The notes under the pieces: generated by a model
Database searches by the model: none
What the model was told of the DNA's origin: nothing
What the model saw: only the letters and a program-made list of their open reading frames with translations
Shown: positions 1-64,000 of the stretch, one piece after another
Layout: every line of letters begins with the position of its first letter
Position numbering within the stretch: position 1 is the first letter of the stretch
Translations under genes and position numbers: made by a program
Assembly (NCBI GenBank): GCA_022822005.1
Contig: JAJECO010000062.1
Span: 1-64,000 of the forward strand
Reading direction: 5' to 3'
DNA from: Candidatus Poribacteria bacterium
GTDB lineage: Bacteria > Poribacteria > WGA-4E > PCPOR2b
Length of the DNA stretch: 64,000 nt

Positions 1-140
1 CCCGTTTTGTTTGAAAAGTCGGAGTCGGGAAGTCGCTCATAGAGCGACGTGTCGGGATTGGGAAATCCCTCCCCGATAAATCCCCGATGAATCGGGACAG
101 GCGGGATGCAGGCACCTACAGAAAAACTAAATGACCCTAC
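1..140. repeat. Family E inverted-repeat element, copy E1 (cut by window edge)
   Basis: Bases 1-59 match 1195-1253 with a single mismatch, so the same unit lies on both sides of the J-domain gene. The right end (AACTAAATGACCCTAC, 125-140) matches the right ends of the copies at 1167-1317, 20635-20783 and 52554-52721. It contains the palindrome TCCCGATNNATCGGGA at about 83-97. There is no coding potential. It is probably a non-autonomous mobile element (inference). Confidence 0.6.
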
Positions 141-158
141 TTTCAGTTAAAGTTTCAC

Positions 159-188
159 TTGACAAAACAAAGCTGCCTGTGGGATTAT
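159..188 (+). promoter_or_regulatory. Putative sigma70-type promoter of the J-domain gene
   Basis: TTGACA (159-164) is followed after 18 bp by GATTAT (183-188), a 4/6 match to TATAAT. It begins 19 bp after the end of repeat E1 and lies 45 bp upstream of the start codon. Confidence 0.5.
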
Positions 189-232
189 AGAGTGCTGTTA
201 TACTTACTATCAATTGTACACCACCAAACCAG

Positions 233-1048
233 ATGCAAATTCCAGATTACTACCACACATTAGAAATAGATCGCCGCGCAACAGCAGAGGATATTAAACA
301 GGCTTATCGCAAGCAGGTGAAGCGGCACCACCCGGATAAAAACCCGGGAAAGGAGAAGTATGCCGAGCGCATGTTTCGCCGCATCTGTATCGCCTACGAG
401 ATCCTTAGCGATCCCCAACGGAAATTGAAGTATGACCTCACACTCCAGTCGGTAGATATAGAACACGCATGGCAGCCGCGGCCTTTTGAAGGTTTGCGAA
501 AGTCGAATCAAACTCGGCATAAATACCAACTGATGTTTCAGGAGTTACTGAACGAAAACATAAAAGCGGGCATTGAAATTTACGAGCAGTTGCAGCGCGA
601 GAAGAGAAAGGGCTGCATTGACGACTTTTTAGGCTATGCAGACAGCCGCGACTGTGAATTTCTCATTGCAGAAGCCTACCAGACACTTGGGGATTATCGA
701 ACAGCTATGGGACTTTATGAATCGTTAATCGAGTCTGAAAGGCAGCGACCATGTTTTCACCACTTCATCGATGAAATCAAGGAGCGATTGAAGCGGGTCT
801 ACTTCTACGTCCTCACAAATCCTCAGAACCTTGAAGACATCCCGACCGATTTGGAAAAGATTCGTACCTTGAACCTATCGAAACGCGAGACGGCATGGAT
901 CTATAAAAGGCTATCCGAGTGCTACATTGATATTAACCAGATTAACCGAGCGAAAGAGATGTTAAGCATGGCGTTTGAAGTCTACCCAAGTATGGCAGGT
1001 GCAAAAAAGATCTGCCAGCAGCTGAACATGGAGCACCTGCTATTGTAG
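233..1048 (+). CDS. J-domain (DnaJ-like) protein with helical repeat C-terminus
   Basis: A 271-residue protein with an N-terminal J domain (about residues 4-70) carrying the HPD motif (in HHPDKN) that stimulates the Hsp70 ATPase. The glycine/phenylalanine and zinc-finger regions of true DnaJ are absent, so this is a class III J-protein. Residues 100-271 are alpha-helical and look like degenerate TPR units, which might select a client. No good ribosome site is visible before the ATG. The gene stands alone, flanked on both sides by copies of repeat family E. It would act in the cytoplasm as a co-chaperone; the client is unknown. Confidence 0.8.
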   Translation: MQIPDYYHTLEIDRRATAEDIKQAYRKQVKRHHPDKNPGKEKYAERMFRRICIAYEILSDPQRKLKYDLTLQSVDIEHAWQPRPFEGLRKSNQTRHKYQLMFQELLNENIKAGIEIYEQLQREKRKGCIDDFLGYADSRDCEFLIAEAYQTLGDYRTAMGLYESLIESERQRPCFHHFIDEIKERLKRVYFYVLTNPQNLEDIPTDLEKIRTLNLSKRETAWIYKRLSECYIDINQINRAKEMLSMAFEVYPSMAGAKKICQQLNMEHLLL

Positions 1049-1483
1049 GGCATCAAACAGTAGTAAGCGGATCTCAATAGCCACTTCGGTGAATCACCTT
1101 ATCAGAAGCTGTGGATAGTATAGTATCACAAAACGCCTGTATTTTTCTATTTATAGTGCACTCGGTCTAGGGCTACTCAGTTTTAGGCTTTTTACCCGTT
1201 TTGTTTGAAAAGTCGGAGTCGGAAAGTCGCTCATAGAGCGACGTGTCGGGATTTAGGGGGTTGGCTGTGCAGTGGGGATGTCTGAGTAATTGTAAAATCT
1301 ACCATAAATGACCCTAGCACTCGGTTAATGGTCCCCTGAAAGAAAAAAAATTGGTTTAAATAGGTATGCCGTTCAGGTTCGATTCAAGGCTCAACATCTA
1401 AGTTTCTGTCACGCCTCCAGCCATCTGTTTGTACCGTCCTCCCGATTCATCGGGAATGCAATCGGGAATTTTATGTTTCTGCT
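1049..1483. other. Gene-free interval holding repeat E2
   Basis: No plausible gene is seen. It contains the inverted-repeat element E2 (1167-1317) and one TCCCGATNNATCGGGA-type palindrome at 1440-1455 close to the next start codon. The rest shows nothing recognisable. Confidence 0.6.
1167..1317. repeat. Family E inverted-repeat element, copy E2
   Basis: A 151-bp unit starting CTAGGGCTACTCAGTTTT and ending AAATGACCCTAG, so the ends are inverted repeats. Its left part duplicates bases 1-59 of the window. Its right part (about 1254-1307) resembles the repeat at 34955-35023, so the element is a mosaic. It is non-coding. Confidence 0.6.
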
Positions 1484-2752
1484 ATGCTCCAACAAATAAA
1501 GCCAACCCTAAAAGTCAGAGGAAATCTGGTTGTCGGACAAGCTGGAAACCTATCGGCAGTGTTCAATGCCTGTCTCCACGGAATAATCCAAGAGGCGAAG
1601 CAACACCCTGACATCCAAAATATCTATGGTATGATGGGTGGCGTGGAGGGATTGCTGAAGGGTGACCTGATTGACTTGGGACAGCAGAACCCGGCGATCC
1701 TCCAAAACCTGAAAAACGCTTCTTCCCCCGTACTCTCTTCCACATACGATACCCTTGCGGCCGAGGATTACCATCGTGCTCTGGAAATCTGCAAAAAATA
1801 TAGGATCCGTTTTGTTATCTACATGGGCGATAAAGGGGCGATGTTTACAGCAAACCAACTTGCAGAAGTTGCTGAAGCCGAAGGTTACTCGCTCTGTTGT
1901 ATAGGGATTCCGCATTCTGTGGAGAATACGCTCGGTTTCACAGATCACTGTTTTGGCTACGGCACCGCTGCACGGGCAAACGCTATTGTGATACGAAATG
2001 TCGGACATGATGCTAAAGCAATAGGGACCGCAGCAGATGTAAAAATCATTGAGATGGTGGGACGCAATTCAGGTTGGCTTGCTGCAGCGGCTGCCTTGGC
2101 GAAAGATTCTGATGATAGCCCGCCACATCTGATCTATCTCCCAGAAAGCGGATTAGATCCGGCGCAATTCCTCGCCGATGTGGAGACGGTGTACCGGCGG
2201 TTAGGCTATTGTCTGGTCGTTGTCAGTGAGGGGGTGAAAGATAAGGAGGGATGTACGCTTCCGCCGAGTGGGAGTATAGGGGAATATTTGTGTGACCTTC
2301 TCGCTGAGAAACTCAAACTCAAAGCAAGCTGGAATAGACTTGAAGACCTCTCTCGATTCGGAGTGCAGTCCGCTTCAGTGGTTGATTCAGGCGAAGCATT
2401 GATGGCGGGCGAAGCGGCTGTTCGCCGTGCTGTCGATGGAATGAACGGCTTTATGATTACCATTGCTCGGCACTTGGATCCCAACAAGCCCTATAGCTCT
2501 TTAATCGGCATGGTGCGTCTCAGACTTGGGGCGCATTCTGGGAAAGAGGTCCCAGAGGCTTTCATCAATGAAGCGGGTAACTTTATCACCGAGGCGTTTG
2601 AAAAGTATGCGGTGCCGTTGATAGGTGGAAGGCTGCCGGCTACCTTAGAACCGGATCCCATCGGGGAAGAGGTGCGGTTGGAGCCAATTCCTGTCCCGAT
2701 ACATCGGGGCGAATCAGAAAAGGATGCTTCTTACAATGAGCATGTTTCGTGA
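1484..2752 (+). CDS. Phosphofructokinase-family protein with degenerate active site
   Basis: A 422-residue protein that aligns along its length with the PPi/ATP-dependent phosphofructokinase family: GQ-x-G near residue 18, a YGM-x-GGVEGLL segment at 49-58, and EMVGRNSGW at 190-198, which matches the conserved E-x-MGR-x-AGW. The catalytic signatures are altered. The GGPT loop reads GNLS (21-24), the usual GG-D/N-D/G-S motif reads GDKGA (115-119), and PKTIDND reads PHSVENT (143-149), so the catalytic Asp is Glu and the second Asp is Thr. It may be a pseudoenzyme or act on another substrate. The C-terminal tail contains a palindromic repeat encoding VPIHR. The ribosome site is weak. The next gene overlaps its end. 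Confidence 0.75.
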   Translation: MLQQIKPTLKVRGNLVVGQAGNLSAVFNACLHGIIQEAKQHPDIQNIYGMMGGVEGLLKGDLIDLGQQNPAILQNLKNASSPVLSSTYDTLAAEDYHRALEICKKYRIRFVIYMGDKGAMFTANQLAEVAEAEGYSLCCIGIPHSVENTLGFTDHCFGYGTAARANAIVIRNVGHDAKAIGTAADVKIIEMVGRNSGWLAAAAALAKDSDDSPPHLIYLPESGLDPAQFLADVETVYRRLGYCLVVVSEGVKDKEGCTLPPSGSIGEYLCDLLAEKLKLKASWNRLEDLSRFGVQSASVVDSGEALMAGEAAVRRAVDGMNGFMITIARHLDPNKPYSSLIGMVRLRLGAHSGKEVPEAFINEAGNFITEAFEKYAVPLIGGRLPATLEPDPIGEEVRLEPIPVPIHRGESEKDASYNEHVS

Positions 2753-3314
2753 ACATTGGATCGGCGGGCTGGTTACCTACAGCTTTTTTTTTGCGATTTC
2801 ACTTGGGGTAGCCCTTGCCGGTGTGTTCATTTTTCAACAACCAACCGACTGGAATCCAACGGTTTCCCTTGAGCCGCTGAAGATCGCTGCGTGCTTTGTT
2901 ATCGCTGTCCTTTCAGGGTTGTGGCCCGATGTGGATACCAAGAGTAAAAGTCAACAGATTTTCTATCGACTCTTCCTCATCTCTAACGTTATATTGATTT
3001 ATAAGGGGTATTACGCCACATCGGCATTTTTCGGCTTATTCGCTATGTTTCCTCTCATCGGTAACCATCGGGGTTGGACGCATTCAAAACTGACGATGCT
3101 ACTATTGCCCGTGGTTTTCCTGATCGTGCCGATTTATTTTCAGCGCGATCAATTGGACCGACATGAGTTGTTGGCAGCACAGAATCTGGTTCTGCTCAAA
3201 GCCGGCTTGCCTTTCTACACGGCGAGCTTAATCGGGTATGCGACGCACTTGCATTTGGACGGTATTCTATTACGGTCTCGCAAGGCGCAAAGGCGTCAGG
3301 CGAGGGCGGGTTAA
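2724..3314 (+). CDS. YdjM-like membrane-bound metal-dependent hydrolase (DUF457)
   Basis: About 196 residues with 4-5 hydrophobic segments. It carries the family's metal-binding signatures: D-x-D in WPDVDTKS near residue 72 and HRGWTHS near residue 115. In this family (YdjM of E. coli) they form a presumed zinc hydrolase site in the inner membrane; the substrate is unknown. The reading frame overlaps the end of the PFK-like gene, suggesting translational coupling. ATG codons at 2724, 2736 and 2742 are all possible. The AAAAGG at 2716-2721 is too close to 2724 and better fits 2736. Confidence 0.75.
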   Translation: MLLTMSMFREHWIGGLVTYSFFFAISLGVALAGVFIFQQPTDWNPTVSLEPLKIAACFVIAVLSGLWPDVDTKSKSQQIFYRLFLISNVILIYKGYYATSAFFGLFAMFPLIGNHRGWTHSKLTMLLLPVVFLIVPIYFQRDQLDRHELLAAQNLVLLKAGLPFYTASLIGYATHLHLDGILLRSRKAQRRQARAG

Positions 3315-3725
3315 AGCAATCCATTTTTCCTCGTTTTGTTATTCTCTGGTAGCACCTGTATTGAGATCCCGCGATAGAAATTTCACGCGGATGCCATGAT
3401 TATGTAACATTTTTCCGGCATACTTACTCATTGGTCAAGGATAGGTAATTTTCAATACAACTCAGGACTTACGCACTTCAGTTCTAACAGCAAATAGGGA
3501 CGCAGATTTCGCTGATTGAAGTTTATCCCGATACATCGGGGCAGATAAAAAGAGAAAAAACGAAAAAAAATCTGTGTTCAGCCGCATCTATTAGCATTAT
3601 TTGAATTTTTACATTCTGATGGGATTGACTTCATCTAGTGCTTGCGGCGATAAATCGCCGAACTACAGGTATTTGAGTGTTCAACTGCATAAGTCCTAAG
3701 AATTGATACAGAAGGAGAAGGATTG
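3315..3725. other. Gene-free interval holding repeat M-A
   Basis: No gene is seen. The second half is the inverted-repeat element at 3464-3697, which ends 28 bp before the next start codon. The first half holds nothing recognisable. Confidence 0.6.
3464..3697. repeat. Family M MITE-like element, copy A (234 bp)
   Basis: Bounded by AGGACTTACGCA (3464-3475) and its near-perfect inverse TGCATAAGTCCT (3686-3697). The same ends bound the elements at 14653-14752, 16044-16288 and 17636-17735. The interior is non-coding and contains a TCCCGATNNATCGGGA-type palindrome at 3526-3541. Confidence 0.7.
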
Positions 3726-5468
3726 ATGGATTGCAATCAGATTTTGAGAGTTTTTGTTGTGCTGCTCGTATGTCTTGCAATTACGAGTAGTGCTGCGGCG
3801 CAAGCCCCGGATTTCCCGGACCGGATGCCAATTGTCGAACGACCGTTTTCAGACGATCCGGACAAATTCAGCTTCGCAATTATTGGTGATAAAACAGGTG
3901 GAGGGCTCGATAAGTGGCACGTGTTTGACCGCGCAATCAGCGAAATTAACTCGCTGCAACCGGACTTTGCGATTATGGTTGGCGACCTGATACAAGGAGT
4001 AACGACCGACCGAGAACAACTTGACGCAGAATGGGCGGAGTTTTGGCAACATGAATCCCCTTTGACAGTTCCGTTTCTCTTGTTGCCGGGGAACCACGAC
4101 ATCACCAATCGGGTGATGTATGACTATTGGGTTGAGCATATCGGACGGACCTATTCGGCTTTTACCTATAAAGATTGCCTGTTTATCATACTCAACACGG
4201 AGGAGAGACACGGGTTGCCTCTAGACGTGGAAAACTGGTTTGGAGAGGCACAGATTCGCTATGCAGCGGAAGCATTAGAACGGCACTCGGACGTGCGGCA
4301 CACTTTTGTGCTGTTGCACAAACCCGCATGGTTGCATGAAGAATCCGGTTGGAGTCAGATCGAGGAAATGCTTGGGAACCGAGCATACACGGTTTTCGCG
4401 GGACACTATCACAACCTGACCCTGCACACGCGCAATGATCGCCGATACTTCGTTCTCAGCGCGACGGGTGGCGGGCTGACTCCCCGTGATGTGAAGGAGT
4501 TTGGCGCATTTGACCATTATAGCATCGTGACAGTGGACGGTGACGATGTTACCGTTGCGATTATCGAACCGGGGAGTATCCATCCGGCAGACATCTCGAC
4601 TACCGCGTTCAAAGAGAAGTTTGGAGATTTGGTCACTTTTCAGCCGGATTTTGAGGTTGACAGAGCGCAGCCCGTTACCAGTGGAAAGCTGGAAATAGAG
4701 TTAAAAAACAGGTTTGAGAAACTGGTAAAGGTTGAAATTGCGTTTGATCCAAGCGATAATTGGCAGATAACCCCAAATCAGCTTACTTTTGAGGTGAAAC
4801 CGGGGCAGGAGACACAGAGCGTAGTGACGTTTTTAGGTGCGTCTGATGCGCTGCTGCCTTTGCCGACGTACCACTACTCCATCCTGTATGGTGGGGAACA
4901 GTTGTATACCCGGAGTGAGAAGGTTAAGTATGTCGATGAGGTAGATCTGCACGCGCTTAAAGACTGGCAGATTCTCGGTCCCTTTGACCTCGGTATCACA
5001 GAGCGACCGACCGACTCACAAACTGCACCGGCGCAGTTTATAGCTGAAAAGCTGCCGGAGGCGGGTTCAAGTGATAAAATCTATTCGGGCAAGAGTGGGC
5101 AACTTCAGTGGCAGGAGCACCGCGCTGATAGTGAAGTTATCAACTTAAATAAGGTGTTAGGAGATCCGGATTGGGCAGTCGCTTATGCGGTAGCCCACAT
5201 CAAGAGTCCTGATGACCGGACGGTTTTCGCTCAAATTCGATGGGGGAGTGAGTTGGGGCGCCTCTTTGTCAATGGCGTTGAAATTCAGAAGGCGTCTGTG
5301 CCGGAAGCGGATCTGTTTTTCAGTTGGGCTTACGTTGAGCTGCCGTTGAAGGCGGGTTGGAACAGTGTCACAGTCAAATCCGCGGATTACACGGGCGGAT
5401 GGCACTATCGGATGTGGGTTGAAAACCGGATGGATGCGCTTACCTTTTCCCATCAGATGCCGCCCTAA
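3726..5468 (+). CDS. Secreted calcineurin-like metallophosphoesterase
   Basis: A 580-residue protein with a clear N-terminal signal peptide (hydrophobic stretch about residues 8-22, AAA-QA cleavage region). The metallophosphoesterase core spans about residues 45-270 with the motif series GD (IIGDKTGG), GDL (MVGDLIQG), GNHD, LLHKP and GHYHN, which bind two metal ions for phosphoester hydrolysis. The first motif has GDKTG instead of the common D-x-H, as in some periplasmic members. Residues 290-580 form beta-rich domains, the last resembling a carbohydrate-binding or jelly-roll module. The ATG at 3726 is chosen over the TTG at 3723 because AAGGAG (3712-3717) is 8 bp away. The substrate is not predictable. 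Confidence 0.8.
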   Translation: MDCNQILRVFVVLLVCLAITSSAAAQAPDFPDRMPIVERPFSDDPDKFSFAIIGDKTGGGLDKWHVFDRAISEINSLQPDFAIMVGDLIQGVTTDREQLDAEWAEFWQHESPLTVPFLLLPGNHDITNRVMYDYWVEHIGRTYSAFTYKDCLFIILNTEERHGLPLDVENWFGEAQIRYAAEALERHSDVRHTFVLLHKPAWLHEESGWSQIEEMLGNRAYTVFAGHYHNLTLHTRNDRRYFVLSATGGGLTPRDVKEFGAFDHYSIVTVDGDDVTVAIIEPGSIHPADISTTAFKEKFGDLVTFQPDFEVDRAQPVTSGKLEIELKNRFEKLVKVEIAFDPSDNWQITPNQLTFEVKPGQETQSVVTFLGASDALLPLPTYHYSILYGGEQLYTRSEKVKYVDEVDLHALKDWQILGPFDLGITERPTDSQTAPAQFIAEKLPEAGSSDKIYSGKSGQLQWQEHRADSEVINLNKVLGDPDWAVAYAVAHIKSPDDRTVFAQIRWGSELGRLFVNGVEIQKASVPEADLFFSWAYVELPLKAGWNSVTVKSADYTGGWHYRMWVENRMDALTFSHQMPP

Positions 5469-5641
5469 CGTAACACAAGTTGCCGGTTATAGTTCGTAGG
5501 GTAGTAGACACGCACTATCGCCCCCTCCTATGCACAAGGGTTACGGCATACGGAGTATGCCTACTACTATGTAGCTACTAGCATCTACGGTTTATGTCGC
5601 ACGATCTCTTCATATGAACCAATACAACGAGGATGTTAATC

Positions 5642-6439
5642 ATGTCAAATTACTTAGAACCAGCACATCATAAAGACTGGCAAAATAACAACTATCTGAA
5701 GATTTCCGGCTTCTTCTCAGACGAAGAAATAACGGCATTGCAAGAGTGGGTCAAAGACATTGAGGGACGGGAACCGACCCATGACAAGTGGCTGCACCAT
5801 TTTGAAGCTACTCCAAAGGGGACGCGGCTTTCCCGCTCAGAAAATTTCGTGCCGTACCACGCAGGTTTGGAAGAGTTGTTGACGGGCGGAAAGGTGTTGA
5901 AGGTTGTCTCGGAATTGATGGACGAGCCGGCTGTCCTGTATAAAGAGAAAATCAATTACAAGTATCCCGGCGGGGGAGGTTACGCCCCACATCAGGACGC
6001 GCCTGCTTACGAATTTGTTTCCTTTCATATCACCTGTTTAATTTCAGTCGATCCAGCGACACCGGAGAGCGGCTGCCTCTCTTTTTCACCGGGGCAATAC
6101 GAGAAAGGTTTTATCGCGCTCGACGAGAAGGGGTGTATTGCGGAGGAGGTTGCTTCGGAGATGGAATGGGTCGAGGTGCCGACAGAGCCAGGGGACATCC
6201 TGTTGTTCGGATCTTATATCCCGCATAAGAGCGGCACAAACCGCTCTAATCAGCCGCGACGCATCATTTATGTGACTTACAATGCCCTCTCCGAAGGAGA
6301 TTGGCGTGAGCAGTACTATGAGGATAAACGACAGACCTTTTTGGACTACCAAAAAGATAGTTCAACACAAGCAAGCCAGATCAGTAAAATTGGACATTTT
6401 CGAGGAAGGACGGTGCTGAACCATGAACAGTCGGATTGA
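5642..6439 (+). CDS. phnY: PhnY-like 2-oxoglutarate/Fe(II) dioxygenase (PhyH fold)
   Basis: About 265 residues of the phytanoyl-CoA dioxygenase fold with the iron facial triad: H-x-D in PHQDAP near residue 119 and the distal His in IPHKSG near residue 195, followed by an arginine region for 2-oxoglutarate. The gene directly downstream, overlapping by 17 bp, is a PhnZ-type HD-domain oxygenase. In known PhnY/PhnZ pathways PhnY hydroxylates 2-aminoethylphosphonate at C1 and PhnZ then cleaves the C-P bond. That role is inferred here from the pairing. The start at 5642 is preferred over 5633 because CGAGG (5628-5632) lies 9 bp upstream. Confidence 0.7.
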   Translation: MSNYLEPAHHKDWQNNNYLKISGFFSDEEITALQEWVKDIEGREPTHDKWLHHFEATPKGTRLSRSENFVPYHAGLEELLTGGKVLKVVSELMDEPAVLYKEKINYKYPGGGGYAPHQDAPAYEFVSFHITCLISVDPATPESGCLSFSPGQYEKGFIALDEKGCIAEEVASEMEWVEVPTEPGDILLFGSYIPHKSGTNRSNQPRRIIYVTYNALSEGDWREQYYEDKRQTFLDYQKDSSTQASQISKIGHFRGRTVLNHEQSD

Positions 6440-7019
6440 TCAAACGCTCGCGGAACAGATGATCGGTATGACAGCAGCGGAGAAGGTTACGACCCTATTT
6501 GATTATATGGAACGCAAGGGACAGTCGTTTTACGATGAATCGGTAACACAACTGGAACACGCGTGTCAATGTGCGAATCAGGCGCGGCTACACGACGCAA
6601 GCACGACACAGATCGCGGGCGCTCTGTTACATGATATCGGACATTTTCTGTTAGACGAGCACAATGCAGAGAACGATTTTTTGGAGGAAGATCAGAATCA
6701 TGAGGAGGTCGGTGCAGACTATATGGAGCCGTTCTTCGTAGAAGCGGTCATAACCCCAATCCGATTGCATGTGCCAGCGAAACGGTATCTGTGCACAACT
6801 GATGCATCGTACTACGACGACTTATCTGAGGCGTCGAAAAGGAGTTTTCAGGTTCAGGGCGGGGTTCTGTCGGATGACGAACGGGCAGCGTTTGAACGCA
6901 TCCCGCATTATCAGGATGCGCTGCAGCTGCGACGGTGGGATGACCTTGCCAAGGTGAGGGGCTTAGAGACACCGGCGATTGACACTTACCGTGAGATTGT
7001 GCAGGCATGCCTGAAATAG
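6423..7019 (+). CDS. phnZ: PhnZ-like HD-domain mixed-valent diiron oxygenase
   Basis: A 198-residue HD-fold protein. Candidate diiron ligands fall at H46, H70-D71 (LLHDIGH), H93 (NHEE), H116 (RLHVPAKRYLC) and D173 (RRWDD), an order and spacing close to PhnZ (H34, H58, D59, H80, H104, D161). K120 matches PhnZ K108, which contacts the phosphonate. Y37 and E39 lie where PhnZ has its lid Tyr/Glu. PhnZ splits 1-hydroxy-2-aminoethylphosphonate to glycine and phosphate using O2. Overlap with the upstream dioxygenase gene supports a two-step phosphonate scavenging unit. The exact phosphonate is not certain, since TmpB-type relatives use methylated substrates. Confidence 0.75.
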   Translation: MNSRIDQTLAEQMIGMTAAEKVTTLFDYMERKGQSFYDESVTQLEHACQCANQARLHDASTTQIAGALLHDIGHFLLDEHNAENDFLEEDQNHEEVGADYMEPFFVEAVITPIRLHVPAKRYLCTTDASYYDDLSEASKRSFQVQGGVLSDDERAAFERIPHYQDALQLRRWDDLAKVRGLETPAIDTYREIVQACLK

Positions 7020-7075
7020 CCTAAGCTGCTATTTATCAACCCCGCTCGGCTCCGACTTCGCCAAGAGTCTGAGAC

Positions 7076-7158
7076 CCCGATAAATCGGGATTCAGAGCAA
7101 CTTGGATAGACATATCCAAGCCAACCGTATATGTGCAGTGGATTTGTCAATCCACTGC
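7076..7158. repeat. Palindrome plus two-hairpin repeat (family R), copy 1
   Basis: Contains a TCCCGATNNATCGGGA-type palindrome (7076-7090), the hairpin CTTGGATAGACATATCCAAG (7101-7120), and a second hairpin with a 10-bp stem GCAGTGGATT (7135-7158). Both hairpins recur, in inverted order, at 17820-17879, and diverged at about 36015-36073. Confidence 0.6.
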
Positions 7159-7263
7159 GAGCGGTGACTGACTCAATTCAGCTCACAGTTATCCGTGTGA
7201 CCTTCCTATAAGTGGCAGCTTGCATTAAAATAGTGCAGAAATTTCAAGTGCGTTAATTATCCC

Positions 7264-7292
7264 TTGACAAAATGAGGATTATCGTCTAAAAT
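7264..7292 (+). promoter_or_regulatory. Strong sigma70-type promoter for the tRNA cluster
   Basis: TTGACA (7264-7269), a 17-bp spacer and TAAAAT (7287-7292). The expected transcription start is a few bases before the first tRNA at 7305. Confidence 0.75.
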
Positions 7293-7304
7293 ATATGCCT
7301 TGTC

Positions 7305-7383
7305 GGACCCGTAGTGTAGCCTGGCTTAACACATCTGCCTGTCACGCAGAAGATCGCGAGTTCAAATCTCGTCGGGTCCGCCA
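7305..7383 (+). tRNA. tRNA-Asp (GTC), first copy
   Basis: A cloverleaf with acceptor stem GGACCCG/CGGGTCC, anticodon loop CTGTCAC (anticodon GTC), T-arm GCGAGTTCAAATCTCGT and an encoded CCA tail. The copy at 7547-7625 is identical. Confidence 0.93.
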
Positions 7384-7408
7384 CCTATTTATCTGTTTCG
7401 TTTAATAT

Positions 7409-7482
7409 GGGCGGGTAGCTCAGTTGGCTAGAGCGACGGCCTTACAAGCCGTAGGTCACAGGTTCAAGTCCTGTTCCGCCTA
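7409..7482 (+). tRNA. tRNA-Val (TAC)
   Basis: A cloverleaf with acceptor GGGCGGG paired to TCCGCCT (two G-U wobbles), anticodon loop CTTACAA giving TAC, and T-loop TTCAAGT. No CCA is encoded, unlike the flanking tRNA-Asp genes. It is co-transcribed from the promoter at 7264. Confidence 0.9.
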
Positions 7483-7546
7483 TGCCGATTTATTCCCGAT
7501 TGATCGGGATGAAACATCGGGACCATAACTAAAAATACCCCTTGTC

Positions 7547-7625
7547 GGACCCGTAGTGTAGCCTGGCTTAACACATCTGCCTGTCACGCAGAAGATCGCG
7601 AGTTCAAATCTCGTCGGGTCCGCCA
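7547..7625 (+). tRNA. tRNA-Asp (GTC), second identical copy
   Basis: The same 79 bases as 7305-7383, including the CCA tail and a few flanking bases on each side. This is a recent local duplication around the tRNA-Val gene. A terminator hairpin follows directly. Confidence 0.93.
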
Positions 7626-7631
7626 CTTATT

Positions 7632-7668
7632 AAAGCCACAGGTTGTTTCCAATAGCCTGTGGCTTTTT
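7632..7668 (+). terminator. Rho-independent terminator of the tRNA cluster
   Basis: The inverted repeat AAAGCCACAGG / CCTGTGGCTTT encloses a 12-base loop and ends in a T run. It lies 6 bp after the last tRNA and before serS. Confidence 0.85.
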
Positions 7669-7698
7669 CATATCTATAGATCGAAGGAGGACGTTCTT

Positions 7699-8997
7699 TT
7701 GTTAGATCTTAAATTCATCCGCGATAACCCCGATGCGGTGCGAGCGATGTTAGCGGCTCGCCGGATGACAGCACCGTTGGAGGAACTTATTGAAGCAGAC
7801 CGTAAATGGCGTGAACTATTGGGGGCAGCAGAATCACTCAGAAGCCATCAGAACACCGTCTCGAAAGAGATTGCCCAAATCAAAAGAAACAAACAGGATG
7901 CCTCCGAGCAGATTGCTGAGATGCGGACGGTGTCTCAAAAAATTAAGACGCTAAACGACCAAGCGCAGGGCTATAAAACCGAAGTCGATAAGATTTTAGG
8001 ACTCATCCCAAATATGCCACATACCAGCACACCTATCGGGGATAGCGAAGCGGATAATCCCGAGATTAGTCGCTGGGGAGAGATCCGAAACTTCGACTTT
8101 GAACCGAAGCCGCATTGGGAACTTGCGGAGGCGTTGGACATCGTTGATTTTCAGCGGGGAGCGAAGGTCGCCGGCAGCAACTTTGTGCTATACAAGGGGT
8201 TAGGGGCGAAACTGGAGCGTGCGTTGATTAACTTTATGCTCGATCTGCACGTCTCTCAGCACGGGTACACAGAGGTTTCCCCGCCTTTTGTTGCCAACCG
8301 TCCAACGATGACGGGCACCGGGCAGTTGCCGAAATTTGAGTCGGATATGTATCGGTGCGATCGCGATGAAGAGAACGAAGAGATGGATCTCTTTCTCATC
8401 CCAACCGCGGAGGTGCCGGTCACCAATATTTTCGCCGGTGAGATCTTGAACGGCGAGGATCTGCCGATCTACTATACGGCATACACACCCTGTTTCCGAC
8501 GCGAGGCGGGTTCCTATGGTCGGGAGACACGCGGATTGCAACGGCTGCATCAGTTTGATAAGGTCGAGATGGTGAAATTCACTTTTCCAGAGACATCTTA
8601 CGATGAACATGAATCGTTGCTGCGTAATGGCGAAGCGGTCTTGCAAGCCCTCGATTTGCCGTATCGCGTCATCTCTCTTTGTACAGCGGACCTCGGATTT
8701 AGTGCGTCTAAATGTTACGATATTGAATTATGGGCACCGGTTGACGAAAAGTTTAATCTGGAAATTTCTTCGTGCAGTAATTTTGAGGATTTTCAGGCGC
8801 GTCGTGCGAATATCCGTTTCCGTCGTGAACCGGGCGCGAAACCTGAATTGGTACATACCCTCAACGCCTCCGGGACAGCATTGCCGCGATTGGTCATCGC
8901 CATTCTTGAAACGTATCAGGAGGCGGATGGGAGTATTCGGATTCCAGAGGCTATCGTGCCTTATATGGGCGGGGTTGAGGTGATTGAATTGACGTGA
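7699..8997 (+). CDS. serS: Seryl-tRNA synthetase
   Basis: A 432-residue class II aminoacyl-tRNA synthetase that charges tRNA-Ser. Residues 1-110 form the long antiparallel coiled-coil arm that binds the tRNA variable arm. The catalytic domain shows TAEVPVTN near residue 237, motif 2 around the [14 protein letters not shown] segment, and motif 3 in [10 protein letters not shown]. The length is typical of bacterial SerRS. It starts at TTG (7699) with GGAGG 8 bp upstream; the next codons ([10 protein letters not shown]) match the conserved family N-terminus. It is the first gene after the tRNA terminator, so it likely has its own transcription start. Confidence 0.96.
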
Positions 8998-9114
8998 TAG
9001 GTGTAAAATTTTGTTAGAGTCTGTTTGAATAGTTTTTATCATATTTTCAGGTTCATCTTATCTGGATAAATTGGTTAATCTGTTTCTGCGCCCAACTAAA
9101 GAAGTGATTTTGGA

Positions 9115-9588
9115 ATGAAAGAAGGAGCTATGTGTAACGTAAGGGTCGAATGGGAAGGTCCCTTTTGTCTCGATTACGTGATAGCCGAGCTAAATCGTAA
9201 GGACGACTATGGGCTATACCAGATTTATGGAACTCATATCATCCTTGAACCAGATGGCGGGGTGGACAACTTGCTTTACATTGGAATGACCGGTCCGGGC
9301 TCAACCCTTAGCGAGAGACTAAAAAGCCATAAAGCGAGTTGGATCTGGTATAACTTAAAGCACGGAGGGGAAATATCGATCCACATTGCTCGTCTACCTT
9401 CTATGTCAGAAAAGAAGATCAAACTTGTCGAAGCTCTTGAAATCTACTGGCATTCACCGCTATATAACGGAGAGCATATTAGCAGTTGTCCTAAGCCTCC
9501 GCAGTCTCCCCTGCTACAGATTGTGAATAAAGGGAAACGTGGTAAATTGTTAGAATATATACACAATAACCCACCTCCGTGGTATTGA
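9115..9588 (+). CDS. GIY-YIG domain protein
   Basis: 157 residues. The GIY-YIG signature is split as GLY near residue 33 and YIG (LLYIGMTG) near residue 57. It is followed by SERLKSH with the conserved Arg, and by a Glu in the EALEIYW helix near residue 106 that fits the metal-binding acid of GIY-YIG nucleases. No DNA-binding domain is attached. A nuclease role is known for the family but not shown here. It opens the accessory region running to 13.7 kb, which contains a second GIY-YIG protein. The start is weakly supported; an ATG at 9130 is the alternative. Confidence 0.65.
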   Translation: MKEGAMCNVRVEWEGPFCLDYVIAELNRKDDYGLYQIYGTHIILEPDGGVDNLLYIGMTGPGSTLSERLKSHKASWIWYNLKHGGEISIHIARLPSMSEKKIKLVEALEIYWHSPLYNGEHISSCPKPPQSPLLQIVNKGKRGKLLEYIHNNPPPWY

Positions 9589-9649
9589 TCTTAAAAATCT
9601 GATAACGAAGCTTATCGGATATTCATACATATAAGAAAGGAATACACCG

Positions 9650-10303
9650 ATGAAGGCAATCCAAGGTTTTCTGCCGTATTCAAAACACGCATACGACACA
9701 ATGCGCGCCCTGCAACATCAAGTGACGATGGACAGAATGATGGAAGCTCGAATATGGGGCGCGGTGTGGCTTCAGCATAGCGCATCTGAAAAGGAAGCAC
9801 ATGGCGACTATGACGGCGCGATCGCCGATTATACCAAAGCGATAGAACTTAACCCTTCCAGTGCCCACGCTCATGTGGAACGTGCAGGCATCTATTACAC
9901 ATTGGATGATCATGAGTCCGCAGTCGAGGACTACTCCAAAGCCATAGAACTGCTCACCAAAGAAGCTGATAATGAAGATGAAGATCTACTAATGCCTCTC
10001 CCTGTTAATACATATCAGGTGAAGGGGTTTGGATGGGGACTTGGCTATTTTACCGAAGCGATAGAAGATAATCCAGAGGACGCTGGAGCTTATATAAACC
10101 GTGGTGACGTGCATTTTCTCACAGGACAGTATGATGCCGCTATCGCAGACTACTCGAAAGCGATCGAACTGAATCCAGACGATATGGCTGCGTATCGATC
10201 GCGTGGGACCGCTTATGTCGCCAAAGGTGACGAGACGCGTGCGTTAGCGGATTTGGAGAAAGCGGAATGGCTCATAGGTGGCGATGAGGCCGACAACGGA
10301 TAG
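9650..10303 (+). CDS. TPR repeat protein
   Basis: 217 residues with at least three tetratricopeptide repeats: residues about 47-80 (GDYDGAIADYTKAIELNP), 81-115, and 140-205 (GQYDAAIADYSKAIELNP and the following unit). TPR arrays bind partner proteins. There is no signal peptide or membrane segment, so it is cytoplasmic. AAAGGA lies about 9 bp before the ATG. A short frame and an XRE-type gene follow immediately. The partner is unknown. Confidence 0.75.
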   Translation: MKAIQGFLPYSKHAYDTMRALQHQVTMDRMMEARIWGAVWLQHSASEKEAHGDYDGAIADYTKAIELNPSSAHAHVERAGIYYTLDDHESAVEDYSKAIELLTKEADNEDEDLLMPLPVNTYQVKGFGWGLGYFTEAIEDNPEDAGAYINRGDVHFLTGQYDAAIADYSKAIELNPDDMAAYRSRGTAYVAKGDETRALADLEKAEWLIGGDEADNG

Positions 10304-10306
10304 GAG

Positions 10307-10432
10307 GTGTTTGGGCTGCATAGTCGTGATGAGGGTGGCAGATTTTTGTATGTGACGGAAAATACAGTTCAGAAAAATCAGGCTGAGGCTCACCGACTCA
10401 CCACCGCGCAACAACTGGAGGCAAAACAGTGA
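10307..10432 (+). CDS. Possible short ORF overlapping the XRE gene start
   Basis: A 41-codon frame starting at GTG just after the TPR stop. It ends in TGA that overlaps the GTG of the next frame as GTGA, the arrangement typical of toxin-antitoxin pairs. The peptide shows no family I can name. It could be the surviving C-terminal part of a HigB/RelE-type toxin partner of the downstream regulator, or a chance frame. Confidence 0.25.
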   Translation: MFGLHSRDEGGRFLYVTENTVQKNQAEAHRLTTAQQLEAKQ

Positions 10433-10758
10433 GTGAAGATGTTAAAGTCGAGCAGAGCTCTGGAAATGTGTTTAAGGATTTGGGATTTTCTCATTCCGAA
10501 GCCGATCGAGCCTTGTTGAAGATAGATTTAGCTTTTGAGATCTACAACATCATTGAAGCGCAAAAGCTCACACAAGCGAAAGCGGAGAAAATTCTCGGTG
10601 TTGACCTATCCGATATTTCAAGACTGAAGAAAGGTGATTTTAACCGCTTTAGCGTGGAGTGATTGTTTACACTTCTCAATCGTTTTAACCGTAACATTGA
10701 GATTCGGATTACACCGGCGGAAGATAGAGAGGGACATCAGCGGGTCGTTGCGGTTTAG
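10429..10758 (+). pseudogene. XRE/HigA-type antitoxin-like regulator interrupted by in-frame TGA
   Basis: The first 77 codons encode an XRE helix-turn-helix of the HigA/COG5606 type (NVFKDLGF, then LTQAKAEKILGVDLSDISRLKKGDFNRFSVE). A TGA (10660-10662) stops it, but the same frame continues with 31 codons (LFTLLNRFNRNIEIRITP...) that match the normal C-terminus of the family, where Arg is expected at the stop. This looks like a CGA-to-TGA change, so the protein is truncated or read through. The start GTG has GGAGG 7-8 bp upstream. Confidence 0.65.
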
Positions 10759-10794
10759 GGGCTTTAACACTTGTCTGATTTTCTGGTTTAAGTT

Positions 10795-11322
10795 ATGATT
10801 TATTTTATTCGAGCGGGCGATGACGGTCCCATCAAAATAGGCAAGGCGCAAAACCCTGAAGCTCGTCGCAGAAATCTTCAAACAGGTAATCACGAAAGAT
10901 TAAGTCTAATTGAAGAGATTCCCGGTGATCAGGAAAGAGAGGATAGCATTCATAATGATTTACGAAGCCATCAGTATCGTCCTCGTAGTGAATGGTTTAG
11001 CGCAACCCCTGAAGTTTTAGCTTACATAGATAAAGTAGCACGAGTGGACTATGAACGCGTTGACGGTGTTGCAATAGCAGTAATTTGGCGTAGCGATAGC
11101 CAACTATTTATGACGGATTATTGTCCATTTTGCGGTGAGCGTCATGACTGCTCCGGGGAGGATGGTTGGACAGAAGTGGGATGTTCTGAGCAGTTGCTGT
11201 TTGGAAATCAAATGTTGATTCCAGGGTTAGGAACACGAACTACTGCGGACGGCATAGTTCTGCACCAGTCCCATGGTTATATTGTTCGCACGCGAAGGAT
11301 TTTGAATCGGCATCACGATTGA
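10795..11322 (+). CDS. T5orf172/MUG113-type GIY-YIG protein with C-terminal Cys/His motif
   Basis: 175 residues. The N-terminal 80 residues fit the T5orf172 branch of GIY-YIG proteins (IYFIRAG, then IKIGKAQNPEARRRNLQTGN). Residues about 111-125 contain CPFCGERHDC, a possible zinc-binding cluster. Members are found in phages and accessory regions and may be nucleases. No strong ribosome site is visible. It sits between the XRE gene and the AlbA_2/nuclease fusion. Confidence 0.65.
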   Translation: MIYFIRAGDDGPIKIGKAQNPEARRRNLQTGNHERLSLIEEIPGDQEREDSIHNDLRSHQYRPRSEWFSATPEVLAYIDKVARVDYERVDGVAIAVIWRSDSQLFMTDYCPFCGERHDCSGEDGWTEVGCSEQLLFGNQMLIPGLGTRTTADGIVLHQSHGYIVRTRRILNRHHD

Positions 11323-11413
11323 ACCCTTAATCTCTCCTAGTATGAAGGTATCCACGCCGGGGGCAATGGGAGAAAGTTAGGAATTACAAATTTGGAGAAA
11401 GGAAACTGAAGTC

Positions 11414-13108
11414 ATGACTAAGGAAAAAGTCAAGTTTGTTCTGAACCAAATAGTCCCCTTGGAGGAGAGTCTTCGCTGTGAATTCAAATCTGTCAGAGTT
11501 AATCCAGTTCCGGTAATCCGAGAGCAGGTCGGTCGGTATGTGGTTGCCTATCTCAACGGAGGCATAGAGGGCAGCATATATTGGGGAATCACAGATGACA
11601 GGCAAGCAATTGGAGTTTCTTTGGATTCGAGAGAGCGCGATGATTTTCGCAAAGATATTGTTGCGGAACTCAGGTCGGTTACCCCGGCGATTATCCCAAC
11701 GTCATACGATATTATATTCCATCCCCTTTTTGCTGGAAACAAGGCTGAAATACCAATGCCTGATCAGTGTATCATTGAAGTCAAGGTGGAACGCGTATCC
11801 CCACGGCAGGTGCACTTTATACCGGGAACAAAGGGGGAACAAGCCTTTATTAAGACTAATTCTGGAATAGAGGAGGCGAAGGGAAAACGCTTGGTTGAAT
11901 TGCAGAAAAGCACACAAGTTGAACAGGGAAATGAAAAAGAACAGGAAGGCACTTCTCCTGCCTCAGAAACACCGCCGGTCAAAAAGTCCAAGGCACCGGC
12001 GACTCCGATACCTTTGGATAATCCGTACAATCCCGCGGTGATAGCAACAGAGAATATGTTCAAAGGACGTGAAGATGATTTGAAAGGAATTATTGAGACG
12101 TTGCAGAGACGGATCGGCAGGCACCGTGACTATCTATCTGAAAATGAGACGCGCACTCGGCAAATGCTGATTGATCCATTATTATATGCGTTGGGATGGG
12201 ACGTATTGGATCCAGATACAGTTCAACTTGAGTATAAAGTGAAACAGAAACGGGCAGATTATGTACTGATGTGGAATGGTAAGCCTGTTGCTGTGATTGA
12301 AGCGAAACGACTAGGAAGTAGTCTAGAAGATAATGAGACGACTCAAGTTCATATCTATGCTAATCAGAATGGCATTCCCTACATGATTGTCACTGACGGG
12401 GATAAGTGGGAAATGTATGAAGTCTTCAAGCCGGTCCCGTTGGAAGAGCGTCGGTTAATGAAGTTTGAGTTGTCTCAACAACTGACTCATGAGAGTATGT
12501 TGCGAATATGGAAGCCAAACCTTGCTACTGGTAACCCATCCGAAGCAATGGAACCAGTTGTTGTGCTATCACAACCAGGACCTGATTTAACTAGTAGTTC
12601 GCCCAATGAATCACAGCCATCGTCCAACGATCCACCAAAAAATAGTACTCTGACCCTCACACAACGGTTGTATTTAGACTATTGGACAGCATTCGGAGAA
12701 TACCTAGAACAACGCAACGGTGTGATGAAGCCTAGAGCACCTCAACCTGACCAATGGATAGGTGCTTTTACATTTAAAAAAACAGGAGGTTGTACACTTT
12801 ATCTCACGATTAACAAAACAGATAGCTGGATACGCGTTGCTGTCTATACGCCGGGCAAAAGAGGGGAGGCTTATTTTCACCTTTTAGCACAGGACAAGAC
12901 AAAGATTGAAGCAGAAGTCGGGAACAAATTGAAGTGGGAGAATAAGGAAGAAAATACAACGGACCGTTTCATATCACTTTATCTGTATGGTGTTGATCTC
13001 GAAAACCGCCAAGACTGGGACCGACAACACAAGTGGATCTGTAAACAACTTGAAACCTTTCACAGGGTCTTCTCGCCACGGTTTCAAGTCTTCAATGCCA
13101 GCGATTAG
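11414..13108 (+). CDS. Schlafen AlbA_2 / HsdR-N-like nuclease / DUF4268 fusion protein
   Basis: 564 residues in three parts. Residues about 12-165 are a Schlafen-type AlbA_2 domain (CEFKS, YLNGGIEGSIYWGITDD). Residues about 215-370 resemble the N-terminal nuclease domain of type I restriction HsdR: RADYVLMWNGKPVAVIEAKR near 280-300 supplies the D and E-x-K of a PD-(D/E)XK site. Residues about 415-564 match DUF4268, a domain often attached to such nucleases. A charged, proline-rich linker separates the first two. There is no helicase or methylase. The composition suggests nucleic-acid sensing plus cleavage, possibly defence (inference). The neighbours are GIY-YIG, TPR and XRE genes. Confidence 0.7.
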   Translation: MTKEKVKFVLNQIVPLEESLRCEFKSVRVNPVPVIREQVGRYVVAYLNGGIEGSIYWGITDDRQAIGVSLDSRERDDFRKDIVAELRSVTPAIIPTSYDIIFHPLFAGNKAEIPMPDQCIIEVKVERVSPRQVHFIPGTKGEQAFIKTNSGIEEAKGKRLVELQKSTQVEQGNEKEQEGTSPASETPPVKKSKAPATPIPLDNPYNPAVIATENMFKGREDDLKGIIETLQRRIGRHRDYLSENETRTRQMLIDPLLYALGWDVLDPDTVQLEYKVKQKRADYVLMWNGKPVAVIEAKRLGSSLEDNETTQVHIYANQNGIPYMIVTDGDKWEMYEVFKPVPLEERRLMKFELSQQLTHESMLRIWKPNLATGNPSEAMEPVVVLSQPGPDLTSSSPNESQPSSNDPPKNSTLTLTQRLYLDYWTAFGEYLEQRNGVMKPRAPQPDQWIGAFTFKKTGGCTLYLTINKTDSWIRVAVYTPGKRGEAYFHLLAQDKTKIEAEVGNKLKWENKEENTTDRFISLYLYGVDLENRQDWDRQHKWICKQLETFHRVFSPRFQVFNASD

Positions 13109-13207
13109 CAACCCGAAACAGAGGAAATATCGTGAATCCTAAAGAGACGGGAACGGTTGCGGAGTTGCGGGCAAGGTTGAAAAATCAGTAGAATAGTTGT
13201 ATTTTAC

Positions 13208-13240
13208 TTGACAGATAAATTGAAGAATTGATACCATAAT
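13208..13240 (+). promoter_or_regulatory. Weak putative promoter
   Basis: TTGACA at 13208-13213 and CATAAT at 13235-13240, but the spacer is 21 bp, longer than optimal. It lies upstream of the membrane coiled-coil gene. Confidence 0.3.
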
Positions 13241-13284
13241 CAAGCCCAACATACAGCCATGTTTTGGTGGCTGATTTGACTCCA

Positions 13285-13725
13285 ATGAAAAATAACTCGG
13301 AACGAGTTTCAATTTTCAGTTTTAGAAAAGGCGGGGCAAGATTAGAACTAACGCTTTTTGTGGTTTTGGTCCTCGCCTATACGATCTTTGCGGGAGTCTA
13401 TTTAACACCTAAAGGACCTAGCGGTTGGCCAGAGATATTAGCCAGTATCGTCGGGCATGTCTCAACCTTTATTCCCGTGGCAATTGTTGTAGTCCTTGTT
13501 TTTGAAATTGTGGGGGTGTATATCATGTTACTCTGGGATCTCTATAGAGAGGAAAGGAATCGTCAAAGACAGGAGAGAGAGGCTGCGCTTCAACAAGCCA
13601 GAAGCAGAGCTGAAGAGGCTGAAAAAAGGATAAACTTGTGGGAGGCATGGAATACTCGTCGAGTCGAAGCTGAGAGACAGAATGCTAAATTTGATGAGCC
13701 ACCACCTTCTGAATCGGATAAGTAA
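13285..13725 (+). CDS. Two-TM membrane protein with C-terminal coiled coil
   Basis: About 146 residues. There are two strongly hydrophobic segments (about residues 17-40 and 58-83 of this start), then a highly charged helix of about 45 residues (EERNRQRQEREAALQQARS...) that should form a cytoplasmic coiled coil. There is no family I recognise. TTG at 13264 and 13276 and GTG at 13267 are alternative starts. It may end the accessory region. Confidence 0.55.
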   Translation: MKNNSERVSIFSFRKGGARLELTLFVVLVLAYTIFAGVYLTPKGPSGWPEILASIVGHVSTFIPVAIVVVLVFEIVGVYIMLLWDLYREERNRQRQEREAALQQARSRAEEAEKRINLWEAWNTRRVEAERQNAKFDEPPPSESDK

Positions 13726-13756
13726 AAACTACAATAAAAAAGGTTGACTCTAGTAA

Positions 13757-14590
13757 ATGAATGACAAAGGATACACGAATCCACAACTGCTGATTTCCGC
13801 CGCAGAGTTGATGGGCAGACTCGACGACGGTTCGATCTGCCTTGTGGATGTCCGACCGACACATGAATATGTCAAGGGACATATTCCCGGTGCGATCCAT
13901 CTCGATCTATTTGCAATCAGTCTCAGTGACACGAGCGAACAGGTGTTCGACGCGTTTATGTGGACGATTGCGTACCTCTTTAAGGACCGTGGGATCGACC
14001 CGACCAAGACAATCGTGTGGTATGAAAACGAATCTGGCGTTAAGGCGGCACGCGGATTCTGGTTCTGTGAGTATCTGGGCCATGAGGATGTCCGGGTGTT
14101 GGACGGCGGACTGAGTGCTTGGTCTGCTGCGGGTGGGGAGGTGAGCACTGAAGCGGTAGTGCCAGAGGAGGTGCCACAATTCTCGACCGACTCAAAATCA
14201 GATGCCCACATGGATGCGGAGACTATACAAGGATTACTCGATGCTGGTGATTTTGCTGTCCTCGATACGCGCGCCGCTGCCGAACATTACGGAGATGTCG
14301 CACGTTCTGCGCGGGGTGGCGCTATCCCCGGATCGGTTCATATCGAATGGATGAACAATCTGGACGAGAGCGGTATGTTCAGACCTGCTGCAGAACTTCG
14401 TGAGTTGTATGAATCCGCAGGGATTACGCCGGAGAAGCGCGTCATGTCCTACTGACAGGGCGGATACCGCTCTTCCCATAGCTATTTGGCGTTGCGGCTT
14501 TTGGGCTATCAGAAAGTCAGCAACTACATCGGTTCGTGGAAAGAGTGGGGAGATCGGCTGGATCTGCCGATCGAAATACCGGAAGCGTAA
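13757..14590 (+). CDS. Two-domain rhodanese (thiosulfate/3-mercaptopyruvate sulfurtransferase) with UGA at the catalytic position
   Basis: Read through one in-frame TGA (14453-14455, codon 233), the frame gives 277 residues, the usual length for this family. The N-terminal rhodanese domain (about 1-130) lacks the active Cys, as is normal. The C-terminal domain (about 150-277) has the substrate-binding fold. The UGA falls exactly where the active-site loop should read Y-C-Q-G-G-Y-R-S: the codons are [23 protein letters not shown], followed by [15 protein letters not shown]. This fits selenocysteine replacing the sulfur-accepting cysteine. A nonsense mutation is the alternative. A possible SECIS hairpin follows the UGA. 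If UGA is a stop, the product (13757-14455) would lack its active site. Confidence 0.7.
14456..14497 (+). promoter_or_regulatory. Possible bacterial SECIS-like hairpin after the rhodanese UGA
   Basis: The bases after the UGA can fold with an outer stem CCGC (14467-14470) / GCGG (14494-14497), an internal loop, an inner stem CCA/TGG and an apical loop of 8 bases starting 23 bases after the UGA. That distance is within the range of bacterial SECIS elements. The pairing is short and the loop lacks an obvious leading G, so support is modest. Confidence 0.35.
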
Positions 14591-14608
14591 AATAGACAAC
14601 AACCATCT

Positions 14609-14798
14609 CAACGCAAGGACGCAAGGACGCAGAGAAGAAATTATTAAAAGTCAGAACTTACGCAAATTCAGCACGCGGCGCGAGATTTTTTTATTTTTAA
14701 CCCCCTAAATCCCCCTTATCAGGGGGACTTATGAACCAAACGCGCAAGTTCTAACAGTCTTTCTTTGCGTTATTGCACCTTTGCGACATTGCGTTAAA
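14609..14798. repeat. Outer inverted repeat (AACGCAAGGACGCAAGG ends) enclosing element M-B
   Basis: Begins AACGCAAGGACGCAAGG near 14609 and ends with the inverse-like CCTTTGCGACATTGCGTT near 14780-14797. A smaller unit with similar ends lies at about 16117-16203. Element M-B sits inside it. Confidence 0.5.
14653..14752. repeat. Family M MITE-like element, copy B (100 bp)
   Basis: Ends are AGAACTTACGCA and CGCGCAAGTTCT. The interior carries a hairpin of CCCCCTTATCAGGGGG type. It is the same length as copy D and closely similar to it. It lies between the rhodanese and the minus-strand PLP enzyme gene, inside a larger inverted repeat. Confidence 0.65.
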
Positions 14799-14831
14799 AT
14801 CCGATTCGCGCTCCTTACAAACAGACCCTCC

Positions 14832-16016
14832 CTACGCTAATGCCTGATCAAGGTCCGCGATGATATCTTCCACTTCCTCTAAACCGACAGAAATCCTCAC
14901 CAACCCATCGGTGATTCCAGCGCGATGGCGCGCTTCCGGCGAAACATGCAGATGCGTCGTCGAAGCGGGGTGGCAGATTAGCGTCCGTACATCACCCAAG
15001 CTGACCGCGAGTGCACAGAGTTCGACCCGATTCACCAACTTCTCTCCTGCTTCTACTCCACCTTTGAGTTCAAAAGCGATCATCCCACCGAAATAATTCA
15101 TCTGTTGTTTGGCAAGCGCGTGTTGTGGGTGGCTCCGCAGACCGGGGTAGTGTACCCTCTCGATCGCCGAATGATTTTCCAGAAATTCTGCGAGCGCGCC
15201 GGCATTGGCACAGTGGCGCTCAAAGCGCAGCGGCAGTGTGGCGACCCCGTGCAGCGTCAACCAAGCGTTGAACGGACTGATGACGCCCCCGAAGTTCCGT
15301 AGTGCCCCGTTCTTTGCGGAATCAATAAACTCCTTTGATCCAACAATCACGCCAGCGACCACCGTGCTATTTCCACTGAGATACTTGGTCATACTGTGGA
15401 CGACGATATCGAAGCCGAAGGTGATTGGCTGCTGTCCACACGGTGTGGCAAAGGTATTGTCGATGATGGAAGTAGTTCCGTGTGTGCTTGCAATTTTTGC
15501 ACAGGCAGCAAGGTCCACCAGCTTTAGCGTTGGATTGGCAGGACTTTCGAGGTAGATGGCTTTTGTGTTCGATTGAATCGCCCGCTCAACTGCACTGGAA
15601 TCGGTAGCATCTACAAATGTGGTCTCGACCCCCATGCGGCGGAGATCATCATTCAGGATATTGTATGAGCCGGAATAGAGAGAATCCATCGCCACGACAT
15701 GGTCTCCGTGAGCGAGCAGCGTCAACAACGCTGTGCTCACGGCTGCCATACCCGACGCTGTTGCGAGCGCTGCTTCACCGCCTTCCAAGGCGGCAATTTT
15801 GTTTTCGAGCACTGATTGTGTCGGATTTCCCCACCGCGTATAGACATAACCTGAATCTTCGTCCGTGAACGCAGCGACGCACTCCTCCGCTGTCTCAAAC
15901 TGGAAGGTGCTGTTCTGGTAGATGGGCGGGCTGAGGGGACCTGTCTTGGGGAGAGATTCTTCGCCGGCGTGGATGGCTTTGGTTGACCAGCCGGTGGATA
16001 TAGATTTCGTTGTCAT
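14832..16016 (-). CDS. Cys/Met-metabolism PLP enzyme (cystathionine gamma-synthase / methionine gamma-lyase family)
   Basis: About 394 residues of the fold-type I trans-sulfuration family. Visible marks are the cofactor-contact segment YTRWGNPTQ near residue 60, the ASGMAAVS phosphate-binding loop near 90, IIDNTFATP near 186 and the Schiff-base lysine in VVHSMTKYLSGNS near 210. The family makes or breaks C-S bonds in methionine, cysteine or homoserine derivatives; the sequence alone does not fix which reaction. The ATG at 16016 is preferred to the TTG at 16025. A family M repeat lies 28 bp upstream of the start. Confidence 0.88.
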   Translation of the reverse strand: MTTKSISTGWSTKAIHAGEESLPKTGPLSPPIYQNSTFQFETAEECVAAFTDEDSGYVYTRWGNPTQSVLENKIAALEGGEAALATASGMAAVSTALLTLLAHGDHVVAMDSLYSGSYNILNDDLRRMGVETTFVDATDSSAVERAIQSNTKAIYLESPANPTLKLVDLAACAKIASTHGTTSIIDNTFATPCGQQPITFGFDIVVHSMTKYLSGNSTVVAGVIVGSKEFIDSAKNGALRNFGGVISPFNAWLTLHGVATLPLRFERHCANAGALAEFLENHSAIERVHYPGLRSHPQHALAKQQMNYFGGMIAFELKGGVEAGEKLVNRVELCALAVSLGDVRTLICHPASTTHLHVSPEARHRAGITDGLVRISVGLEEVEDIIADLDQALA

Positions 16017-16043
16017 AATATTCAATCCGTTGGTTATTCTTAT

Positions 16044-16288
16044 AGGACTTACGCTGCCCGGTTCATCAGGTGTATCGGGGCAGGGATGCCCCTCTCACAG
16101 ATATATTATAAGAATTTAACGCAAGGATGCAAGGGTGCCAAGACGCAAGGATTTTCTTTTTTTTACTTCGTGTCTTTGTGCCTTAGCAACTTCGCGTTGA
16201 ATTTCTTTGCCTTATTTTTCCTTATCGGGCGTATCGGGGCAGGGATGCCCCTCCCACAAGGCTTTGACCGTTCAACTGCGTAAGTCCT
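16044..16288. repeat. Family M MITE-like element, copy C (245 bp) with nested repeat
   Basis: Ends AGGACTTACGC (from 16044) and TGCGTAAGTCCT (to 16288), with TA immediately outside both ends. A second inverted repeat with AACGCAAGGATGCAAGG-type ends lies inside (about 16117-16203). It fills the gap between two minus-strand genes. Confidence 0.7.
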
Positions 16289-16293
16289 AACGC

Positions 16294-17616
16294 TTACAAT
16301 TGCTCTAAAACTTGTTCTGTAACTTCTATGGTGTGTTCGATGTCCGCTTCTGTATGGGCGAAGGAGATGCTCCCCTGCTTGGTGGGAAGTGGGAAGTGGA
16401 AAATCCCTCTTTCGATCAAGAGTGTCCTGTACTTTTTATCGAGATCCATATCGTGGGACTGTGCAATTTGCAGCCAGTTGGTGGGTGCCTCCTCCATGAA
16501 ATAGACGACAAAGGCGGATCCCTGCCGAGCGACTGTTGCGGGGAAATCTCTCTTAGCCAGCAGCTCCTTTAAGCCGGCTTCCATCATCTGACCGAGGTGT
16601 TCCAGATGGTCGTAAATCTCCCTTTCCTGCGCTTTCAATTTCTTCAAGGTTGCAATTGCCGCTGCTGTCGGGACAGGGTGGGCGCTATAGGTGCCCGCGA
16701 TTAACACCTTCTTTTCGGGATGCGGATGGTTGAAATACTCCATATACCCCCGCTTTCCGCCGACAACACCGAGCGGGTAGCCGTTGGCGACCGCCTTTCC
16801 GAATACCGACAGATCGGGCTGCACTCCACATATCGACTGATAACCGCCCAAGGCATGACGGAATCCTGTTTTTACCTCGTCAAAAATTAGCAGGGAACCG
16901 TATTGATCGCACAGGCGTCGCAGCCCCTGTAGGTATCCGGGGTTCGGTTTGACCACACCAATATTTTGTAGGATTGGTTCAAGAATGATGCACGCGATAT
17001 TCTCGGTTTTTATCAGGTTTTCTACGGCAGCCAAGTCGTTGAACTGTACGACATGGACATGCTGGGAAGCGGACGCTGGCATTCCGGCTGTAATTGGGTA
17101 GAGTGGGAGTTCCTCGCCCGGCTGATAGCCCGCAATTCTTTCATGGGGATCCATCAGATTAAAGGCTACATCGTTGTGCCAACCGTTGTACCCGCCCTGC
17201 ATGATAATCACTTCATCGCGTCCAGTTATTGCCCGAGCGACCCGCACGGCGAAAAAGGTCGCTTCTGACCCCGTATTGGTGATCTGCACTTGGTCCAAGG
17301 TAGGAATACATTCTACCAACAGATTCGCCAACTCACCCTCCCAAGGGGTTGTCCCCGCCCCTATCAGGGATTTGCCCTCTTTTATGGATTGGATCACCGC
17401 GCCATCAACATCTGGATCGCTGTGGCCAAGCAGATAGGGCGAGAAGGCGGCGTGGTAGTCGATGTATTGCGTCCCATCACTATCCCAGAGATAGGCGCCC
17501 TCCGCTTTCACAAAAACGCGCATCGGATCGATTACGCGATTCAGTGAAACGACACCACCGGGTATCACTTTTTTGTGTTGTTCCCAGACTGCTGCTACTG
17601 TGTCTTGCTGTGTCAT
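16294..17616 (-). CDS. Class III aminotransferase, glutamate-1-semialdehyde aminomutase-like
   Basis: 440 residues, fold-type I PLP enzyme. Visible marks are ITNTGSEAT near residue 115 (phosphate binding), the LIFDEVKTGFR segment near 243 with the PLP-ring Asp, and the Schiff-base lysine in FGKAVANGYP near 272. It resembles glutamate-1-semialdehyde 2,1-aminomutase. It lies far from hemE/hemH and could instead be an omega-aminotransferase acting on another amino acid. The ribosome site is weak. Element M-D begins 20 bp upstream of the start codon, so its promoter may lie in or beyond that repeat. Confidence 0.85.
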   Translation of the reverse strand: MTQQDTVAAVWEQHKKVIPGGVVSLNRVIDPMRVFVKAEGAYLWDSDGTQYIDYHAAFSPYLLGHSDPDVDGAVIQSIKEGKSLIGAGTTPWEGELANLLVECIPTLDQVQITNTGSEATFFAVRVARAITGRDEVIIMQGGYNGWHNDVAFNLMDPHERIAGYQPGEELPLYPITAGMPASASQHVHVVQFNDLAAVENLIKTENIACIILEPILQNIGVVKPNPGYLQGLRRLCDQYGSLLIFDEVKTGFRHALGGYQSICGVQPDLSVFGKAVANGYPLGVVGGKRGYMEYFNHPHPEKKVLIAGTYSAHPVPTAAAIATLKKLKAQEREIYDHLEHLGQMMEAGLKELLAKRDFPATVARQGSAFVVYFMEEAPTNWLQIAQSHDMDLDKKYRTLLIERGIFHFPLPTKQGSISFAHTEADIEHTIEVTEQVLEQL

Positions 17617-17635
17617 CGTTTTTTCTTTCTTAGAC

Positions 17636-17735
17636 AGGACTTACGCAAATTTAGCATGTGGTGTAGATTTATTTTATCTTTAACCCTCTAAATCCCCCTT
17701 ATCAGGGGGACTTATGAACCAACTGTGTAAGTCCT
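17636..17735. repeat. Family M MITE-like element, copy D (100 bp)
   Basis: Ends AGGACTTACGCA (17636-17647) and TGTGTAAGTCCT (17724-17735). The interior is nearly the same as copy B, including the CCCCCTTATCAGGGGG hairpin and the following GACTTATGAACCAA. Confidence 0.7.
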
Positions 17736-17819
17736 ATTAGATATACTAACCTAAGTTGCTAGTGATGTGAAATGTCGCAAAGCGGAAGCATGAAAACGAA
17801 ATCGAGTGCCTCACGGCTC

Positions 17820-17879
17820 GCAGTGGATTGACAAATCCACTGCACACGCGCAAAGATGGCTTGGATAGACATATCCAAG
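17820..17879. repeat. Two-hairpin repeat (family R), copy 2, inverted
   Basis: Carries the same two hairpins as 7101-7158 but in the opposite order: the GCAGTGGATT stem (17820-17843), then CTTGGATAGACATATCCAAG (17860-17879). Confidence 0.6.
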
Positions 17880-18240
17880 CCGAGCCGGTTTAGCAACTAT
17901 CAACTTGCGTTATATTAACGCGAGTATTCTGCACACATGTCGCCCCTCTGGGGCTTGGGATAATTGGTTTGCCGATGTTCTATAAACATGCCGCCCCGCT
18001 GGGGCTATGGATCGGACAAGTCGCTTTGGATCCCGCCTGCCTGCTCTCGGCTTGTCGGAGTCCCGATTCATCGGGGATTTATCGGGGATGCCCGACCTAC
18101 GGGTATAATGTTGGGTTTCACTCTATCTGTCTACAAGCAGACGTTGTTGAATGACCGAACCTCCATTGTAGTCGATAGGGATTCATGGTTAACCGTTCAA
18201 CCCAACCTACGGACTGTCAAATGTCAACAGAATCTAGGAA

Positions 18241-19080
18241 TTATTGCTTCCGTTCATAGATTTTTGTTGGATCGATTACCGATTTCTCGTTATGCAGTTC
18301 TGCGGTTAGGACACCGTCCCGGAGTTGCGTTATGTCATCACCGGTCTTGACAAGTAGGAGTGGATCCTTCCGGTACTCAGCGAGACCGACCTCAAGCGCA
18401 TCACCTGCTCGAAACCGTCGTGCAACGGCGTTGCCTACTGCACCGACCTGAGCAAGTCCGCGTTCCTCCAGCATAGATCCAAGTTTGTTAAAATCGTTAC
18501 CGACGAACCCCGGTTTGGGGCTATAACCGAACATGGGGAGTGGTCGTTGCCCATCCGGATCTCGAACTTTCGCCTGGACCTCTCGCCACCGCCGGTAGCG
18601 AACTTGCACAAGCTGCTCTATAACGTGAAAGAAGGTGCAGCGGAGATAGGGAACGCCCAACATTAAGATGTGTGCGTTCAGTTCGTAGAGTTTCCAGAAA
18701 GGGCCATCAGCTGCCCAAGCGGAGGGACCATGGACAGCGGTGATATCTTCTGCATGGGGTCCCAAGGCAGCGACAGAGTGCAGCAGATGGCAACTCCGTC
18801 GTGCGCCGGGACGCGTCCGAGCCACCTCTGAGATACGCCCCATCTCGGACGGATCCTGGATAGGGTCGAACACCGGATTGGATTTCCCGCCGTGGGAGAA
18901 GGTGAATGCCGGCACCACGAGTGTGCCCGTAGGACCGAGCAAGTCCAAGAACGCGTCAACCACCGCGTCTGCGCCGTCTTCGACGTAGCCGATGCTGCGC
19001 AACGAACTGTGCACAAAGACAATATGACCGGGCTGCACACCCAGCGTCTGTAGTGCTTCGGTGATCTGTGCCCGTTTCAC
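18241..19080 (-). CDS. AAC(3)/YokD-family acyltransferase
   Basis: 279 residues matching the aminoglycoside 3-N-acetyltransferase family: the N-terminal VFVHSSLRSIGYVEDGADAVVDAFLD acetyl-CoA region, GTLVVPAFTFSHGG near residue 60, and RSCHLLHSVAALG near 100 with the conserved His/Ser segment. Genuine AAC(3) enzymes acetylate aminoglycosides. Environmental homologues often modify other amines, and the operon with a DegT aminotransferase suggests an aminosugar substrate (inference). It starts at GTG three bases after the upstream stop, indicating coupling with that gene. Confidence 0.78.
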   Translation of the reverse strand: MKRAQITEALQTLGVQPGHIVFVHSSLRSIGYVEDGADAVVDAFLDLLGPTGTLVVPAFTFSHGGKSNPVFDPIQDPSEMGRISEVARTRPGARRSCHLLHSVAALGPHAEDITAVHGPSAWAADGPFWKLYELNAHILMLGVPYLRCTFFHVIEQLVQVRYRRWREVQAKVRDPDGQRPLPMFGYSPKPGFVGNDFNKLGSMLEERGLAQVGAVGNAVARRFRAGDALEVGLAEYRKDPLLLVKTGDDITQLRDGVLTAELHNEKSVIDPTKIYERKQ

Positions 19081-19083
19081 TAC

Positions 19084-20340
19084 CTATCCTAACGCCGCGT
19101 CCACTTTGTTGATCGCCGCGGCCATCAATCGGGCGTGATCTTCCTGCATGTTGACATTGAACCCAAATCGCAAGGCTCTGCCCAAGATTGAAAGGGTCTG
19201 TGGGCACATATCCCGCGAATACTCGACATTGCCCTTATAGGCTGGATCTTTCCACGGATAGCCCGATGGGTGGTGGGAGTGCTTAAACAGGATTGAATCC
19301 CAGTAATAGTAGATGTGACGATCTGGGAATCCTTCGTTATAGGCTGTGCCTGCGCCCAGTCCTTCTGCCTTGAGTGCTTCGACATATTTTGGGGTGAGTT
19401 CGGGATCCTTGACAATGATCGCTGCACTGATGCCACATTCGCCATCCGGATCATCGACATGCTGTGGGATATATCCCTTCGGCTCATCTATTTCCGCAAG
19501 AAATGCTTTTTTCAGCCGACGGGTATGGCTCAAGATGTCCTCAAGTTTGGAAAGTTGCACCCGCGCAATTGATCCCATAATTTCGCTTGGACGGTAGCCC
19601 TGACGTGAAAATGGCGGATTTTGCCACTCCTTATCGCTCATCCACATCGGCATCGCGGCATCACTGGCGAAAGCGGTGCGTTCATAGATATCGTAGTCAT
19701 CTGTAAACACCATGCCTCCCTCACCGCAGCTAATTACCTTGAAGTAGTTTAGACTCCACGCGCCGGCTTCGCCCCACGTTCCGGTATACGCGCCTTTATA
19801 CCGGCCACCGACACATTGACAACAGTCTTCGACCATCTTGAGGTCATGCCGCTTGGCGATCGCCATGAGGTCATCAAGACGGCACGGCACCCCTTGCATG
19901 TGGACAGGAAGGATCGCCTTTGTGTGTGGCGTAATCTTCCGCTCAACATCGGCGGGATCCATGCCGAGCGACTCGTCGATCTCGGCGATTACCGGGATAG
20001 CACCCACACCAACGACCGCCGCCGCTGTCGCAATAAAGGTATAGCCCGGAACGATCACTTCGTCCCCCGGACCGACGCCTATCCCTGTTAGCGCACAGAT
20101 TATGGCACTCGTGCCAGAATTGACCATCAGTGCGTGGTTTACGCCGAGCAGTGCCGCGGCTTCCGTTTCAAACGCAGCCACGTGAGAATCCTCAACAAAC
20201 CGGAACAGTTTGCCGCTCCGCAGCACTTCAGTGACCGCGTTAATTTCGCGTTCATCGATAGCACTTGGACCGTGCGTACCGCTGGGAATAGGTTCTGTAA
20301 TAACCGGAGTTCCACCATCAACCGCCAATCGATCTGCCAT
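19084..20340 (-). CDS. DegT/DnrJ/EryC1/StrS-family aminotransferase
   Basis: 418 residues, a PLP-dependent sugar aminotransferase family. MVNSGTSAIICAL (near 90), the Asp in MVEDCCQCVGG (near 175) and the Schiff-base lysine in SLNYFKVISCGEGG (near 205) are all present. Members typically place an amino group on a nucleotide-linked keto sugar. No other sugar-nucleotide gene lies nearby. The N-terminus (LAVDGGTPVI) resembles the AHBA/StrS-like group. GGAGG lies 5 bp before the ATG. It is followed directly by the AAC(3)-like gene. Confidence 0.88.
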   Translation of the reverse strand: MADRLAVDGGTPVITEPIPSGTHGPSAIDEREINAVTEVLRSGKLFRFVEDSHVAAFETEAAALLGVNHALMVNSGTSAIICALTGIGVGPGDEVIVPGYTFIATAAAVVGVGAIPVIAEIDESLGMDPADVERKITPHTKAILPVHMQGVPCRLDDLMAIAKRHDLKMVEDCCQCVGGRYKGAYTGTWGEAGAWSLNYFKVISCGEGGMVFTDDYDIYERTAFASDAAMPMWMSDKEWQNPPFSRQGYRPSEIMGSIARVQLSKLEDILSHTRRLKKAFLAEIDEPKGYIPQHVDDPDGECGISAAIIVKDPELTPKYVEALKAEGLGAGTAYNEGFPDRHIYYYWDSILFKHSHHPSGYPWKDPAYKGNVEYSRDMCPQTLSILGRALRFGFNVNMQEDHARLMAAAINKVDAALG

Positions 20341-20545
20341 TTTTTCCTCCCAAGTCCCGCGTAGTCCCGATTCATCGGGAACAAGTCGGGACCTTCGTTT
20401 TTTGATATATGTTGTCCACCCTTATTGGGATTTGGACACTATATCATAGCGACTGATCCCTGTCAACGGTTGTTTTGACCGCAACCGTGTCGCCGTAGGG
20501 TCAACTAGGTAGATGTCGGGATTCGGAGATCCCTCCTACAGAGGA

Positions 20546-20620
20546 ATTATAGTAGATTTTAGAATTACTGACACATTTTCAATGCAGAACCAACCCCCTA
20601 AATCCCCCTTGTCAGGGGGA
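20546..20620. repeat. Family F repeat, copy 1
   Basis: Starts ATTATAGTAGATTTTAGAAT and includes CCCCCTAAATCCCCCTTGTC. The reverse complement of the same sequence is found at about 34935-35023, and a shorter relative at about 1254-1307. Confidence 0.55.
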
Positions 20621-20634
20621 CTCTTGAGACTTCG

Positions 20635-20783
20635 CTAGGGGAACTACTGAAGAACGTCTACTTATTTCTATGATTCACCATAATTCTTCAGGCGGGGCAA
20701 GATGCCCCGCCTACAGTGTAAGGGACCATCCTCATGTCTACCCGCCAACATCGGCCAAAAAACGGAAAACTAAATAGCCCTAG
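20635..20783. repeat. Family E inverted-repeat element, copy E3 (149 bp)
   Basis: Left end CTAGGGGAACTACTGA, right end AACTAAATAGCCCTAG. The right end lies 17 bases before the -35 box of the next gene, much as E1 does for the J-domain gene. Confidence 0.55.
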
Positions 20784-20800
20784 TCCCACTGAAAGCGAAC

Positions 20801-20829
20801 TTGACATTTTTGGGGGCATAGAATATCCT
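20801..20829 (+). promoter_or_regulatory. Putative promoter of the MntA-HepT fusion gene
   Basis: TTGACA (20801-20806), 17-bp spacer, TATCCT (20824-20829). It lies 27 bp upstream of the start codon. Confidence 0.6.
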
Positions 20830-20855
20830 ATAGCCATCTTATTCTCTGGAAGGTT

Positions 20856-21743
20856 ATGATTGATGCCATGCAAATTTCACAGGCTTCTATTGAACAGGCA
20901 ATCAAGACTGCCGTTGTCAACATAAGTCCACCGATTGTTGCGGTATACCTTTTTGGATCTCGCGCAACAGGGAAGGTATGGGCAGAGAGTGACGTCGATG
21001 TGGCACTCCTATTTGGTGAGACGAATGTGTCGAACCGGCTAGAGATTATCGGGAGGGTGTCGGAACACTTATGTCAAACCTTGGGCGGCGTTGAAGTTGA
21101 TGTTGTGAGTCTGGATGGAGTACCGACGCATTTTGCCTATGAAATCCTGCGGACGGGGAAACTTGCCTTTTGTGCCAATCCACACGAGCGCATTCAGTTT
21201 GAGATGGGCGTTTTTGAAAAACAGATGGATGAAGAACCGTGGCTACAGATTGGTCGCCGTTACCTGATGGGGCGGGTAAAAACGAGACGGATGTTAAAGA
21301 GAGGGAAGGACATGATAGATCGGAGGCACGTTGAGCATTTAGTGAATTATGTCCAAGAGATGCTGAATCGTTTACAGAGTCAGGGTAGCAAGGGTTTCGA
21401 GGAATTCGCTGAGAATTTCCAAGCGGTGGATGCGTCGTTATACGAACTCCAAACAATGTTGGAGGCAATTAGCGACATTGCGATGCACGTTGTTACCGGC
21501 GCTAATCTAGGATCGCCTAATAGCCGTCCCGAAGCGATTGAAATGCTCGCCAAGAACGGGATTATACCACAGGAACTAGCAGAAAAGATTAGCCAAGCTG
21601 TCAGGATGCGGAATATCATTGTCCATCATTACCCTAGAGTTAATCTGCGTACAGTTTACGATGTCATCCAAGACGGTCTCGGGGATATTGTCGATTTTTG
21701 TGCCGAGATTGCGAACTATCTTGATTCGTCGTATCCCGATTAA
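20856..21743 (+). CDS. Fused MntA nucleotidyltransferase / HepT HEPN protein
   Basis: 295 residues. Residues about 10-135 form a minimal nucleotidyltransferase with the exact GSX10DXD signature (G34-S35 to D46, D48) of MntA-type antitoxins, which AMPylate their toxin. Residues about 145-290 form a HEPN (DUF86/HepT) domain whose R252-x4-H257-x-Y259 motif is the HepT RNase signature; the Tyr is the known AMPylation site. These are normally two adjacent genes. Here one chain would hold toxin and antitoxin. Neither active motif is damaged. The ATG at 20868 is an alternative start. It has its own promoter and no cotranscribed gene is evident. Confidence 0.85.
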   Translation: MIDAMQISQASIEQAIKTAVVNISPPIVAVYLFGSRATGKVWAESDVDVALLFGETNVSNRLEIIGRVSEHLCQTLGGVEVDVVSLDGVPTHFAYEILRTGKLAFCANPHERIQFEMGVFEKQMDEEPWLQIGRRYLMGRVKTRRMLKRGKDMIDRRHVEHLVNYVQEMLNRLQSQGSKGFEEFAENFQAVDASLYELQTMLEAISDIAMHVVTGANLGSPNSRPEAIEMLAKNGIIPQELAEKISQAVRMRNIIVHHYPRVNLRTVYDVIQDGLGDIVDFCAEIANYLDSSYPD

Positions 21744-21880
21744 TCGGGACGATGGTATTGGGATTCAAGCCCTTGTGGTTGCCTTTTGGGCAGGTACGAG
21801 ACCTGCCCCTACGAAGCGATAGAATCTTCCGAAGGCTTGGCAGCTTTGGAAGGTGAGTGTCGATTTGGGAGGATTAATTT

Positions 21881-22636
21881 ATGCCGAATCTGCGTTTTGC
21901 AGCACCCAAAGAAAAACGGGTGGCAGTAATAACTGGCGGGGCTCGAGGTATCGGTGGGGCGTCTGCCCTTCGACTCGCGGAGGCGGGGCGGGATATTGTC
22001 ATCGCAGATATCCTCGAAGAGGAAGCCGCCGGTTTGGTCAAAGAGATTGAACAGATGGGACAGCGTGCGCTATTTATAAAAACAGACGTGACTGATTTTG
22101 CTGCTGTGCAATCAATGGTCAATCAAACGGTCGAAACCTTCGGACGCTTGGACATTCTCGTCTGCTGCGCTGGAATTTTGGGGTTGGAAGCACCGTTCCA
22201 TGAACAATCGGTCGAGCAATTCGATAAAGTTATGCGGATTAACATCTATGGCGTTTACCACGCCCATCAGGCAGCCATCCCTCACATGTTGGAGCGAAAC
22301 TGGGGACGGTGTGTAACAATCTCCTCTGGAGCCCGGCGTGGCGCAACGAACCAAGTGCCGTATGGCGTTTCTAAGGGAGCGGTCTTCTCATTTATCGGCG
22401 CGCTTGGCAATGCGTATCCGAAACAAGGGGTATTCGTGAACGGTGTGGAGCCGGGACGCGCGCTTACGGAGATGGTTGTCCCACGCTTCTCCGCTGAATT
22501 TCTCGCCAATCCGGGGACGCCGGTTGGGCGGTACTCAGACGCGGAGGAATTGGCAGAAGTTATCGAATTTCTCTGCTCAGAGCGCAATACCTACACCACC
22601 GGCGCTGTCTGGAGTGTGAAGGGTGGAACGGGATAG
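21881..22636 (+). CDS. SDR-family oxidoreductase
   Basis: 251 residues, classical short-chain dehydrogenase. It has the Rossmann motif TGGARGIGGAS (residues 19-29), an acidic residue after beta-2 (IADI) suggesting NAD preference, CCAG in place of NNAG, and the catalytic Ser (TISSGA) and YGVSK. The C-terminus AVWSVKGGTG ends the usual AVDGG strand. GGAGG lies 8 bp before the ATG. A PhyH-family gene follows 50 bp later and may be cotranscribed. The substrate is unknown. Confidence 0.88.
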   Translation: MPNLRFAAPKEKRVAVITGGARGIGGASALRLAEAGRDIVIADILEEEAAGLVKEIEQMGQRALFIKTDVTDFAAVQSMVNQTVETFGRLDILVCCAGILGLEAPFHEQSVEQFDKVMRINIYGVYHAHQAAIPHMLERNWGRCVTISSGARRGATNQVPYGVSKGAVFSFIGALGNAYPKQGVFVNGVEPGRALTEMVVPRFSAEFLANPGTPVGRYSDAEELAEVIEFLCSERNTYTTGAVWSVKGGTG

Positions 22637-22686
22637 TGATGGATTGGTGGGATTGAGAATCATTGACACAGGAGGAATAAGCGGCA

Positions 22687-23496
22687 ATGCGTGATGAACT
22701 CACGGAAGAACAGATCGAATTCTATCAAACCAACGGCTTTCTGGTCATTGAGGATTTTCTTGATGCGGACGAGCTGGCAGAATGGCGCCGATGTACCGAG
22801 GAATCCGTTGCGGAGCGTCTGGGCGGTGCGGTGAATTTCATGACGAATCAGATGGACCCAGATGCTTTTTACGCGAGGGTATTTACACAGTGTTTGCGGC
22901 TTGCGGATACACACGAAGGCATGAACAAACTGATTTGCGATCCGCGGATTGGGCGGATGGCTACGAGGTTGGCGGACGTAGAAGGTATCCGGATCTGGCA
23001 TGACCAAGCGTTGATCAAGCCGCCTCATGGGAATCCAACAGCTTGGCATTTGGATGTGCCCTACTGGTCGTTCAGTTCCCGTGATGCTCTATCTTTGTGG
23101 ATGGCGCTGGATGATATAACGCTCGCCAATGGATGCCTCTGGTATCTGCCCGGTGTGCATCGGGTTGCACGGTTTGAGAATGTAGGGATTGGAGAGAACT
23201 TGGGTGGATTGTTCAAGGTGTATCCTGAATGGCGAAAGATTGAGCCGCAGGCGTGCCCATGTCCTGCTGGATCGATTGTTTGGCATAACGGTCTCACCGC
23301 CCACGCCGCGGGCCCAAATATGACGACTCGCCCACGCCGTGCGATGACGTGTGCCTTTATGCCTGACGGTTCGACGTTTAATGGCAAGCAGAATGTCCTA
23401 CCGGACGATTATTTTAATTCGCTGACGATTGGCGACTTACTGGACGACCCACAGCAAAACGAACTGATCTGGCATAACTCGTGGGCTGAACAGTGA
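22687..23496 (+). CDS. Phytanoyl-CoA dioxygenase (PhyH) family protein
   Basis: 269 residues. N-terminal LTEEQIEFYQTNGFLVIEDFLDADEL is typical of the family. Iron ligands are H-x-D in TAWHLDVPYWSF (near residue 120) and a distal His in WHNGLTAHAAGPN (near 205), followed by the Arg-rich segment that holds 2-oxoglutarate. It would hydroxylate a small organic substrate using Fe(II), O2 and 2-oxoglutarate; the substrate is not evident. GGAGG lies upstream. It probably forms an operon with the preceding SDR, so the pair may perform hydroxylation and oxidation (inference). Confidence 0.85.
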   Translation: MRDELTEEQIEFYQTNGFLVIEDFLDADELAEWRRCTEESVAERLGGAVNFMTNQMDPDAFYARVFTQCLRLADTHEGMNKLICDPRIGRMATRLADVEGIRIWHDQALIKPPHGNPTAWHLDVPYWSFSSRDALSLWMALDDITLANGCLWYLPGVHRVARFENVGIGENLGGLFKVYPEWRKIEPQACPCPAGSIVWHNGLTAHAAGPNMTTRPRRAMTCAFMPDGSTFNGKQNVLPDDYFNSLTIGDLLDDPQQNELIWHNSWAEQ

Positions 23497-23547
23497 AACG
23501 TGAAAATCATGTGTTCAGCCACCTCGATCTATATTTATACGATGCGA

Positions 23548-24696
23548 TTATGAAATTAATACCGTTGGCGGATTGATGAAATCGTGATATTTCTGTGCAA
23601 CCTGACCCGTTGCAGCGTCGCCGGCGTGGATGAGAACGCGGAAACGGAAATTCATCTCCTCCCCACTTTTCATCGTATAAGAACCATCTTTGCTCGGATC
23701 ACCTTCAAACGTGCCGGTCCCAAAGATGTTTGTCGTCATTAAGCCGTAGTTGCGGACATGCCAATATGTGGGATAGCGCGGGTTGGAGGTGTGATCAAAT
23801 ACAGCAATTCCGACAGGCGTTCCTTCGACGACACCTGAGTAGTCGCACCATTGCGCACGCTTACCCCATGTTTCGCCTTCATTGGTCCCACCGTAAGCGT
23901 TTTCAATCTTTCCGCCCTCGGAGGCATTCATCGATGGATTGACGCGGACGGATATAATCCCACCCTCTTTGGTGTCTCCGAAGTGGACATCTCCCGCAGA
24001 AGCGATCAGGGTCAAATCCAAGTCGATAATGGTTCCCGTCTCAGGGGTGTTATAGATGCGGAAATTCTGTCGGTCTGACATCAACTTTTCGCCCGGCTTA
24101 TCCACCCAATCGTTTTCGGTATAGATTTTGCCGACCGTTGCGCCGCCACTTTTATCCGTGAAGGATCGATGCACCACTCTGCCCGAATTTTCGCCCTCTG
24201 CCCACACATCCACATCGTTGACCTCACCGTAGGCGACGTATAGTGATCGGTGATGGACGTGGTCGCTGGAATCTTCACTGGTTTCGCCGCGGGTTATCGG
24301 GTTCCCACCGGGTCCAAATACGGGGAAAAAGTAAGGGCGAAATCCGTCTGTTCCATAGCGGAAGGTTGTGAATTCCCTACCGTCGATTGTCACATCAATG
24401 GCATTGTCCCGTTCGCTGAATACAACACCATCACTCCCAACATCTCCTGAGGAGAGGGTATACGATCGTTCCTGATGGGCTTTGAGTCCGTCCAGAATCC
24501 ATGAGAGTGTCGCAGTTTTGCCGTCGCTGTTGAGGTCAGCGGGGAGGGCTGCACCGCTCGCTTGATCTGTAAGAGTGACCGATCCATCTGCAAGCGATTC
24601 AGCTTGAGAGTTATCTATGTCAACGCTGACGGGACACCCATCTCGATTGTGTTCACCTGCATTGACTGTAACAGTAATACCATTTTTATCTGCCAT
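23548..24696 (-). CDS. DUF6807 ('PmoA family') protein
   Basis: 382 residues. It contains the DHVHHRSLYVAYGEVNDVDVW segment (near residue 145), the hallmark of the DUF6807 family that databases have labelled 'methane oxygenase PmoA'; that label is misleading, since no membrane helices are present. The whole chain is beta-rich. The family is common in Planctomycetes-type genomes near sugar-related oxidoreductases and may act on carbohydrates, but no activity is established. AAGGAG lies 7 bp before the ATG. It runs convergent to the upstream PhyH gene. Confidence 0.75.
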   Translation of the reverse strand: MADKNGITVTVNAGEHNRDGCPVSVDIDNSQAESLADGSVTLTDQASGAALPADLNSDGKTATLSWILDGLKAHQERSYTLSSGDVGSDGVVFSERDNAIDVTIDGREFTTFRYGTDGFRPYFFPVFGPGGNPITRGETSEDSSDHVHHRSLYVAYGEVNDVDVWAEGENSGRVVHRSFTDKSGGATVGKIYTENDWVDKPGEKLMSDRQNFRIYNTPETGTIIDLDLTLIASAGDVHFGDTKEGGIISVRVNPSMNASEGGKIENAYGGTNEGETWGKRAQWCDYSGVVEGTPVGIAVFDHTSNPRYPTYWHVRNYGLMTTNIFGTGTFEGDPSKDGSYTMKSGEEMNFRFRVLIHAGDAATGQVAQKYHDFINPPTVLIS

Positions 24697-24862
24697 ATAT
24701 AGCTCCTTAAAATCTGTGATTAATGCACTTTCCCATTATATCACTTTCCTCATGGTTCGGACAACCATCAAAGTGAAGACTCGCTTTTCCGCTCAACCGT
24801 TAGCAACTCCGGTTCTGTAATAAATAAAAAAACAGTGCACACACCATTTATCCTATTCATAA

Positions 24863-25618
24863 TTAGCGCGCAACCCAACCGCCGTCGACAGACATAGCGT
24901 GTCCGGTGACAAATGAAGCGGCATCGGATAAAAGCCACATCACCGCTTGGGCGACATCTTCTGGATCCCCTATTCGTCCAATTGGATGCCTCGCAAGCAT
25001 CCGCGCTTTGCTTTCAGGGTCGTTCATTCCTCTCTCTATCATTGGCGTGTTGATGTGACCCGGACAGACCGCATTGACCCGAATGCCTTCAGCCGCATAT
25101 TCCATTGCAGAAGCCTTTGTCAACCCAACAACACCGTGCTTGCTCGCAACATATGACGGTGTTCCCCCGGCGGCGGCGAGTCCGTATGCAGATGCCGTAT
25201 TTACAATAGCACCGCTGGACTGTTTGAGCATCTGGGCAATTTCGTACTTCATGCACAACCAGACACCCGTAAGATTGATCTTGATGGTAAACTCCCAGTC
25301 CTCCTCTGTACAGTCCACTGTGCTGCCGCCTCTGCCGACTCCAGCATTGTTGAAGGCACAATCTAAGCGTTCATAGCTTTCAACCGCCCTATTGACCATC
25401 GCTTCAACTGAGTCCGCCTGTGATACATCCGTCTCCACAAAGATAGCCTCTCCACCGGTTTCTTGAATCAGATCCACGGTTTGCTCGCCACCCGAAACGT
25501 TGAGATCGGCGATGACGACCTTTGCTCCCTCGCTCGCTACTGTCAGCGCCGTTGCCCGACCAATCCCCGAACTTCCACCTGTCACCAGAACGACTTTATC
25601 TTCTACCTGCCCTGCCAT
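24863..25618 (-). CDS. SDR-family oxidoreductase (glucose-1-dehydrogenase-like)
   Basis: 251 residues. It has TGGSSGIGRAT (residues 14-24), IADLNV after beta-2 favouring NAD, NNAG (NNAGVGRGG), the catalytic Ser in VNTASAYG and YVASK near residue 158, and a C-terminal AMSVDGGW. All catalytic residues are intact. A strong GAGGGGG precedes the ATG. It is divergent from the next SDR gene, with about 160 bp between start codons. Confidence 0.9.
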   Translation of the reverse strand: MAGQVEDKVVLVTGGSSGIGRATALTVASEGAKVVIADLNVSGGEQTVDLIQETGGEAIFVETDVSQADSVEAMVNRAVESYERLDCAFNNAGVGRGGSTVDCTEEDWEFTIKINLTGVWLCMKYEIAQMLKQSSGAIVNTASAYGLAAAGGTPSYVASKHGVVGLTKASAMEYAAEGIRVNAVCPGHINTPMIERGMNDPESKARMLARHPIGRIGDPEDVAQAVMWLLSDAASFVTGHAMSVDGGWVAR

Positions 25619-25714
25619 CTCAGTACCCCCTCAATTAATTTGAAAACTCTTTCAATTTACCAATCGTATCATGTTTTTTGGAACCAAGCAATCATCTCCT
25701 AATGTTTTTGGATC

Positions 25715-25743
25715 TTGATTCATCCAGTGCTGTGCGCTATACT
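25715..25743 (+). promoter_or_regulatory. Putative promoter of the SDR gene
   Basis: TTGATT (25715-25720), 17-bp spacer, TATACT (25738-25743), followed at 25764 by AGGAGGA and the ATG at 25778. This shows that the longer reading frame beginning at 25715 is not the real start. Confidence 0.65.
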
Positions 25744-25777
25744 CAAGCGCAAAAGGACAGAAAAGGAGGAAATATCA

Positions 25778-26569
25778 ATGGACTTAGGATTAAATCAAAA
25801 AGTTGCGGTTGTTTGTGCGGCGAGCAAGGGCTTAGGAAGGGCGTGCGCAACAGCGTTGGCTCACGAAGGTGCGAGCGTGGTTGTCTGCGCACGTAACGAG
25901 CAAGAACTTAATGAGACAGCGGCAGCCATACGCGCTGAGAGTGGCTCACAGATATTACCCGTTGTTTGCGATCTCACAAAAGAAGAAGACATTGAACGGC
26001 TGGTTGAGAGGGGTGTGGAAGAATTTGGAACCGTTGACATTCTCGTCACCAACGTTGGACACCCGCAGATGGGTGCCTTCTCAGACTTAACAGATGGGGG
26101 TTGGCAGGAAGGTTACGAGGGTGTTTTGCTGCCGGTTATCCGGCTCTGCCGCACCGTGATCCCACATATGCAGCAGGCGAATTGGGGGCGCATCGTGCAC
26201 ATCACCAGTATTGCTGTTAGGGAACCTGGCACGCCTTACCTCATCTCCAGCGTTTTTCGAGCAGGCGTGGCGGCGTTGAGCAAGTCGCTCGCTAACGAGC
26301 TGGGCCCTGCAGGAATTCTGGTCAACACCGTTTGTCCTGGACCGTTTCGGACACCACTGGGCGAAGAATTGATACGACGGGCAGCAGCAGCACAAAACAG
26401 AAGCTATGCAGAAATTGAATCAGAAACGGCTGAAGCCTCCGTTATCGGGCGGATGGGGGAGGCGGAGGAGTTGGCTGCGCTTGTTGCTCTGCTATGCAGC
26501 GAACGGGGTGGAAATATCACAGGACAGGTGATGACAGTGGACGGCGGAGCAGCGCGTGGGTTATTTTGA
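25778..26569 (+). CDS. SDR-family protein lacking the catalytic YxxxK lysine
   Basis: 263 residues from the ATG preceded by AGGAGGA at 7 bp. Rossmann motif AASKGLGRACA (about 14-24) and TNVG in place of NNAG. The catalytic Ser region is HITSIAVREPG, but the YxxxK motif reads YLISS, so the lysine is missing. A subgroup of SDR proteins of the 'REP-P-x-L-x-S-x-x-RAG' type shows the same change, so this is probably a family trait and not decay. The activity is uncertain. It ends 35 bp from glnE in a tail-to-tail arrangement with a shared palindrome. Confidence 0.85.
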   Translation: MDLGLNQKVAVVCAASKGLGRACATALAHEGASVVVCARNEQELNETAAAIRAESGSQILPVVCDLTKEEDIERLVERGVEEFGTVDILVTNVGHPQMGAFSDLTDGGWQEGYEGVLLPVIRLCRTVIPHMQQANWGRIVHITSIAVREPGTPYLISSVFRAGVAALSKSLANELGPAGILVNTVCPGPFRTPLGEELIRRAAAAQNRSYAEIESETAEASVIGRMGEAEELAALVALLCSERGGNITGQVMTVDGGAARGLF

Positions 26570-26580
26570 GAGAGCAGTAA

Positions 26581-26608
26581 GTAGGGAACGCAGATCTGCG
26601 TTCCCTAC
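26581..26608. terminator. Perfect palindrome between convergent genes, likely bidirectional terminator
   Basis: A 28-bp perfect palindrome of GTAGGGAACGCAGA and its complement. It begins 11 bp after the SDR stop and overlaps the glnE stop codon (26605-26607). No long T run follows, so a pure intrinsic terminator is not certain. Confidence 0.5.
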
Positions 26609-29600
26609 TGCGTATTCAGCAATTGATTGAACAACGTTCGTGTGGTTTCTGTGCACCAATGGTAGTCCTTCAAAAAACGCTGTGTCCCATCTGCGTAGCC
26701 GAGTCGCTTAGCGAGCTGCTCCAACTCAGGGGCTTTATCCGGTAGGGCGTCCAAGGGTCGGTCATGCACGATTCGCAAGCTATTTTCCACATTCCTCAGA
26801 AATTCATACGCGAGAAGGAGCTGCTCCCGCTGATTGCGGGTTAAAGCCACAACTTCATACAACCGGTGAATCGCCTCAACGGTGTTCTGTACCCGCACTT
26901 GTGGGCGTGTCATACCGTGCATTAACTGAAGCGTTTGAGCGACAAATTCGATATCGATGAGTCCTCCGTATCCAGATTTCACATCAATTTGCTGTTTTCT
27001 TCTGCGTCTCCGGCGGCGTGTGGTAGCTGAGGTAAAGGCGGAGCGTGTCGTTTGCGCTTCTTTGCGTTGCCGATTGTGGATAATATGTGTAATCTGTTCA
27101 GCAGTCAGCGGTTGACCGTAAGCAAAGGCATGTGCTTGTTTAATAAACTCTTGACCTAATTGGATATCCCCAGCAACGGGGCGAGCACGGATCAGCGCCT
27201 GACGCTCCCACGTCTCTGCATCTTTTTCATAATAACTTTGGTAGCCTCCCAGAGACAAGGCAATCGCTCCGCCTGAACCAAATGGGCGGAGTCGCAGATC
27301 GAGCTCATAGATCCCCCCGCCTCCCGTATTCCCCTTCATCCGGTTAACTAGTTCCAATCCGAGTCTACTAAAATAATCTGCATTAGGGGTGCCTTGTGTT
27401 GTTTCGCCTTCAGCGGAGTAGACAAGCATCAGATCGAGATCCGCGCTGAAATTGAGTTCCCGCCCGCCGAATTTCCCCATGCCGATTACGGCAAATTGTG
27501 CTAAAGGCAGATCCACATCTGTCTTGTCATCGGTAGAAGCCGTTTGCCTCTGACTGTCACCTCTTTCCAACGGCTTCCCATATTCGATTTGTAATTCTGC
27601 GTTGATATGGGAATACATTGCCTGCAAGGTACCCTCCGCAAGATCGGAGAGTTCAGTCGTCGTAGCCCACAGATTTGCCCGTCCCAGAATGTTCCGCATA
27701 CCGATTCGCAGGACTTCGCTGTTTTTATACCGCCTTAATGCCTGAAACACCTGATCCGGTGTTCCATCGGCAATTTCCTGAAGTGCCTCCGTATAGATTT
27801 CGGCTGCTGTCTTGGGATGGTCCATCACCGCTGGAGCGGTCAACACATCAAAGGATTCTGGCTGCCCGGTTAGTAACTCAGCTAAGAAACGACTGGTTCC
27901 ACATAACCGAGTTAATAACTCAAGGGTGGAGGGTTGTTCATTGAATAGGGCGTAGTGCGAGCTACGCGCCCCTACCTTACTTGCGAAGGTTTCGATGTAA
28001 TGAAGTGCCGTGTCAGGGTCAGGAGATTCACCCAACAGACGCAGCAGTGTCGGCGCGAGATCGACAAACAATCGGCGGACATGTGGGGAAAACCGCACAC
28101 CGTCGTGCCCTTCTGCCATTCGCTTCAATCGCTGATGGGCTTCTCGCACATCAGCGAACCCAACAGGCCCCAAAAGGGCACCTATCACCCCTGATTCCGT
28201 GGCGATGAGCACGGCTTCTATATCCACTTCGCCATCTGAAACCGGCGGTGTTAAAACCTTGCTAAAAATTGACCGAACTGCATCTGTATGCAGCGTGTAG
28301 TCCATCTCAAACGCTTCTAAAGCAGAACCAGCTTCGCTATCTTGATACCCAATCCGCTTGGCGAGTTTTATTAGTTCCGGTTCCTTTGAGGGAAGAGAAT
28401 AGCGCTGCAAATCGGCTAGCATCTGGATACGGTGCTCAACTGTCCGCAGGAAGCGGTAGGCATCGGCAAGGATATCCCGATCCAGTTGGTCTAGCACCCC
28501 ATGATGGTACAGCAGATCGATAGTTTGCAGCGAGTTGTAATTTCGCAACACTGGGGTAGGGCCCCCGTGGATGAGTTGGAGGCATTGGATGGTAAACTCG
28601 ATATCACGAATGCCGCCGATACCAAGTTTAACATGTGCCATCACGTCATCGCCCTGTTCCCGGAGTTGACTTTCAATCCGTGCTTTCGTCTGGCGAACAT
28701 CCAGTTTTATCTCCGTAATGGAGGATTCATCAAGATATCGACGATAGACAAAGGGCTGAATAGTCCGAATGAACTGTTCCCCTAATTTGAGGTCACCGGC
28801 AACGGGACGGGCTTTGATTAGTGCTTGGCGTTCCCAGATCTCGCCCCATCCCTCATAATAAGCTTCGTAGCTGTCGATGGAGCGGGCAATCATGCCCGCC
28901 CGGCTCTCAGGACGCAAACGGACATCAACGCGGAAAACATAGCCCGCCTTGGTGACTTGGCTCATCCCGTTGATAATAAATTCGCAGAGTTTAGCAAAAT
29001 ATTCCTGATTCTCAACACCTTGATCCGTCATCCCATCGTGTGAGTAGGCGAACATCACATCGATATCTGAACTGAAGTTGAGCTCATATCCCCCAAACTT
29101 GCCCATCGCTATCACAGTGAGTGTGCTCGGGACCTTTTCGCCGTTGGGGAGTTCACCCCAAGGGATGCCCATTTTGGGGGTAAGTTCATCTGTACCGATT
29201 TCATAGCAGACTTGTAGTGCCGCCTCCGCGAGGTTGGTCAACTCCCGTGTCGTTGTTTCAAGATCGGCGTCACCCAGCAGATCGCGCAGCCCCAGTCGTA
29301 AACTCTCCTTCCGCTTATAGCCACGAATCGCGTTCAACTTCTGCTCTGCCAGATCAAACGGCTGCACTGCTTGGGATAGTTCGCCATACATCGTTTCACG
29401 GTCTTTCGGATCGCTCATCATCCCAGCATCCATGAGTTCGTAAAAGTACTCAGGATTCCGCACCAAAATATCTGAGAAATAGATACTGGACCCAAAGCAG
29501 GTTGACAATATTCTCAGAAGAAAAGGGGCATCATGCAGCAGGCGATAGAGCCAAAGTCGATCAAATGTCGCGTTGGCAAAACGCTCAAAATTGTTCAGTG

Positions 29601-29820
29601 CCGCATCCGGGTCCGGCGAATCCGCCGATGCGCTCAACAAATGGCTGACAATTTCGGCAAACGCTTCGCGATACGGGGGAACGTCTGCTAAGTTGTCAAG
29701 GCGGCGATTTACACCTTGAACATCCTGGAACCCATACGGTTCAAGGATTTGATTAACTGCTTCCGCCGAGAGGTCATCGGGGGAGAGAATCAGGTCTTTT
29801 GGAGTGAGGTTTGAAGCCAT
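26605..29820 (-). CDS. glnE: Bifunctional glutamine synthetase adenylyltransferase/deadenylase
   Basis: About 1071 residues with two homologous nucleotidyltransferase domains: GKFGGYELNFSSDIDVMF near residue 240 (deadenylylating half) and GKFGGRELNFSADLDLM near 785 (adenylylating half), plus the paired GGIRDIEF and GGLIDIEF helices. It adjusts glutamine synthetase activity to nitrogen status together with PII. It is longer than the E. coli enzyme (about 946), partly because of an Arg-rich insert (RRRRRRRKQ) just before GGLIDIEF. The ATG at 29820 is preferred to 29856 because GAGG lies 8 bp upstream. No glnA or glnB is in the window. Confidence 0.93.
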   Translation of the reverse strand: MASNLTPKDLILSPDDLSAEAVNQILEPYGFQDVQGVNRRLDNLADVPPYREAFAEIVSHLLSASADSPDPDAALNNFERFANATFDRLWLYRLLHDAPFLLRILSTCFGSSIYFSDILVRNPEYFYELMDAGMMSDPKDRETMYGELSQAVQPFDLAEQKLNAIRGYKRKESLRLGLRDLLGDADLETTTRELTNLAEAALQVCYEIGTDELTPKMGIPWGELPNGEKVPSTLTVIAMGKFGGYELNFSSDIDVMFAYSHDGMTDQGVENQEYFAKLCEFIINGMSQVTKAGYVFRVDVRLRPESRAGMIARSIDSYEAYYEGWGEIWERQALIKARPVAGDLKLGEQFIRTIQPFVYRRYLDESSITEIKLDVRQTKARIESQLREQGDDVMAHVKLGIGGIRDIEFTIQCLQLIHGGPTPVLRNYNSLQTIDLLYHHGVLDQLDRDILADAYRFLRTVEHRIQMLADLQRYSLPSKEPELIKLAKRIGYQDSEAGSALEAFEMDYTLHTDAVRSIFSKVLTPPVSDGEVDIEAVLIATESGVIGALLGPVGFADVREAHQRLKRMAEGHDGVRFSPHVRRLFVDLAPTLLRLLGESPDPDTALHYIETFASKVGARSSHYALFNEQPSTLELLTRLCGTSRFLAELLTGQPESFDVLTAPAVMDHPKTAAEIYTEALQEIADGTPDQVFQALRRYKNSEVLRIGMRNILGRANLWATTTELSDLAEGTLQAMYSHINAELQIEYGKPLERGDSQRQTASTDDKTDVDLPLAQFAVIGMGKFGGRELNFSADLDLMLVYSAEGETTQGTPNADYFSRLGLELVNRMKGNTGGGGIYELDLRLRPFGSGGAIALSLGGYQSYYEKDAETWERQALIRARPVAGDIQLGQEFIKQAHAFAYGQPLTAEQITHIIHNRQRKEAQTTRSAFTSATTRRRRRRRKQQIDVKSGYGGLIDIEFVAQTLQLMHGMTRPQVRVQNTVEAIHRLYEVVALTRNQREQLLLAYEFLRNVENSLRIVHDRPLDALPDKAPELEQLAKRLGYADGTQRFLKDYHWCTETTRTLFNQLLNTQ

Positions 29821-29996
29821 ATTATTTACCTCTGATTGTGCCGATTTATCGTGCATCCTCGCCGTTTAGTTATGAAACGTCGGGGGCAGGAATTGAAACA
29901 GATTTTTATGGAAGCACGTTATCATCATGACGATGATAAATATTCGGCTACACAGAATTGAAAAATAAAATACGAACAGTGGAATAGGAGTACATG

Positions 29997-30458
29997 ATGG
30001 CAATCACTGAAATACCAATAAAACTGACAGAAGTTTTGCAAACTATATCAATATCAGAATCGAGCGATTCGGTATATCAACCTCCGCTACGAAACACTCA
30101 ACTCGCTCATCTGCAGGTATTAGTCCGCGAAAAAGCCACACTAATTGAAAAATTAACGGAAGAGAATCAGTATCTCTGCACCCAAATTGAACGGCTAGAA
30201 AAACGCATGGAGTCGGAAATCAAGCGATCAGACGCCATGATTGAGCAGATGCAAACTGCCTCTGAAGAATCAAGCAAACGCGCCCAAGCGATTATCATGC
30301 ACTTAAGCCAACAGGTTGAGCGACAAATCGAACAGATTGAGATTTTGCAGGAATCCCAAGGTTTTAGTGGCGCAATTCGCCAAACCGTTAGACAACTGAA
30401 GTCACGTATTGTGCGCGAGCCACTTCCCGCGGGCCAGAAGTATGGATATGAGGCTTAG
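29997..30458 (+). CDS. Coiled-coil protein of unknown function
   Basis: 153 residues, no membrane segment or signal. Residues about 35-130 are a charged heptad-rich helix (REKATLIEKLTEENQYLCTQIERLEKRM, then QVERQIEQIEILQES), predicted as a parallel coiled coil. The last 25 residues are basic. TAGGAG lies 6 bp before the ATG at 29997, which is favoured over 29994. Homologues are not recognisable by eye. It is divergent from glnE and convergent with the peptidase gene. Confidence 0.6.
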   Translation: MAITEIPIKLTEVLQTISISESSDSVYQPPLRNTQLAHLQVLVREKATLIEKLTEENQYLCTQIERLEKRMESEIKRSDAMIEQMQTASEESSKRAQAIIMHLSQQVERQIEQIEILQESQGFSGAIRQTVRQLKSRIVREPLPAGQKYGYEA

Positions 30459-30468
30459 TGATCGAACG

Positions 30469-31416
30469 TTATGTCGCGATGTCGCGTTTCACAGCGCGGC
30501 AGATCGCCTCTGCCATCACCTCCGCTGCGATAATGCCAACGGTATTGACCGGTGCGTCGTGGGTTCCTATTGAAAGCGCGAAAACTGTATCGCCATCGAA
30601 CATGGTATGCACCGGATGAATCGTTCTCGCCAAGCCATCGTGCGCTATCTGTGCAACTTTCGTAACTTCTGTTGGGGAAAGGGCTGCGTTAGTAGCAACG
30701 GCACCGATGGTTGTATTTGTATTGGGCGTTTGAAATTGATCTTTTTCCTCCGGGTCAGATAATCTTTCTGTAATATTCACAAATTCCCCCGTCTCCGGGT
30801 CTTTCGCGCCTGCTATAATCTCTCCCGTCGTTGGATCAACAACGTTTCCGACCGCGTTGACGACGACAATCGTTCCGACCATCAGTCCCGACTTCAGCAC
30901 TCGACACGCCGATCCGATGCCACCATTTGAGGGCTGAAGCCCTGGTCCCTTTCCAACCGTTGCGCCTGTTCCAGCACCCACCTGTCCCATCTCGATCTTA
31001 GTATTGGTGGCATTCACGCAAGCGTGATAGCCCATCTCTCGGTCTGGACGCACCCTTGGATCTCCGACACCCAGATCGAAGATAACAGCACTCGGTACAA
31101 TTGGGACACGCACTGGACCCGCTGGGAAACCAACGCCACGTTCTTCAAGAAACTGCATTACACCGCTTGCTGCCTCCAATCCAAACGCGCTGCCGCCTGT
31201 AAGCAACACCGCATGGACTTTCTCGACCAATCCGCCGGGACGAATCGCATCGGTCTCTCTGGTGCCGGGTGCGGATCCTCGGACATCGACACCGGCGACA
31301 GCTCCAGACTCACAAAGAATCACCGTACATCCCGTGCGCGCCTTTTCATTCGTCGCATAACCAACTTTGAGACCGTTGATGGCGGTGATTGTATCGTTTT
31401 CTAATGGAATTGTCAT
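30469..31416 (-). CDS. P1-family (DmpA/BapA-type) aminopeptidase
   Basis: About 315 residues of the N-terminal-nucleophile peptidase family P1 (L-aminopeptidase/D-esterase). It shows INGLKVGYATNE at the start, GSAPGTRETD and LLTGGSAFGL (near 80), GATVGKG (near 150), and NTTIGAVATNAAL (near 240) where autocleavage frees the nucleophilic Thr/Ser. Members cleave N-terminal amino acids or beta-peptides in the cytoplasm. The ATG at 31416 was chosen; 31434 is possible. It shares an operon with the epimerase gene 28 bp upstream. Confidence 0.88.
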   Translation of the reverse strand: MTIPLENDTITAINGLKVGYATNEKARTGCTVILCESGAVAGVDVRGSAPGTRETDAIRPGGLVEKVHAVLLTGGSAFGLEAASGVMQFLEERGVGFPAGPVRVPIVPSAVIFDLGVGDPRVRPDREMGYHACVNATNTKIEMGQVGAGTGATVGKGPGLQPSNGGIGSACRVLKSGLMVGTIVVVNAVGNVVDPTTGEIIAGAKDPETGEFVNITERLSDPEEKDQFQTPNTNTTIGAVATNAALSPTEVTKVAQIAHDGLARTIHPVHTMFDGDTVFALSIGTHDAPVNTVGIIAAEVMAEAICRAVKRDIAT

Positions 31417-31444
31417 TTTGATCCAATGCCGCATTGGATAGGTG

Positions 31445-32341
31445 CTAAATCAACCTGTGCAACGCTTCAAAATAGTCGCGGATGCCAGCCAAACCCCGAT
31501 GCAGATCTACGTCTAACTTTTTTACTCTCTCGGAACTTATCGCTGCGGACTTTGGGAGTTTAGAGTGAACGATTTTAGCTTTGCCACGGGTTACCTCCTG
31601 TGCTAACTGCGCCAATTCTTGGTTATACACAAACATATCGCACAGGTTAAAGACCTGACCAAATGATGCAGAGTTATCCACCGCTGCCGTCAGTGCCGCT
31701 GCAACGTCATCGACAGCGACAACATCGCATCCGAATGTGCTTTCGTACTTTGTATCCCTTTGAACTGTTTCAAAAATGTCGCGCCAGACGGTTTTCTCCA
31801 AATTGGGATGGACGCCATATATCCAAGCGCAACGGAAAGCGGTTGTGTTCAACCCGAACTGTGCATAGTAGGTCCGACATGCTGATTCCAAAACAGTGTT
31901 GTGCATGACATAGGTACTCTCAGGAGAGATTAGCGGTGAATCTTCTGTAATCGGCGTCTGATATACATCTGCCGGTGTATAAACATCGGAACGGAGGAGG
32001 TAAGTACTTGTCGTGCAGATGAACTGTCGAACACCGGCAAGGCGAGAAAGCTCAAGCAGTGTCAGCGATCCGAAAATATTGGAGCGTAGATATTCAAGTT
32101 GTCGGTTCTCTACCACGGAATCATAGGCAGTATGGAGGACAACGTCCGCCTCCTCAACGAATGCGTATAAGGCAGCCTCATCGGTCAACTCTCCCCTGCA
32201 AATCTCAACCCCCAACTCCTCAAGCCAAGAGGTATCTCTTGATGGTCGCACAAGCGCACGGATGCGGTGTCCCCCTTCGACAAGTGGCTTAACTGTGTGT
32301 GACCCGACAAATCCTGTGGCACCTGTCAGCGCAACGTACAT
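31445..32341 (-). CDS. NAD-dependent epimerase/dehydratase-family protein
   Basis: 298 residues of the extended SDR fold. The Rossmann motif TGATGFVGSH (residues 6-15) begins right after the start, and LTDEAALYAFVEEADVVLHTA follows as usual. The catalytic YxxxK reads YVMHN (near 148), so the lysine is replaced by Asn; activity may be lost or changed. The real start at 32341 has GGAG 10 bp upstream. It is transcribed toward the P1 peptidase gene and divergent from the PhyH gene at 32575. Confidence 0.82.
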   Translation of the reverse strand: MYVALTGATGFVGSHTVKPLVEGGHRIRALVRPSRDTSWLEELGVEICRGELTDEAALYAFVEEADVVLHTAYDSVVENRQLEYLRSNIFGSLTLLELSRLAGVRQFICTTSTYLLRSDVYTPADVYQTPITEDSPLISPESTYVMHNTVLESACRTYYAQFGLNTTAFRCAWIYGVHPNLEKTVWRDIFETVQRDTKYESTFGCDVVAVDDVAAALTAAVDNSASFGQVFNLCDMFVYNQELAQLAQEVTRGKAKIVHSKLPKSAAISSERVKKLDVDLHRGLAGIRDYFEALHRLI

Positions 32342-32495
32342 GCTACGACTCTCCCTCATAAAATGGGGCTATTTTCTGACAATTGATATGTGTTAAATGT
32401 ATCACATCTGGCAAGAAATGTCAACGTCCCAAAATTTGAAAGCAGGCATCAATGACTGTGCTCATTCGCCTGTTTTTATTCTTATGACTTACAGA

Positions 32496-32524
32496 TTGAC
32501 AGGTTTTTAGCGAGGCTGTATAAT
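32496..32524 (+). promoter_or_regulatory. Consensus sigma70 promoter
   Basis: TTGACA (32496-32501), exactly 17 bp, TATAAT (32519-32524). Both hexamers match consensus. It drives the PhyH gene starting at 32575. Confidence 0.85.
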
Positions 32525-32574
32525 ATGTGCGTTTTACGCCATTCTTATAACAATTCCAATCAACGAGGCACCCT

Positions 32575-33465
32575 ATGCCAACAGAAATCAAACCCTTTGT
32601 GGAATCGAATGACCTACTCGATCAACCCGATCTGCTACGGGCACGTGCGAAACGAGATGGATATCTTTTTTTTCGGAATCTGATTGACTCGGACACGGTT
32701 CTCCAACTCCGCCGCGAGTTTCTCGAAATCTGCGATAGGCACGGTTGGATTAAGGAGGGGACGGATTTGATGGACGGCATCCGAAACGGAGGACCGTACC
32801 GGGAAGGGCAGGACGGATATTGGCCCATCCTTGATGACTTTCAAAGTTTGGAATCTTTCCACGCCTTCGCCCATTATCCATCAATTCTTGATGCCTGCGA
32901 CAAACTATTTGGTGAACCGACACTCCCCCATCCCCGGAATATCGGACGGATTATGTTTCCCGAAAACATAAGGTACACGACACCTGCCCACCAAGATTAT
33001 ATTCATATCCAAGGGACGGAGGAGACCTATACCGCTTGGATTCCTTTGGGTGATTGTCCACGGCATTTCGGTAGCTTGGTGGTGCTTTCGGGGTCGCACA
33101 GGTTTAGCGTTTTACCCACAAGGCGAGCTGAAGGTGCGGGCGGCTTGGGAGTGGACACCGATCACTTGGACCTCACATGGGTCTCAGCGGATTATCAGAT
33201 CGGCGATATTTTGCTTTTCCAGAGTCTTACTGTCCATAAGGCACTCCCCAACCAAACGAAAGACCGCCTCCGTCTTTCTGTCGATTATCGCTATCAAGGT
33301 CAATCCCAACCGATTACCGAAGGCTCGCTCCTACCGCACTTCAATCGTATGTCATGGGAAGATATCTATAGGGACTGGCAATCGGAGAAGTACCAATACT
33401 ATTGGAAAGATTTGGATCTGAAGTGTGTGCCCTTCACCAGAAAATACCACGAAGCTACACGTTAA
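32575..33465 (+). CDS. Phytanoyl-CoA dioxygenase (PhyH) family protein
   Basis: 296 residues. Iron-binding H-x-D in TPAHQDYIHIQG (near residue 139) and a distal His in LTVHKALPN (near 222), followed by RLRLSVDYRYQ for 2-oxoglutarate binding. It differs from the neighbouring PhyH proteins in a long N-terminal region (about 100 residues) and in the QGTEETYTAWIPLGDC strand. The substrate is unknown. It is read from a consensus promoter, with GAGG 7 bp before the ATG. An enolase-superfamily dehydratase follows 44 bp later, so the pair may be one operon. Confidence 0.85.
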   Translation: MPTEIKPFVESNDLLDQPDLLRARAKRDGYLFFRNLIDSDTVLQLRREFLEICDRHGWIKEGTDLMDGIRNGGPYREGQDGYWPILDDFQSLESFHAFAHYPSILDACDKLFGEPTLPHPRNIGRIMFPENIRYTTPAHQDYIHIQGTEETYTAWIPLGDCPRHFGSLVVLSGSHRFSVLPTRRAEGAGGLGVDTDHLDLTWVSADYQIGDILLFQSLTVHKALPNQTKDRLRLSVDYRYQGQSQPITEGSLLPHFNRMSWEDIYRDWQSEKYQYYWKDLDLKCVPFTRKYHEATR

Positions 33466-33509
33466 TCCACTCCCTACCCTAAAAGGAAAAAACTCCTCAA
33501 GGAGAAGCG

Positions 33510-34715
33510 ATGAAGATTACACAGATCGAAACCATCCGTGTCAAAGCCCAGCCACACAACATCTGGGTCCACGTCCATACTGACTCTGGCATCGTCGGTT
33601 TGGGAGAAACCTTCTATGCTCCATCGGTCGTTCAAGCGGCGATTCACGACTTTTTCGGACCGCTCCTCATTGGGCGTGATCCATTCGAGATTGAGCGTCA
33701 CTGGGAGGCGATGTTCCGTCTGTCCGATCACGCCGGGTACGGCGGCGCAGAGATGCGGGCAATTTCGGCACTCGACATCGCCCTCTGGGACATAAAGGGG
33801 CAAGCGGTTGGGTTGCCGGTCTACGAACTCCTCGGCGGCGCAGTTCGCAAACGCATCCGCGTCTACGCCACCGCAATGCCCTATGACGGTGCAGGTGAGA
33901 CAGCAAAACAGTTGCTTGATGAAGGCATCACCGCAATTAAGGGCGGTCCTACTATCGCGTTAGCCATTGCGAGCGACGGTCAGTTTCTTTCGCCCAAAGA
34001 CCTTGACCTGGCACTCAAGCCGATCCGCGAGATCCGAGATACGGTTGGCATGGAAATGCAGATTGCCAACGACGCTCATGGCAAGTGGGCACTGCCCATA
34101 GCGATTCGGATCGCCCAGGCGATGGAGCCGTACGACATGATGTGGCAGGAAGACCTGATGCCGCTGCTCAACCCGGACGCCCTTCTACGACTCCAAGAAT
34201 CCACCAAAACTCCGGTTTGTATTTCCGAACGTCTCCTCAGCCGATGGCAGCTTCGACTGTTCATTGAGAACGGCTCCGCCCGTATCGTCATGCCAGATTT
34301 AATATGGACCGGCGGTGTTTCGGAGACGCATAAGGTCGCTATTCTTGCCTCGGCGCATCAGGTGCCATTTGCACCGCACGATGCCACGGGACCTGTAAAC
34401 ATCTTTGCCTGCTCCCACATCTGCATGAGCTCTGCAAACGCCATGATACAGGAGCATGTGCCTGCTTTCCATAAAGGTTGGTATAACGAATTCGTTGACC
34501 CGAACCTCGACATCCGTGATGGTTTCCTCCACGCCCCACAACGACCGGGAATCGGCACACGGCTGAAGCCCGACGTTCGAGACAGATCGGATGCCGTTGT
34601 GATCGTGAGCGACGAACCGGGTCAAAGCACTATTGATCATTGGGGACCAACGCCGGTACGGAGCGAGGAGACAGAGGCTGAAGTTCAGCGGTTGAAAGAG
34701 GAACGTCTCCCATAG
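33510..34715 (+). CDS. Mandelate racemase/muconate-lactonizing enzyme (enolase superfamily)
   Basis: 401 residues. Capping domain 1-125 followed by the barrel. Metal ligands: Asp in IANDAHGKW (near 190), Glu in WQEDLMP (near 217) and Glu in CISERLLSR (near 240). The PHDATGP His (near 293) is a likely general acid/base, as in ManD and galactonate-dehydratase relatives. The second-strand K-x-K is replaced by KGGPT. Probably a sugar-acid dehydratase; the exact sugar cannot be read from sequence. AAGGAG is 5 bp before the ATG. Confidence 0.87.
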   Translation: MKITQIETIRVKAQPHNIWVHVHTDSGIVGLGETFYAPSVVQAAIHDFFGPLLIGRDPFEIERHWEAMFRLSDHAGYGGAEMRAISALDIALWDIKGQAVGLPVYELLGGAVRKRIRVYATAMPYDGAGETAKQLLDEGITAIKGGPTIALAIASDGQFLSPKDLDLALKPIREIRDTVGMEMQIANDAHGKWALPIAIRIAQAMEPYDMMWQEDLMPLLNPDALLRLQESTKTPVCISERLLSRWQLRLFIENGSARIVMPDLIWTGGVSETHKVAILASAHQVPFAPHDATGPVNIFACSHICMSSANAMIQEHVPAFHKGWYNEFVDPNLDIRDGFLHAPQRPGIGTRLKPDVRDRSDAVVIVSDEPGQSTIDHWGPTPVRSEETEAEVQRLKEERLP

Positions 34716-35072
34716 TCCATATCATGAGTTCATATTAAGTAATGCGAATGCTATTTATAGGGCATGTCCCAAACAGCGGAACGTGTCTACTCCTGTTTCT
34801 CACTTTGGTTGGATTAATTGTTGAGTTTCAGGTTTTTATTCACCTCAATCTACACTCTCGTCAAATGTCAACAGAAACTAGCTATAGTAAACACGAGAAA
34901 TAAGGAGACATTTACCAATAACTCCGACCCGCTCGAAGTTTCCGAAGTCCCCCTGACAAGGGGGAGTTAGGGGGTTGGTTGTGTATTGAAAGTATATCAG
35001 TAATTCTAAAATCTACTATAAATAACGAGGATCCCAAGGGAAACGTATGACTGTCTGCAAGGAGGGGTTCCT
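34716..35072. other. Gene-free interval with family F repeat
   Basis: No gene is supported. Positions about 34861-34880 hold the AAATGTCAACAGAA motif seen near 18219. Positions about 34935-35023 are the second copy of family F, with a CCCCCTGACAAGGGGG-type hairpin. Confidence 0.55.
34935..35023. repeat. Family F repeat, copy 2 (inverted relative to 20546)
   Basis: Includes the hairpin GTCCCCCTGACAAGGGGGA and ends AATTCTAAAATCTACTATAA, the reverse complement of the segment at 20546-20620. Confidence 0.55.
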
Positions 35073-35756
35073 ATGAAACTTAATTGGCAGGTTGTTTGGG
35101 GGGCAGTGATAATATCGGTGCTGATTGTTATTGGGAGCTACTTTGGGAGTCACTGGGTCTACCAGTTGGATGAAGAACTGCTTGCTCCTCCGCTTACCCT
35201 TAGCGTTCCTCCTACAACACTGATTAATACGCACACTACTGTTCTAGGCATCCATGCTGATTCGGAGCCAGAAATCGTCACGTCTGACGCGGATGAAAGC
35301 ACCGATGATGGCGAAAGGATAGACAAACAAATTCCTTCAGGGTCAACCGATGAACAAGCCAATGAGGAGATGATATCTCAGTTGACCATTGAGTTGAATG
35401 AACTGAAAAAACAGTTGGACCAAGAGATGGTTTTGTTCAATAAAAGACAGGACCAGTATGCCGAACTCCGGGGAAAAATACACCTTTTGGAGATGGAAGA
35501 ATCGCGTCTCACCGAAGCATTGGAGGAAAAACTTCCACACGATGCGACAAAAGAAGAGGTTCAATCACACAAGGAGTATCATATGCGGGCGGAAGTAGGA
35601 AAAAAAAGACTCGCTTTAGAACAGGAAGGTGCTGAACAGCGTTATTGGGAGAAGTCAGTAGAGGTCCTTGAAGAGATAAAGAAAGTCGACGCGGACATAG
35701 ACGTTATTAAGGAATTAATCGAAGATCTGAAAGGTAAGCGGCCTGCCGAAAACTAG
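35073..35756 (+). CDS. Single-pass membrane protein with periplasmic coiled coil
   Basis: 227 residues. One N-terminal hydrophobic segment (about residues 5-25), acting as signal anchor, then a low-complexity acidic linker (about 50-95) and a long charged coiled coil (about 100-225, LTIELNELKKQLDQEM...). No known family is recognised. GGAGGGG lies 8 bp before the ATG. It is isolated between repeat-rich intervals. A role as an envelope-spanning structural or tethering protein is only a guess. Confidence 0.6.
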   Translation: MKLNWQVVWGAVIISVLIVIGSYFGSHWVYQLDEELLAPPLTLSVPPTTLINTHTTVLGIHADSEPEIVTSDADESTDDGERIDKQIPSGSTDEQANEEMISQLTIELNELKKQLDQEMVLFNKRQDQYAELRGKIHLLEMEESRLTEALEEKLPHDATKEEVQSHKEYHMRAEVGKKRLALEQEGAEQRYWEKSVEVLEEIKKVDADIDVIKELIEDLKGKRPAEN

Positions 35757-35837
35757 TAACCCGCAAATGAAATGAAAGGACAGCTCAAACGCTACATTAA
35801 TCTAAGTTGCGATCTATTGAAAATCTGTCAGAACCTG

Positions 35838-35893
35838 TAGGTCGAGATTCACATCTCGACACAAAACTGTCGATTTTGGAAAATCGACCTACA
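35838..35893. repeat. Inverted repeat with GTAGGTCGA ends
   Basis: GTAGGTCGA (35838-35846) and TCGACCTAC (35885-35893), with inner self-complementary ATCTCGAC and TCGATTTTGGAAAATCGA parts. A diverged fragment (ATTCACATCTGTATTTTGGA) is seen near 54700. Confidence 0.55.
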
Positions 35894-36014
35894 AATAATG
35901 ATACAATTTGCACAGGGATTATGGACCATTGGTTTGAATATGCTGGCTACTAGTGCTCTGTCATATAAATTATGATAAGTCTCTCACGGCTCGGCTCCGT
36001 TCCGAGAGTCCGAG

Positions 36015-36073
36015 ACTTGGATAGCCATACCTAAGCCCGATTTGCGGCGGTGTTGTGGATTTGTCAATCCACA
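36015..36073. repeat. Two-hairpin repeat (family R), copy 3, diverged
   Basis: CTTGGATAGCCATACCTAAG (about 36015) and the hairpin with stem TTGTGGATT (36052-36073), corresponding to the two hairpins at 7101-7158. Confidence 0.5.
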
Positions 36074-36164
36074 ACGAGCAGGGGCATTAACAATTATCTG
36101 ACAATGTACTAGCAACTTGGGTTATTAAGCGATTTATCATGTTTTACAGAAAAGGATTCTAATC

Positions 36165-36938
36165 ATGAGTATCAGAACGAACAAATTGAAGCAGAAGTTA
36201 GCAGCCGGCGGATTGGTGTTAAGTGGCGGTGTGCGCCTTCCCGAACCGGGACTTGTTGAAGTGATGGGATATGCTGGCGTCGATTATGTCCTAATCGACG
36301 CAGAACACGGTTCCATGGGTTGGACGGAGATAGAGCGGATGGTTCTTGCTGCTTACGCTGCGGATACTACACCGATCGTGCGTGTCCACGAGAATGATGA
36401 AGCGCGGATCATGCGTGCGCTCGATCTCGGCGCTATGGGAGTGCTTGTCCCGCACATCCGCACCGCTGATGAAGCGCAGCATGTAGTAGACGGCGCGTAC
36501 TATCCGCCACAGGGCAAGCGCGGTGTGGGTCCAAGTCGAGGGATTAAGTTTGGAGCGGTGTCGTCGGCAGACTATTATGCCAACATCAACAATGAGGTTT
36601 CGGTTTCGTTGATGATTGAAGATGCGGAAGCAATTGACAATATCGATGAAATTGTGGAGGTCGAGGGCATTGATGTCCTGAATGTAGGGACAAGCGACTT
36701 GGCGGCTTCATTGGGTGTACCGGGTCAGCCGCTGCATGAAAAGGTCGCTGAAGCGTCTGAGAAGGTGCTTGCGGCTGCAGCGCGAAAGGGTATCGCTGTC
36801 GGCTATCCCACCCGGGGTATAGAAGATGGGGTTGAAGCGGTAAAACGTGGGTTCCGTGTGTTGTCCTGCGGTAACGCAGCGCCGCTGCTATTTGAAGCTG
36901 TCCAGCAAAAATTAGAGGTATTGCGAAGCGCGGAGTAA
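36165..36938 (+). CDS. HpcH/HpaI-family aldolase
   Basis: 257 residues of the class II (metal-dependent) 2-keto-3-deoxy-sugar-acid aldolase family. DAEHGSMGW (near residue 45) holds the catalytic His, VRVHENDEARIMRALDLGAMGVLVPHI the conserved Arg and barrel strands, and EDAEAIDNIDEI the metal Glu. It splits 2-keto-3-deoxy acids to pyruvate plus an aldehyde. It is followed after 25 bp by an aldo/keto reductase that could reduce such aldehydes. AAAGGA is 8 bp before the ATG. Confidence 0.88.
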   Translation: MSIRTNKLKQKLAAGGLVLSGGVRLPEPGLVEVMGYAGVDYVLIDAEHGSMGWTEIERMVLAAYAADTTPIVRVHENDEARIMRALDLGAMGVLVPHIRTADEAQHVVDGAYYPPQGKRGVGPSRGIKFGAVSSADYYANINNEVSVSLMIEDAEAIDNIDEIVEVEGIDVLNVGTSDLAASLGVPGQPLHEKVAEASEKVLAAAARKGIAVGYPTRGIEDGVEAVKRGFRVLSCGNAAPLLFEAVQQKLEVLRSAE

Positions 36939-36963
36939 TTCGGATAGAAAGGTGAAAAAAGTC

Positions 36964-37938
36964 ATGGAATATGTGAACTTCGGGCAAGCTGGCGTTCAGG
37001 TGAGCCGATTGGCGCTCGGTTTAGGATTCAGAGGACAAGGCGATGAAACCGCGGCACAGCGGGTTATCGAACACACAATCGATCAGGGGATTAACCTAAT
37101 TGACTGCGCCAACGTATACGGGACAATGGATGATCGCGCCAACATTGGTCGTTCAGAAGTTATTCTGGGGAAAGCGCTGAAAGGTAAGCGTGACGATGTT
37201 GTGATTACCAGTAAGGTTGCTAGCCCGATGGGCGATGGGCCAAACGACGAGGGATTGTCTAGATATCATATCATGCGTGAAGTCGAGAATTCGCTGACCC
37301 GGTTGGACACAGATCACATTGATGTCTACCTTGTCCATACGTTCGATGAATCGACACCGCTTGAAGAGACGATTCGTGCATTGGATGACTTGGTTCGTTC
37401 GGGTAAAGTCCGCTACGTCGGCTGCTGCAATTACGCGGCATGGCAGGTCTGCAAGGGATTGTGGGTCGCGGATCGGTACAACGCAACGCCGTTTATGTGC
37501 GTCCAGAATCAATACAATCTGCTGACTCGGCACCTTGAAGGCGAAATGTTCGGACTTGTGCGCGATCAGGAGTTGGGGGTCATGGTATATAGTCCGTTGG
37601 CGGTGGGACTGTTAAGCGGTCTCTATTCACCAGACAGCCCTGCGCCGGAAGGAACGCTCTGGGCAACGCGGATGCGGGATCAATTTCCAGCAGCAGTACA
37701 GGGAGCTGCGAGTGAGGTCATATCGACCGTGATTAAATTTGCGGGAGAATTAGGGGTGACGCCTGCGCAATTAGCGCTCGCTTGGGTACTATCCCACCCG
37801 GAAATCACAGTCGCAATCACCGGTGGGGACACAATCGGGCATCTGAACGATAACATAGGGGCGGTCGGATGGGCACTCGACGACTCGGTGCGAGAGACAC
37901 TCGACGCTGTTTCAGAGCCGTTCAGGTCCACGGCATAG
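36964..37938 (+). CDS. Aldo/keto reductase
   Basis: 324 residues, TIM-barrel NAD(P)H oxidoreductase. The catalytic tetrad is visible: Asp in LIDCANVYG, Tyr in the same motif, Lys in VVITSKV, His in DVYLVHTFDE. QNQYNLL (near 180) and the C-terminal GGDTIGHLNDN cofactor segment are typical of the AKR11/12-like group. The ATG at 36964 was chosen over the GTG at 36952 because the sequence then begins MEYVNFG, the usual first strand. Part of an aldolase/AKR/aroB operon. Confidence 0.9.
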   Translation: MEYVNFGQAGVQVSRLALGLGFRGQGDETAAQRVIEHTIDQGINLIDCANVYGTMDDRANIGRSEVILGKALKGKRDDVVITSKVASPMGDGPNDEGLSRYHIMREVENSLTRLDTDHIDVYLVHTFDESTPLEETIRALDDLVRSGKVRYVGCCNYAAWQVCKGLWVADRYNATPFMCVQNQYNLLTRHLEGEMFGLVRDQELGVMVYSPLAVGLLSGLYSPDSPAPEGTLWATRMRDQFPAAVQGAASEVISTVIKFAGELGVTPAQLALAWVLSHPEITVAITGGDTIGHLNDNIGAVGWALDDSVRETLDAVSEPFRSTA

Positions 37939-37943
37939 GAATT

Positions 37944-39101
37944 ATGAACTCAATGAAAAATAGAACTGAACCTATCTGGACGACGATAGATGAGAAAATT
38001 AGATATCCCATCTATATCGGCACTGATATCATTCCTGACTTTGGGTCTACCTTCAAGGAACACCTGCCGCGTTGCTCCCAAGCGTTATTAGTGACCAACC
38101 AAACTATCGAAGAGGTTCATGCCGCTAAAATCGCCCAGATTTCTGAGAGTCTCGAAGATATAGGCGTGGACTTAATCGTCGAAGCAATCCCAGAGGGAGA
38201 AAGAACAAAATCCTATTGGGGTCTTGGGATGTTATACGATTTCTTCGCGGAACATCAGTTGGATAGGCAATCCGTGATTATCGCTATGGGCGGTGGCGTC
38301 ATCGGTGATCTGGCGGGATTTGCTGCGAGCACGTTTTTGCGTGGGATTTCGTTGGTCCATATTCCCACCACGCTCATCGCTCAAGCTGATAGCAGCCTTG
38401 GCGGGAAGGTCGCCATCAATTTGGCGCGGCTAAAGAACATCGTCGGTGGGTTCTACCATCCCAAAATGATCTTCATGGATGTCAGCTTTCTGCAAACGCT
38501 CAACGTGCGAGAGTTAAGGGCGGGGCTTGCCGAGGTCGTTAAGTACGGTGTAATTATGGACAGTGAGTTATTTAATTACATAGAAGCTAACGTAGAGAAC
38601 ATAATCGCGAAAGATCCTGATGTTTTGGAATGGCTGGTTAGAAGGTGTTGCGAACATAAGATTGCAGTTGTGGAGGAAGATCCAGAGGAAAGGACGGATC
38701 GCCGAGCAATCCTAAATTATGGGCACACGATTGGACATGCCCTGGAATCGCTTTATCACAGATATTTACATGGCGAAGCGGTTTCTGTGGGCATGGTTGC
38801 TGCTTCGTATCTGGCGGTCAAAACAGAGATTTTCCCTTCTGCAGACGCTGAGAGACAATTGAAGCTGCTGTCAAGAATTGGTTTACCGACTGATGCATTG
38901 GGCGTTTCGATAGATCCATTGCTTCAACCGATGTTGCATGACAAAAAACGGCGGGGTAACACTTTACGATTTGTGCTGCCGACGAAAATTGGGGATATAA
39001 CCATAAAGGAAGTACCCAAAAAAGATCTCCCGGATTTACTTCAGTACTTGGTAGAAAAGGGGGTCTTTAGTCCATCAGAAGATGCTACCGATGAGGAATA
39101 A
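37944..39101 (+). CDS. aroB: 3-dehydroquinate synthase
   Basis: 385 residues. NAD-binding GGGVIGDLAGFAASTFLRGI (near 102), PTTLIAQADSSLGGK (near 130) with the catalytic Lys, LRAGLAEVVKYG (near 195) with metal-binding Glu, and NYGHTIGHALE and LHGEAVSVGM (near 260-290) with zinc His residues. It converts DAHP to 3-dehydroquinate in the shikimate pathway. The usual GGKTGVN reads GGKVAIN, a small deviation; the sequence is closer to DHQ synthase than to EEV or DOI synthases. The start at 37944 lies 5 bp after the AKR stop; a longer frame into that gene is not real. Confidence 0.88.
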   Translation: MNSMKNRTEPIWTTIDEKIRYPIYIGTDIIPDFGSTFKEHLPRCSQALLVTNQTIEEVHAAKIAQISESLEDIGVDLIVEAIPEGERTKSYWGLGMLYDFFAEHQLDRQSVIIAMGGGVIGDLAGFAASTFLRGISLVHIPTTLIAQADSSLGGKVAINLARLKNIVGGFYHPKMIFMDVSFLQTLNVRELRAGLAEVVKYGVIMDSELFNYIEANVENIIAKDPDVLEWLVRRCCEHKIAVVEEDPEERTDRRAILNYGHTIGHALESLYHRYLHGEAVSVGMVAASYLAVKTEIFPSADAERQLKLLSRIGLPTDALGVSIDPLLQPMLHDKKRRGNTLRFVLPTKIGDITIKEVPKKDLPDLLQYLVEKGVFSPSEDATDEE

Positions 39102-39179
39102 TCGTAGATTCATTTTTGAATTGTATTAATCATTAGTATAAAATCCTACAAATTTGATGTTTAGAAATGGAGGAATATT

Positions 39180-40379
39180 ATGTCGGAGACGACGCAAAAT
39201 AGTTTTGATCTGTTACTCAAGGGCGGACACGTCATTGACCCCAAAAACAACATTGACCAAGCAATGGATGTTGGAATTGCGGATGGGAAGATCGCCCGTG
39301 TGGCGGAGAACATTCCGGACGCGGAGGCAGAAAAGATTGTCGATGTCGATGGACTTTATGTCACGCCCGGCTTACTGGATATACATGTCCACGCTTACGC
39401 CGGTACCGGTCAGCGAAACGCCTACTGTGGTGATAATTCCCTATATCCCGATGGATACAATTTTCGCACAGGTGTGACCACAGTTCTTGATGTTGGCAGT
39501 TCAGGGTGGCGAAATTTCCCCGATTTCAAAGACCGGGTCATCGATCGGGCAAAGACCCGTATTTTCGCGCTCCTCAACATCGTGGGACACGGCATGGGTG
39601 GCGGCGCCATCGAGCAGAATATACCGGATATGGAACCTGAAGCGACGGCGAAAGTCGCTGAACGCTACCCCGATATTGTTGTGGGATTTAAGACCGCACA
39701 CTACGGAGGTCCTGAATGGCTTGGGGTTGACCGTGCGGTGGAAGCTGGGAGATTGGTGGGCTTACTGGCTATGATCGATTTCGGCTCATTCCGTCCGGAG
39801 CGTCCTTATCCGGAAATGATACTTGAGCATATACGCCCCGGCGATATTAGCACCCACATGTATCAAGCCGCGATACCGATGTTCGATGAGAAGGGAAAGT
39901 TGCAGCCGTATTTCGCTGAAGCGCGTGATCGCGGTGTCAAATTCGACGTGGGGCACGGCGCTGGAAGTTTTGTGTGGAACCATGCAATACCTGCTATTGA
40001 GCAGGGGTGGATACCGGATTCGATTTCGACAGACCTCCACACCGGTAGCATGAACGCTGGAATGAAAGATATGGCGACCACGATGTCAAAGATTCTGAAC
40101 CAAGGCGTTTCTCTGTTCGACGTTATCAAGATGTCAACGATTACGCCGGCAGAGATGATTAATCGTCCGGAATACGGTCACCTGAGCGTTGGGGCGGTGG
40201 CAGATGTCGCTGTGCTAAAACTCAATGAGGGAAGATTCGGTTTTCTCGATGTCAGACGGGCACTTTTCGTCGGGAATCAGAAACTGGAGTGTGAGTTGAC
40301 CTTGATTGATGGACAGGTTGAGTGGGATTTGAACGGACGCGCTGGCGTGGATTGGGAGGAGTATTACGCAACGGCGTAA
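39180..40379 (+). CDS. Amidohydrolase/deacetylase-family metallohydrolase
   Basis: 399 residues of the amidohydrolase superfamily. H-x-H in LDIHVHAYAG (near 65), a likely carboxylated Lys in VVGFKTAHYGG (near 165), His in FDVGHGAGS (near 250), and a terminal-barrel region SISTDLHTGS with the catalytic Asp (near 283). It is close to the dihydroorotase-like EF_0837/deacetylase group acting on N-acyl or cyclic amides. GGAGG is 7 bp before the ATG. It lies convergent to the ThDP-enzyme gene, with 28 bp between stops. Confidence 0.87.
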   Translation: MSETTQNSFDLLLKGGHVIDPKNNIDQAMDVGIADGKIARVAENIPDAEAEKIVDVDGLYVTPGLLDIHVHAYAGTGQRNAYCGDNSLYPDGYNFRTGVTTVLDVGSSGWRNFPDFKDRVIDRAKTRIFALLNIVGHGMGGGAIEQNIPDMEPEATAKVAERYPDIVVGFKTAHYGGPEWLGVDRAVEAGRLVGLLAMIDFGSFRPERPYPEMILEHIRPGDISTHMYQAAIPMFDEKGKLQPYFAEARDRGVKFDVGHGAGSFVWNHAIPAIEQGWIPDSISTDLHTGSMNAGMKDMATTMSKILNQGVSLFDVIKMSTITPAEMINRPEYGHLSVGAVADVAVLKLNEGRFGFLDVRRALFVGNQKLECELTLIDGQVEWDLNGRAGVDWEEYYATA

Positions 40380-40407
40380 GCGTATCAAATAAACCTTATT
40401 TATGGAT

Positions 40408-42084
40408 CTAACTTCCGGTGAAGGCACTTTTCCGCTCGATGATGTATTCTGTTAACGGACTGGGGTTTGCCTGAATCCGCACGTTGACGAGCGCGGGTTT
40501 GTCCGAGGCGAGGGCGCGTTCTAACGCGCCGGGTAGTTGATGGGGTTCTTCGACATATTCTCCGTGGGCACCGAGTGCCTCCGCCATCTTATCGTAACGC
40601 GAGGGCAGCAGCTCGGTTGCGACACTTTTGCCGAAGATTTGCACCTGCTGGTGGTAGTCTATTCCCCAAACGCTATCGTTCCCAATCACGATAACTACCG
40701 GCAGGTTGTGCCGCACGGCGGTGTCCAACTCCATACCGCAGAACCCAAAGGCACCATCTCCGGTGAGAACGACTACCTTGGACTGAGGGAGTGCGGCTTG
40801 GGCACCGACGCCGTAGGATACGCCCCAGCCTATCATTCCGAGCGTACTATTGGTGAACCAGCGTCTCGGACGGAGACTGGGATAATAGGGAGTACCGTAG
40901 AAGGAAAAGTCGCTGCCTTCAAAGATCAAACAGTCATTCTCACCCAGCAGGGAGCGCAGATGTTTGTGGACAGACATTGCGTGTAATGGGGTGGCTGGTG
41001 CTGCTCGGCTGTCCAACTCTTGTTCTTGGTCATCGCGTGTAGACCTTAGCTCTTCAACGATTGGCTGTTCGTTCCACCGATGCCCTTCAGCTTCCTGTGC
41101 CAACTGTTTTACCACCGCACCGACATCTCCTAAAATACCGACATCTACGCCGCGTGAGAGACCGATCTGGTCTGCTGATGGATCCACTTGGACGATACGC
41201 ACATCAGCAGCGAGGGTTGGTGGACCGCCGAAGGAGATAGTGAAGTCCAATTTCTTGCCGAGCAATAGCACAACATCTGCTTCTTCCAAGCGGCGTGAAA
41301 CGAGGTTGACCCGCCCATCTGCGAATCCGAAGCAGTAGGGGTGGGTATCGGGAACAAGTCCACGGGCAATCTCCTCGGTGAACAGCGGAAGTTGCGTTAT
41401 TTCCAAGAATCGCTGCAAATCCTCCCGATTGATGGAATCAGTTGCATTTCCCGCTAGCACCATCGGTCTTTGTGCACCTTGGAGCAGTTCTATTGCTTCT
41501 TTTACAAGGCTCGGATCTCCCATGGATTGACCGGAGCGACGATATGTTTCGGGTGGGTCGAAATGTACCCGACTCATGTCCACTTCAGCGTCTTGGACAT
41601 CCACAGGGATAGTCAGGTGAACGGGACCGCGCCTACCCGCTAAGGCGGTGCGGAACGCACGTGCGAAAAACTCTGGAATCCGGTACGGATCGGAGATGAG
41701 CCATGACCCTTTCGTGATAGGTTTCGCCATTCCAACTTGATCTATCTCTTGCTGCGCGATTCCTCGTCCCAGCTGATTCTGCGCTGCGGAACCTGTGATG
41801 TTGATGACCGGCGACTCCATGTGATATGCCAGCGCCAGTCCTGGAATAGCGTTCACATGCCCCGGTGAAGTAAACATTGATATTCCGGGGGAGCCGGTGA
41901 TCCGTCCCCATGCATTCGCCATGTCCACCGCAGCCTGCTCATGGCGGGTATCAACAAACTTGAAACCTTCCTCCGCCATCACATCCATCAGATGGAGGGT
42001 GTGATCCCCTGCCAGCGTAAAGATCTGTTCTATCCCTTCCGCTCGCAGTGCCTGGACGATAAGATGTGAACCTGTCACCTTCAT
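40408..42084 (-). CDS. ThDP-dependent acetolactate-synthase-like enzyme
   Basis: About 558 residues. The three domains of the acetolactate synthase/pyruvate oxidase family are present. The catalytic Glu lies in DTRHEQAAVDMANAWGR (near 40), and the ThDP/Mg motif GDGAFGFCGMELDTAVRHNLPVVIVIGND is near 430. Whether it makes acetolactate or decarboxylates another 2-keto acid (for example oxalyl- or glyoxylate-type) is not clear. It is the last gene of a LarA-like, Gfo/Idh/MocA, ThDP operon, suggesting a hydroxy-acid or sugar-acid pathway. The ATG at 42084 with GGAG about 10 bp upstream is preferred to the longer frame. Confidence 0.86.
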   Translation of the reverse strand: MKVTGSHLIVQALRAEGIEQIFTLAGDHTLHLMDVMAEEGFKFVDTRHEQAAVDMANAWGRITGSPGISMFTSPGHVNAIPGLALAYHMESPVINITGSAAQNQLGRGIAQQEIDQVGMAKPITKGSWLISDPYRIPEFFARAFRTALAGRRGPVHLTIPVDVQDAEVDMSRVHFDPPETYRRSGQSMGDPSLVKEAIELLQGAQRPMVLAGNATDSINREDLQRFLEITQLPLFTEEIARGLVPDTHPYCFGFADGRVNLVSRRLEEADVVLLLGKKLDFTISFGGPPTLAADVRIVQVDPSADQIGLSRGVDVGILGDVGAVVKQLAQEAEGHRWNEQPIVEELRSTRDDQEQELDSRAAPATPLHAMSVHKHLRSLLGENDCLIFEGSDFSFYGTPYYPSLRPRRWFTNSTLGMIGWGVSYGVGAQAALPQSKVVVLTGDGAFGFCGMELDTAVRHNLPVVIVIGNDSVWGIDYHQQVQIFGKSVATELLPSRYDKMAEALGAHGEYVEEPHQLPGALERALASDKPALVNVRIQANPSPLTEYIIERKSAFTGS

Positions 42085-42124
42085 AAACACTTTTCTCCTC
42101 ATACAACCTGACTTTGGAAACGCC

Positions 42125-43156
42125 CTAAACCTCCACACTCACGGCTTGACCGGACTCCCCTGACTCAATCACAGCGTTTAGGGTGGCGAGAACAGGCAGG
42201 TTATTGCGTCCACTGGTTTCCGGCTCAGGCCCACCGTTCACCCAGTCAGCAAACGTGGCAGCAACGTGTTGGTCGAGTTGACGTGAGCCGGTGAAGTCTG
42301 GATCAATTTCTACCTCACTCAGTCCCTTCCCACGGTCTGTCCCGATAAGCAGCGTTTCGGGTCCACCAAAGCCTTGTGGACTGTGTAAGACAACTGCGCC
42401 ATGCTCACACTCAGCGCGGAATTCACCGGTGTTCACACGGGCATCGGAGGTAGACACGATCACGAAACGGGCACCATTATCGAAGGTAATCTCGGCGGTG
42501 GCAGTGGATTCGCGATTCCATGTCGTTTCCGGCGGTCGGTAAGAATGACCAGATACCTCCACGACACGTCGGTTCACCATCGCGATAAGCGAATCAATCT
42601 CATGGACGGTCATCTGCCAGAGTTGGGAGTGCTCGGAGTCAGGGTATTCGCCCCCGCGGGCTTTGTAGGTGAACATGTGTCCCGTCTGCGGTTCTCCATA
42701 AGCCCCCTCGGTCATCAAGCGGCGCACCGTTCGCTGTCCGGGCAGGTATCGCCACTGTTGCGTTACAACGATTTTTAGCCCACGCGCCTCCGCCATTTCA
42801 GTCAACCGTTTGGCGGGCGCCAGTTCCAACGTGAACGGTTTTTCCACCATGATGTGCTTGTTAGCTTCGATTGCAGCCTCAACCAACCCATCGTGTGTGC
42901 GCGCCCAAGTGGCGATGACGACACCATCACAATCCGATTGTTTGAGCGCCTCTGCGTATGAAGTATAGGCGAGATGATCCGGTAGTTCCAAGTCGTGAAT
43001 GGCAGCTTTGAGGCGGGGTTCATCAATATCGACTAAGCCGACTAGTTCAAACTGGTCGGGTCGTGCCAGAAAGCTGCGTGCGTGTGACTTCCCTCGACCA
43101 CTGCCTACGACAATCATACGCAGTGGATTCCCTGTTTCGACGCGATTTTCTCCCAC
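42125..43156 (-). CDS. Gfo/Idh/MocA-family oxidoreductase
   Basis: 343 residues. Rossmann motif VVGSGRGKSHARSF (residues 17-30), DIDEPRL after beta-2, VEKPFTL with the catalytic Lys near 115, and a C-terminal alpha/beta substrate domain containing the typical HEIDSLI helix (near 185). Members oxidise or reduce sugar or polyol hydroxyl groups with NAD(P). It starts at GTG with AGGAGG about 8 bp upstream. Situated between the LarA-like and ThDP-enzyme genes with short gaps, likely one transcript. Confidence 0.88.
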   Translation of the reverse strand: MGENRVETGNPLRMIVVGSGRGKSHARSFLARPDQFELVGLVDIDEPRLKAAIHDLELPDHLAYTSYAEALKQSDCDGVVIATWARTHDGLVEAAIEANKHIMVEKPFTLELAPAKRLTEMAEARGLKIVVTQQWRYLPGQRTVRRLMTEGAYGEPQTGHMFTYKARGGEYPDSEHSQLWQMTVHEIDSLIAMVNRRVVEVSGHSYRPPETTWNRESTATAEITFDNGARFVIVSTSDARVNTGEFRAECEHGAVVLHSPQGFGGPETLLIGTDRGKGLSEVEIDPDFTGSRQLDQHVAATFADWVNGGPEPETSGRNNLPVLATLNAVIESGESGQAVSVEV

Positions 43157-43200
43157 TTTGGTTACCTCCTACTTCGGACATCCCGTAGTTTACGTCTCAA

Positions 43201-44466
43201 CTATTCCTCTGCCAAGACCTGGATACTGGCACATGGAAAGGCAGCGACTTTCGCGTTCTGAGGCAGCTTCTCCGCAAGCAAATTGACAAGCGTATCCCAC
43301 TCACGGAAGAGGATGTCACTGGGATGATCCTTATAAAACTCATCTGCCGGGAAATTCTCCGACCAAACCAGCGCTTGGCTTGGAGATTCGATTTTCGGTG
43401 TAGGTAAGGGCATCGGGGTTTCTTGAGCCCTCGCCCTCCGCCTAAGGTAACGTGGATAATCTAACAGATCATAGAGTCCGTGATAGCAGAACCCATCACT
43501 CGCAGGATTAACGGCGATCGTGTAGACATCACCAAAATACCGTTGTGCCCAGAATGTTTTGGTGGTTTGAATTGCATCCGAGTCAATCGGATAGCAGTTT
43601 AGCACGATCACATCCGTTTCTTGGCGCACTGTTTCTGGAATCTTTGTTCCATAGGTTTCCAAGGCAAAACGTGCCCCGGCTCGGTGCGCCTCCACTAAAT
43701 CGCCGACAAATAGACCGGCTATTTCGCGTCTGCTGTTGAGGACCAAGTTTACAATGGCATCCACTCCAACGACTCTGGCAGCCTCTTCTGAAACATCCCG
43801 TGCATCAGTTTTCTCGTGCTGCCTCTCAACGGCTGCATGGCCTCGTCCCGGATAGTAATTGTGGAAGTGGAACATCGTGGAAAAACCCGACACGCCAGGA
43901 ACAATCAACTTTGCCCCACCACCAAATCCGACCGCTTTGTGAGGGTAAATACCGCCCAAGCAGATTTTGAAATCAGCGTCTGCCACGATTGGGTTGATAT
44001 AGATTGGCATACCGTCATCTAAGTTACCCAATGCCCGGAGATTTCCGCTCATAAAGTCGTGGTTTGTCACTTCATAAGACGCCGCAATATCAGCTCCCAC
44101 TTTCTTCGCTATCTCTTCATCCGTGAGAGGGCGATGTGAACCGGGACCAACAACAAAGCGAATTTCGTTTTTGGGAATGCCTGCTTGATGCAGCTCACGG
44201 AGTAGGAAGGGGAGGACCTCCGCCGCTGGTGTGGGTCTACTTAGATCATCAACAACGATAACGGCATTGCTTTTGCCACGCGCCATTTCTTCAATACGGG
44301 GTGTGCCGATGGGTTGGCCAAGTGCGGATTCAATCCCTGTCTCTGAGAGCTTGGGTGCGTCGTTCGGTGCAACCGTTGTGACTTCCCAATTTTCGGGAAA
44401 CGCTAACGTGATCTCTTCATCACCATACCAAGCACGAGAGTACATCTTAGCATAGTTTTCAGACAT
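43201..44466 (-). CDS. LarA-like (DUF2088) nickel-pincer racemase family protein
   Basis: 421 residues. DDLSRPTP (near 75) is the family's conserved acidic segment, VVGPGSHRPLT (near 108) matches the LarA catalytic His region, and YPHKAVGFGGGAKLIVPGVSG (near 180) matches the His/Lys segment where LarA attaches the nickel-pincer nucleotide. LarA family members racemise or epimerise 2-hydroxy acids. The nickel-pincer maturases LarB, LarC and LarE are not in the window. GGAGG is 6 bp before the ATG. First gene of the three-gene operon. Confidence 0.83.
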   Translation of the reverse strand: MSENYAKMYSRAWYGDEEITLAFPENWEVTTVAPNDAPKLSETGIESALGQPIGTPRIEEMARGKSNAVIVVDDLSRPTPAAEVLPFLLRELHQAGIPKNEIRFVVGPGSHRPLTDEEIAKKVGADIAASYEVTNHDFMSGNLRALGNLDDGMPIYINPIVADADFKICLGGIYPHKAVGFGGGAKLIVPGVSGFSTMFHFHNYYPGRGHAAVERQHEKTDARDVSEEAARVVGVDAIVNLVLNSRREIAGLFVGDLVEAHRAGARFALETYGTKIPETVRQETDVIVLNCYPIDSDAIQTTKTFWAQRYFGDVYTIAVNPASDGFCYHGLYDLLDYPRYLRRRARAQETPMPLPTPKIESPSQALVWSENFPADEFYKDHPSDILFREWDTLVNLLAEKLPQNAKVAAFPCASIQVLAEE

Positions 44467-44563
44467 AACTGACCTCCAAATTGTGGAACATAAAACGTAA
44501 TTTCTGATCCTCGCTGATATAAGTCAGAAAATGTTGACCCGTCTACGACTACGTTGTATTAAG

Positions 44564-46971
<2,408 letters not shown>

Positions 46972-47106
46972 GGCTCTGAGCTCTCCTTGGCGTTTGCTTG
47001 CTTCCGGCTCCATCATTAAAAATCGGTTTTTAACTTGATAAGACTTTATCACAAGTTGACTATATTGTGCAAGAAAAACATCAGAAATTTGAGTACATAG
47101 AAAACT

Positions 47107-47135
47107 TTACCACAGGCAACCAATATGCTATAATA
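47107..47135 (+). promoter_or_regulatory. Putative promoter of the small membrane protein-hemE-hemH unit
   Basis: TTTACC (47107-47112), 17-bp spacer, TATAAT (47130-47135), 45 bp before the start codon at 47181. Confidence 0.65.
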
Positions 47136-47180
47136 CGGAATTGACTATTAATCCCAAAGTCCCTCCCAGAAAGGTTAGCC

Positions 47181-47489
47181 ATGGGCGTACAATTTTTTGC
47201 TGTTTTCGTACTGTCAATTGCTTTTTTATCAATGGGCGTTACCGGCTGGCAAGGCTTTGTCTCGGTTTCATGGGAGGGCGGGATGCCTAAATTAGGTTTT
47301 ACAGCGAACTATTTTGCTATCTTCCAATGTTTCATTAGCTTTTTGCTGTTTCTGCTTAGCCTATATCTGATGGGATTTTTTCTCTATCTTGAAGAACGGG
47401 AAAGCGGTCGGATTATGAAAAATATTAAAAGCTACGTAAAACTCAGGGAATACCTTGAATGGAGGGGACGCGAGGGTCGGTCTGATTAG
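47181..47489 (+). CDS. Small two-TM membrane protein
   Basis: 102 residues with two hydrophobic segments (about 3-25 and 48-73), then a basic cytoplasmic tail. No family is recognised. AAAGG is 6 bp before the ATG. It is followed after 21 bp by hemE and probably shares its transcript; a link to heme synthesis is possible only by position. Confidence 0.6.
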   Translation: MGVQFFAVFVLSIAFLSMGVTGWQGFVSVSWEGGMPKLGFTANYFAIFQCFISFLLFLLSLYLMGFFLYLEERESGRIMKNIKSYVKLREYLEWRGREGRSD

Positions 47490-47510
47490 CGCCGAAAGGG
47501 AAAGAACACT

Positions 47511-48587
47511 ATGCCTAAAAATGATCTCCTCTTGCGTGCCGCGCGACGACTTCCAGTAGAGCGGGTTCCGGTGTGGATGATGCGCCAAGCCGGTCGTTCA
47601 GATCCGAAGTATCGCGCACTTAGAGAAAAAATCGATATCCCATTAGAACGTTTATTTCGGACGATACCGTGCTCATACAGCGATCAAGAAGTTGAATGGG
47701 CGATTGAGATATCTCTGTTACCCAGACGCATCGGGGTTGACGCAATTATTGTGTACAAGGACATTCTCACACCACTCTGTCCAATGGGAGTGCATTTCCG
47801 ATTTGCCCCCGGTCCCGTCTTAGATTCACCCATCCGGACTCGAGCCCAGATCGAGGCTTTACAGCCCCTCAACGACCCTGCTTCACAAATGGCGTTTACT
47901 GGAAAAATCATCAGCGGACTCCGAGAGACGCTGGATGGAGAGATGCCGCTAATCGGTTTTGCGGGGTCCCCGCTGACCTTAGCTTTTTTTATGGTCGCAG
48001 GAACCAGTCCGATGGCAGCCAGCGGAGGGGTTTCAGACGCAGCGCGCAGTGTCTTTCAGCTGATGGATGAAGAACCGGAGTTATTTCATGAACTGCTGCA
48101 GCGTTTAACGCAGATGACGATCAATTACCTCAACTACCAAATCTCGGAGGGCGCGCAGGCTGTGCAGTTATTCGAATCCATCGCCGATCAGATTAACCTA
48201 CCAAGATACCAAACCTTTGTCCAACCGTATCACCAACAGATCTTTGCGGCGCTAGATTCGAGCGCACCTTCCATCCTATTTGCCAAGGAGTGCTCCTACC
48301 TCTCGCTGATGTTAGAGAGCGGTGCCGACGTTTTGAGCGTCGGAAAGTGTGTGGATTTGGCAATAGCACAGAAAGAAGCGAAGGGCAAAGTCGCCTTTCA
48401 GGGAAATGTGGACAATGCGCTCTTGCGAGATGGAACCTGTGATGATATAACCGATGCCGTCAACCGATGCTTACAGCGTGGTGGAAAGATTGGGCATATC
48501 CTTAACCTCAGTCACGGACTCTACCGAGACACACCATTTGAAAACGTGAAACACTTTGTGAGAGCTGCGAAAGCGGCACAGAATTAG
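47511..48587 (+). CDS. hemE: Uroporphyrinogen III decarboxylase
   Basis: 358 residues, the usual length. The N-terminal VPVWMMRQAGRSDPKYR carries the conserved active-site Arg segment (typical form RQAGRYLPEYR), and GFAGSPLTLAFFMVAG (near 145) is the second signature. The catalytic Asp of the family falls in VDAIIVYKDILTPL (near 83), where FSDIL is usual and KDIL is seen here. It converts uroporphyrinogen III to coproporphyrinogen III. Directly upstream of hemH. Confidence 0.93.
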   Translation: MPKNDLLLRAARRLPVERVPVWMMRQAGRSDPKYRALREKIDIPLERLFRTIPCSYSDQEVEWAIEISLLPRRIGVDAIIVYKDILTPLCPMGVHFRFAPGPVLDSPIRTRAQIEALQPLNDPASQMAFTGKIISGLRETLDGEMPLIGFAGSPLTLAFFMVAGTSPMAASGGVSDAARSVFQLMDEEPELFHELLQRLTQMTINYLNYQISEGAQAVQLFESIADQINLPRYQTFVQPYHQQIFAALDSSAPSILFAKECSYLSLMLESGADVLSVGKCVDLAIAQKEAKGKVAFQGNVDNALLRDGTCDDITDAVNRCLQRGGKIGHILNLSHGLYRDTPFENVKHFVRAAKAAQN

Positions 48588-48600
48588 GGAGTAGAAACCG

Positions 48601-49593
48601 TTGAAGCGGGACACGAATTCTCAATGCAACTCAGAGGGTGCGTACGACAGCCTCCTACTCGTTGGGTTTGGGGGACCGACTCCCGGCTGCTGCCAGCGGT
48701 ATGCCTCCTGTCCTGGGGAGGCACACTGCTTTGTCGAGGGGATCGTCGGGAATGCGCCATCGAACGCTGAACGTGTGAAGGAAGTTGCAGGTCACTATGT
48801 TAAGCTCGGTGGATTCTCGCCCTTTAACGAGCTGACATTTAAGCAGGCAGACGCGCTTGGAGCAGCACTAAAAAAACAGGGCATTGATTTGCCTATCTAT
48901 GTTGGAATGCGGAATTGGACGCCATATCTTCATGAAACAATCGAGAAGATGGTTAATCAAGGACATCACAACGTGCTTGCCATTATCATGTCTGCCTATC
49001 GGTCTAAAGCCAGTTGGGAGCGTTATCAGAACGATGTTGCTGATGCGGTCAAAACGGTGGGCGATGCACAGCCAAATATACACTATTTAGAAGATTTGTG
49101 GCATCTCCATCCTGGTTTCATCAACGCTATTGCTGAACGTATCCGTGCGGCTTGCAACGGTATTTCTGAATCGCGTTTCGCCAAAGCGAGTTTAGTTTTT
49201 ACCGCTCATGCAATTCCCCAAATCGCGGCAAAAACCTCTCCATACCCCGAACAGTTTCATCAAACCGCTTCAGCTGTGGCGGCGGTGCTGGGGACTGATT
49301 TCGATATTGCCTATCAGAGCGCACCCGATAACCCAACCGTGCCGTGGACGGAACCTGACATTAATGATCTGATTCGAGAGAAGGGAGAGGCAGGTATTCA
49401 AGAGGTTATTGTATCGCCGATCGGCTTCCTCTGCGACCATGTCGAAGTACTTTACGACCTCGATTTGGAAGCCAAAGCAACCGCCGAGGCGTGTGATATG
49501 AATTTTATTCGTGCTGGTACCGTTGGCGAGCACTCTGAATTCATTAACATGTTGGCGAATCTTGTGTGTGAGGAGATTCAAAGGGAGAGATAA
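48601..49593 (+). CDS. hemH: Ferrochelatase with Cys-rich N-terminal segment
   Basis: 330 residues from a TTG start. The active-site His is in VFTAHAIPQ (near 203) and the Glu in CDHVEVLYDLD (near 282). These residues insert Fe2+ into (copro)porphyrin. The N-terminal loop, normally FGGP-x-x-x-x-DV-x-PFL, instead reads FGGPTPG followed by C30, C31, C37 and C43 within 14 residues, which might bind a metal or an iron-sulfur cluster (inference). It lies 13 bp after hemE. No protoporphyrinogen oxidase is nearby. Confidence 0.88.
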   Translation: MKRDTNSQCNSEGAYDSLLLVGFGGPTPGCCQRYASCPGEAHCFVEGIVGNAPSNAERVKEVAGHYVKLGGFSPFNELTFKQADALGAALKKQGIDLPIYVGMRNWTPYLHETIEKMVNQGHHNVLAIIMSAYRSKASWERYQNDVADAVKTVGDAQPNIHYLEDLWHLHPGFINAIAERIRAACNGISESRFAKASLVFTAHAIPQIAAKTSPYPEQFHQTASAVAAVLGTDFDIAYQSAPDNPTVPWTEPDINDLIREKGEAGIQEVIVSPIGFLCDHVEVLYDLDLEAKATAEACDMNFIRAGTVGEHSEFINMLANLVCEEIQRER

Positions 49594-49641
49594 ACATCGG
49601 ACCGATATGGCCGGTAGGAAAAAGTAGAAGAGGAGGATAAC

Positions 49642-50340
49642 ATGTCATCGTTTACGGAAACCGTCAAAGTCGATAATCGAGATATGGATCTTTATGTCTC
49701 TATGCCTGATGGCACGGGACCTTTTCCCGCTGTAGTAGTTGCCCAGCACGCGGGTGGCGTTGATACATTCATCTGCACGATGACCGACAGATTGGCAGAA
49801 GCCGGCTACGTCGCTGCTGCTCCAGATCTTTACCACCGATTGGGACCCGATGACTCACGCACGCCACGGGATCTCAAAGACGTGGAGATGATCGCAGATG
49901 TTCAAGCCACCGTAGCGTTTTTGCAGAACCATAGTGCTGTCGATAGCGAGGCATTGGGTATCACTGGCTTCTGTATGGGAGGCAGAGTGGCATACCTGAT
50001 GGCAGCATCCATCCCGGCGTTTAAGGCTGCTGAGGCTTACTACGGCGGTAACACCATGGTCGCTTTGGGAGAAGGAGGCGCGTCACCGTTTGAGCGTACC
50101 GGAGAGATTGACTGTCCGCTGCTGTTCCACTTTGGTGAGGAAGATGCGAATCCATCCCCCGCAGATATGGAGAAAATCGGTGCTGCATTAGCGCGCCATA
50201 ATAAGCCACACGAGTTCCATACATACCCCAACGCTGGCCACGCCTTTATGGACTTTACCGGCGAGCGTCACCATGAAGCAGCAGCGACGGCAGCTTGGCC
50301 ACGGACGCTGGATTTCTTTGCCCGGCATTTAGGCGGTTAG
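49642..50340 (+). CDS. Dienelactone hydrolase-family protein
   Basis: 232 residues, alpha/beta hydrolase. The nucleophile is Cys in GFCMGGR (near 115), as in dienelactone hydrolases; the acid Asp falls in HFGEEDANPSP (near 167) and the His in NAGHAFMDF (near 198). The family hydrolyses lactones in aromatic degradation, but many members are general esterases. GAGGAGG before the ATG makes a strong ribosome site. It stands between hemH and a PhyH gene, with no linked aromatic pathway genes. Confidence 0.88.
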   Translation: MSSFTETVKVDNRDMDLYVSMPDGTGPFPAVVVAQHAGGVDTFICTMTDRLAEAGYVAAAPDLYHRLGPDDSRTPRDLKDVEMIADVQATVAFLQNHSAVDSEALGITGFCMGGRVAYLMAASIPAFKAAEAYYGGNTMVALGEGGASPFERTGEIDCPLLFHFGEEDANPSPADMEKIGAALARHNKPHEFHTYPNAGHAFMDFTGERHHEAAATAAWPRTLDFFARHLGG

Positions 50341-50554
50341 AATAGAAAGATGCAACCAACGTAATAGTCGGGATTCGGAGATCCCTCCTACGGAATACAT
50401 ACACGCGTTCTATATCCATTGTGCCCTAATGGAGTGAATAATGAAAGTGGGCAGGTGGGAAAATGAGAAAGTGAGCTAAAAAAAGACGTTTGTTTCTCCT
50501 TTTCCGCTTCTCTTGTTATTTGTAAATTTCTCGTAGGACAAAAGGAATATTGAC

Positions 50555-51364
50555 ATGGATTTTGCGAAACTCACAGCGGCGCAACGTCAATTTTTTGATG
50601 AACACGGTTATCTGGTCGTTCCGGATGTGCTGTCGCCGGAGATGATTGAGAAACTCACTCAGGTCAGCGACCGGATGATCGAATCGTTTGATCGAGATGG
50701 AGCTTATGTTCAAAGGCGCCCCGGCATTGTCCAAGAGCCGGATTTTCATCCCCTGCTGACCCAATCACCGACGGTCCCCTTAGTTACCCAACTGCTGTCC
50801 CCCAATATTCAGCTGCATACAACAGCAATTATTTATAAGTTTCCAGAGCCTGCGGATGAAGAAATCGTTAACCAGCGGGGCTGGCATCGGGATAGTGGGC
50901 TTGCTGAAGATTTGAAACACAGAAACGTGCCACGCGTCAGTATTAAAGTCGGATATTGTTTGACCGATTTTAAGCAGCCACGTTCCGGCTTTACGCTCTT
51001 GGCACCGGGTACGCATCTGATAGATACTCCGCTGCCTATCCCGAAGGGGGAAGTCGACCCTGTGGGAACGGTTGAACTTCATCTCAACGCTGGAGATGCG
51101 TTCCTATTCGAAAATCGTATCTTCCATACTTCTGCCCCGAATCTGACCGATCGCGTTTCAAAGGTGATAATTTTCGGCTACGCTTATCGCTGGATGGGTG
51201 GGTCGCACAGAGCGATGAGTCTTGTCCAGCCGGATGATACAGTCTTGGCGCAGGTTGATGACGTTGCCAAACAGTTGCTGGGAGGAGCAAACGATGGTTT
51301 AATTGATTGGGCAAAACAGCACGATGTTTTCCCAGAACCCATCCCGTGGGTGATGGAGGTATGA
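50555..51364 (+). CDS. Phytanoyl-CoA dioxygenase (PhyH) family protein
   Basis: 269 residues. LTAAQRQFFDEHGYLVVPDVLSPEM is the classic family N-terminus. Iron ligands are H-x-D in RGWHRDSGLAED (near 111) and a distal His in RIFHTSAPNLTDR (near 191), which also holds the 2-oxoglutarate Arg. The substrate is unknown. A second PhyH gene lies 200 bp downstream, separated by an inverted repeat. The intergenic region upstream holds the phrase TCGGGATTCGGAGATCCCTC near 50371. Confidence 0.85.
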   Translation: MDFAKLTAAQRQFFDEHGYLVVPDVLSPEMIEKLTQVSDRMIESFDRDGAYVQRRPGIVQEPDFHPLLTQSPTVPLVTQLLSPNIQLHTTAIIYKFPEPADEEIVNQRGWHRDSGLAEDLKHRNVPRVSIKVGYCLTDFKQPRSGFTLLAPGTHLIDTPLPIPKGEVDPVGTVELHLNAGDAFLFENRIFHTSAPNLTDRVSKVIIFGYAYRWMGGSHRAMSLVQPDDTVLAQVDDVAKQLLGGANDGLIDWAKQHDVFPEPIPWVMEV

Positions 51365-51441
51365 CATAGAAGTACTAATACCAATTCTGGTAAAGGATAA
51401 CGCATTGTTGAAACGTAAGTGAGTTCATTGGTTGATAGGTT

Positions 51442-51473
51442 CATTGGTTCATTAATGAGCGCGTGAACCAATG
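51442..51473 (+). terminator. Possible terminator hairpin between PhyH genes
   Basis: A 10-bp perfect stem CATTGGTTCA / TGAACCAATG with a 12-base loop, followed by AGTCTTTA. The T run is short, so it may be only a structural repeat. Confidence 0.4.
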
Positions 51474-51566
51474 AGTCTTTATCCCCGTTGTCAACGCCCG
51501 TTATTTCCCCTCCAAATGGTGCGACAGAATTATTCAGAAACGGTATAACAATCAAGAGGAGAAGAT

Positions 51567-52391
51567 ATGTCCGCAGAACTGACCGATGCACATCTTGAAG
51601 AATTGGACGCCACGGGTTACGTAATTGTTCCCGGCTTTTATACAGGCGAAAAGTTGCGCGAAATGCAAGCGGCACAGAGACGGTCACTCCCCACATGGGA
51701 CGAGGTGAAGGATGATCCACCGCCGGGCCGTGCGATTCTTACCGATTTCCCACCACCAGAGACAGCCCTGCTACAAGGTATCGTTGACTATCGGGCGTGG
51801 GGATTTGCCCGAAAGTGGCTCAAGACAGAACATATCCATTTCCGCGCCGGTTGTATGATCGCCCGCTATCCCGGTTTCAAAGGGGGTGGTGTCGGCAGCG
51901 ACGCTGCTGGGCTACATATCGATAACGGAAATAATTCCTTGCTACCGCCCTCCGATGCACTACGTGAGTTTGGTCAACTTGGTTTCTGGGTGCATCTTGA
52001 AGATGTCGATGAAGACCAAGCCCCGCTGCGGCTGCTTGCCAAGGAGCACGGGCGCGACACGACTAAGTACGAACCGCTGATCTGCAAGGGTGGAACACTG
52101 TGCATGTTCACCAACTACACACTGCACTCTGCGAGCGATTACCTCCGTGAGGACGGTCAACGCTTCACGTGGGGATTTGGGATTGGCAGAGCTGACAACT
52201 ATTGGGAAGGGTTTAGACATTATACGGACAAGGGAAAGAACACAGTGTTTAGTGAGTTTATTGGAACCCTGACAGCGAAAGAGCGTGAGGTCTTCCGTTT
52301 TCCACCGGCAGGGCATCCATACTACACACCGCAAACCTTAGCGGCTTTGGAGGAACAGTATCCCGGCTGGAATGCGAACGGTGAATATTAG
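51567..52391 (+). CDS. Phytanoyl-CoA dioxygenase (PhyH) family protein
   Basis: 274 residues. H-x-D in GLHIDNGNNS (near 113) and a distal His in NYTLHSASDYLREDGQR (near 188), with the adjacent Arg for 2-oxoglutarate. The iron site is intact, but the surrounding sequence differs from the gene just upstream, so the two likely act on different substrates. GAGGAG is 6 bp before the ATG. Confidence 0.84.
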   Translation: MSAELTDAHLEELDATGYVIVPGFYTGEKLREMQAAQRRSLPTWDEVKDDPPPGRAILTDFPPPETALLQGIVDYRAWGFARKWLKTEHIHFRAGCMIARYPGFKGGGVGSDAAGLHIDNGNNSLLPPSDALREFGQLGFWVHLEDVDEDQAPLRLLAKEHGRDTTKYEPLICKGGTLCMFTNYTLHSASDYLREDGQRFTWGFGIGRADNYWEGFRHYTDKGKNTVFSEFIGTLTAKEREVFRFPPAGHPYYTPQTLAALEEQYPGWNANGEY

Positions 52392-52744
52392 GACGTATTG
52401 GCATTTATGTGAGACGTGTGCGTAATTGTAGGGGGAGGTCTTCGCCCATTGTCCAACGCGGGTTGGGAGACTCAACCCCTACGGGAATTATGTGTCTATG
52501 CACATCCGTCGATTATCTGGTTGTGATGAAATGTCAATAGAACCTAGAGAGTGTTAGGGCTATTTAGCTTTTGGTGTTTTCCGTGTCTGAGTAGGAAGTC
52601 GAGATCTCGATCAAATCAAGGTTGTCTACGCCGCGGGCGATCATCCCGATATATCGGGATGGCTACGAGTAGAAAGTCGGGATTCGGAGATCCCTCCTAC
52701 AGAAGAACTGAATAGCCCTAGACTTGAAAGCGTTGAGGACAATT
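52392..52744. other. Gene-free interval with element E4
   Basis: No gene is supported. It contains the AAATGTCAATAGAACCTAG motif (about 52529), the inverted-repeat element E4 and within it a palindrome (52644-52659). Confidence 0.55.
52554..52721. repeat. Family E inverted-repeat element, copy E4 (168 bp)
   Basis: Starts TTAGGGCTATTTAGCTTTTG and ends AACTGAATAGCCCTAG. It ends 24 bp before the start codon of the next gene. The interior includes a TCCCGATATATCGGGA palindrome and the phrase TCGGGATTCGGAGATCCCTC. Confidence 0.65.
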
Positions 52745-53686
52745 GTGAAATGCATGAAAAGCAGCGTATTATTTGCGATTGTGTTTGTCGGAAATCTTTT
52801 GCTGATTCATCCAAACCAAATGGCAAATGCCGAAACCGGAAAGATTGTTTTCACACTGCTCCGTGACGGAAATGGAGGAATTTACATCATTGATGATAAT
52901 GGTGAAAACCTCCGGCAATTAACAGACCATCTTGCACACGACTCCTATCCTGTTTGGCTACCAGATGGACGCCATATAGTCTTCTGTTCAAATCGCGATG
53001 GCGTTTTTAGCATTTATACAATGGACCTTGCTGGGAAAAATATAAAACGAACTGTAGATGCAATTGGTAGACCTGCTGTATCTCCCAATGGACAGTGGAT
53101 TGTTCTGGCTCCCGATGAGATTCTGTTACTTGTGGATATTGATGGATTGAAGCAGAGAGAGATTCACTGGGATGGTCCGCAAGGTGTCACCGGAATGGCT
53201 GCTTGGTCCCCTGACGGCAAAAGGTTAGCCTTCACAATCCGAATTCCTGGGATGAGGAATATCCCTGGGGTGTTGAATGATATTTATATCGTTGATATCA
53301 CGGGCGAAAACCTTCAACAGTTGACAGACCATCCTGCACAAGATGTGTATCCAGCTTGGTCTCCTGATGGACAGTGGATTGTATTCCAGTCAGACCGAGA
53401 TGGAGATATGGCCATTCATTTGATGGAGGCAGATGGAGCAAATCCCAAGTGGCTTGCTAATGGAAGAAGACCAGAATGGTCGCCCGATAGTCAACAGATT
53501 GCCTTTGTCTCACGCCGAGGAGGTGTTCCAGGCATTTTTATTATGGATAGGGAGGGTGGAAATATCAGACTCTTGGTTGAAGGTGGAGACCAGCCTTCTT
53601 GGTTCGGTTCAAAGTTGGCGGTATCAGGTGCAGGGAAGTGGATAACGCTTTGGGGACGGATGAAACGCGGAGAACGAATCCAATGA
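52745..53686 (+). CDS. Exported TolB-like WD40/PD40 beta-propeller protein, copy 1
   Basis: About 313 residues. An N-terminal signal peptide is followed by a propeller of TolB/PD40 blades with repeated YPVWLPDGRHIVFCSNRDG, AAWSPDGKRLAFT and YPAWSPDGQWIVFQSDRDG motifs. The GTG at 52745 has GAGG 6 bp upstream and aligns with the start of the downstream paralogue; the TTG at 52724 is less likely. TolB-like propellers bind other periplasmic proteins; the partner is unknown. No tol-pal genes are nearby. Confidence 0.8.
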   Translation: MKCMKSSVLFAIVFVGNLLLIHPNQMANAETGKIVFTLLRDGNGGIYIIDDNGENLRQLTDHLAHDSYPVWLPDGRHIVFCSNRDGVFSIYTMDLAGKNIKRTVDAIGRPAVSPNGQWIVLAPDEILLLVDIDGLKQREIHWDGPQGVTGMAAWSPDGKRLAFTIRIPGMRNIPGVLNDIYIVDITGENLQQLTDHPAQDVYPAWSPDGQWIVFQSDRDGDMAIHLMEADGANPKWLANGRRPEWSPDSQQIAFVSRRGGVPGIFIMDREGGNIRLLVEGGDQPSWFGSKLAVSGAGKWITLWGRMKRGERIQ

Positions 53687-53714
53687 AATTGGGTCAGGGG
53701 GATTAACGACACTC

Positions 53715-54632
53715 ATGAATAATGTGAAGAGCAGTTTATTATTTGCGATTGTGTTTGTCGGAAGTCTTTTGCTGATTCATCCAAACCAAATGGCAAGTGC
53801 CGAAAGTGGAAAAATTGTTTTTACATTGAGCCGGGAAGGAAATGAAGAGATTTACATTATTAATGATGATGGTAAAAACCTCCGGCGATTAACACGCCAT
53901 CCTGCAGTGGATAGATGGCCCGTTTGGTTGCCGGATGGAGGCCGTATAGCTTTCTGTTCAGATCGCGATGGTGCTTTTAGCATTTATACAATGGATCTCG
54001 CCGGGAAAAATATCAAACGCGTTGCAGTTGAAAATGGTAGACCAGCTATATCTCCCGATGGGCAGTGGATTGCTCAGACTCCCGCTGGATCTCTGTTACT
54101 CGTGGATATTGATGGACTAAAGCGAAAAGAAATTCGCTGGGGGCGTCCACACGGTGCCACTGGCATGGCAGCCTGGGCTCCTGACGGCAACAAGTTAGCC
54201 TTTACGATTAGGCTTCCTGGCGTGGGGAATGATATCTACGTCGTTGATATCACAGGGAATAACCTTCAACAGTTAACAGACCACCCTTGGCAAGATTTGT
54301 ATCCAGCTTGGTCTCCTGATGGACAGTGGATCGCCTTCTGGTCAAACCGAGATGGAGGTAATGCCGTTTATCTGATGGAGGCAGATGGCGCGAATCCTAA
54401 GCGACTTGCTAATGGAAGATCTCCCGAGTGGGCCCCCGATGGTCAACAAATCGCCTTTGTATCACGCCAAGAGGACATAGAAGGTATCTTTATTATGGAT
54501 ACGGACGGCGAAAATATCAGACCATTGGTTGAAGGTGGAGATCAGCCTTCTTGGTTCGGTGTAAAACTAGCAGTATCAGATGTAGAGAAGTGGATAACGC
54601 TTTGGGGACGGATGAAACGGGAGACAGATTGA
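53715..54632 (+). CDS. Exported TolB-like WD40/PD40 beta-propeller protein, copy 2
   Basis: 305 residues, closely similar to the gene 28 bp upstream over nearly the whole length (signal peptide FAIVFVGSLLLIHPNQMASAE against FAIVFVGNLLLIHPNQMANAE, and each propeller blade). It is a tandem duplicate. Copy 1 has a small insert (MRNIPGV region) missing here. Both are predicted periplasmic. Confidence 0.8.
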   Translation: MNNVKSSLLFAIVFVGSLLLIHPNQMASAESGKIVFTLSREGNEEIYIINDDGKNLRRLTRHPAVDRWPVWLPDGGRIAFCSDRDGAFSIYTMDLAGKNIKRVAVENGRPAISPDGQWIAQTPAGSLLLVDIDGLKRKEIRWGRPHGATGMAAWAPDGNKLAFTIRLPGVGNDIYVVDITGNNLQQLTDHPWQDLYPAWSPDGQWIAFWSNRDGGNAVYLMEADGANPKRLANGRSPEWAPDGQQIAFVSRQEDIEGIFIMDTDGENIRPLVEGGDQPSWFGVKLAVSDVEKWITLWGRMKRETD

Positions 54633-54750
54633 GTTTTGCACCGTAAAGCAAAATAGTTGGTAGGATGTGAAAATTATTAATGTCGTTGGTCGAAATTCAC
54701 ATCTGTATTTTGGAAAAATGACTGACGATATCTCATACAAGGAGCATAGC

Positions 54751-55689
54751 ATGAGCCACACAGAAAGAGTACCCCCCGATCAATATCGCACGATCGTCAC
54801 GCGACCCGATGACTTCGATGCGTTCTGGGACGGGCTACTGACACAGACAGTGGATATTCCACTGAACGCAACGGTGGAGCCGGTGCCGCTACACAGTACG
54901 CCAGAGATTGAAGTTTATGATGTGCACTACGATAGTCTCGACGGTGTGCGTATCGCTGGCTGGTATGCCGTGCCGCGTGAAAGGTCAGGGAAACTGCCTG
55001 CCATCGTACAGGTGCCGGGTTACCTTCAAGATCCGCCTATCCCGCGGTCATGGGCAGAGGACGGCTACGCTGCGTTCTCCGTCGCCCCGCGTGGCAAGAT
55101 CCGCAGTAATCAGCAGTTTAACCCCGGTTATCCGGGCCTGTTGACCCATAACATCGTTGATCGAAACACCTATACCTATCGTGGCTTTTATATTGATGCG
55201 GCCCGAGTGATCGATTTTTTGCTTTCGCGCGATGAGGTTGATGGAGAGCGAATCGGTGTGAATGGCAGTAGTCAGGGCGGTGGATTAGCAATTTCCACAG
55301 CAGCGTTGCGCCCTGAAGTCCGCGCCGCAGCGGCTGGTTGTCCGTATCTTTGTGGATATATGGATTCGATTGAGTTGACGCACACCTACCCATACCAAGA
55401 AATTAGTGACTATCTGCGGCTGTATCCTGAGCGGAGAGAGGCTGTCCGCGACACGCTGGCATACTTCGACGGTATCAATTTCGGGCCCCGAATTACCTGT
55501 CCAATTATGGTCTACATCGGTTTGCAGGACAACGTTTGTCCGCCGGAAACTGGCTATGCTGTCTTCAACACTATCGCCTCCGAGGATAAGCAGTTTTACC
55601 CCTACGACGGCCATGGTCACGATGCTGGCAGCATTCATCACGGACCAAAGCTAAAGGATTTCTTCAAAAACCATCTGCAAAATTATTGA
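54751..55689 (+). CDS. Acetyl xylan esterase/cephalosporin-C deacetylase-family hydrolase
   Basis: 312 residues, AXE1 family alpha/beta hydrolase. The nucleophile Ser is in GVNGSSQGGG (near 177), the Asp in GLQDNVCPP (near 262) and the His in DGHGHD (near 293). Members remove acetyl groups from xylan or oligosaccharides. The ATG at 54751 with AAGGAG 6 bp upstream is the real start; the longer frame from 54667 is rejected. First gene of a carbohydrate block with a dead paralogue, a GH127 and an MFS transporter. Confidence 0.87.
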   Translation: MSHTERVPPDQYRTIVTRPDDFDAFWDGLLTQTVDIPLNATVEPVPLHSTPEIEVYDVHYDSLDGVRIAGWYAVPRERSGKLPAIVQVPGYLQDPPIPRSWAEDGYAAFSVAPRGKIRSNQQFNPGYPGLLTHNIVDRNTYTYRGFYIDAARVIDFLLSRDEVDGERIGVNGSSQGGGLAISTAALRPEVRAAAAGCPYLCGYMDSIELTHTYPYQEISDYLRLYPERREAVRDTLAYFDGINFGPRITCPIMVYIGLQDNVCPPETGYAVFNTIASEDKQFYPYDGHGHDAGSIHHGPKLKDFFKNHLQNY

Positions 55690-55725
55690 TTCACCCCCGT
55701 CAGCCTCATTCCAAAGGAGTTAATT

Positions 55726-56595
55726 ATGTCTAATACATCTCGACCAGAAGATTTTGATGCGTACTGGCAGCAGGTCTGCGGTGAGTTGGAAGCCACACCT
55801 ATCGCTGCAGAAGAGGAGCATCTGCCGATCCGATCCACAGAGTACTGCGAATGCTACACAGTGCGTTTCACCGGCATCGGACCCTATCGCCTGTTCGGTT
55901 ACTTAAGCATTCCACACGGGGACGGACCGTTTCCGACCCTGCTGCTTGGTCCTGCCTATCGCAGCGTTGTAGATCCGCTGCCACAGGGAGATGCCAACGA
56001 AAAACGGGGACGCTTTCTCGTCTTTTCAACCGCCGGACGCGGACAACGCAATGCTGACAAACCGTATGCGGGCGTATTTCCCGGTATGATGACCGAGGGC
56101 ATTGACGCGCCTGAAACCTCTATCTTTCGCGGATTTGTTGCGGATTGGTTACGGGCTGTTGACTATCTGTTGGCGCGTCCAGAAGTAGATCGCTCCCGCA
56201 TTGCCGCGGTTAAGAAGGAAGGGATGCCGATATTGACAGCAGCGCTTCGACCCGAAGTGACCCACGTTGCCGCATCGCCCGGGGATTTTTACAATACGGG
56301 CGCCCATGTACCGGGGGAGGTTGAGGACTATCTTCGTTTATATCCAGAGAAGGAAGAACAGGTCAAACGGACACTCTCCTATTTCGACCCATTCTTCTTC
56401 GCCCCCAATGTACGTGCACGGACATTGCTCTGGGGAAATCCAGAGGCGGTTTCACCGTTGGCAGAGGCTATAGCCGGTGAGACTGATGTCCAAGCGACTG
56501 AGCATTCCTCGTATAAGGACGGACTTTTTCAGGAGCAGTGGATCTCTGACCAATTTGGCTTTGAGGACGCCATCATTCCCGCACACTGGCAGTAG
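55726..56595 (+). CDS. Catalytically dead paralogue of the acetyl esterase
   Basis: 289 residues, same fold and clearly homologous to the upstream esterase (RPEDFDAYW, RGFVADWLRAVDYLLARPEVD, VEDYLRLYPE). The GSSQGG nucleophile loop reads AVKKEGM, the DNVCPP acid loop reads PEAVSPL, and the GHGHD His loop reads SSYKDG, so all three triad positions are lost. The frame is intact and has a strong ribosome site (AAAGGAG), which argues against simple decay. A binding or regulatory role is possible. Confidence 0.8.
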   Translation: MSNTSRPEDFDAYWQQVCGELEATPIAAEEEHLPIRSTEYCECYTVRFTGIGPYRLFGYLSIPHGDGPFPTLLLGPAYRSVVDPLPQGDANEKRGRFLVFSTAGRGQRNADKPYAGVFPGMMTEGIDAPETSIFRGFVADWLRAVDYLLARPEVDRSRIAAVKKEGMPILTAALRPEVTHVAASPGDFYNTGAHVPGEVEDYLRLYPEKEEQVKRTLSYFDPFFFAPNVRARTLLWGNPEAVSPLAEAIAGETDVQATEHSSYKDGLFQEQWISDQFGFEDAIIPAHWQ

Positions 56596-56625
56596 TATAG
56601 GTGCACCACTCCAAGGAGACGTGTG

Positions 56626-58473
56626 ATGAAACGTCCAAAATGCAGTCGGATCCCTCAAACCGCATATACATTCAGGGGGCATCTCGCCGACTATCTCACA
56701 GGCGTTACGGAACAGTGGCTGAAGGCAGCGCCTTCGGCAAATCCGGCGATGTTGGAGATCTTCCGAGACCGAGATCGGCAGCCTCTCCGCGACCTGGTGC
56801 CTTGGGCTGGAGAGTTCGCTGGAAAATACCTGACCAGTGCTGTGCAGATCCTACGGCTCACTCAAGATGTGACCCTAAAAACCTTTATCCGAAACTTTGT
56901 GAATCAGCTTGTCCAACTGCAAGATACTGATGGCTATTTGGGACCTTGGCCCCAAGAGAGCCGTTTAACAGGTGAGGCACCCAACGTCGGGGGCAAAGGG
57001 GGAAACACTTGGGATGCTTGGGGGCATTACCATGCAATGTTGGGACTGATGCTCTGGCACGAGGAAAGCGGGGATAGAAAGGCACTCGGCAGTGCGGTTA
57101 AAATCGCAGACCTTATCTGCCAGAGGTTTTTGGGAAATACACACAACCGTTTGGTTGACACCGGCAGCACAGAGATGAACTTGGCAGTCATCCACACCCT
57201 CTGTCTCCTCTACCGGAAGACGAAAACTGAGCGGTATCTGGATATGGCACTTGAGATTGTTGATCAATTTGCCGCCGAGGGTCCCGACGGTCCTCTCGCT
57301 GGGGATTATCTTCGGAGTAGTCTTACTGGAAAGGAATTTTACGAGACACCGAAGCCCAGATGGGAGAGTCTGCATCCAATCATGGGCATGGCGGAACTCT
57401 ACTGGATTACTGGGGAAGATCGGTATCGAACCGCTTTCGAGCAGATCTGGTGGAGTATCGTCAAGTTAGATCGACACAACAATGGCGGTTTTTCCTCCGG
57501 AGAGAAGGCGCAGGGGAATCCGTATCATCAAGGGGCGATTGAAACCTGTTGTACTATCGCTTGGATTGCCGCCAGCGTAGAGATGCTCCGCCTGACGGCA
57601 AACTCTGTCGTCGCAGATGAGATCGAGTTATCTACCCTCAACTCGGTTACCGGGCTGCATTCCCACACCGGACGTTGGGTGACTTACAATACGCCGATGG
57701 ACGGGGTGCGCCGCGCAAGTGCTCATGATATTGTGTTCCAAGCACGGGAGGGCAGCCCTGAGTTGAACTGCTGCAGTGTCAACGGTCCGCGCGGATTGGG
57801 CATGGTCAGTGACTGGGCGTTGATGCGTTGCAGGGGCGGGCTGGTACTTAACTGGTACGGACCTTCCACCATGAAGGTTCGGTTGTCGTCGGGCATAACC
57901 GTTGAGTTGACGCAGAAGACAGAATATCCACGGACAGGGAAGATTACGCTCAACGTCTCACCCTCACGCTCCGCACAGCTTGCTTTGAAATTACGGATCC
58001 CCTACTGGTCTGCCAAAACGAGCGTCAAACTGAACGGCGAGCGTGTCAAATCGGTGTCGCCAGCGACGTATCTCGTGCTAGATAGGGAATGGAAGGTTGG
58101 GGATCAGGTCGAGCTTGAACTGGACATGTCACCCCACTACTGGGTCGGGGAGAAGGAGTACGAGGGGAAGGCTTCCATCTACCGCGGTCCTATTCTGATG
58201 ACCTATGATCGACAGCTCAACACGATGGATCCCGATGAGATCCCTGTCCTCAATGCTACAGCGATGAAAGGGCGATTGATAAGCAATAAAGATAGCTTAC
58301 CAACTGTTGTGCGTATGGAGTATACAGCTCCAGACGGGCGCAAGTTGCAGCTCTGTGATTTTGGCAGCGCAGGCGAAGGCGGGTCTCCATATCACTCGTG
58401 GCTGCGGGTAGAGCAGATTGAGAAAACCCATTTTGCGTTGGATAACCCGCTGCGTAGTGGGCGACCCGGATAG
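56626..58473 (+). CDS. GH127-like (DUF1680) beta-L-arabinofuranosidase-family protein
   Basis: 615 residues. An (alpha/alpha)6 barrel with the zinc and nucleophile cysteines of GH127: E306-x-C308 in IETCCTIAW and C382-C383 in NCCSVNGPRG, matching Glu338, Cys340, Cys417 and Cys418 of HypBA1. The known enzyme removes beta-L-arabinofuranose from plant-type glycans. No signal peptide is visible, so it probably acts on imported oligosaccharides. The ATG at 56626 has AAGGAG 7 bp upstream. Confidence 0.85.
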   Translation: MKRPKCSRIPQTAYTFRGHLADYLTGVTEQWLKAAPSANPAMLEIFRDRDRQPLRDLVPWAGEFAGKYLTSAVQILRLTQDVTLKTFIRNFVNQLVQLQDTDGYLGPWPQESRLTGEAPNVGGKGGNTWDAWGHYHAMLGLMLWHEESGDRKALGSAVKIADLICQRFLGNTHNRLVDTGSTEMNLAVIHTLCLLYRKTKTERYLDMALEIVDQFAAEGPDGPLAGDYLRSSLTGKEFYETPKPRWESLHPIMGMAELYWITGEDRYRTAFEQIWWSIVKLDRHNNGGFSSGEKAQGNPYHQGAIETCCTIAWIAASVEMLRLTANSVVADEIELSTLNSVTGLHSHTGRWVTYNTPMDGVRRASAHDIVFQAREGSPELNCCSVNGPRGLGMVSDWALMRCRGGLVLNWYGPSTMKVRLSSGITVELTQKTEYPRTGKITLNVSPSRSAQLALKLRIPYWSAKTSVKLNGERVKSVSPATYLVLDREWKVGDQVELELDMSPHYWVGEKEYEGKASIYRGPILMTYDRQLNTMDPDEIPVLNATAMKGRLISNKDSLPTVVRMEYTAPDGRKLQLCDFGSAGEGGSPYHSWLRVEQIEKTHFALDNPLRSGRPG

Positions 58474-58551
58474 CAACCAGACACTATCACAAAGCCGAAA
58501 GAAATCCCCACTATTTTTGGACGCACACCTTAAGTCAAAAAGGATGCAATC

Positions 58552-59799
58552 ATTTCATCTCCCAATTCTGAAAACATTCCGAACTCAAATCCAATAAAAC
58601 CGAAGAAATATTTAGGGTGGTGCAGCCTACTTCACATCATCAACGACGGTTACATTTCGAGCCTATCTATCCTGCTTCCGTTTATCGCAGCGGATCTGAA
58701 TCTCACCTATAGCCAGTCCGGTCTTCTTAAAACCGCAAGCCACGGGGCAATAAGCGCGACTCAAATACCAGCTGGGATTATGGCTGAACGACTCGGAGAC
58801 ATATTGATCTTGGGCATAGGAGCAACGTGGTTCAGCCTCAGTTACATCGCGTTAATTCTGGCTTTTAGTTACCCCTTAACATTGCTACTGATTCTCTCTG
58901 CTGGGGTAGGTGGGGGAGTCTACCATCCGGTGGGGACAGCTCTCGTCTCAAATGTTTATTCAAGCGACAAAGCGGGGCCTGCAATCAGCACGCTGAACTT
59001 TTTTGGCGATGTTGGAAAGGTGCTTTTCCCAGCTTTAGCGGGCATCTTGGTCATCAGGATTGGTTGGGGTAGCAGTTGCGCGGTGTTGGGAACTATTGGG
59101 CTGGGAGCGTCGATTTTATATCTCTTCTTCTTCCGTGGGGACATCGGTGCAAGAAGGAGGCAGAGTGTATCAGAAACAGAAGGACAAAACCCCATTCGCG
59201 CAAAGTGGACGACGTTTCAGGGGTGGGGCATAGCAAAACCGGTTCAGTTCACGGTCTATTCTATCCTCGGACTATTAGATAACGGTGTTCGAGCCGCCAT
59301 TACGACGTTTCTGGCATTTTTAATCAAAAGCCGTGTTACAGCAGGTGCCGTGGGCGGGTTGATGTCCCTGACGTTCCTCGGCGGTGCTTTGGGAAAACTA
59401 CTGTGTGGGATGCCAATACAGAGATTTGGCATCAGAAAAATCATTCTACTGACAGAGTTACTGATGGTGCTTGGTTGTTTCGTGCTACCTTCAATCCCAT
59501 CGGGATGGGTCCTGGTGTTGTTCCTACCACTATTTGGATTTATGTTAAATGGGACCTCTTCGGTAATCTATGTTGGAACGGCACCGACCCTCACGCCGGA
59601 ATTTCGTAGCCGCGGTTATGCGTTGCATTATACTTTGAGTTTCATTGCCTCTGCCGTTGCGCCATACTTTGCAGGTTTTGTCGGAGATACCTATGGTCTG
59701 AAAACTATCTTCTACGTCAACGGTGCGGTGATGCTATTTGCACTGCCATTGGTTATATTTTTGAAAGGCGGGTCACATTCCGGCAACGAGTCCCGCTAA
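58552..59799 (+). CDS. MFS transporter with non-canonical or displaced start
   Basis: About 415 residues. The open frame runs from the stop at 58531 and encodes a full MFS N-terminus (KYLGWCSLLHIINDGYISSLSILLP, then HGAISATQIPAGIMAERLGD), but no ATG, GTG or TTG occurs in frame before 58780. An AAAAAGG followed 8 bp later by ATT (58552) is the best candidate start. An ATG at 58544 has the same ribosome site but is out of frame and meets a stop at 58595. So the start is ATT or a one-base frameshift is present. It likely exports or imports small sugars in the carbohydrate block. Confidence 0.7.
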   Translation: MSSPNSENIPNSNPIKPKKYLGWCSLLHIINDGYISSLSILLPFIAADLNLTYSQSGLLKTASHGAISATQIPAGIMAERLGDILILGIGATWFSLSYIALILAFSYPLTLLLILSAGVGGGVYHPVGTALVSNVYSSDKAGPAISTLNFFGDVGKVLFPALAGILVIRIGWGSSCAVLGTIGLGASILYLFFFRGDIGARRRQSVSETEGQNPIRAKWTTFQGWGIAKPVQFTVYSILGLLDNGVRAAITTFLAFLIKSRVTAGAVGGLMSLTFLGGALGKLLCGMPIQRFGIRKIILLTELLMVLGCFVLPSIPSGWVLVLFLPLFGFMLNGTSSVIYVGTAPTLTPEFRSRGYALHYTLSFIASAVAPYFAGFVGDTYGLKTIFYVNGAVMLFALPLVIFLKGGSHSGNESR

Positions 59800-61193
59800 C
59801 GGAAGCACATTGAAAACAGATCTGCGTCCTTCATCGCAAAACGCAGACGAACTGAAGCTCCAGTTAGTTTGCTGACATCGCCGCCTCCCTCCCAACGAAC
59901 AATTCGCCCCAATTCATCCCCAATAATCTCCGAGCATTCGTCAAGCGTGTAGCCTGTGATAGGCACTCCATTCGGTTCCTGGATCTCGATTCGGATGCTT
60001 CCAGCAGCACTGGTTGAATAGTTAAGCTCCAACTCCTTCCCCGAAAACCTAAACGGCTTGGTTACCATCTCGCCGCCTGTATAGGGCGCATTCACCGAAG
60101 CAAAACCGTCAATTCGGAGTGTCATACGATCAAGGTGTGCGGTCTGCTGATCGTAATCCCGCTGGACATACAGGGATATCTCGCTCGGCCCGGTTTGCAC
60201 AACGCCAAGTGCGGGATAGTTCGTCCGCGATGTCCAGTTGCTGTAACCGATTCCCGGACGGACGAAACTCTCTTTGAAGGTGAAGTCGTAGTGCGTTGTG
60301 CCCGACCGCGTGGTCAACAGCACCCCATCCGAGATGTCTGCCCCACCATTACTGGTTGGATCCGGACAGACCGCCGCAGCCTGTGCTTCTGTCAATGCAG
60401 GTCTGTTGAAGTGGATACGACCGGGCAGTGAAATATAGATGTGGGGTGCACGAAAATAGGGGTGCGTCTGATTGGTATATAGATGCTGCGACGGGGTTGT
60501 ACTACCGGTATCGCTGAAGGCCATCGGGATCTGTTCTGACCAGTTGAGAAAATCTGTTGATGTGCCCCGTGCCGTTGATCGGATGCGGGCGTCGCCGACC
60601 ATGTGGCGTGCATAAAGAACATAGCACCCCTCAACTTCTGACCAGAACATTACGTTCTGAGAATCGAAGTTATTTTCTAACGCTACCGGGACAATGGGTT
60701 CGTCGCGTACGTTCGTCCAGTGGATGCCATCGGCGGAGGTATACCCTATTAGACTGCTGGGTTGCTGCTGATCGCGTGCGTTGGCTTTGTATCGCTCAGC
60801 TTCGGGGACGCCCGGTCGTGCGTCGACAAACGCGCAAAACTGACCGTTGTGCGGCAGGATCACGTTGTTTTTTGTAGAGCCATTGATCTCAACGAGACCG
60901 AGGTTCGGCTTTGTCCAGTGGATGCCATCTCTACTTTCTGCGTAGCAGGTCGGGTGTGGTCCTTGGCCCATGAGACTCCCGCGGTAGTACATGCGATATG
61001 TGTCGCCGTCCTTGAGGACAGTGGTATAAAAAGCCAGACGGTCTTCCCACGGTTGATCATACTGGATAGCAACGCCCCCTGGTTGGGGATGATGCAGCTT
61101 GAGACTTGTCCCATCGAGCTTGTCGATGAGATAGTAATCAACGAACAATTCGCGTTGTGAACCGATGTCACGGATTTCTGTGGTTTGAGGCAT
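59796..61193 (-). CDS. Five-bladed beta-propeller glycosidase-like protein
   Basis: 465 residues. The N-terminal about 300 residues show repeated Trp/Tyr-rich blades (GDTYRMYYRGSL, YAESRDGIHWTKPNLGL, GYTSADGIHWTNVRDEP) typical of the GH32/43/68-like propeller fold. The C-terminal 110 residues form a beta-sandwich. No secretion signal is visible. Proteins of this type are common in Planctomycetes and Poribacteria and mostly unassigned, so a glycosidase activity is only probable. It overlaps the MFS stop by 4 bp in a tail-to-tail arrangement. Confidence 0.65.
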   Translation of the reverse strand: MPQTTEIRDIGSQRELFVDYYLIDKLDGTSLKLHHPQPGGVAIQYDQPWEDRLAFYTTVLKDGDTYRMYYRGSLMGQGPHPTCYAESRDGIHWTKPNLGLVEINGSTKNNVILPHNGQFCAFVDARPGVPEAERYKANARDQQQPSSLIGYTSADGIHWTNVRDEPIVPVALENNFDSQNVMFWSEVEGCYVLYARHMVGDARIRSTARGTSTDFLNWSEQIPMAFSDTGSTTPSQHLYTNQTHPYFRAPHIYISLPGRIHFNRPALTEAQAAAVCPDPTSNGGADISDGVLLTTRSGTTHYDFTFKESFVRPGIGYSNWTSRTNYPALGVVQTGPSEISLYVQRDYDQQTAHLDRMTLRIDGFASVNAPYTGGEMVTKPFRFSGKELELNYSTSAAGSIRIEIQEPNGVPITGYTLDECSEIIGDELGRIVRWEGGGDVSKLTGASVRLRFAMKDADLFSMCFR

Positions 61194-61591
61194 TGGATCC
61201 GGCTCCTTTCATCTCAACTGGGGTATTCTTATCAATTAGAGAGAGGTTACTACAACCGATTCAAAAATACAAACAAAAATAGTAGAGGAAAGATCTGTTT
61301 GACGCCCAACCGAATATCTGCTAAACTTTTTGCCACCGGACACTTTTCTGGAGATCCTTCCGGCCCTCGAAAGTATCTGTTGCAATCCAGTGCACTGAAA
61401 CCTCATCAACTAAAATAAGCGTTCCCCACACAAAAACTTCACGAGTTAAGACAACCCCGATGAGATCAGTTGCGTTCAAAATATCGATTTGTCGGGAGAT
61501 TCAAGGCATCATTGAAATCGTTCCGATTCATCGGAATCCAATGCTATAGTGCGTTGGAAAGACCAATTTTCAATTTGAGGCACCTCTGGAA
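61194..61591. other. Gene-free interval upstream of the exported fusion gene
   Basis: No gene is supported. It contains a near-palindrome TTCCGATTCATCGGAA (61521-61536) and a TATAGT box (61545-61550) that could belong to a promoter with a poor -35 region. Confidence 0.45.
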
Positions 61592-64000
61592 ATGCGTATT
61601 ATTACAAAACTGGTTCTTATCTTTTATATCTGCCTGCTCCATAGCACTATTCATGTCCCGACTTGTCGAGGATTCTCGCAAAGCGGACCAAGATCGGGAA
61701 ACGCGCAGCATCCGGCTCAACCCGCTGGCGTCAACTTTGCCGACTCTCAAAACGGGACTGTACGCACTAATACTCCAAAAGTTGAAGACTCCCTATCAAA
61801 GCATGGAAGTAACACAGTCGGAGCCGAAGAAGCAGTTGCGCCAAGTGCCGTTGAGGAGAGTCCGCCGCAGTATCTTTCGGCCTCCGAACAACAGATTAGT
61901 TATGACGACGTTTATGGTCTGGAACTGACCTTGCCCTTCGTAGGAAACGTGGAAGTGAATGCGACAACAAAGGAACAAATTGTTATCAAGCTCGAAAAGC
62001 ATGGGACAGGCCCTAATGAAAAAATTGTCCAAACATACCTTGACGCGGTGCAGATAGACACTTCCACGAAGGATGATATTTTGGTGTTGGTTCCCCGCCT
62101 TCCGGAATCCCTCCATTCAGATAACAAACTGACTCGTCTAAACTGTGTCATCGAAACACCTCCCGACCTAATCCTCACAATCAAGGCAGAGTCTGGAGAT
62201 ATTCGGGTACACGGCATCCGCGGCGATATGGTTTTGACAACGACTATCGGTAATATTCATCTCGACGAAGCGATGGGTGCGTATCAGGTCAGCACTCAAG
62301 AAGGGCTAATCTATGGGAAGATCCTTCTGACCGGTGGCGCTAATACATTTGAAACATGGTCTGGTTCGATAGATCTTGTGATCATGGACGAGATTGCAGC
62401 AAAAATGGTTCTCAATGCGCGCGGTGGAGCAATTTCGCTGCGCTTGCCAGAAAGCTATCCGGCAGATATTGAGATGCAGGTCGAAGCCGATAGCCAACGC
62501 GCTATTAGTATTGATATGCCGGTGGAACTCGAGACTGCCTATGTGGGAGATATCGTCCAAGGCTGGATTAACGGTGGTGGTCCCCTAATTCAAATGACCG
62601 CAGGTCAGGGAATTACGATTCGTCCCTCCCAATCCGTTTCCACTGAATCCAAAACCGACGACGATGAAATAGAAGTCGATACCCCTTACGCCGAAGATGA
62701 CCTACCTCCTCCACCGACGGTTGACGTTCCTCGCGCGTCCGTGCAACCGGTAATAGATGGCGACTTATTCGAGAAAGCTTGGACGAAGTCAGTGCCGCTC
62801 TCCCCCTTCTCTAATGCTGATGCAGTCACACAGCCAAGCCAACAGACACAGGGATTTCTCCTGTGGGATGACCAGTATCTCTATATCGGTGTAAGATTAT
62901 ATGACTCGCAGATGGAGCGAGTTCAAATCACACAGACCAATCCAGAATCGGACGTTTGGCTTGATGACACATTAGAGATTCTCATAGATCCCAATCCGAA
63001 AACCCCGACTTATCACCACCTCGTTATCAACCCGATTGGTACGGTTTTCGATCAGCACATTGAAGCGGCAGATCCGTTGGATTCTGACCTTGGACCTGCT
63101 TATAAAAAGATGGCAAAGCCTGATTGGGACTCGCGCACCCAATTTAAGACGCAGATTACACCGACTTTTTGGAGTGTAGAAGTTGCGCTGCCCCGCGATG
63201 TACTTGAGCCTTCCACATCCGAAAGTCCCGATTCATCGAAGATTGACGTCCCGATACATCGGGATTCCGCTCCCGTTCCGAGGATCCCGACAAGTCGGGA
63301 CTTGCAAAACGAGCGGGCCTGGCGATTTAACCTACATCGCAAAACGCGGGACGGTCCCACCGAACCCGCGTCGAAACCGGGTGTCGAATATAGTTACTGG
63401 TCACCTACTTATGACGAAATACAACCTTGGTGGCCCCATTGGCCGGATCGGATGGGTATCATACGTTTGACAGAGACAGAAAATTCCAAGCCCGCCCAGA
63501 ACTTTGAATTTGTGGAACAGTTCTCGCTCGTCGCTGTCGAGGTCGAGGGAAACAGCAACATCTCGACATTGGAACTGCTTGAGAAAATCCCCTACCAGCC
63601 GGGGGATATCATTTCCATTGAGGAGTTAGCGTGGCTGAACCGTGAATTGGACGCACTCGATTGGTTTAGCGATGTTCGCATAGAGACAAGCGATGCTGTT
63701 AGCGAAGAGGTAGCCGGAGAAGGCGATGAATCGTCACCCGTCCCCATCTTTAAGGTGACCCTGCGAATCCATGTGACCGAAGCGGCAACGTCCCGATTCA
63801 CCGGGATTAATATACACGGAAATAGATACTTTATATCTCCATTCCTGCGCGCAGCATTCGGGTTGGGGCAAGGACGCACCTCAATCGCAAGCCTTAACAC
63901 CAAATGTCAACTAATTGAAAACCTTTACAGACGCCACGGTTATAATCTTGCACAGGTCACCCACCAATTCACCGATACCCATCTGTTAATTGACATTGAC
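61592..64000 (+). CDS. Exported adhesin-like / CBM9-like / POTRA fusion protein (3' end outside the window)
   Basis: 803 codons are visible without a stop, continuing past the edge. It starts at ATG 61592 with an N-terminal signal (MRIITKLVLIFYICLLHS). Residues about 119-325 resemble the DUF4097 adhesin beta-helix. Residues about 379-620 resemble a family 9 carbohydrate-binding (DOMON-like) module, starting VQPVIDGDLFEKAWTKS. Residues about 640-730 and 733-803 resemble two POTRA domains (VEGNSNISTLELLEKIPYQPGDIIS; INIHGNRYF). POTRA domains normally precede an Omp85 barrel. The CBM9 part holds a Pro/Ser-rich insert built from palindromic repeats (63208-63303). Confidence 0.7.
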   Translation, partial: MRIITKLVLIFYICLLHSTIHVPTCRGFSQSGPRSGNAQHPAQPAGVNFADSQNGTVRTNTPKVEDSLSKHGSNTVGAEEAVAPSAVEESPPQYLSASEQQISYDDVYGLELTLPFVGNVEVNATTKEQIVIKLEKHGTGPNEKIVQTYLDAVQIDTSTKDDILVLVPRLPESLHSDNKLTRLNCVIETPPDLILTIKAESGDIRVHGIRGDMVLTTTIGNIHLDEAMGAYQVSTQEGLIYGKILLTGGANTFETWSGSIDLVIMDEIAAKMVLNARGGAISLRLPESYPADIEMQVEADSQRAISIDMPVELETAYVGDIVQGWINGGGPLIQMTAGQGITIRPSQSVSTESKTDDDEIEVDTPYAEDDLPPPPTVDVPRASVQPVIDGDLFEKAWTKSVPLSPFSNADAVTQPSQQTQGFLLWDDQYLYIGVRLYDSQMERVQITQTNPESDVWLDDTLEILIDPNPKTPTYHHLVINPIGTVFDQHIEAADPLDSDLGPAYKKMAKPDWDSRTQFKTQITPTFWSVEVALPRDVLEPSTSESPDSSKIDVPIHRDSAPVPRIPTSRDLQNERAWRFNLHRKTRDGPTEPASKPGVEYSYWSPTYDEIQPWWPHWPDRMGIIRLTETENSKPAQNFEFVEQFSLVAVEVEGNSNISTLELLEKIPYQPGDIISIEELAWLNRELDALDWFSDVRIETSDAVSEEVAGEGDESSPVPIFKVTLRIHVTEAATSRFTGINIHGNRYFISPFLRAAFGLGQGRTSIASLNTKCQLIENLYRRHGYNLAQVTHQFTDTHLLIDID
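63226..63303. repeat. Palindromic repeat cluster inside coding sequence
   Basis: TCCCGATTCATCGAA (63226) and TCCCGATACATCGGGA (63249-63264) lie in tandem, followed by CCGACAAGTCGGGAC. All are read through in frame and encode a Pro/Ser-rich segment (DVPIHRDSAPVP) in the CBM9-like domain. The same codon phase (VPIHR) is used at the end of the PFK-like gene. Confidence 0.65.

Follow-up and report, generated by a model that had tools for sequence, protein, structure and literature searches.

Selenocysteine-containing rhodanese-related sulfurtransferases of the COG2897/cd01449 class were reported in 2008 from ocean metagenomes (Zhang & Gladyshev, PMC2398784), and a 2026 review includes 'rhodanese form 4, UxxG' among the selenoproteins (PMC13188914). 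Both were obtained by searching metagenomes for Cys/Sec homology (PMC2398784, PMC13188914). The bacterial SECIS element is described as lying immediately downstream of the UGA (PMC13188914). The published model comprises a loop of 3-9 nt, an upper stem of 4-16 bp, a minimum free energy (MFE) ≤ -7.5, a distance of 16-37 nt from UGA to apical loop and a G in the first two loop positions, the last rule being worded as G and then G or U (PMC13188914). Some bacterial elements do not fit this model, and the reason is not given (PMC13188914, PMC12013277).

In the open-access literature, neither a study of poribacterial selenoproteins nor a distal SECIS occurring naturally in bacteria was found, which is weak evidence with regard to the subscription literature. 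Su, Li and Gladyshev reportedly engineered a 3'-UTR SECIS in E. coli (NAR, 2005). The distant SECIS is said to have supported Sec insertion, with flanking complementarity bringing it near the UGA.

The gene analysed here encodes a two-domain rhodanese of Candidatus Poribacteria, a bacterium of the sponge type, and is located in a DNA stretch of 64,000 nucleotides, referred to as the window. The kind of protein is already known, namely the Sec-containing COG2897 rhodanese (GOS 2008). Both are two-domain rhodaneses of marine origin with Sec at the Cys site and the U-x-x-G motif (here UQGG); PF00581 and the UQGG motif are shared with form 4 (cited accession MCY3690685.1). What is new is the proposed recoding signal, which consists of a long-range helix and a distal hairpin. 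Compared with the bSECISearch consensus model, the spacing is 103 nt instead of 16-37 nt, and the gap would be bridged by a covarying helix. The geometry is the same as that reported for the engineered E. coli element. However, that element was artificial and placed in a 3'-UTR, whereas the one in the rhodanese is natural, lies within the coding region and is conserved across several lineages.

Characterization of the rhodanese gene and its product

Translation of 13757-14590 on the forward strand gave 232 codons, the TGA at 14453-14455, 44 further codons and a TAA stop at 14588-14590, confirming the single in-frame TGA noticed in the initial annotation. With the UGA read as Sec, the protein has a length of 277 aa. 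The product matched Pfam Rhodanese (PF00581) in two stretches with 1.8e-38. The traits of the COG2897 class were present, i.e. two rhodanese domains, the catalytic residue in the second one and a CxxxxR loop. The coordinates of all features are collected in Table 1.

Table 1. Features of the Sec-rhodanese gene and of its putative recoding signal (offsets are counted from the UGA)
Feature	Position	Strand	Evidence
Two-domain rhodanese, COG2897/SseA-like, PF00581 x2	13757..14590	+	Translation, Pfam, PDB, AlphaFold2
UGA, predicted Sec 233, opening the catalytic loop UQGGYR (six residues)	14453..14455	+	TGA shared by 81 distinct genes; Cys homologues with TGC/TGT; RhdA alignment
Long-range helix I, 5' strand CCGCUCUU, +14..21	14467..14474	+	647/648 cells paired, 81 genes
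Inner helix within the looped-out arm, strand GUUGC (partner 14520-14524)	14491..14495	+	Covariation count
Inner helix, partner strand GCAAC	14520..14524	+	Part of MFE fold
Long-range helix I, 3' strand AAGAGUGG, +88..95	14541..14548	+	647/648 cells paired; covariation
Hairpin II, proposed SelB-binding SECIS core, +99..119	14552..14572	+	Conservation, covariation, fold

In alignments, the UGA of MSY(U)QGGYRS fell on the Cys in the catalytic loop of both Azotobacter vinelandii RhdA ('THCQTHHRS', PDB 1e0c; E 7e-44, over 9-274) and the Thermus thermophilus rhodanese 1uar. The assignment of the TGA to the catalytic Cys, made earlier from the letters of the gene, holds far beyond chance. These two enzymes have the same fold (TM 0.84-0.87, ~32% identity), align over the full length and carry the catalytic loop in the second domain, with Cys in place of Sec. 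For an AlphaFold2 model in which Cys was put at the UGA site (mean pLDDT 94.4), the best-matching solved rhodaneses gave TM values of about 0.8-0.87. In this model the residues after the UGA form the loop, a helix and the last strand of the second domain. A product terminated at residue 232 would be without the active loop.

The UQGGYR loop has six residues, which we take to be the size typical of a sulfurtransferase. The position two residues before Sec was occupied by C, P or S, with Cys in 69/81 of the UGA genes and Ser in the present gene (SYU). No strictly conserved Cys is thus found next to Sec, which argues against a thioredoxin-like redox pair. Rhodanese homology and the frequent Cys at this position are shared with NCBIfam rhodanese_LYCAU (NF041203, CxU form); the score was 35.9 against a cut-off of 115, and the gene reads SYU, not CxU. 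The score for ExtH (NF040901) was 62.8 against a cut-off of 200. Two other cysteines were near-invariant in the Sec-type rhodaneses but not in the Cys-type ones: Cys28 (78/81 against 5/12) and Cys104 (80/81 against 3/12). This pattern leaves room for a resolving cysteine and suggests that Cys28 or Cys104 may be a co-evolved resolving or selenium-handling residue. The likeliest chemistry would be transfer of S or Se via a Sec-bound, persulfide-type intermediate.

Conservation of the UGA codon

A TGA at the same codon was found in 81 distinct homologous genes, most of them from Poribacteria, and the named relatives belong to Candidatus Poribacteria. When 85 genomes of the phylum were scanned with a cut-off of E ≤ 1e-40, a homologue was detected in 71. 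Exactly one stop, always TGA, was present in 67/71, and 4/71 were without a stop. In every UGA gene read in detail the TGA occupied the identical codon. Further genes with TGA at this codon came from records labelled Latescibacterota, Gemmatimonadota and Nitrospinota; no further members were found in the phylum of the Nitrospinota relative. The codon was TGC or TGT in three genomes of one family (f3) and in homologues from Acidobacteria- and Deltaproteobacteria-labelled records, so the expected Cys homologues do exist. The comparison set consisted of the 81 distinct UGA genes and 12 Cys homologues.

The codons after the TGA had been read initially as a conserved rhodanese C-terminus, and the homologues agree with this. 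None of the 81 UGA genes had another stop in the 41 codons after the UGA, and amino-acid identity among them was 91% after the UGA against 71% before it. These values point to strong purifying selection on the downstream part.

Selenocysteine machinery

The presence of selA, selB, selC and selD had been named in the initial annotation as the check on a selenocysteine reading. In the genome (6.0 Mb, 97.8% complete) all of them were found: tRNA-Sec (selC) with 76.2 bits, selA with 602 bits, selB with 369 bits and selD with 370 bits. The genes selC, selA and selB were grouped on one contig (C78). The selD gene contains an in-frame TGA and is itself a Sec gene. Its proximal hairpin, GUCAGUCC-AGUU-GGACUG, is of the ordinary type (L026 about 1527-1560, G000 contig C66), and 15/21 of the selD genes of the phylum fitted the normal proximal SECIS model. 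The distal hairpin II was not used by the selD genes. Poribacteria thus use ordinary SECIS elements too, which counts against a distal element in the rhodanese.

Outside the phylum, SelA was present in 10/10 of the Sec-type genomes tested. Since selA was also found in some Cys-type genomes, finding the machinery is not enough to tell Sec types from Cys types. Taken as a whole, the UGA at the catalytic Cys almost certainly specifies selenocysteine in the rhodanese of Candidatus Poribacteria, as far as this can be read from sequence. This reading is favoured because it fits the UGA, the Cys homologues and the Sec machinery together, and the earlier proposal of a selenoprotein is supported to that extent.

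RNA structure downstream of the UGA

Covariation was scanned over 185 nt around the UGA, from -60 to +125. The four strongest covarying complementary pairs were, in order of rank, 101-117, 17-92, 20-89 and 102-116, all of them in helix I or hairpin II, and the next pair had about half the score of 102-116. In the 81 genes, 99.1% of the cells of both helices were paired, against at most 53% for sliding partners. Double changes were counted in 38 cells, compared with 6.6 ± 2.1 after shuffling, and shuffling synonymous codons among the sequences lowered the Watson-Crick cells of helix I from 562 to 524 ± 4; as the 81 genes are related, such cell counts overstate the independent evidence. On a tree built from the codons upstream of the UGA only, the pairs were preserved through some twelve or more double changes that arose independently. 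Joint changes on this tree numbered at least 5 for 17-92, 3 for 20-89, 3 for 101-117, and 2 or 3 for 102-116.

Helix I consists of 8 bp and begins 11 nt after the UGA, with double changes between CG and UA in either orientation (CG<->UA and UA<->CG) in the 81 genes. The inner helix of the looped-out arm was weaker, with 92.8% of cells paired and double changes at 2/5 pairs. In hairpin II, a 7-bp stem (14552-14558/14566-14572, GAUCGGC/GCCGAUC) encloses the loop UGGAUCU (14559-14565). The consensus of the 81 genes was GAYCGGC-UGGAUYU-GCCGRUC, in which 98.2% of the cells were paired, double changes occurred at 101-117 and 102-116 and the loop carried UGGA in 81/81. The fold of hairpin II was calculated at -12.5 kcal/mol, and RNAalifold placed the hairpin 3 nt after helix I. 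The sequence of the gene itself (14464-14575) folded into helix I, inner helix and hairpin II with -46.5 kcal/mol (z -4.35).

Loop, stem, G and MFE (≤ -7.5) of hairpin II agreed with the published SECIS values in 80/81 genes, and the U-G-G start of the loop fits the rule on G in the first two positions. The spacing did not agree, with the loop 103 nt from the UGA in 79/81 genes against 16-37 nt in the model. We take the loop to resemble that of E. coli fdhF.

Synonymous variation among the 81 UGA genes was lowered at codons -1, +1, +4 to +7, +12-13, +30 and +35 to +39. The constrained codons include those of the 5' strand of helix I, and the distant block at +30 to +39 forms hairpin II. Leu+36 was encoded by CTG in 81/81 of them and was variable in the Cys homologues.

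Distribution of the element and its state in Cys homologues

In the Cys homologues only 63% of the cells of helix I and hairpin II were paired and hairpin II was disrupted; both helices are eroded. One Cys gene (L164, TGC, 5595-5717), which grouped with a Sec gene in the tree, kept helix I in 8/8 pairs and had a single mismatch in hairpin II. It is apparently a recent Sec-to-Cys replacement that retains a relic, decaying signal.

The hairpin II pattern gave 2 exact and 38 one-mismatch matches in the genome, against 31 for a reversed control. Of these, 30 loci were inspected, and an in-frame TGA ~100 nt before the hairpin, flanked by open frames, was seen in the rhodanese alone. When the complete element was searched for as a covariance model in the 85 genomes, strong matches were confined to these rhodaneses and the related Cys genes. 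Weaker matches corresponded to the opposite strand of the same gene or to other, unplaced sites.

Proposed mechanism

We infer a SECIS role for the conserved covarying structure. In the proposed mechanism, Sec would stand in place of the persulfide-carrying Cys of a two-domain rhodanese, and the UGA at 14453 would be decoded by SelB-Sec-tRNA(Sec). Hairpin II (+99 to +119) may be the element to which SelB binds. Helix I (+14..21/+88..95) would fold the intervening stretch into a long side arm and thereby act as a bridge, leaving hairpin II 3 nt from the base of the arm. The path from the UGA to hairpin II would then consist of ~11 nt, one base-pair step and 3 nt; with helix I formed, this effective path would be close to the normal bacterial range. 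The start of helix I, 11 nt after the UGA, presumably lies near the mRNA entry of the ribosome.

It is quite likely that the Sec-rhodanese gene contains a natural distal bacterial SECIS, with a bridging helix that carries it to the UGA. It is also fairly likely that it represents a previously undescribed SECIS class, in which a hairpin for SelB, encoded ~100 nt downstream, is displayed by a long-range helix beside the UGA, and which was kept across Poribacteria, Latescibacterota and allied lineages and lost upon replacement of Sec by Cys. Two points weigh against the distal reading. The spacing of 103 nt is outside the 16-37 nt of the model, and, with transcription-coupled translation, the distal element must be transcribed before the ribosome reaches the UGA.

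Alternative explanations

An ordinary SECIS at 16-37 nt, with the helix and the distal hairpin only modulating translation or mRNA stability, would agree with the description of bacterial elements as immediately downstream of the UGA (PMC13188914). The earlier suggestion of a hairpin whose loop lies 23 bases downstream of the UGA belongs here: it can be drawn, but it is not conserved, and the SECIS placement proposed with it was wrong. Hairpins fitting the published model at 16-37 nt occurred in 18/81 genes, roughly as often as at arbitrarily chosen points upstream (70/405). The hairpin +4..10/+14..20 can form in the gene itself but was rejected, as it showed no double change, was broken at several pairs and has its loop too near the UGA. 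With fits at background rate and no strongly covarying pair supporting any proximal hairpin, a proximal SECIS was rejected as a candidate, and we regard it as unlikely. Slightly less likely still is a SECIS whose core is the long imperfect arm (+14..95, with the apical loop around +52) and in which hairpin II is only accessory. The arm has a stable fold, and both the helix at its base and the inner one are conserved. However, its apical region is the least conserved part: synonymous variation was near normal at codons +16 to +27, the third bases at +16 to +22 varied freely and the predicted apical loops differed among genes, whereas the loop of hairpin II is nearly invariant.

The remaining explanations concern the UGA itself. 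Readthrough as other residues is known elsewhere, and the existence of Cys homologues would suit a UGA read as Trp, Cys or another residue without Sec, by a code change or a suppressor. We consider this very improbable, given only one in-frame TGA, placed precisely at the catalytic Cys, the presence of selA/B/C/D and an RNA constraint that tracks the UGA; moreover, no other TGA linking two homologous gene halves was found in the window. In one genome, a lone stop in an otherwise open frame looks like a nonsense mutation or a sequencing error in a pseudogene or a gene for a truncated protein, which was the competing explanation considered at the outset. Conservation of the same TGA across 81 distinct genes excludes it; the lack of other stops, the strong purifying selection indicated after the UGA and the Sec machinery also speak against it, and its probability is minimal.

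Gene surroundings

A methionine-gamma-lyase / O-succinylhomoserine-sulfhydrylase-like PLP enzyme is encoded at 14832-16025 (-), convergent with the rhodanese. No recurrence of this neighbour beside the rhodanese was found in the named relatives, and no functional inference is therefore drawn from it; the gene context gives no help on the function of the rhodanese. Upstream, 11414-13108 (+) encodes one 564-aa protein matching the Schlafen AlbA_2, type I restriction HSDR_N and DUF4268 domains. Among the named relatives (L100-L157), 47 have an ORF of ~460 aa, membrane transporter-like (MATE-like by eye), ~1.4 kb before the rhodanese; it is absent from the window. Directly after the rhodanese, the segment 14640-14790 contains short inverted and near-repeats (e.g. 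'accccctaaatcccccttatcaggggga') that look like interspersed repeats.

Implications

If the bridged distal SECIS is true, it would explain one class of the bacterial elements that fail the model. It would suggest that SelB recoding in nature needs proximity in space and not in sequence, and it would provide a rule for finding missed selenoproteins. With the rhodanese, sponge-associated bacteria gain a selenoenzyme that spans a phylum, and the natural Sec/Cys pairs make the gain of Sec over Cys in a sulfurtransferase testable.
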